A stretch of DNA of 21,263 nucleotides, from the IMG/VR virus record IMGVR_UViG_3300037054_000175, positions 1-21,263 of that record; one strand, 5' to 3'. Below are positions 1 through 21,263 of the stretch, piece by piece. A program made the translations under genes and the position numbers. Positions within the stretch are counted from its first letter, which is position 1. Each line of letters begins with the position of its first letter. A model generated the notes under the pieces. The model was not told the origin of the DNA. It saw nothing but the letters and a program-made list of their open reading frames with translations, and made no database searches. Source of the stretch: a virus.

Positions 1-234
1 TTCAATCTCCGTCCCGGAGCCTCGGGTTTTCGACGGTGTTTGGGCACACAAGGCAATGATCAGAACAGAGGCTTTTTGGTCCCAATAAGGCCTATTAACA
101 AGGGGATACAGCCTTCTGAGGACACAACTTCCAAGGTAATTATCAGAATGGGTCATCAGAATGGGTCTCCAGAGCGAGCTTTTTACAGCGACCGCGCGGA
201 CCGATCGCGCGCTTTCAGCGAGGCCGGCGCTGGG
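1..234. other. Left-edge non-coding DNA
   Basis: No convincing gene is seen here. The first 36 bases contain a weak dyad (CCGTC at 9-13 with GACGG at 32-36). Two tandem GAATGGGTC copies lie at 146-167 (annotated separately). The segment lies just downstream of the minus-strand Sel1 gene; no clear intrinsic terminator for that gene is visible, only a short GC-rich dyad around 195-215. Confidence 0.5.
142..167. repeat. Tandem 13-bp direct repeat (ATCAGAATGGGTC x2)
   Basis: Two exact head-to-tail copies of ATCAGAATGGGTC at 142-154 and 155-167. The core GAATGGGTC recurs, in the same orientation, at 931-939 and 953-961 on the other side of the Sel1 gene. Function unknown: remnants of a small repeat element, or protein-binding sites. 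Confidence 0.8.
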
Positions 235-894
235 CTACAGCGGAGGCAGTTTTTCAAGAGCGATGGCCGCGGTCTGGTCGCCTTGAGCGGCTGACTTCAA
301 AAGCAGATCATGAGATTTGACCAGGTCTTTCTGGACGCCATCTCCATCGCGATACCTCTCACCCATACGGAGCTGACCATAAGCATCTCCTTTGGCTGCC
401 AAATCTTGGTTGAACTTCAACGCTGCACTGGCGGCATCCTTCTTCCTTTTGGCAGAGGCGGCCTTGACAATAGCCTGCTCTTCAGGAGTCAAAGGACGTG
501 GTGGAGGAGGAGTTGAAATAATTCCATAATCAAGCTTGTTGAGGGTTCTGCTGGCACCAAGCACAGTGGTAAATGTGTATGTTCCAACTGGTTTTGCGAC
601 ATAGTGACTCTGCGGCCAAATCCTGTCATCTGCCGAAACCTGATAGGGAAAGTTCACCAAGAAAAAATCCCGACCGTCGGGAAAATCCAGAACGTCATTA
701 TCACCGTACCACCCACAAATAAGGAGCCCATCAGGTACAACCTGCGAAATCACACCCGAAAAATTAACCCACTGCGGCGAAGTTTGATTCGTCACCCCAT
801 CCACAATCCGCCATGGGTCCCGATCCAGCCCCGCCACTGAAAATCTTTGAGCCGGGCAGAGACACAATGAGCAAAGCCAAAAAAAGAGCACCAT
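235..894 (-). CDS. Secreted Sel1-repeat protein
   Basis: About 219 residues if started at 894. The N-terminus (MVLFFWLCSLCLCPAQ) is a short hydrophobic signal-like segment, so export to the periplasm or surface is likely. The C-terminal ~60 residues hold one clear Sel1-like repeat (GDAYGQLRMGERYRDGDGVQ, then a second helix with KSAAQGD), a TPR-like helix pair used for protein binding. The middle is unassigned; a proline-rich stretch (TPPPPRPLTPEEQ) and a charged Ala/Lys helix precede the repeat. An in-frame start at 966 would add 24 residues and hide the signal; the open frame runs back to 1236 but there crosses repeats and a palindrome and overlaps the repressor gene, so it is not believed coding. 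AAGG lies very close to the 894 ATG, so a GTG at 891 is also possible. Probably a host gene flanking the phage, less likely a phage-carried one. Confidence 0.65.
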   Translation of the reverse strand: MVLFFWLCSLCLCPAQRFSVAGLDRDPWRIVDGVTNQTSPQWVNFSGVISQVVPDGLLICGWYGDNDVLDFPDGRDFFLVNFPYQVSADDRIWPQSHYVAKPVGTYTFTTVLGASRTLNKLDYGIISTPPPPRPLTPEEQAIVKAASAKRKKDAASAALKFNQDLAAKGDAYGQLRMGERYRDGDGVQKDLVKSHDLLLKSAAQGDQTAAIALEKLPPL

Positions 895-920
895 AACCTT
901 CACAAAACCACAATAGTTGG

Positions 921-962
921 ATTGGCCTCTGAATGGGTCTGAATTGGCCTCTGAATGGGTCT
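921..962. repeat. Tandem 20-bp repeat, 22-bp period
   Basis: Two exact copies of ATTGGCCTCTGAATGGGTCT at 921-940 and 943-962. The 22-bp period places both copies on the same face of the helix, which would suit paired binding of a protein. The core matches the repeat at 142-167. The site lies between the Sel1 gene and the phage repressor, where the left end of a Mu-like phage with its transposase-binding sites would be expected, but no terminal sequence was identified. Confidence 0.8.
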
Positions 963-989
963 TCATTTTGATATTTGTGAGTAAATACG

Positions 990-1015
990 CAAATACCGCA
1001 TCGATGCGGTATTTG
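990..1015. promoter_or_regulatory. Perfect 26-bp palindrome, probable operator
   Basis: CAAATACCGCATC at 990-1002 is followed without spacer by its exact reverse complement at 1003-1015. A further TATTTG half-element lies at 972-977. It is upstream of the minus-strand Sel1 gene and downstream of the phage repressor gene. A spacer-free dyad of this length is typical of a dimeric regulator site; there is no T-run, so an intrinsic terminator is unlikely. Confidence 0.6.
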
Positions 1016-1141
1016 AAATTGTCCCTTAAAGTGTACACCAACGGAAGCACAGAAAATGACAACTTATGGGTTGATTTCCCCATTGCCAAACCCGACCTCT
1101 CGCAGGCAAGATTGAACCGCATTTTAGGGCGAGGCGTATGA

Positions 1142-1702
1142 TTATGATTCACCGGGACGATTCCTTGGATCCTCAGACGAGGGCTTTGGTGAATAAGTTG
1201 TCCGCGAAGCAACGCCTGGCGCTCGCCCGGAGGCACGCCCGCCGCGCTTTGATACTTTTCGCTTGGTGTCAGGCGACCCCTTCGTTAGCGCGCGACTCTC
1301 AGATGCAAAAATGTCTCCGGTGTTTGGCGAAGTTTTCAAAGAACTAGGCCGCTTCGGACGGCCCCCTCCGCTTCCCTGAAGCAGTGAATCAATGAGATCC
1401 TCGGCGAGCTCCTGTTTTCCTGGCGGGAGTTCTAAAAATCTTCCAGCAACGGCGATCGCCTTATCATGTTTTTCAGTGGCGCCAGGCAAACCGACCTCCG
1501 CCGCGCGCCGCATGCGGTCAACCTCCCCGCGTACGGCGCGCCGGATCTGTTGCAGCGTCCGCATTCCGCATTTCTGATATCCCCCTAGATATTTCCGGAG
1601 CGTCTCCGTTTTGACAAAGGAAAGATCGGCGATCTTGTCCAGGGTCAAATGGCTTTCATCGAGCAGCGCCCGCAGTTCCTCTGCCTGCCTCGGAAAGTTC
1701 AT
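1142..1702 (-). CDS. Phage repressor-like HTH protein
   Basis: About 186 residues from the ATG at 1702 (1711 is an alternative with a G-run directly against the start). Residues ~15-55 form a helix-turn-helix: LTLDKIADLSFVKTETLRKY, then a basic helix around TLQQIRRAVRGEVDRMRRA. A helical middle is followed by a Ser/Pro/Lys/Arg-rich, probably disordered tail of ~70 residues. It is the only minus-strand gene of the phage, convergent in position with Mu c: it faces the early operon across a shared operator/promoter region at 1737-1789, so the likely role is repression of early transcription and of itself. No LexA/S24 peptidase domain is visible, so RecA-driven self-cleavage is not expected. Assignment rests on the HTH and on position, not on a recognised repressor family. 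Confidence 0.7.
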   Translation of the reverse strand: MNFPRQAEELRALLDESHLTLDKIADLSFVKTETLRKYLGGYQKCGMRTLQQIRRAVRGEVDRMRRAAEVGLPGATEKHDKAIAVAGRFLELPPGKQELAEDLIDSLLQGSGGGRPKRPSSLKTSPNTGDIFASESRALTKGSPDTKRKVSKRGGRASGRAPGVASRTTYSPKPSSEDPRNRPGES

Positions 1703-1736
1703 CTGATTCATCCCCAAAAATATTTTAAAAAAAGTG

Positions 1737-1765
1737 TTGACCGTCATACCATGACAACCGATAGT
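1737..1765 (+). promoter_or_regulatory. Candidate early promoter
   Basis: TTGACC at 1737-1742 and GATAGT at 1760-1765 are separated by 17 bp. The -10 lies in the 8-bp space between the two operator arms. Transcription would begin near 1771-1773, which coincides with the ATG at 1772 of the small HTH gene, implying a leaderless early mRNA. Confidence 0.5.
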
Positions 1766-1776
1766 CATGGTATGAC
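1743..1776. promoter_or_regulatory. Double operator between repressor and early operon
   Basis: GTCATACCATGAC (1743-1755) and its exact inverted copy GTCATGGTATGAC (1764-1776) are separated by AACCGATA. Each arm is itself dyad-symmetric (GTCAT-N3-ATGAC), so the array reads as two dimer sites with centres at 1749 and 1770, 21 bp or two helical turns apart. A further 10-bp palindrome TGACTAGTCA (1773-1782) overlaps the second site. Binding would cover the -35/-10 region of both divergent promoters. Confidence 0.8.
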
Positions 1777-1789
1777 TAGTCACAGTCAA
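1761..1789 (-). promoter_or_regulatory. Candidate repressor promoter
   Basis: Read on the minus strand, TTGACT (1789-1784) and GACTAT (1766-1761) are separated by 17 bp. The -10 overlaps the -10 of the opposing early promoter almost completely, so the two promoters cannot be used at once. The predicted leader of the repressor mRNA is about 45-55 nt. The -10 is weak (3 of 6 consensus matches). Confidence 0.4.
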
Positions 1790-1963
1790 GACAATGAAAC
1801 ACGGAAATGGGCGAAAGTCAAAGGGCAATTAATCGGTACTTTTACGACCGTTCGAAGCGCTGCTCTGGCTTGTGGCTGTCATCCCAATTCTTTTCGCCTT
1901 GCCGCGCGCGGTCAGTGCCCCCGCATCCGGGCATGGCTGGAGGCCAATAATGTCAGAACCTGA
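1772..1963 (+). CDS. Small Ner-like HTH regulator
   Basis: 63 residues, basic, beginning inside the operator. The core (VRSAALACGCHPNSFRLAAR, then CPRIRAWLEAN) has the spacing of a helix-turn-helix in which the second helix follows a CG turn, and the layout resembles Mu Ner: very small, first gene of the early operon, divergent from the repressor. A start at 1751 is also open but lies upstream of the predicted transcription start; no internal start codon exists downstream of 1772 in this frame. No Shine-Dalgarno sequence is present, consistent with leaderless translation. Likely role: turning down early and/or repressor transcription. The Ner assignment is by position and size, not by firm sequence family. 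Confidence 0.6.
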   Translation: MTSHSQDNETRKWAKVKGQLIGTFTTVRSAALACGCHPNSFRLAARGQCPRIRAWLEANNVRT

Positions 1964-2180
1964 GTCAACGCAGTATTTTGTCTCCGAGAGCATAAAGCTG
2001 GCGCGCCAGATGAACTTGCCTGATGCGCGACACTACCTCCGGGGGATGCTCAATCTCATTGGCGACGTGGAGGAGGCCCACGATATCCGCGACGCCGCCA
2101 TCCTCCTGGATCAGTCCGACCGCCAACTGGAACTCATTTCGATTACGAACTCGCATCGCGGGTCTCGACCGGAACGATGA
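1950..2180 (+). CDS. Small early protein, unknown function
   Basis: 76 residues. The ATG at 1950 is preceded by GGAGG at good spacing and overlaps the end of the Ner-like gene by 14 nt, implying translational coupling. The sequence is acidic and helical (ESIKLARQMNLPDARHYL, DVEEAHDIRDAAILLDQSD) with no recognised domain, membrane segment or cysteine. Its position between the Ner-like gene and the transposition genes suggests an early regulatory or host-takeover role, but nothing in the sequence shows which. Confidence 0.6.
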   Translation: MSEPESTQYFVSESIKLARQMNLPDARHYLRGMLNLIGDVEEAHDIRDAAILLDQSDRQLELISITNSHRGSRPER

Positions 2181-2192
2181 GGAGAAACCGCA

Positions 2193-2327
2193 ATGAGTAC
2201 TACTTTTAAAGTTGTCTTCGGCGTCTTCGCCGTCAACGCCATCCTCATTGTCGCCTTCGTTATTGCATGGCAGGTGCGTGAGGTGCGGTGGCTCCTTCGA
2301 GAAATAAAGCGCTTCATCAAGAGCTAA
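2193..2327 (+). CDS. 44-residue single-pass membrane protein
   Basis: ATG at 2193 preceded by GAGGAG (2178-2183), stop TAA at 2325-2327. The translation starts MSTTFKVVFGVFAVNAILIV, continues AFVIAWQ and ends with an amphipathic basic tail VREVRWLLREIKRFIKS. Residues ~6-27 form one transmembrane helix followed by a positively charged amphipathic helix, so the C-terminus is probably cytoplasmic or lies on the inner membrane. It follows the preceding gene by 12 nt and is in line with the early operon. Function unknown; a membrane-acting early protein (superinfection exclusion, host membrane effect) is a guess from topology alone. Confidence 0.6.
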   Translation: MSTTFKVVFGVFAVNAILIVAFVIAWQVREVRWLLREIKRFIKS

Positions 2328-2346
2328 TTTAAATCTGATCAACGAC

Positions 2347-3114
2347 ATGAACTCCACTATGGAAACAACCAGAAAGCAACAACCTCTGACCAAAATCATC
2401 GATGTCACACCGGCGTTGGCTGGGAAACGCGTAGCTGCCGCTGTGGCTGAAGCCCTGAGATCTGTTGAGGATGCGCGGCAAAAGTGTTTTGTGGCTGGCC
2501 AGCTCATGGCTGAGTTTAAGGAGGCAGTCGGCCATGGAGCCTTCCTGCAGTGGCTGCGTGATAATTTTCCGGACATGTCCGAAGACACCGCCCAGCGATG
2601 GATGATGGCGGCAGGCAATATCATCAGGGCGCTGCCGCCAATCCCGGCCGCGATCGACGTTGAGACGATTTCAATATCACAGATTCTCACGATGCCGGAG
2701 GCTGAACTGTCCGAGAATCAGCGCGAGTGGAAACAGCAATGGTTCGACTTTACGTCGGACAAGACGATCAAAGAATGCCTGGCTGGGGTCTTTGTGGAGG
2801 GTGATTCGGCCTCGCGTGTGGATCGGGCGATCAACGGCAAGACCAAGGGCGGCGCCGGCGGCGACCGTAAGGATTTTCCACTTTTCGTCGCGGTGAAGCT
2901 CAAGGATATGGGGACGCATTTCGGGCACTGGAAGGGCATGACTGAGACGCAGCGCACCGAGGTGAAGGACGTGCTGAGGGCTTCAATCCTCGGGGATGCG
3001 GTGACGTTGCGCGGGCGTAACCGCAAACCGTTCACCTTCCAGACGTGGCCTGATGAAGTGTGCGTTGTCGCCATCGAGGCGCTCAAGGACCGGCTGAAAG
3101 CGAGGAAGGCATAA
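2347..3114 (+). CDS. DUF3102-like phage protein
   Basis: 255 residues. Residues ~60-92 (GHGAFLQWLRDNFPDMSEDT followed by AQRWMMAAG) match the signature of the DUF3102 family, in which a H-G-x-F-x-x-W segment is followed by a helix-turn-helix-like S-x-x-T-A-Q-R motif; such proteins are common on plasmids and phages and resemble the ParB/KfrA-type small HTH proteins. The C-terminal half (residues ~150-255) is basic and unassigned. The gene ends in TAATG, overlapping the transposase start, so the two are probably translated together and may act together in transposition or its control. There is no clear Shine-Dalgarno before 2347; a start at 2359 is possible. Confidence 0.7.
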   Translation: MNSTMETTRKQQPLTKIIDVTPALAGKRVAAAVAEALRSVEDARQKCFVAGQLMAEFKEAVGHGAFLQWLRDNFPDMSEDTAQRWMMAAGNIIRALPPIPAAIDVETISISQILTMPEAELSENQREWKQQWFDFTSDKTIKECLAGVFVEGDSASRVDRAINGKTKGGAGGDRKDFPLFVAVKLKDMGTHFGHWKGMTETQRTEVKDVLRASILGDAVTLRGRNRKPFTFQTWPDEVCVVAIEALKDRLKARKA

Positions 3115-5231
3115 TGAACAGCCGATTTCCAATGGTCGATGGTGAAATTTCCGCGCCGGCCGAACCAGAGACCGGGTTGCCGGCGCCATTTGATTCCAGG
3201 GTGCGCTCAATGCCGGATGTGGAGGCGGGTATGGTGTCGGAAGAAACCTCCGAACGGGTACCGCGGGCTGAGCTGTCCCGCGATGGCGAGGGTTACGCCA
3301 TTGGGTTGCCTCATGTAAACACCACTCCGCAGTCCGGCATTGACCGCCCTCTGGAAGTTACAGATTACGATTGGAAAGAGGCGGAGGCCAAGGCGGCAAT
3401 TTGCCGGGAGTTCCAGCGCATGACCGGCGAGGGCTTCTCGCTGCGCCAGGCCGCAGCGGGATTGGGCAAGTCAGGAAGTTGGTTCAGCGGTCCGGATTCA
3501 CCACTGGCCAGGTTTGAGCGCGAGGGCGTGGCCGGGCTCTTGCCACAGCGCCGCGCGGCAGGCGCGCCGATCACATTTGAAGTGCCGGAATGGTTCATTC
3601 CTGCGGCCCGGTTTTTCTACCTCCTCACCAATCGAACAGAAAACGGCGGTTCCGTGCCTGAATCTATACGCCGCGTCATATCGTTGCCGTGTCTGCCCCC
3701 TGGCTGGACCCGTAAAGTTACCGGTCAGTTTTTAGCGGCGGTTTCTGCCCAGGAAACTCCAGTGTGCCCCGCGGAATTGCGCGATCAGATCCTGGCACGG
3801 GAGAAGGCCGGCCAATCACTCGTGACAGAGCGGATCGCCCGCCAGATCACAGCGCGAACAGCCATCGTCCGCCAGCATCGCCACCCGACAAACGCCGCGC
3901 TTGATTACCTGTGCGCGCCCGGCTCTATGTTTTTCATTCACGATTCCAGGACGGGTGAGCGACGGCCGCCAATGGTCGGCGAAGTGATCGAAGCGGACGA
4001 TGCCACGATCAATTTCCCCGTGTGCGTGCCCTGGACGCTGGGTGGGGATCCGTGCAGCGACAAATACGGTGTAAAGGTTGGCCGGTTCCAATGGCTCGTG
4101 TCCATTGATGCGGCGAGGGGCTACGTGACCGCCTACAGCTACACCATGCGCCCGCGCGGCAGTTACCGCGGCGAAGATGCGCTGGCCCTGGTCCGTGCCC
4201 ATTGCCTCCAGCACGGCAAACCGAAACGTGCCCACTTTGAACAGGGTGTATGGAAGAGCAACCTGGTGAAGGCAGCGCTTGCGGCCGCTGACATCGAACT
4301 GCACACAGTGTGGAGCCCGCACCAAAAGCCGCACATCGAAGGGCTGTTCAACACCCTTTGGACCAAGCTTTCGGTGCACTTCCCCGACGCTCATGTTGGC
4401 CGGTTCCGTGGAGAGCATGAAGCCGCCAATGACTTACTGGTTGCCTGTCAGCGTGGCAGCCGGAATCCGCGCCGCCATTTTCCAATGTTGGGAGATGCAA
4501 TCGCAGCTTTCGACGCGGCTGTCGCGGAGAAGAACCGAACGCCTGTCAACAGCGCCATCGGCAGGTGGATCCCAGAAGAGGCGTGGACAGCGCGACAGCC
4601 CGGCGATCGCCTGGCCGTCGAAACTGAATGGCTATTCAGTCCGTGGCAGCGCACCTGGACCGTGAGGGGAATGTTGGTGGGCGGAAAGGTGCCCCTCTTT
4701 GAAGATTTGAGCGTGCCGTTTGATTTCAGCGCCAATTGGCTGCCGAATTATCACGGCGCGAAGGTCCGCTGTCATTTCGACCCCACCGCCCCCCGTTGCC
4801 ACGCAATGCTGGTTCTTGCGGAGCCGTTCTCTGGCGAGCCCGCCGGCAAGGTGTTGGGGCTGGCACAGCAGATCAATGAGCTGGCCGGTTATGCGCGCCT
4901 GGTGCTCGGCTGGGGTGATGATCCCGCCAATGCCGGGCGGCTGGCCCGCCAGCAGGCCGCGGCGGCTCTGCGGCGCGAGGTCCGCGCGATCGTGCCGGGC
5001 GGCCACGGCTACGCCGCCAGCGAAGAGCGGGATGGAGTAGCCAACGCGATAAAGATTTCTCGCGAGCAGAATCACCAGGAGAAGGAGGCACCGGATCGAA
5101 GTAGGCAACCACAGGTTGCTGAAACCAAGCCCTTAAATTCTTCCACCGCGGAACGCTGCTCGCGAGATTCTGACTTGAAGGAGCGTGAAGCGGCCCTGGC
5201 CGGCGAGGAGTGCGCCCTGGATTTTCTGTAA
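3114..5231 (+). CDS. muA: Mu-type DDE transposase (MuA-like)
   Basis: 705 residues from the ATG at 3114 (TAATG overlap with the upstream stop); Mu A is 663. It joins phage DNA ends to target DNA during integration and replicative transposition. Residues ~85-150 form an HTH/IIbeta-gamma-like DNA-binding region (FSLRQAAAGLGKSGSWF); ~270-440 carry the RNase H-like integrase core with EADDATINFPV (D295/D296), HFEQGVWKSN (E376) and SPHQKPHIEGLFNTLW (E409); ~525-620 form the beta-rich C-terminal Mu transposase domain; the tail is charged and may contact the ATPase. The usual second catalytic Asp appears as Glu (E376). A long N-terminal extension (~80 residues, acidic, Pro-rich) is poorly conserved-looking. 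Followed by the MuB-like gene 24 nt downstream. Confidence 0.93.
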   Translation: MNSRFPMVDGEISAPAEPETGLPAPFDSRVRSMPDVEAGMVSEETSERVPRAELSRDGEGYAIGLPHVNTTPQSGIDRPLEVTDYDWKEAEAKAAICREFQRMTGEGFSLRQAAAGLGKSGSWFSGPDSPLARFEREGVAGLLPQRRAAGAPITFEVPEWFIPAARFFYLLTNRTENGGSVPESIRRVISLPCLPPGWTRKVTGQFLAAVSAQETPVCPAELRDQILAREKAGQSLVTERIARQITARTAIVRQHRHPTNAALDYLCAPGSMFFIHDSRTGERRPPMVGEVIEADDATINFPVCVPWTLGGDPCSDKYGVKVGRFQWLVSIDAARGYVTAYSYTMRPRGSYRGEDALALVRAHCLQHGKPKRAHFEQGVWKSNLVKAALAAADIELHTVWSPHQKPHIEGLFNTLWTKLSVHFPDAHVGRFRGEHEAANDLLVACQRGSRNPRRHFPMLGDAIAAFDAAVAEKNRTPVNSAIGRWIPEEAWTARQPGDRLAVETEWLFSPWQRTWTVRGMLVGGKVPLFEDLSVPFDFSANWLPNYHGAKVRCHFDPTAPRCHAMLVLAEPFSGEPAGKVLGLAQQINELAGYARLVLGWGDDPANAGRLARQQAAAALRREVRAIVPGGHGYAASEERDGVANAIKISREQNHQEKEAPDRSRQPQVAETKPLNSSTAERCSRDSDLKEREAALAGEECALDFL

Positions 5232-5255
5232 CCCTCAACCCCATGAAATGCACAA

Positions 5256-6278
5256 ATGCACACCGAACTTAAAAAAGTAGCTCAACAGATCAAGGACTAT
5301 CAGGACCGTCGCGGCCTCTCTGATGCGGGCCTGTGCCGTGAGTTCGCCGGCCTTGGCTCCAGCAAGACCTATAAGAACATTCTCAGCGGTGACACCGCCG
5401 AACTCAATATTGACCGGCAGCTTCAAAACTACACCCGCGTCCTGGAGTTGACACGCATCAAGCCGGATCCGGATGCCGGCGCGATCTACGACGATCTGCG
5501 GCATGTGCGCCAGACGTTGCTGGCGGTCAAGGAAGCGTACCTCGAGAAGGGCAACGATCACCTGGTTATCATCGAAGGCCCCACCGGCAGCGGCAAAACC
5601 GAGACGCTGGGATTGGTTGAGCGCGAGTTTGGAAATGCTGCAATCAGGACCGAGGCGCATGGGGGTTGGAAGATTGGCAACAACCCGCTCACAGTGATGG
5701 CCGGGGACCTCCTGGAAGTCGCGCGCTTGCGGGAATATGGAGAGAAATCCGACGGGGCGGAAAACAAGGCTTCCGCCGCGGACTCCCTGCCGGTTTCGTT
5801 TGCAGCTCGGAAGAAGAAGCTTTTTGACGCCCTGAATGAGCGCAAGCGGATCCTGATCATAGATGAAGGCCAGGAGATGGGGCCGTCTTGCCTGAACCTG
5901 CTCAAGAGTATCATCAACCAGACGCCGACGGTGATTGTTCTGGGGGTCATCCCGACAATTTTCCGCCGGCTCGAAAGCAAGAGCTATGAGGACGCCATCC
6001 AGCTCACAGGTAATCGCCTTTACGAGCGGATCCGCATTCCCTCACCGCAGCCGCCGGAAATCACGAAGTTTTTAGAGCGTCGTGGTGTGAAGTTTACGGA
6101 CCTGGACACGGCTGAGAAGTGTGTTGCCAAGCTGGCTGAGATGGCCCCTTACAGCGCCAACTGGAAGTTCATCACCCGATTTGCACGCCGCGCCAAGGCC
6201 GCCAAGGGCGGCTTGGACATCGAGCAGTGTGTTGAGCACATCACGGCCATTGAGAAGGCCAGGAAGGGGGCAGCGTGA
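5256..6278 (+). CDS. muB: Transposition target-capture AAA+ ATPase (MuB-like)
   Basis: 340 residues; Mu B is 312. Walker A GPTGSGKT at 108-115 and Walker B ILIIDE at 199-204 lie in a AAA+ fold. The N-terminal ~60 residues (LSDAGLCREFAGLGSSKTYK) look like the HTH domain that precedes the ATPase in MuB/IstB-type proteins. The C-terminal part (residues ~265-330) is basic and helical. In Mu, MuB binds target DNA as an ATP filament, delivers it to the transpososome and gives target immunity; position right after the transposase supports the same role here. The start at 5256 is the only one of three nearby ATGs that leaves a long frame; no strong ribosome site is seen. Confidence 0.92.
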   Translation: MHTELKKVAQQIKDYQDRRGLSDAGLCREFAGLGSSKTYKNILSGDTAELNIDRQLQNYTRVLELTRIKPDPDAGAIYDDLRHVRQTLLAVKEAYLEKGNDHLVIIEGPTGSGKTETLGLVEREFGNAAIRTEAHGGWKIGNNPLTVMAGDLLEVARLREYGEKSDGAENKASAADSLPVSFAARKKKLFDALNERKRILIIDEGQEMGPSCLNLLKSIINQTPTVIVLGVIPTIFRRLESKSYEDAIQLTGNRLYERIRIPSPQPPEITKFLERRGVKFTDLDTAEKCVAKLAEMAPYSANWKFITRFARRAKAAKGGLDIEQCVEHITAIEKARKGAA

Positions 6279-6709
6279 TTGTTGGTGAGACCAAGCCCCG
6301 CGGTTCCAAGACTCTCCCGCTGCACATCAGCGATGATGGCAGCCTCTATATTGTGCGCGTGCGGCGCGGGCCGATGACATTCCGCGCCAGTGTGGCCAAA
6401 TCCTCTTCGGACGCGCTGAATCATGCCCTGCGCTTGCGTGATCAATTCCTGATCGCATCCGGTCCGGCCCTCTATAAAAACCAGCGCTGGCCTTCCCATG
6501 CGCGCAGCAACACGGGGCTGGTTGGGATCAGCGAGACGGTAAAGTGGACGCAATACCGCCCGCGCTACTGCTTTGCTGTCTCCACGGCCTGGACGCATCC
6601 GACCATGAAGCGGGTTTATTTCGGGCCACACAGCCGCACCCGCGCCGAGGCGCTGCGGATGGCCCGTGGATATCGCGCCCGGATGAAAGCGACGGTGGCA
6701 CATGCCTGA
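6275..6709 (+). CDS. AP2-like DNA-binding domain protein
   Basis: 144 residues with a GTG start that overlaps the MuB stop (GTGA). The C-terminal half, residues ~77-135, reads SNTGLVGISETVKW, then RYCFAVSTAW, then KRVYFGPHSRTRAEALRMA: the G-V-x-x-x-x, three-strand, then 'F-G...s...EA...A' pattern of AP2/ERF-type domains found in phage homing endonucleases and regulators. The N-terminal half (residues 15-60) resembles a second degenerate copy (LYIVRVRRGPMTFRASVAKS, then DALNHALRLRDQF). No nuclease motif is seen, so a DNA-binding regulator is more likely than a homing endonuclease. Family assignment is by pattern only. Confidence 0.65.
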   Translation: MIVGETKPRGSKTLPLHISDDGSLYIVRVRRGPMTFRASVAKSSSDALNHALRLRDQFLIASGPALYKNQRWPSHARSNTGLVGISETVKWTQYRPRYCFAVSTAWTHPTMKRVYFGPHSRTRAEALRMARGYRARMKATVAHA

Positions 6710-6893
6710 GTACCCTTACAAACAGATCGAGGTGGAAGACCTCAATTGCACCGGCACCGCGACGTTCACGCGCCAGGATCGCGAGACGGAACTTGTCACG
6801 ATCGAGATCGGTGCCCCCGTGTTCCATATCGACCCGCTGACGCTGCATGTGATCGGCCAAATCATGGCGGATGATCGGATTCAACTGCACTAA
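6702..6893 (+). CDS. Small hypothetical protein
   Basis: 63 residues, acidic, beta-rich (LNCTGTATFTRQDRETELVT, IEIGAPVFHID). It overlaps the end of the AP2-like gene by 8 nt and ends 5 nt before the next start, so it sits tightly in the operon. No motif or family is recognised. Confidence 0.6.
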   Translation: MPEYPYKQIEVEDLNCTGTATFTRQDRETELVTIEIGAPVFHIDPLTLHVIGQIMADDRIQLH

Positions 6894-6897
6894 AGCT

Positions 6898-7407
6898 ATG
6901 GCCGCCCCGCTGACTAAAGGTCAAAAGGCTTACCTGGCGCAGCTCGCCAGGCGGGCATTCAACATGGCTCTCGCCAAGGCGCGCGGCAGCGGGAATACGT
7001 TCGACGGTTCGGACGATCCTTCGGATACACTCTTGCGCGATGAGGGGGCGTGGCGTCACGCGCAGGTGGCTCTCTCGTGTGGAAAGTTGGGGCTCCGTTG
7101 TTGCAGCCAGGACGATTACCGAATCATTGAAGGCCACTTCCTTGAACTGCTCGGCCAGCATGGAGCGGCTTTCAACGCCCAGATGCATGCGTCCACGGAA
7201 AAGAAGCGCGTGGCTCAATTTAAGGTGATGGAGGCGTGCAAACGATTCGGCTTGAGCATCGGCTACGCGGCTCACATCGCGAAAAATCAAAATAACGGCT
7301 CGGCCCTGGAGGATCTCAGCGAACGCGCGCTCTGGAATCTGGTTTACACGATCAACAACCGGGGCCGCAAAAAAACCCAAGCTCTGGCCCGCGAGATGAC
7401 CCCATGA
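6898..7407 (+). CDS. Hypothetical early phage protein
   Basis: 169 residues from ATG 6898; the frame is open to 6871 but that would overlap the preceding gene and add an unlikely N-terminus. The start TKGQKAYLAQLARRAF and the later WRHAQVALSCGKLGLRCCSQ/DDYRIIEGHFLELLG look like a conserved core, with paired cysteines at ~63-64 of that segment, followed by a helical, basic C-terminus (GRKKTQALARE). It occupies the place where Mu-like phages often encode the GemA/gp16-type protein, but the sequence does not show that family's motifs clearly, so function is left open. Confidence 0.65.
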   Translation: MAAPLTKGQKAYLAQLARRAFNMALAKARGSGNTFDGSDDPSDTLLRDEGAWRHAQVALSCGKLGLRCCSQDDYRIIEGHFLELLGQHGAAFNAQMHASTEKKRVAQFKVMEACKRFGLSIGYAAHIAKNQNNGSALEDLSERALWNLVYTINNRGRKKTQALAREMTP

Positions 7408-7601
7408 AATCCTCCGCGACCATGTTCATCGTCCGGGTGCACCGTTACGCCGTCCATTTCCACACCAATCTTTGCGGGAAGGTCTATTCCGTCGTGCGCG
7501 ATGGAGAGGCTACCCGGTTTTACAGCCAGGTGGACGCCGCGCGGGCCGCCCGGGACTGCAATCTCAATCCGGCGGAGTACACGATTGAAAATGCACTATG
7601 A
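7404..7601 (+). CDS. Small hypothetical protein
   Basis: 65 residues; ATGA overlap with the gene before and ATGA overlap with the gene after. The sequence alternates beta strands (MFIVRVHRYAVHFHTN, KVYSVVRDGEATRFYS) with a helix (DAARAARDCN), a compact alpha/beta layout. No family recognised. Confidence 0.6.
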   Translation: MKSSATMFIVRVHRYAVHFHTNLCGKVYSVVRDGEATRFYSQVDAARAARDCNLNPAEYTIENAL

Positions 7602-8020
7602 CTATCGAATTAAAAATTGAGGAGATGGAACAGCGGGTGAGAAATCTGGAAACCATGTTTGGAGTGGGTCCGAAATTGCAGCTAGGCACGCACCGCCTGC
7701 AGGTCAAGGCCATCCAGATCAAGATCTGCCGAGGCTTTGACATCACGATGCATGATCTTCTTGGGACATGCCGGGAGCAGCGTTTTGTTCACCCGCGCTT
7801 TTTGGCCATTTGGCTGGCGCGCAAGATCACCCAGGCCCCATGCAGCCACCTTGGTCTCCTGTTTCATCGCGACCATGGCGCCATTAGCCACGCCTGCCGG
7901 ACCGTGGAAGCGCTCATTGCCACCGAACCTAATTACGCCGCTGAGGTCCGGCGATGGCTTGATGCGCTCAACCCAAAACAAGAAAGCACGAAAAGGACAA
8001 TCCATGAACTCGCTCATTGA
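7598..8020 (+). CDS. Stand-alone DnaA domain IV-like DNA-binding protein
   Basis: 140 residues. Residues 5-22 form a short amphipathic coiled coil (LKIEEMEQRVRNLETMF) that could mediate dimerisation. Residues ~35-110 align by eye with the C-terminal duplex-binding domain of DnaA: IQIKICRGFDITMHDLLG, then HPRFLAIWLARKIT, then LGLLFHRDHGAISHACRTVE, matching the DnaA pattern 'R...aRP R..A..L.re.T..s...IG..F.gRDH.tV.HA..kI'. The AAA+ domain and domain I are absent. In DnaA this domain binds 9-bp DnaA boxes; here it may bind such sites in host or phage DNA and affect replication or transcription. No obvious DnaA box was spotted in this window by reading. Coupled by ATGA to the gene before and overlapped by the next gene. 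Confidence 0.75.
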   Translation: MTIELKIEEMEQRVRNLETMFGVGPKLQLGTHRLQVKAIQIKICRGFDITMHDLLGTCREQRFVHPRFLAIWLARKITQAPCSHLGLLFHRDHGAISHACRTVEALIATEPNYAAEVRRWLDALNPKQESTKRTIHELAH

Positions 8021-8234
8021 ATTGAAGGATGAGTACAACCTCGAATTGCGCAGGCACCGACAAAAGAAAATCCTCGCCAAAATCGGAATCCTTACGGCTA
8101 CGGCCGTTTCCTCTTACATCATCGGCGCAAGCCTCGCTGATCTTGGAGTGCGCAGTTTTTCCATCGCAGCCGCCGCGTTTGGCTGCGGTGCCTGGGGAGT
8201 CTGGGGCTGGTTTTTCCTCTTCAAACGGCATTGA
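8004..8234 (+). CDS. Small two-helix membrane protein
   Basis: 76 residues, ATG at 8004 preceded by AAGGA, overlapping the end of the DnaA-like gene by 17 nt. The N-terminal ~25 residues are charged and helical (LIELKDEYNLELRRHRQKK); two hydrophobic stretches follow, ~28-44 (IGILTATAVSSYIIGAS) and ~52-73 (FSIAAAAFGCGAWGVWGWFF), ending in a basic KRH. The hairpin topology is holin-like, but the gene lies in the early region far from the lysis block, so another membrane function is as likely. Confidence 0.6.
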   Translation: MNSLIELKDEYNLELRRHRQKKILAKIGILTATAVSSYIIGASLADLGVRSFSIAAAAFGCGAWGVWGWFFLFKRH

Positions 8235-8270
8235 GCATTTAACAACGTAGAAGCGAAAGGACACTAAAGA

Positions 8271-8798
8271 ATGAAGCTACTTTCAATCACATCAGTCGAG
8301 GCCCTCGACGCGGCCGTGGCCTCCGTCGTGTGGCTCAAGGTTCAACACACCGAAGCAACCGCAACCAAGGACAGCGAGGTGGTCGCCCTGGAGAAAAAGC
8401 ATCAGATGCGCATCCAGGGACTGGTCGATGGGATCCACGATCTTGAGGCCGTAATTCTGGATTTCTGCCAGGCGCACCGCGATGAACTGTTCATCGACAA
8501 GAAGTCCCGGGAGACAACACTGGCCGTCATCGGTTTTGAACTGACGCCCTACCGCGTCGAGAAGGCCAAGAAACTCAAGTGGAGTGACGTGGTCAGCAGA
8601 CTGCTCAAGCTGTCCTGGGGCAAAGCTTACGTGCGCCAGCCTGAGCCGCAGCCAGACAAGGACGCGCTCCTGAATGACCGGGAGGCGTTTAAGGAGATGC
8701 AGTTGATCGCCGCCGGCATCAAGTTCGACCGCGATGAACAATTCTTCATCCGGCCAAAGCCGGAGACGGCGGCCGATTCAGTGAAGGAGGCGGCGTGA
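8271..8798 (+). CDS. gam: Gam-like host-nuclease inhibitor
   Basis: 175 residues, the usual length for Mu Gam (174). Gam binds the ends of double-stranded DNA as a Ku-like dimer and protects them from exonucleases such as RecBCD. Residues ~28-62 form the expected long charged helix (KDSEVVALEKKHQMRIQGL), followed by LFIDKKSRETTLAVIGFELT, the beta-hairpin region typical of the family ('K...T..G.v.fR'), and a C-terminal segment with IAAGIKFDRDEQFFI. It follows the transposition block as in Mu. Start at 8271 is supported by AAGGA ten bases upstream. Confidence 0.88.
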   Translation: MKLLSITSVEALDAAVASVVWLKVQHTEATATKDSEVVALEKKHQMRIQGLVDGIHDLEAVILDFCQAHRDELFIDKKSRETTLAVIGFELTPYRVEKAKKLKWSDVVSRLLKLSWGKAYVRQPEPQPDKDALLNDREAFKEMQLIAAGIKFDRDEQFFIRPKPETAADSVKEAA

Positions 8799-8811
8799 CA
8801 GAAAGGCGAGA

Positions 8812-9243
8812 ATGAGTGACGACACGCGCCAACGGATTATTGCCCTGCACGCTATCTATATCCAATTGACGGGCTTGACGCTGCCGCTGGACATGCACCG
8901 GGAATCAGTCTGGTACGAATGGCAACGGCGCGGGCATGGCGAACGGGAGCTGCGCGACGTGGTCGCGCACATCCGGCAGGGCATTGCCTCCCAGCGCCGC
9001 AATCCAGGCGCCCTCAAGTTTTCCAACCTGATAGGGCAGCCTGATTATTTCGAGGAGGACCTGGCCGAAGCTCGCGCCATGGCGCGCGCTCGAAGCGCCA
9101 GGCACCAGGGCGCCAAGGCCGTGGCGCTCCGTTCCACCGGCCGCGAGATCTGTGTCCAAAAGACCGAGGCGAGGACCGCTGCCGAGATCATCGCCGCCGA
9201 GAAGGCGTTCGAGAACTTCCGGGCCTTGAAAGGCAAGCTGTGA
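8812..9243 (+). CDS. Hypothetical phage protein
   Basis: 143 residues. The sequence is helical: a first part with AIYIQLTGLTLPLDMHRESV and WYEWQRRGHGERELRDVVAH, then NPGALKFSNLIGQPDYFEED, then an Ala/Arg-rich helix. This arrangement (L-T-G ... R...W ... G-A-L-K-F-x-N-L-I-G ... F-E-E-D-L) resembles a family of uncharacterised phage early proteins; no catalytic motif is visible. An AAAGG ribosome site precedes the ATG, and the stop overlaps the next GTG start. Confidence 0.65.
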   Translation: MSDDTRQRIIALHAIYIQLTGLTLPLDMHRESVWYEWQRRGHGERELRDVVAHIRQGIASQRRNPGALKFSNLIGQPDYFEEDLAEARAMARARSARHQGAKAVALRSTGREICVQKTEARTAAEIIAAEKAFENFRALKGKL

Positions 9244-9539
9244 ACCCCGTCGATTTCCGGGATGCAACATTTCACGGCCTGCGCGGGTCGCTTGAAGGGA
9301 TGCGGTTGGCGGCATATGACGCATGGGTCAAATTCGGCCCGGGAACCACGCGCCAGATCGCTGAGCAGTGCGGGATTGACCTGCTGACGTTCCGGCCGCG
9401 CACGACAGACCTTTGTCAAGTGGGCCTGGTGAAAGTAGCCGGGGCAAAGGACGGTGAGGGAATCTACGAGGCCGCGCCGCAGAGCGATTGGGAACGATGG
9501 CGCGAGGATAAAGTCAACGCTCAAATGCAATTGATCTAG
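9240..9539 (+). CDS. Winged-helix DNA-binding protein
   Basis: 99 residues with a GTG start in a GTGA overlap. The segment GPGTTRQIAEQCGIDLLTFR/PRTTDLCQVGLVKVAG has the layout of a winged helix: helix 2 (TRQIAEQCG), recognition helix (LTFRPRTTDLCQVG) and wing. The C-terminus (SDWERWREDKV) is charged. Likely a transcription regulator of phage or host genes; the target is unknown. Confidence 0.65.
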   Translation: MNPVDFRDATFHGLRGSLEGMRLAAYDAWVKFGPGTTRQIAEQCGIDLLTFRPRTTDLCQVGLVKVAGAKDGEGIYEAAPQSDWERWREDKVNAQMQLI

Positions 9540-9555
9540 TCACAAACCAAACGCC

Positions 9556-9954
9556 ATGGCTGAAACAATTAAAATATCAGGGATGAAGTCGAGCCTGGGC
9601 GCCCTCAGGCGCATGGCGCGAGCAGCGAAGGTTGCGGCGCCGGCGCCGGTCAGTCCGTTCATTCACCGTCCTGGCGCGCGGCCCCCATTGATTACGACTC
9701 CATGGACCAGGATTCCGCAGCCGGATGGCAGCTTCGTGATGCGTCCAGGCAAACCCGTGATTCAAGATGAGGAAATCGGAACGGCCCACGCCGCAAGGAT
9801 TCTCGGGCTGAGCCAGCGCCGCATAGAATCCATGTGCGATGAAGGCGTGTTAGCGCAGGGCGAGGACTGGTGGCGGATGCCAGGCTCCAGCCGGCCCGGG
9901 AAGTACCGGATCAAGCTCGCGTCGGTGATGAGACTGCGTATGGGGGAAGGCTGA
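9556..9954 (+). CDS. HTH (excisionase/MerR-type) protein
   Basis: 132 residues. A Pro/Ala-rich basic N-terminal region of ~70 residues leads into GTAHAARILGLSQRRIESMC, EGVLAQGEDWWRMPG and KYRIKLASVMRLR, the helix-turn-helix plus wing layout of the HTH_17/excisionase-like MerR group. With no integrase gene present, a directionality factor is unlikely; a transcription regulator, perhaps of late genes, fits better because no Mor/C-type activator was found. The role is inference. Confidence 0.65.
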   Translation: MAETIKISGMKSSLGALRRMARAAKVAAPAPVSPFIHRPGARPPLITTPWTRIPQPDGSFVMRPGKPVIQDEEIGTAHAARILGLSQRRIESMCDEGVLAQGEDWWRMPGSSRPGKYRIKLASVMRLRMGEG

Positions 9955-9983
9955 TGACGATCTAAGCCAGGAAGATCAATTCT

Positions 9984-10970
9984 ATGGGAGAGCGCACTAA
10001 TATCGTCTGGACGGATTCAACACACAACTTCTGGCGCGGTTGCACCAAGGTCAGCCCTGGCTGTGTCAACTGCTACGCCGAAACTCTTGTGACGACTCGG
10101 TTGGGAGGCGAGTGGGGCAAGGGCAAACCACGCGTTCGGTCTAAGAGCTTCGATGAGCCGCTCCGGTGGAACAAGAAGCCGAATGTCTGCGGCTGCTGTA
10201 ACGAAGCGTTCAGCACCGAGGCTGGGTTCACCCACCGGCACGGCTCCATCATTCCTGCGTTCCACACCCGCCGCGTCTTCTCCCTCTCCCTCGGAGACTG
10301 GCTGGACGATGAAGTGCCGATCGAGTGGCTGGCCGATATGCTGGACGTGATCCGGCGATGCCCGAACCTGATCTTCCAGTTGCTCACCAAGAGGCCGGAG
10401 AATTTCACTGAACGCCTGACGGCCGTCATGAAGCACATCGAGAACTCTTCCGAGAATCACACATCACGTGGAGCCTCCTTGCATTTGTGGGCGCTTGATT
10501 GGGTTGTTGGCCAAAAGGTTCCATCGCACATCTGGATTGGTGCCAGCGTCGAGAATCAGCCCGAGGCTGACCGGCGCATTCCTGAACTACTCAAGATTCC
10601 CGCTGCGGTGCGGTTCCTGAGCTTCGAACCGTTGCTGGAGGACATTGATTTCAGCCGCTTCACCCCCTGGTTGCCAGCGCATCCTCAATACAACGCCAGC
10701 GAATGCGTTCAATGGGTCATCGTCGGCGGCGAGAGCGGACCGCACGCCCGGCCCTGCAATGCCGATTGGATCCGCAGCGTCGTCAGCCAGTGCAAAGACG
10801 CGAGCGTGCCGTGCTTCGTAAAGCAGCTTGGAGCCAAAATCACTGTGCCACACCCGCAATTTGGAGAGTGGGATAATTGGCACGTGAAAGTGAAAGACAG
10901 AAAAGGCGCTGACCCGTCCGAGTGGCCGCAGGATCTGCAGGTGAGACAATTCCCGGAGGGGGCACAATGA
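9984..10970 (+). CDS. DUF5131 / phage Gp37-Gp68 family protein
   Basis: 328 residues. The start TNIVWTDSTHNFWRGCTKVS followed by PGCVNCYAE, then SKSFDEPLRWNKK, FSLSLGDWLDDEVP, FQLLTKRPENF, IWIGASVENQ, RFLSFEPLLEDI, WVIVGGESGPHARP and CFVKQLGA are the hallmark segments of this family, which is widespread in phages and islands and has no settled function. The three cysteines near residues 20-30 (C-x6-C-x2-C) recall a metal or Fe-S cluster site. Residues ~68-90 hold an insertion (CGCCNEAFSTEAGFTHRHG) that carries three more cysteines and two histidines. An enzyme acting on nucleic acid or nucleotides is an inference only. Confidence 0.88.
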   Translation: MGERTNIVWTDSTHNFWRGCTKVSPGCVNCYAETLVTTRLGGEWGKGKPRVRSKSFDEPLRWNKKPNVCGCCNEAFSTEAGFTHRHGSIIPAFHTRRVFSLSLGDWLDDEVPIEWLADMLDVIRRCPNLIFQLLTKRPENFTERLTAVMKHIENSSENHTSRGASLHLWALDWVVGQKVPSHIWIGASVENQPEADRRIPELLKIPAAVRFLSFEPLLEDIDFSRFTPWLPAHPQYNASECVQWVIVGGESGPHARPCNADWIRSVVSQCKDASVPCFVKQLGAKITVPHPQFGEWDNWHVKVKDRKGADPSEWPQDLQVRQFPEGAQ

Positions 10971-11491
10971 ACATCCGAAGAATTGAAAAGCTCTGGCTGC
11001 AATTCCAGCTCAGTCACAACGTACCCGGCGATGAATGGGCATCTGATACGTACTGGGGAATGTATAGTGCCGAACACTGCGCGTCGCATGGCTGTGCTCG
11101 ATTGGCAGCGCAATTCTTCCGGTGGGCGTTAGGAAGATATCAATCCGAAGACAGGGAGGCCTACGTGCAGGCCAAAGCGGTGGAGGTTCGAATCCTAGAG
11201 GCGGCGTTCTACCTGTGGAGATGCAACTGTATGGACCCTTTATTCTTTGATCCCGGCAGCGTGACTAGGGGATCCGCGAGCTACATATCGCCAGTCCCGA
11301 TGATGCTTGTTAAAGCGCTCTACTTTCCCGCCCTCTCCGATGAAGAATACAAACTTGCTTGGGATGCGCTTGAGAGAGGCATATCAGCGAGAAAGGCGCT
11401 GTGGCCACAACGCCGTCGAACCAAAACCAAATACATCGCGCTGATGGCCGCAGCGCAAACCATCACGCAACATGCAAATAAAAAAAACTGA
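10967..11491 (+). CDS. Hypothetical protein
   Basis: 174 residues from ATG 10967 (GGAGGGGG upstream, ATGA overlap with the DUF5131 gene). Mostly helical and Trp/Tyr-rich (WASDTYWGMYSAEHCASHGC, AAQFFRWALGRYQSEDRE), with a basic C-terminus (WPQRRRTKTKY). No family recognised. The tight overlap suggests joint expression, and possibly joint action, with the DUF5131 protein. AT-richer and codon use slightly less GC-biased than its neighbours, which may point to separate acquisition. Confidence 0.6.
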   Translation: MNIRRIEKLWLQFQLSHNVPGDEWASDTYWGMYSAEHCASHGCARLAAQFFRWALGRYQSEDREAYVQAKAVEVRILEAAFYLWRCNCMDPLFFDPGSVTRGSASYISPVPMMLVKALYFPALSDEEYKLAWDALERGISARKALWPQRRRTKTKYIALMAAAQTITQHANKKN

Positions 11492-11693
11492 CCAACGGCT
11501 TAACGACTTTTGTGAACTGCTGGTAGAACTAGACTCGGCGTTCCAAACGTTCCACAGCCAGACGGCCACGTTGGCCGACAGGGCCACGCCCGAAAATGAG
11601 GCGGTAGATGTCGGGGCAGATCGCGAGGTCCAAAAAAGGGTGATTCTTGGCATCGCATACCGCATCAACAAAGCCTCACGCGGCGAGGTATAG
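11472..11693 (+). CDS. Small helical hypothetical protein
   Basis: 73 residues, overlapping the end of the previous gene by 20 nt. Predicted mainly helical (RLNDFCELLVELDSAFQTFH; DREVQKRVILGIAYRINKAS). No motif recognised. Downstream the next gene starts after a 20-nt gap. Confidence 0.5.
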   Translation: MQIKKTDQRLNDFCELLVELDSAFQTFHSQTATLADRATPENEAVDVGADREVQKRVILGIAYRINKASRGEV

Positions 11694-11713
11694 CCAGAAG
11701 TCATGAAAAGAGT

Positions 11714-12094
11714 ATGAGAAACATCAGCTTTTCAATTACGACGGATCAAGTGAAGGCCCGGACAAAAACCACAACACGCCGGTTGGGTTGGAAGAACCTC
11801 GCTGTGGGCGAGCTGCTTCAGGGGTGCCGGAAATGCATGGGGCTCAAACCGGGTGAGCGGATCGAAAAGCTGGCAGTGATCAGGGTTAAGTATGTGCGCC
11901 GGGAACCCCTCAATGCGCTGATCGGTGGCGCTTACACGGATCGCATGGCCAAGCGGGAAGTGATCGCGGAGGGATTCCCGGAGCTTTCAGCCCGGCAGTT
12001 CGTTGAGATGTTTTGCCAGCACATGGACTGCGATCCAGATGCCGAAGTCACCCGCATTGAGTTTGAGTACGCGACCCGCTCATGGAGCCCATGA
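11714..12094 (+). CDS. ASCH-domain phage protein
   Basis: 126 residues. The N-terminus ISFSITTDQVKARTKTTTRR, then LGWKNLAVGELLQGCRKCMG, IRVKYVRREPLNAL and the C-terminal AEGFPELSARQFVEMFCQHM / VTRIEFEYA are characteristic of ASCH-superfamily phage proteins (PUA-like beta barrel): the early K-x-x-T-R-R, the 'GE.l.' turn and 'EGFp.ls..eF...f'. ASCH proteins bind RNA or modified bases, and some are hydrolases; the substrate here is unknown. It is the last gene before a candidate terminator, so it closes the early/middle transcription unit. Confidence 0.8.
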   Translation: MRNISFSITTDQVKARTKTTTRRLGWKNLAVGELLQGCRKCMGLKPGERIEKLAVIRVKYVRREPLNALIGGAYTDRMAKREVIAEGFPELSARQFVEMFCQHMDCDPDAEVTRIEFEYATRSWSP

Positions 12095-12124
12095 ATTAGT
12101 TTTCTTCGCCCTTCCCGCAATCCG

Positions 12125-12163
12125 CGCCGGATACGCTTACACGTTTCCGGCGTGTGTGTTTTT
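12125..12163 (+). terminator. Candidate intrinsic terminator
   Basis: CGCCGGA (12125-12131) pairs with TCCGGCG (12146-12152); inside, ACG (12133-12135) pairs with CGT (12142-12144) across one T-T mismatch. A run of five T follows at 12159-12163 after TGTGTG, so the T-tract starts late and termination may be partial. It separates the early/accessory unit from the lysis block. Confidence 0.5.
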
Positions 12164-12175
12164 GTGAAGGCTGCA

Positions 12176-12445
12176 ATGACGTTCAGGCAACAGTTGGACC
12201 GCTGGCTCCTTGGTATTCCACGGGCGGTGATTGAGGGCGGCGCAACGGCTGTGACAGCCGCGCTCTCCATCGCAACGGCAAACTCGATAGGGCTGCCAAT
12301 GAACCAACTCAGCCTGAACCAACTCGGCGCTGTCTGGCTTGGAGGGGCGGCATGGTCCCTCAATAAATATCTCACGGCCAATCCGCTCCCGACGCCGCAG
12401 CCACCTGATACCACATCCACAACATCCACAGAGGTTAAAACATGA
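12176..12445 (+). CDS. Holin-like small membrane protein
   Basis: 89 residues from ATG 12176. Two hydrophobic, Ala/Gly-rich segments (about residues 14-33, AVIEGGATAVTAALSIATAN, and 45-60, GAVWLGGAAWSLNKYL region) are followed by a Pro/Thr/Ser-rich polar tail (TPQPPDTTSTTSTEVKT). Size, hairpin topology and position at the head of the lysis block suggest a holin, but no holin family signature was recognised. It begins just after the candidate terminator and overlaps the next gene by ATGA. Confidence 0.5.
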   Translation: MTFRQQLDRWLLGIPRAVIEGGATAVTAALSIATANSIGLPMNQLSLNQLGAVWLGGAAWSLNKYLTANPLPTPQPPDTTSTTSTEVKT

Positions 12446-13047
12446 ACACTCGAAAATTCCGATCCTTTTTCACCAGCGCCCTGCTGGCTCTCGCGCTGCT
12501 GGCTCTCGGCGTCGCGCTGCCGGCCATGGCGCAAACGACCACCAACCCGCCAGCAATGGTTGCTCCAACTCCGACCGGCCTCCTGACGTCGCTCAGCAGC
12601 TATGTGTCGAGCCGCAACACCAACTTCACCTATCAGTCCGCATTGATCTGGACTGGCCCAGTATGGGAGAACCAGATCAATTTCGGGAATGAGCTGGGCG
12701 CCAGCTACGATTTCTACCAGAGCAACCTGACCAACGGCATATTCGCGTCGGTTGAAAGCCGGACGCGGACCGCTGGGATTGCCGGGACATTCGTGAGTGA
12801 AGGAGTCGGCCTGGAAGGTGGCTGGCTGAGTTACGATGTCAAAATCGGCGTCTTCCTCGATGGCGTTTACAAGGTGCCGGAGAAAAGTGGCGCGGCTGAG
12901 TTTGGCTTGTTCGGGTTCAAGCTGATGACGCCCAAAACCGGCGTTGGACTGTTCGCCTCATGGCAGACTGGCCAGCATTACCCCATAATCGGTGGCCAGT
13001 TCAATCTGAGCTTCGGGTCCGGCAACGGCTTCCTCGGCCTGCTCTAA
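12442..13047 (+). CDS. Sec-exported beta-rich (outer-membrane-like) protein
   Basis: 201 residues. The N-terminus is a classical Sec signal: basic MNTRKFR, a long Leu/Ala core (ALLALALLALGVALPA) and an AMA|Q type I cleavage site near residue 30. The mature part has many short alternating strands (FTYQSALIWTG, NQINFGNELGASYDF, LSYDVKIGVFLDGVY, GVGLFASWQ, IIGGQFNLSFG), which suggests a small outer-membrane barrel or a beta-sandwich. The last residue is Leu, not the Phe/Trp that most BAM substrates carry, so barrel insertion is not certain. It lies between the holin-like and amidase genes, so it could aid lysis, alter the cell surface or block superinfection. No family is recognised. Confidence 0.7.
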   Translation: MNTRKFRSFFTSALLALALLALGVALPAMAQTTTNPPAMVAPTPTGLLTSLSSYVSSRNTNFTYQSALIWTGPVWENQINFGNELGASYDFYQSNLTNGIFASVESRTRTAGIAGTFVSEGVGLEGGWLSYDVKIGVFLDGVYKVPEKSGAAEFGLFGFKLMTPKTGVGLFASWQTGQHYPIIGGQFNLSFGSGNGFLGLL

Positions 13048-13098
13048 GTCGTCAATCCATTCCAAAACCAAGCCGCAACCAAATCGGGAGCAAAATCC

Positions 13099-13212
13099 AT
13101 GGTGCACAGCGATAACCGAGTGATTGAGTGCAGGCCGCCGTACCCACCGTCGCGGATGGCTCAGTCTGTCGGCTCGGCCGCTGTGCGCCATGGCCGTGTC
13201 AGATGCGCATAG
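13099..13212 (+). CDS. Possible 37-residue leader peptide
   Basis: ATG at 13099 with GGGAG nine bases upstream, stop TAG at 13210-13212; the translation ends with RHGRVRCA. It overlaps the amidase start (13203), which has no ribosome site of its own, so translation of this short frame could feed the amidase by coupling. Without it, 13048-13202 is a 155-nt non-coding gap. Coding status is uncertain. Confidence 0.3.
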   Translation: MVHSDNRVIECRPPYPPSRMAQSVGSAAVRHGRVRCA

Positions 13213-13676
13213 CCCTTTACGAGGGGATCGGCCGCGTCAGCCGGGCCATCCGCTGGATTACCAGCAGCCGGTTCTCGCACGCGGCGTTCCTGCTCGACGA
13301 TGATTCCGTGATCGAGGCGTGGGTGCCATGCGTGCGGCATGTGAGCAGCCTCTCGGCCCAGCACACCCCGGGAACGACGGTCCGGATCATGGAATTTGCC
13401 GAGCCGCTCAGCGCCGATGAGAACAGGGCTCTGCAATATCTGGCCTTTGGGGATCTCGGAATCCCCTACGACTTTTTCGGTTGCGTGCATTTTCTGACGC
13501 GGCAGAAACAGGACAAATGGGACACCGGGAAAATCTTTTGCAGCCGGCAGGTCTATTCCCGCACCGAGAAGATTGGCCGGCCGCTGCTCGCGCGCACCCT
13601 GGATTATCAGGTGTCCCCTGGACTGATCTGGCGTTCACAGCGGCTGATTAACACACACTCCATCACAACAGTATGA
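13203..13676 (+). CDS. YiiX/permuted NlpC-P60-type cysteine amidase, putative endolysin
   Basis: 157 residues from ATG 13203. SRFSHAAFLLDDDSVIEAW contains the conserved His (H26) of the 'SH.g....' motif and E38; IFCSRQVYSR contains the catalytic Cys (C113) of the 'yCSelVy' motif. The His-before-Cys order marks the circularly permuted papain-like (YiiX, PF05708-like) branch of NlpC/P60 enzymes, which hydrolyse amide or peptide bonds in peptidoglycan or lipids. No signal peptide or SAR helix is visible, so a holin would be needed for release. Position in the lysis block supports an endolysin role. The stop overlaps the next start (ATGA). Confidence 0.72.
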   Translation: MRIALYEGIGRVSRAIRWITSSRFSHAAFLLDDDSVIEAWVPCVRHVSSLSAQHTPGTTVRIMEFAEPLSADENRALQYLAFGDLGIPYDFFGCVHFLTRQKQDKWDTGKIFCSRQVYSRTEKIGRPLLARTLDYQVSPGLIWRSQRLINTHSITTV

Positions 13677-14098
13677 TCCCACTCATCCTCGCTCAGCCCA
13701 TTCCACTGTTGCCCCCGCCGGATTCCTACCAGGCCGTGGGCTGGGTATGTGTGATGGTCCTGGGACTGAGCGGCGGGGTTTATTATGCGCTCTTGCTCAT
13801 GGACCGGTTGAAAGGCAAGCCACAACAGCCACCCAACCGCGCACTTGAATCCACGCTCAATGCGGTGGAATCACGCGTCGTGGCCATTGAGAAAAAGCTG
13901 GACGGTTTTATCAGCGTTGAATGGGCCAAGGAGAATTACGCGACGATTTACGTGCGCTTGAACAAGGGGGAGAAAGATATCGCCGATGTTTGGACGACCA
14001 TGCGGCTGGAGGATGCCGCGACCCGGGACACGATGCACCGCTACTTTCAGGAGATCGAACGCGCGCTGGGACGAATCGAGGGCGCGATCAAGCATTGA
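13673..14098 (+). CDS. Membrane-anchored coiled-coil protein (DUF2730/spanin-like)
   Basis: 141 residues. A hydrophobic helix at ~22-43 (VGWVCVMVLGLSGGVYYALL) follows a short proline-rich N-terminus; the rest is charged and helical with heptad-like stretches (LESTLNAVESRVVAIEKKLD; TRDTMHRYFQEIERALGRIE). This is the layout of the DUF2730-type proteins found next to the terminase genes in Mu-like phages, and also of inner-membrane spanins. No overlapping outer spanin lipoprotein gene was seen. It starts in an ATGA overlap without its own ribosome site. Confidence 0.6.
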   Translation: MIPLILAQPIPLLPPPDSYQAVGWVCVMVLGLSGGVYYALLLMDRLKGKPQQPPNRALESTLNAVESRVVAIEKKLDGFISVEWAKENYATIYVRLNKGEKDIADVWTTMRLEDAATRDTMHRYFQEIERALGRIEGAIKH

Positions 14099-14100
14099 AT

Positions 14101-14370
14101 ATGAACAGCGCACAGCAGAGAGAGGACTTGCGGCATGTGGTGCTTGACATTCTTGCGACGCGCCACCCCGTCGCGCTGCCACCGCAGGCCATCCGCCGCC
14201 GTGCCGCGATCGAGATGGACTTCACGCTGGAAGACGCCGACGTGATCGCCGCGCTCGAGCTTCTTGCGGGTCTTGGCCTGGTCAAAAGTGAAACGGACAG
14301 CCTGGGCAGCATGAAGTATTGGAATGCAACCGCCGCTGGAGTGCTGGCTTTCGAGAGGGGCGTAACATGA
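14101..14370 (+). CDS. Small winged-helix protein upstream of terminase
   Basis: 89 residues. LRHVVLDILATRHPVALPPQ, AIRRRAAIEMDFTLEDADVI, AALELLAGLGLVKSE and a wing-like KYWNATAAGV form a winged-helix layout. Similar small proteins precede the small terminase gene in many Mu-like phages. DNA binding is inferred from the fold; no specific role is known. Overlaps the next gene by ATGA. Confidence 0.65.
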   Translation: MNSAQQREDLRHVVLDILATRHPVALPPQAIRRRAAIEMDFTLEDADVIAALELLAGLGLVKSETDSLGSMKYWNATAAGVLAFERGVT

Positions 14371-14603
14371 CCCCGACAATTGGCAGAATCGTCCACGCGG
14401 TCCTCCGCGATAACCGCGGGGCTGTGATCATCCGCCCGGCCATCATCACGCGCATATGGGATGGCAGCTCATGCGTTCAAGCAACGATCTTTCCTGACGC
14501 AAACAATGACGGCCTTGGCCAAATCCTTTCGATGTCGTCGCTCCCTTGCGATCCGGCTGGCCTGTTGGAAAATTCCTGGCATTGGCCGCCGAAAGACTAT
14601 TGA
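14367..14603 (+). CDS. Conserved phage hypothetical protein
   Basis: 78 residues from ATG 14367 (ATGA overlap; AGAGGGG upstream). Beta-rich: TPTIGRIVHAVL, IIRPAIITRIWD, VQATIFPDANNDG, and an ENSWHWPP end. The 'T-I-G-R-I-V-H ... R-P-A-I-I ... W-H-W-P' pattern is familiar from small conserved phage proteins of unknown function near packaging or tail genes. The stop overlaps the next start (TGATG). Confidence 0.65.
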   Translation: MTPTIGRIVHAVLRDNRGAVIIRPAIITRIWDGSSCVQATIFPDANNDGLGQILSMSSLPCDPAGLLENSWHWPPKDY

Positions 14604-15331
14604 TGACCACGCGTCGTGGAAAGATTGCCCGCCTGCCCCTCGCCATCCGCGAGGAGATCAACCGCCGGCTGCTTGAGAACCTGACGGCGCGCAAGATCTG
14701 CGGCTGGCTGAATGAATTGCCGGAAGTCAAATCCGTCCTGGCTACTTTCAACGATGGCAATCCGGCCGGGCCGATCGACGGCAACAATATTTCCGAATGG
14801 CGCCATGGCGGCTTCGAAGATTGGAGCCGGCGCCGGGATTCCATCGAGGAGACGCGGGAGATTGCCCAATGGAGCGTGAAGCTGGCCAAGGCCAGTGGGG
14901 GCAATATCACCGAGGGCGCCGCGGCCATCCTCTCCGGGCAGATCCTTGAGGTGCTCGAAGGGCTGGCCAGGTTGAAATCCGACTCAGGGGGCGACGATGA
15001 AAAGACCGCCGAAAAACTGGCGGCGATCGCCCAAACCGTTGACCAGGTCTCGCTGGCCCTGCGGCGGGTGCGAAGCGGAGACCACGATCGCATCAAGCTG
15101 GACCAGAATCAGGAGCGCCTCGGGCTGAGTGCGCAATCCCTGCGGTTGGATCGGGAAAAGTTTGAACTGATCGCATCCGGTAAAATGCTGGATGAAGCCA
15201 TCCGCCTCAAAGCCGAGCAGATCGCCAACTCCACTCTTTCGCACACGGACAAAATCGCCGCGATGCGCAAGGCCGCATTCCAGGACGTGGACGCTCTGGA
15301 TAAAACGGGCGAGGTTCAGATCCCCACTTGA
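14603..15331 (+). CDS. Putative small terminase subunit (DUF3486/Mu gp27-like)
   Basis: 242 residues from ATG 14603. The start GKIARLPLAIREEINRRLLE and TARKICGWLNELPEV, then ISEWRHGGFEDWSRRRD, is the HTH-bearing N-terminus of this family, which recognises phage DNA and hands it to the large subunit. A long, charged, helical middle (KLAAIAQTVDQVSLALRRVR) with likely oligomerising coiled coil follows, and a C-terminal segment near TDKIAAMRKAAFQDVDAL. It lies directly upstream of the large terminase, 3 nt apart. Confidence 0.8.
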   Translation: MTTRRGKIARLPLAIREEINRRLLENLTARKICGWLNELPEVKSVLATFNDGNPAGPIDGNNISEWRHGGFEDWSRRRDSIEETREIAQWSVKLAKASGGNITEGAAAILSGQILEVLEGLARLKSDSGGDDEKTAEKLAAIAQTVDQVSLALRRVRSGDHDRIKLDQNQERLGLSAQSLRLDREKFELIASGKMLDEAIRLKAEQIANSTLSHTDKIAAMRKAAFQDVDALDKTGEVQIPT

Positions 15332-15334
15332 TCG

Positions 15335-16951
15335 ATGGCCCCAAAGCGACAGCGCAGGAAGTATGAGAAGGTTGCGCTAGTCGCAGTCCGCAAGATCCGC
15401 CAGATCGTGTTGTTCTGGGCGCGGCGCTGTCGCAAATCCACCACGCTCGGAAGCATCGCCTTTGACGAGATGAGCAAAGAGCCAGGGCGAATGGTGATCG
15501 CCGCATCCGCCTCGCTGCTCCTGGGAAAGGAATTGGTCGGCGTGACCCTGTCCGCCGCCGAGCAGGCGATGGTCGTGGCGCAGGAGGCGGCCGCAGTGCG
15601 GGAGGTGTTCGAAGCGCGCGCAGGCGAAAAGAGCCTGGACTTTAAAGTGGCCGACTCCGGCAAGGACAAGGTTCTCACGGGAATGACCGCGGAGGATTTT
15701 GCCGAGCTTTACCAATCAAGCCGGATGGAGTTGCGCCTCTACTTTGATCGCACGTCCTATTCCCGCGAGCAGGTGATTGCGCCCAACCCGGCCACCGCCC
15801 GGTCCTGGCGCGCCCTGGTCCTGCGGGATGAGGCGGGTTACACGCCGGCCAATCTCGAAAATGAGCTGCGGGTTGCCACCGATCCCATGATGCGCGACAC
15901 GCCGGACTTGAAGATGGTTTACGCCTCCAACCTTTGCATGAACGACCGGCATCCGTTTTTTGAAATGACGATGCCGCGCGAAATCACCAGCAGCTCGGAG
16001 GAAGAACAATTTCCCGCCAATCAATCCGGCCACCTTTACATCGGGCAACAGGGGATCCTGGTGCACCGCGTCGCATTAAAGGACGCATACGCGGCCGGCC
16101 ATGAACTCTTTGACGACGCTGGCAAGGCGATGACGTATGAGGAATGCAGGACATTCCCACAGTTCAGACTTGGCTGGGATGCCACCTACGCGTTGAACCA
16201 CAAGCCCGGTGGCGCGGCGGTGATTGATCTGATTGCCCTCCTGACCGCCCAGCGCCGCGGCTCCGGCCAGTGCGCGTTCGTTTATGTCGAAAGCGATGCG
16301 GATTGGCGCCGCGCCTGCGAGCTGCTCCGGTCCCTGCTGAAGAACGGCAAAGTGGGCATGGGCTTCGACGTGGCCAGCACGACGGGAGAATTGAGCAACC
16401 CGTCGAGTGTGACGGTGACGGAGAAGATCGGCACGGAACGATTTCAGAGACTGGTTGCGGTGTTCAAAAGCAAAAAGCGCGTGGTAATGAGCGCCCGTCT
16501 TGAGGACCTGATCGGGATCGTCCGAGCCCGGAAGACCGGCGGCCCGGCCCGGAGGCTCTGCATCGATGCCAGCAACGAACGCCTGGCTGCTGAGGAGACG
16601 GCTGACGATCTGCGCGGCAAGATTGCGGTCGAATTGGTGATCGGCGGCGGCTCGATCCATCCACCCGGTTACACTGAGCCGACCAATTACAAGACATACC
16701 TGGGAGATCTTTACAGCACGGCGGTCAATGACGGGTGCTACTCGCTGCCCCCGGATAAATATTTCAAGGACGATCACCGGCTCACCATGAAGGACGGCGG
16801 CCGGTATATCTGCGTTCCGGATCCGGACGGCAAACACGGTGACACCTTCGATTCCGGCAAGCAGGCCGAATGGGCTTTGGTCTCCAAGGGTGACACCTGC
16901 ACCTTTGCCAAACCGGCGGGGATTGGAACCTACCAAGGAGTCGGTTTATGA
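15335..16951 (+). CDS. terL: Large terminase subunit (Mu gp28-like)
   Basis: 538 residues; packaging motor ATPase and nuclease. An N-terminal ARRCRKSTTLG at 29-39 stands where the Walker A motif is expected (K34, S35), but without the usual glycine before Lys. Walker B with the catalytic acid is ALVLRDEAGY (D165, E166). The C-terminal RNase H-like nuclease has acidic residues at GFDVAS (D345), LCIDASNE (D411) and KHGDTFDSGK (D503 or D506). Length is typical (Mu gp28 is about 550). The product is followed by a small frame overlapping by ATGA, then the zinc-ribbon and portal genes. Confidence 0.88.
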   Translation: MAPKRQRRKYEKVALVAVRKIRQIVLFWARRCRKSTTLGSIAFDEMSKEPGRMVIAASASLLLGKELVGVTLSAAEQAMVVAQEAAAVREVFEARAGEKSLDFKVADSGKDKVLTGMTAEDFAELYQSSRMELRLYFDRTSYSREQVIAPNPATARSWRALVLRDEAGYTPANLENELRVATDPMMRDTPDLKMVYASNLCMNDRHPFFEMTMPREITSSSEEEQFPANQSGHLYIGQQGILVHRVALKDAYAAGHELFDDAGKAMTYEECRTFPQFRLGWDATYALNHKPGGAAVIDLIALLTAQRRGSGQCAFVYVESDADWRRACELLRSLLKNGKVGMGFDVASTTGELSNPSSVTVTEKIGTERFQRLVAVFKSKKRVVMSARLEDLIGIVRARKTGGPARRLCIDASNERLAAEETADDLRGKIAVELVIGGGSIHPPGYTEPTNYKTYLGDLYSTAVNDGCYSLPPDKYFKDDHRLTMKDGGRYICVPDPDGKHGDTFDSGKQAEWALVSKGDTCTFAKPAGIGTYQGVGL

Positions 16952-17109
16952 GAAACCTGATTTGCCCTGAGCGGCGTTGCTGCCTGCCACACCGCCCCGA
17001 GGGAGCCGATTTTGAATCGGGGGGCGCCTTGCCCTCGGCGAAGCTCGGCGGCAGGCCGAATCTTGCCCCTCATTTCGGGAGCGGGCGGTTCGCGGAAGGC
17101 CATTTTTGA
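16948..17109 (+). CDS. Possible 53-residue Cys-containing protein
   Basis: ATG at 16948 overlaps the terminase stop (ATGA) and has AAGGAG at good spacing; stop TGA at 17107-17109. The sequence begins MRNLICPERRCCLPHRP and ends GRFAEGHF; composition is Pro/Gly/Arg-rich. The stretch also folds into a nested hairpin as RNA (16992-17040), so the reading frame may be incidental. No family recognised. Confidence 0.4.
   Translation: MRNLICPERRCCLPHRPEGADFESGGALPSAKLGGRPNLAPHFGSGRFAEGHF
16992..17040 (+). other. Nested RNA hairpin between terL and portal region
   Basis: CCGAGGG (16997-17003) can pair with CCCTCGG (17032-17038), with flanking CGCC/GCG extending the stem imperfectly. Inside it, CCGATT (17006-17011) pairs with AATCGG (17015-17020) around a TTG loop. 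No T-run follows, so it is not a standard terminator. It may control expression or stability of the head-gene mRNA. Confidence 0.4.
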
Positions 17110-17118
17110 GGTTTCAGC

Positions 17119-17370
17119 ATGCAGACCCATCCGGACATCTCGGAGCTTCACCAGGATCCGCCATGCACCGAACGGCGGCCCGGTGGAGATTTCTATTCGC
17201 GCATGTGCAGCGACAAGACCCGGTACGCGGACAAGCGCGACGCGCAAACGGCGATGAACAAATTTAAAACCAAACGGGGCCGGCACGGCAGACCCGAACG
17301 ATTGAGAGCTTACGCCTGTCCGCTCTGCCGCGGCTGGCATTTGACGAAAGGTGACAATGAGCATTGTTAA
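17119..17370 (+). CDS. Small zinc-ribbon-like phage protein
   Basis: 83 residues, basic. MCSDKTRYADKRDAQTAMNK is followed by LRAYACPLCRGWHLT, a C-P-x-C-x-G-W-H-L-T motif common in small phage proteins near structural genes; together with C30 and the terminal Cys it could bind a metal ion. The gene overlaps the portal gene by 14 nt. Role unknown. Confidence 0.7.
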   Translation: MQTHPDISELHQDPPCTERRPGGDFYSRMCSDKTRYADKRDAQTAMNKFKTKRGRHGRPERLRAYACPLCRGWHLTKGDNEHC

Positions 17371-19153
17371 AACACTGGTCAACAATACGAGGGATGCGGT
17401 CAGGATCTTGGTGGGAAAGCCTCCAATCCATCGCCAGAATTGGCTTGGACCCCGCTTTGAGCCGTCGAACATTTCCAGCTATGCCAAGGTCAGCACGATC
17501 CAGGAGGCGATCCGGGAGGCCGAAAATGGCGATCCAACGACCCTTTTCCGATTCTACCGCGATGCCCTGCTTGGCGATGAACATATCCAGGGTGAACTGG
17601 GCAAGCGCAAGTTAGCCGTCCTGGGTGAGCCCCTGGTGATCCTGCCCAGGGACAAGGAAAACCGGGAGGACATCGCCGCGGCGGCCGCGTGCCTGCAGGC
17701 CGTCGAGGATTGCGAAAACTGGGGTGCCGGACTTTCCGCATTACTCGGAGCCTCCCAATGGCCCGTGGCGATCGTGGAGAATATCTTCCAGCCGGCAAAT
17801 GCCGCGCCGGTGCGGTTTTCTGTCGGCGAGGAAAAAGGCGAGCTGCGTCTCCAATACACACTCAAACGACTGGAGCCTGTCAACCCCATGCTCTTCTGTT
17901 ACCGGCACGCCTACCTTGTCGGGGGCGTCGGCCTGGGGACCGCCTCGCCCATCCAGCAGGCCGGCTTGATGAAAGAGGCCCAGCAATCCACATGGAAAGT
18001 CGGCACCTCTCCGTGGTACATGATCAATCTGGATGATTGGGAACCTTTCCTGCGCCTGTGGCCGATCGATGAAGCAGGCCGCATCATCTATGATGCAAGC
18101 AACGCGAGCAAACTTGATTCCACGCGGCACATTGTCCATCGCGGCCATTTGATCACCGATCAGCGCGACAATTGGGGTGGCCCAATGCGCGCGATTTCGG
18201 CCTGGTGGCTCTTGCGCGGCCTTGGCCGTGATTGGTTTGCCCGGTTCATGGAGCGTTACGGTTCGCCCTTCCCGGTCGGCAAGACCAATGTCGATGATCC
18301 GCAGGCTGTCGATTTCCTGCGCGAAGCATTCAACCTGGCCACAAAGATCGGCGGCCTGGTGATCGGAGATGATGATTCAGTGGAGCTGCAGCAGGCGATG
18401 GTGCAGGGCGGGGCGGAGGGACATAAAATCTGGCACGACGTCTGCAACGACGCCATCAGCTTCCACATCACGGGCTATAAGAGTTCACAGAAGCCGGCGG
18501 GGCTGAACGCCGGTGAAGCGACCACGACGGAAAACATCCGGGAGGATATCCGCGTGTTTGATGAAAAGACGCTGGGCGAAACGCTCGTTAAACAGCTCTT
18601 CCGAAACTTCCAGAAGTTTAACGGGCTCACAGGTTCGATTCGAATTGTCTGGGGAGGCCTGAGCATCGATGACGCCGCGACTTTTGCCGCGCTCTTGAAG
18701 ACAATGGGCGAGGCTGGACTGGAGCCTACGGACGAATCGATGCCGGTCGTGGATGAAAAGACCGGGCTGCAATGGCAGCGCAAAGCGGTCCCCGCCCCAC
18801 TCGATGACGATCCTGCGGCCGGCCCCAAGGGACCGGATGAGGATGATGCGGAAACGCTCTCCACTCGGGATGGCCTTGGCCGGCTCATTTGCTTCAGCGC
18901 CGGCGGAGGCCCACGGCGCCATGATCCCGTGGACGGGATAGTTGCCAGGCGCAAGGAAGCTCTTGTCGCGGCATACAAGGGGGCGATGGCGCCCTTCCGC
19001 CAGGCGATCCTGAGCAGCAATTCCAAAGAGGAATGCCTGGCCAAACTCCACGCCCTTTACTCTGACTGGTCACCGGAACGGTTGGCGTCTGAACTTGATG
19101 CCGCGCTGCAGATCTGCGCCGCCGCCGGAGCCGCGCGCGCCGTCGAAGGGTGA
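17357..19153 (+). CDS. Portal protein, DUF935 family (Mu gp29-like)
   Basis: 598 residues from ATG 17357 (a GTG six bases earlier is in frame; AAAGG suits the ATG). The portal forms the dodecameric ring through which DNA enters the head. Family segments: RFYRDALLGDEHIQGELGKR near residue 60, the 'W.VAIVENIF' region near 140, HRGHLITDQRDNWGGPM near 260-280, FARFMERYGSPFPVGKTN near 295-310, and GLVIGDDDSVELQQAM near 335. The C-terminal ~90 residues after PDEDDAETLSTRDG are a variable tail. The stop overlaps the next GTG start (GTGA). Confidence 0.92.
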   Translation: MSIVKTLVNNTRDAVRILVGKPPIHRQNWLGPRFEPSNISSYAKVSTIQEAIREAENGDPTTLFRFYRDALLGDEHIQGELGKRKLAVLGEPLVILPRDKENREDIAAAAACLQAVEDCENWGAGLSALLGASQWPVAIVENIFQPANAAPVRFSVGEEKGELRLQYTLKRLEPVNPMLFCYRHAYLVGGVGLGTASPIQQAGLMKEAQQSTWKVGTSPWYMINLDDWEPFLRLWPIDEAGRIIYDASNASKLDSTRHIVHRGHLITDQRDNWGGPMRAISAWWLLRGLGRDWFARFMERYGSPFPVGKTNVDDPQAVDFLREAFNLATKIGGLVIGDDDSVELQQAMVQGGAEGHKIWHDVCNDAISFHITGYKSSQKPAGLNAGEATTTENIREDIRVFDEKTLGETLVKQLFRNFQKFNGLTGSIRIVWGGLSIDDAATFAALLKTMGEAGLEPTDESMPVVDEKTGLQWQRKAVPAPLDDDPAAGPKGPDEDDAETLSTRDGLGRLICFSAGGGPRRHDPVDGIVARRKEALVAAYKGAMAPFRQAILSSNSKEECLAKLHALYSDWSPERLASELDAALQICAAAGAARAVEG

Positions 19154-20040
19154 AGCAAGTGGACCAGGACTTTACCCTTCAAGCCCCGCATGAGGAGGCT
19201 GCCGCGCTCATCCGCGGCAAGCCGGCGATAACCCGCAGCGTATTTGACCAGCTCCTCCCGGAACTTCGCGCCAGGGCTTTTACGGTCACCGGCATTGAGG
19301 GAGCCAACACCCTGCAGCGCATTCGCGACGCCATCGCCGGCATCGCGACGGGGCAGACCTGGGACGATGCCAAGAAGCAGATTGTCGAGGATCTGGACCC
19401 CTACCTTGGCGACGGCGCTCAGGTCCGGGCGGAGATGCTCTTGCGCACTCACGGCTTCCAGGCTTTCCAGGGCGCATTCTGGCGTTCGGCCCAGAAGGAC
19501 CCGGACACGACGCATCTCCAATACCTGACGATGGAGGATGATCGCGTGAGGGATTCACACGCGGCATTGGATGGGGTCGTGCTTCCCAAGGATGATCCCT
19601 TCTGGGCAAAGCACTTTCCGCCCTGGGAATGGGGCTGCCGGTGTTTAACGCGCTCGATGAACTCCGATCAGGTGGATGAAGAGCGCGCGGCCGACGCCGA
19701 CAAGAATCCGGAAGACCACAACGTGATCGAAGGGGCAGTCCGCGACCAGCTCGAGCACGGAACCCTCATGCGCGAGGGGCGGCGTTTCGACGTCACAGCG
19801 CCCAGCGACGGGCCGGATGGCGCGGTCGCATTTCAATGGCACCCGGATAATTTACGGCTGCCCATCACTCAACTGCAGAGCCATTACGATCCGGGCATCT
19901 GGCTTCAATTCGAAGCCTGGGCCAAGAATCAGGAGATCGAGCCGGGCCGCACGATCTGGCAGTGGCTCAATGAGAAGCCTGTCAAATCAACCCGCAAACG
20001 CCGCACCGCTGCCAAGACGGAGGCGCCGGCGCCGGCGTAA
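19150..20040 (+). CDS. Minor head / head morphogenesis protein (SPP1 gp7, Mu gpF-like)
   Basis: 296 residues with a GTG start overlapping the portal stop. TGQTWDDAKKQI, then RAEMLLRTHGFQAFQGAF, and above all DDRVRDSHAALDGVVLPKDD, PFW and PPWEWGCRC (C163, C165) form the PF04233 head-morphogenesis domain. The protein joins portal and capsid during head assembly. The end is a basic, Ala/Pro linker-like stretch (TRKRRTAAKTEAPAPA) closed by TAA at 20038-20040. The same frame stays open after this stop through a metallopeptidase domain to 20709, so a longer, two-domain form may exist in relatives. Confidence 0.9.
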   Translation: MKQVDQDFTLQAPHEEAAALIRGKPAITRSVFDQLLPELRARAFTVTGIEGANTLQRIRDAIAGIATGQTWDDAKKQIVEDLDPYLGDGAQVRAEMLLRTHGFQAFQGAFWRSAQKDPDTTHLQYLTMEDDRVRDSHAALDGVVLPKDDPFWAKHFPPWEWGCRCLTRSMNSDQVDEERAADADKNPEDHNVIEGAVRDQLEHGTLMREGRRFDVTAPSDGPDGAVAFQWHPDNLRLPITQLQSHYDPGIWLQFEAWAKNQEIEPGRTIWQWLNEKPVKSTRKRRTAAKTEAPAPA

Positions 20041-20106
20041 TCAAACGTTCCTGATGGGATACGGCAGCTTGCCGACCGATTCACGGCGGCAAAGTTCAGC
20101 AGGGAA

Positions 20107-20709
20107 GTGGTGGATCAAGTCCAAGCACTGCCTGCCGCGGTTGCGCCCTACATGGAAGATCTCTCCGTCCAGCCGTGGAGCGGGAGGGCACATTACGGTC
20201 CGACGGAACAGCGCGTTTATATGCGCAAGAATCCGACCGATTGGTCCGGGACTCCAGACACGGCCGTCCACGAGATCGGCCATCATCTCCATTACAAGAC
20301 CAATACGCTGACCTATACCCACACAGATCCAAGGTTCATTGAGGCGGCAGCCAGGGATGTGGTGGGATTCAAAAAGTGGGCGGAGCAGATGGCCGGGCCA
20401 AATTGGCAGCAAGAATTTTCTCCACGACGATCGACCTCATTAAAGCACATTTCCAGAGCGCTGGGCTATGGCGAATATTCCGAGGCGCTTCCACTGTCCG
20501 CCAGACGGCGCGTCATTCGATTTACGGATGCGATCATGGGTATTTCTCGCGGGGAATATGGATTGGGGCATTCGCGTATGTATATGAGGCGCTATGGGTT
20601 CATGGAAGCCTTCACCCATGCATGGACGGCAATCGTTGACAAAGACGCGGAATTTGCTAAGTTGTTTCCTGCGGTAACAGATCTGGTCCGCCAGATCCTG
20701 AAACTATGA
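20107..20709 (+). CDS. Zincin-like metallopeptidase domain protein
   Basis: 200 residues from the GTG at 20107. TAVHEIGHHLHY contains a zinc-metallopeptidase HExxH site (H55, E56, H59); E167 in GFMEAFTHAW is a candidate third ligand, and GHSRMYMRRYGF precedes it as in phage zincins attached to head proteins. The coding-like sequence begins earlier: from 20041, in the same frame, it reads DGIRQLADRFTAAKFSREVV with no start codon before 20107. The domain therefore looks like the C-terminal part of the upstream head protein, cut off by the TAA at 20038-20040. Possible roles: processing of head proteins, or an injected effector. Confidence 0.72.
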   Translation: MVDQVQALPAAVAPYMEDLSVQPWSGRAHYGPTEQRVYMRKNPTDWSGTPDTAVHEIGHHLHYKTNTLTYTHTDPRFIEAAARDVVGFKKWAEQMAGPNWQQEFSPRRSTSLKHISRALGYGEYSEALPLSARRRVIRFTDAIMGISRGEYGLGHSRMYMRRYGFMEAFTHAWTAIVDKDAEFAKLFPAVTDLVRQILKL

Positions 20710-20900
20710 TCGCCATCGCCAATGAAGCGCAGGTGGACGCCTATTCGGAGAAGTTTGACAACTTTGACGAAGTGGGCCATCCCGCCATTGTCACAACCGC
20801 CCGCTTTGGTGATCTATTGCAAAAGGCAACCAATCGCGGAAGCCCGTTGACTCGCCAAGAGGTGGAGGCGGTTTTCGGCGACCTCAGTTGGGAGGAGTGA
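20706..20900 (+). CDS. Small hypothetical protein upstream of gpG-like gene
   Basis: 64 residues, acidic, ATGA overlap with the zincin gene. AIVTTARFGDLLQKATNRGS and LTRQEVEAVFGDLSWEE suggest a small helical protein; no family recognised. Its last codons and stop form one arm and the loop of the hairpin that covers the next gene's ribosome site, so its translation probably controls that gene. Confidence 0.6.
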   Translation: MIAIANEAQVDAYSEKFDNFDEVGHPAIVTTARFGDLLQKATNRGSPLTRQEVEAVFGDLSWEE

Positions 20901-20906
20901 TCCTCC
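20891..20906 (+). promoter_or_regulatory. SD-sequestering hairpin with GUGA tetraloop
   Basis: GGAGGA (20891-20896) pairs exactly with TCCTCC (20901-20906) around GTGA (20897-20900), a GNRA-type tetraloop. The stem contains the only Shine-Dalgarno sequence for the ATG at 20907, and the loop is the stop region of the upstream gene. Ribosomes finishing that gene would open the stem, so this is a likely translational-coupling device. Confidence 0.65.
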
Positions 20907-21263
20907 ATGGCGAACGTCAAGTTCACCATCAACCGCAACGACATCTCACCGAAGCTTTCGGGCATGGCAAGCGTGGCCCATCATCCGGCGCCCGTCTTCC
21001 GTTCCATGGGAATGGCGCTGATGAGCCTCACCACGGGCAACTTCAATTCCGCCGGAGCCCAGTACCGTCCCACGCCCTGGCCGGCGAAGAAAGACGGCTC
21101 GCCTGCTACGCTCAAAAAGAGCGGCCTGCTCTGGCATTCATTCCATCTGTCGGTGAGCGACACGGGAGCTACGCTGAGCAATCCAACGCCCTACGCGGCC
21201 CGTCACCAGTTTGGCGATCGCGGCTATGTGCCCGGGAAAAAAGTTGGCACGGTGAAAACCAAG
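20907..21263 (+). CDS. Virion morphogenesis protein (Mu gpG-like), 3' end outside window
   Basis: 119 codons are present and the frame is still open at the right edge. WPAKKDGSPATLKKSGLLWH, SFHLSVSDTGATLSNPTPYA and ARHQFGDRG follow the PF05069 pattern (an aromatic/Pro segment, K...L..sG.L..S, then 'YA..HQfG'), the Mu gpG tail-completion/virion morphogenesis family. Mu also places this gene right after the gpF-type gene. The Mu protein is about 156 residues, so perhaps a quarter is missing. Translation probably depends on the preceding hairpin. Confidence 0.85.
   Translation, partial: MANVKFTINRNDISPKLSGMASVAHHPAPVFRSMGMALMSLTTGNFNSAGAQYRPTPWPAKKDGSPATLKKSGLLWHSFHLSVSDTGATLSNPTPYAARHQFGDRGYVPGKKVGTVKTK

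Follow-up and report, generated by a model that had tools for sequence, protein, structure and literature searches.

The window, that is, the whole 21,263-nt stretch of DNA analysed (positions 1 to 21,263 of the record IMGVR_UViG_3300037054_000175), contains a 53-base interval (1737–1789) situated between a repressor-like gene encoding a 186-aa protein (1142–1702, minus strand) and the first lytic or early gene, which encodes a 63-aa protein (1772–1963, plus strand). The gap between the two genes is 69 bp. Near the left end of the element, the order is the divergent repressor-like gene, the small gene, a Mu-type transposase (3114–5231, plus strand; phrog_310, E 4e-12) and a MuB-type AAA ATPase (5256–6278, plus strand; phrog_296, E 1e-5; AAA_22). 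The same element carries Mu-type virion and Gam genes (Portal_Mu, PF06074, E 4e-39; Phage_Mu_F, PF04233, E 2e-17; Phage_Mu_Gam, PF07352, E 8e-17) and, judged from its sequence, it is a Mu-like transposable prophage. A DUF5131 protein (PF07505, phrog_2045) is also encoded within the early region (9984–10970).

The 186-aa protein weakly matched phage transcriptional regulators over its N-terminal 65 aa (phrog_147, E 0.02; phrog_2967, E 0.022), and its structure prediction was poor (pLDDT 49.5). Its position and these profile matches (E about 0.02) suggest that it is the repressor. No homology to the Mu repressor c was found, and a comparison with the transposase of the element gave a best E of 0.42 for a short match, with no N-terminal similarity, whereas the repressor and the transposase of Mu share a DNA-binding region (PMC3820752).

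Relatives and ends of the element

We found the interval unchanged in a related contig of 38.8 kb (IMGVR_UViG_3300048762_000230), which differs from the window at 4 of 11,243 aligned positions. Viral contigs, searched with five proteins and three DNA patterns as queries, returned no diverged relative beyond this near-identical contig, and a transposase-motif scan gave one match, which was due to chance. None of the proteins of this phage was found in genome contigs, and 50,697 phage records held no relatives of the early proteins. Hence, the viral contigs, genome contigs and phage records provided no diverged relative that could show co-variation between the operator and its regulator.

At the left end, repeats of TGGCCTCTGAATGGGTC at 931 and 953, 22 bp apart (924–965), look like transposase-binding end sites. 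At its right end, in the last 185 bases, the 38.8 kb contig (L094) contains three relatives, again spaced by 22 bp and with the look of transposase end sites. A further copy on the left, GGTAATTATCAGAATGGGTC, at 135 (135–167), agrees with the right end in 18 of 20 bases. The candidate true left ends are thus at about 135 or about 920. Position 1033, which is only where the related contig starts, was discarded as the left end of the phage, as end-like repeats were found further left. Depending on which left end is used, a Sel1-repeat gene between the two candidate sets of repeats (235–895, minus strand) would be a host gene or phage cargo. A perfect 26-bp palindrome, CAAATACCGCATC/GATGCGGTATTTG (990–1015), is located in the stretch that separates the left-end repeats from the repressor-like gene, and is perhaps a terminator. 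Judged by eye, the last 105 or so bases of L094 resemble the initial part of a host gene of the quinone oxidoreductase type, which the right end of the phage seems to interrupt. One candidate right-end transposase site in this contig, GGTCATAAAGTAACC, contains GTCATAAAGTAAC, which is two positions off the GTCAT-N3-ATGAC motif described below and may be due to chance.

Probable operator dyads and predicted promoters

The interval contains two dyads (no strand assigned) of the form GTCAT-N3-ATGAC, O1 (GTCATACCATGAC, 1743–1755, centre 1749) and O2 (GTCATGGTATGAC, 1764–1776, centre 1770), which lie 21 bp apart from centre to centre, each being the perfect reverse complement of the other. The original prediction had described them as inverted exact copies at this distance, and its coordinates proved exact. 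A pair of 5-N3-5 sites with the same arms within 60 bp was obtained in none of 100 dinucleotide shuffles, and a perfect 13-bp inverted repeat with a loop of at most 50 nt occurred on average 0.08 times per shuffle. As read from the sequence, O2 can be extended to a 17-bp palindrome (7-N3-7, 1762–1778). There was no further copy of the dyad in the 38.8 kb contig, where matches with two mismatches occurred at chance level. The half-sites GTCA/TGAC are also concentrated here, with seven in 1737–1789, whereas no other cluster in the window has more than three and shuffled sequences (n = 300) reach a maximum of five. Those outside the dyads include a TGAC inside the rightward -35 box (1738–1741), a GTCA at 1779–1782 and a GTCA inside the candidate leftward -35 box (1785–1788), the last two again with no strand assigned.

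The predicted early promoter reads rightward on the plus strand, with a -35 box TTGACC (1737–1742, 5/6 match), a 17-bp spacer and a -10 box GATAGT (1760–1765, 4/6 match). O1 is located in its spacer, and O2 overlaps the end of the -10 box and also takes in the predicted start point and the ATG of the 63-aa gene. Taken alone, the hexamers are at chance level, with one sigma70-like pair found compared to 0.8 expected. When the dyads were kept fixed and their flanks were shuffled, a rightward match of at least 9/12 was obtained in 15% of cases. Both -35 hexamers (TTGACC and TTGACT) hold a TGAC half-site, and so the hexamers are not independent of the operator.

UP elements usually occupy the register from -59 to -38. 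Such an element, CCAAAAATATTTTAAAAAAAGT (1714–1735, plus strand), ends one base before TTGACC and matches the consensus NNAAAWWTWTTTTNNNAAANNN at all 14 specified positions; it is the only match of at least 13 positions in the window, and the same 22 bases, when shuffled, reach 14/14 in about 5 per million trials (5e-6). The consensus used is confirmed in two published studies (PMC11661796 and PMC2412878). The in-register UP element thus provides strong and independent backing for the predicted rightward promoter, which looks real. The case for TTGACC-17-GATAGT is therefore stronger than had been claimed, the perfect UP element having gone unmentioned in the original prediction.

The candidate leftward promoter on the minus strand, TTGACT-17-GACTAT (1789–1784 and 1766–1761), matches at 8/12 positions and is weakly supported. 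Although the hexamers on both strands are as originally quoted, with exact 17-bp spacers and with -10 boxes that share five of six positions, a leftward match of at least 8/12 was obtained in 86% of flank shuffles with the dyads fixed. Six leftward candidates in the region scored higher with an E. coli-type weight matrix, the values of which are approximate. Since so many shuffles are as good and six rivals score better, a leftward promoter at 1789/1761 is not established. The proposal that the two promoters exclude each other needs this leftward promoter, the match of which is not significant and is outscored, and is accordingly weak.

The predicted starts, at 1772 for the rightward and 1754 for the leftward promoter, give transcripts that diverge. 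This implies that the promoters, if both are real, are overlapping and divergent (back to back), and not face-to-face as first described. In the switches of P2 and 186, the repressor and early promoters are likewise packed into one short interval, but they stand face-to-face, and their transcripts converge and overlap, unlike the divergence predicted here.

The first early gene and its start codon

The ATG of the 63-aa gene at 1772 begins 7 nt past the last base of the rightward -10 box, and an alternative in-frame ATG is present at 1751. We found no significant match of the 63-aa protein in Pfam, PHROG or NCBIfam, no alignment with Ner of Mu, and no match of its low-confidence model (pLDDT 67) among solved folds. 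WD40 matches in the PDB were rejected as sums of many sub-threshold repeats, and Foldseek matches to histones (E > 2) were rejected as deriving from a poor model. The small gene had been called a Ner-like HTH gene, and neither sequence nor fold searches support this; in the absence of a family, Ner or fold match, "Ner-like" is a statement on the position of the gene, which is that of ner.

A leaderless start of the early mRNA at 1772 is plausible, in that it fits the spacing from the -10 box. Of the genes of this phage that were checked, some starts of which may be misassigned, no more than about one in three has a Shine–Dalgarno sequence, and so its absence at the ATG at 1772 is not diagnostic of a leaderless start. 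Folding of the leaderless RNA predicts a weak stem in which two bases of the AUG, U and G, remain mostly paired. Leaderless mRNAs of both cro and cI have been mapped in phage PY54, in which a UP-like stretch lies by the cro promoter (PMC4488713).

A probable repressor operator and its alternatives

Taken together, these features make it probable that the interval is the early operator/promoter of the Mu-like prophage, at which a repressor, most likely the 186-aa protein, would silence the early promoter. Very probably, it serves this virus as the switch between lysogeny and lysis; the device is an ordinary one, and the form that it takes here is compact and otherwise unrelated. A dimeric regulator, for which the 186-aa repressor is the most likely candidate, would bind with one dimer per dyad, and two dimers separated by two helical turns would sit on the same face of the DNA and be able to touch. 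Of the proposal that one tetramer or two dimers on one face act here, the dimers agree with the 21-bp distance, which is two helical turns, while a tetramer is one option among several. A protein bound at O1, in the promoter spacer, should block the rightward promoter, and so should one bound at O2, which overlies the start point, the start codon and the end of the -10 box; dimers on both would bar RNA polymerase. With RNA polymerase barred, the transposition genes would stay silent in the lysogen. Since transcription of the repressor gene also leads away from this interval, the promoter of that gene is probably affected too, which would amount to autoregulation. When repression fails, the 63-aa protein would be the first product, from an mRNA that may begin at the ATG or within a few bases of it, and its position suggests that it may be a lytic-side regulator acting on the same half-sites. 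For the 5-N3-5 format of the operator, there is a precedent in MqsA, which recognizes AACCT(N)3AGGTT (PMC4894380); the format is common to both, and the MqsA half-site differs and belongs to a toxin–antitoxin context. Of the switch as first envisaged, the paired-dyad operator over a real-looking rightward promoter is supported, the leftward promoter is weak, and the face-to-face geometry and the Ner-like HTH are not supported. The locus would offer a compact and legible lysis–lysogeny switch for a Mu-like phage.

We weighed this explanation against several others. The complete original model, in which overlapping promoters exclude each other, one tetramer silences both and the mRNA starts leaderless exactly at 1772, fits the geometry as stated, is backed in its rightward half by the UP element and can draw on the leaderless cro and cI mRNAs of PY54 (PMC4488713). 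It is nonetheless doubtful as a whole: its leftward match is not significant and is exceeded by six other candidates, an absent Shine–Dalgarno sequence is common in this phage, and the AUG is largely paired in the leaderless RNA. A similarly tentative possibility is that the repressor promoter lies further left with the dyads just upstream, as for PRM of lambda, so that the bound repressor would aid its own synthesis. Candidates for such a promoter, for example ATGACG-17-AATATT (start at about 1712) or a TAAAAT box, outscore the leftward promoter first proposed, and a GGGGA lies 8 nt before the ATG of the repressor-like gene; however, the UP element of the rightward promoter already explains in full the A/T-rich stretch that these candidates would use. 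The c and Ner proteins of Mu both act in the space between their genes, and the ner position of the 63-aa gene here could mean that the dyads are primarily the site of this protein, in the lytic-side role of Ner or Cro, while the 186-aa repressor uses other sites. No DNA-binding domain is detectable in the 63-aa protein, and no other repeated sites were found nearby for the repressor, and we regard this arrangement as unlikely.

Because the dyads are inverted exact copies, any RNA that enters from upstream of 1743 can also fold into a hairpin, with a perfect 13-bp stem and an 8-nt loop (1743–1776, plus strand), for which we calculated -20.5 kcal/mol (z -6.2). In the long read-through RNAs, both in-frame AUGs were paired with a probability above 0.99. 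These values would suit a 34-bp inverted repeat that acts chiefly as RNA, either as a hairpin masking the start codon of host read-through transcripts or, leftward, as a weak terminator, and the dyad centres, ACC and GGT, are complementary, which operator function alone does not need. This purely RNA-based role is nevertheless highly improbable, as each arm is itself palindromic, the repeat extends no further than the dyads themselves, as expected of a protein site, and the extra half-sites lie outside the hairpin. The leftward terminator was not convincing, the T run starting only about 9 nt past the full 13-bp stem.

It is also conceivable, if improbable, that both functions are combined in a two-level lock, in which the dyads would serve as the DNA operator for the repressor, and the RNA hairpin would bury both AUGs in transcripts reading through from the host. 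Only RNA begun at the UP-element promoter of the phage, at or near the ATG, would then be free of the left arm. With the start codons buried in read-through RNA, a transposable phage inserted near active host promoters would not be switched on accidentally. A comparable safeguard against read-through exists in some transposons. The end of the repeat at the dyad borders argues against the lock, as does the partial pairing of the AUG in the leaderless RNA as well. If this dual role were true, it would link operator design to the protection of transposable phages from host read-through; if it is absent, the locus is a standard temperate-phage operator.

Returning to the probable repressor operator over the early promoter, a close counterpart in layout is the left end of Mu (c / PcM-Pe / ner). 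There, a divergent repressor gene, an operator region and a small first early gene are followed by the transposase and MuB, an order that is matched here if the repressor-like gene is taken as the repressor. The Mu promoter pair is likewise termed divergent, and the box matches of Pe are also 5/6 and 4/6 (PMC3820752). Unlike here, the intergenic gap in Mu is 235 bp, compared to 69 bp; neither regulator is similar in sequence, the operator of the present phage consists of two short dyads, and its repressor and transposase show no similarity. PY54 has in common with this locus the leaderless first lytic mRNA, a candidate one here, and the UP-like A/T stretch, there next to the promoter of cro (PMC4488713), but it is a telomere phage related to lambda, with a single 16-bp operator and unrelated proteins. 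Lambda-type operators consist of similar dyads placed over the lytic promoter at a whole number of helical turns. The paired, near-identical dyads over the lytic promoter described here are arranged in the same manner, but they are 13-bp 5-N3-5 sites, exact inverted copies, and two rather than three in number.

Among other contigs, paired GTCAT-N3-ATGAC sites were found in three actinophage-like contigs, with a spacing of 29 bp, and in one coding-region repeat, all of which were judged unrelated. A looser search for GTCA-N5-TGAC occurring twice gave 74 matches, almost all inside long ORFs or repeats, and of these only the present phage had an exact inverted pair. The three actinophage-like contigs (L008, 2300–2341; L010, 914–955; L011, 3270–3311) carry exact inverted pairs of GTCATAATATGAC and GTCATATTATGAC separated by 16 bp. 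The ATG of a dyad starts a similar gene in both L008 and L011, and the pair of L010 is found shortly after a serine-integrase-like gene; these pairs may be an operator or an att site, unrelated to the Mu-like phage. In a further contig (L059, 9534–9567), a GTCA-N5-TGAC pair with a 21-bp spacing lies next to two ORFs that diverge, of 134 and 242 aa, and is possibly another phage switch.
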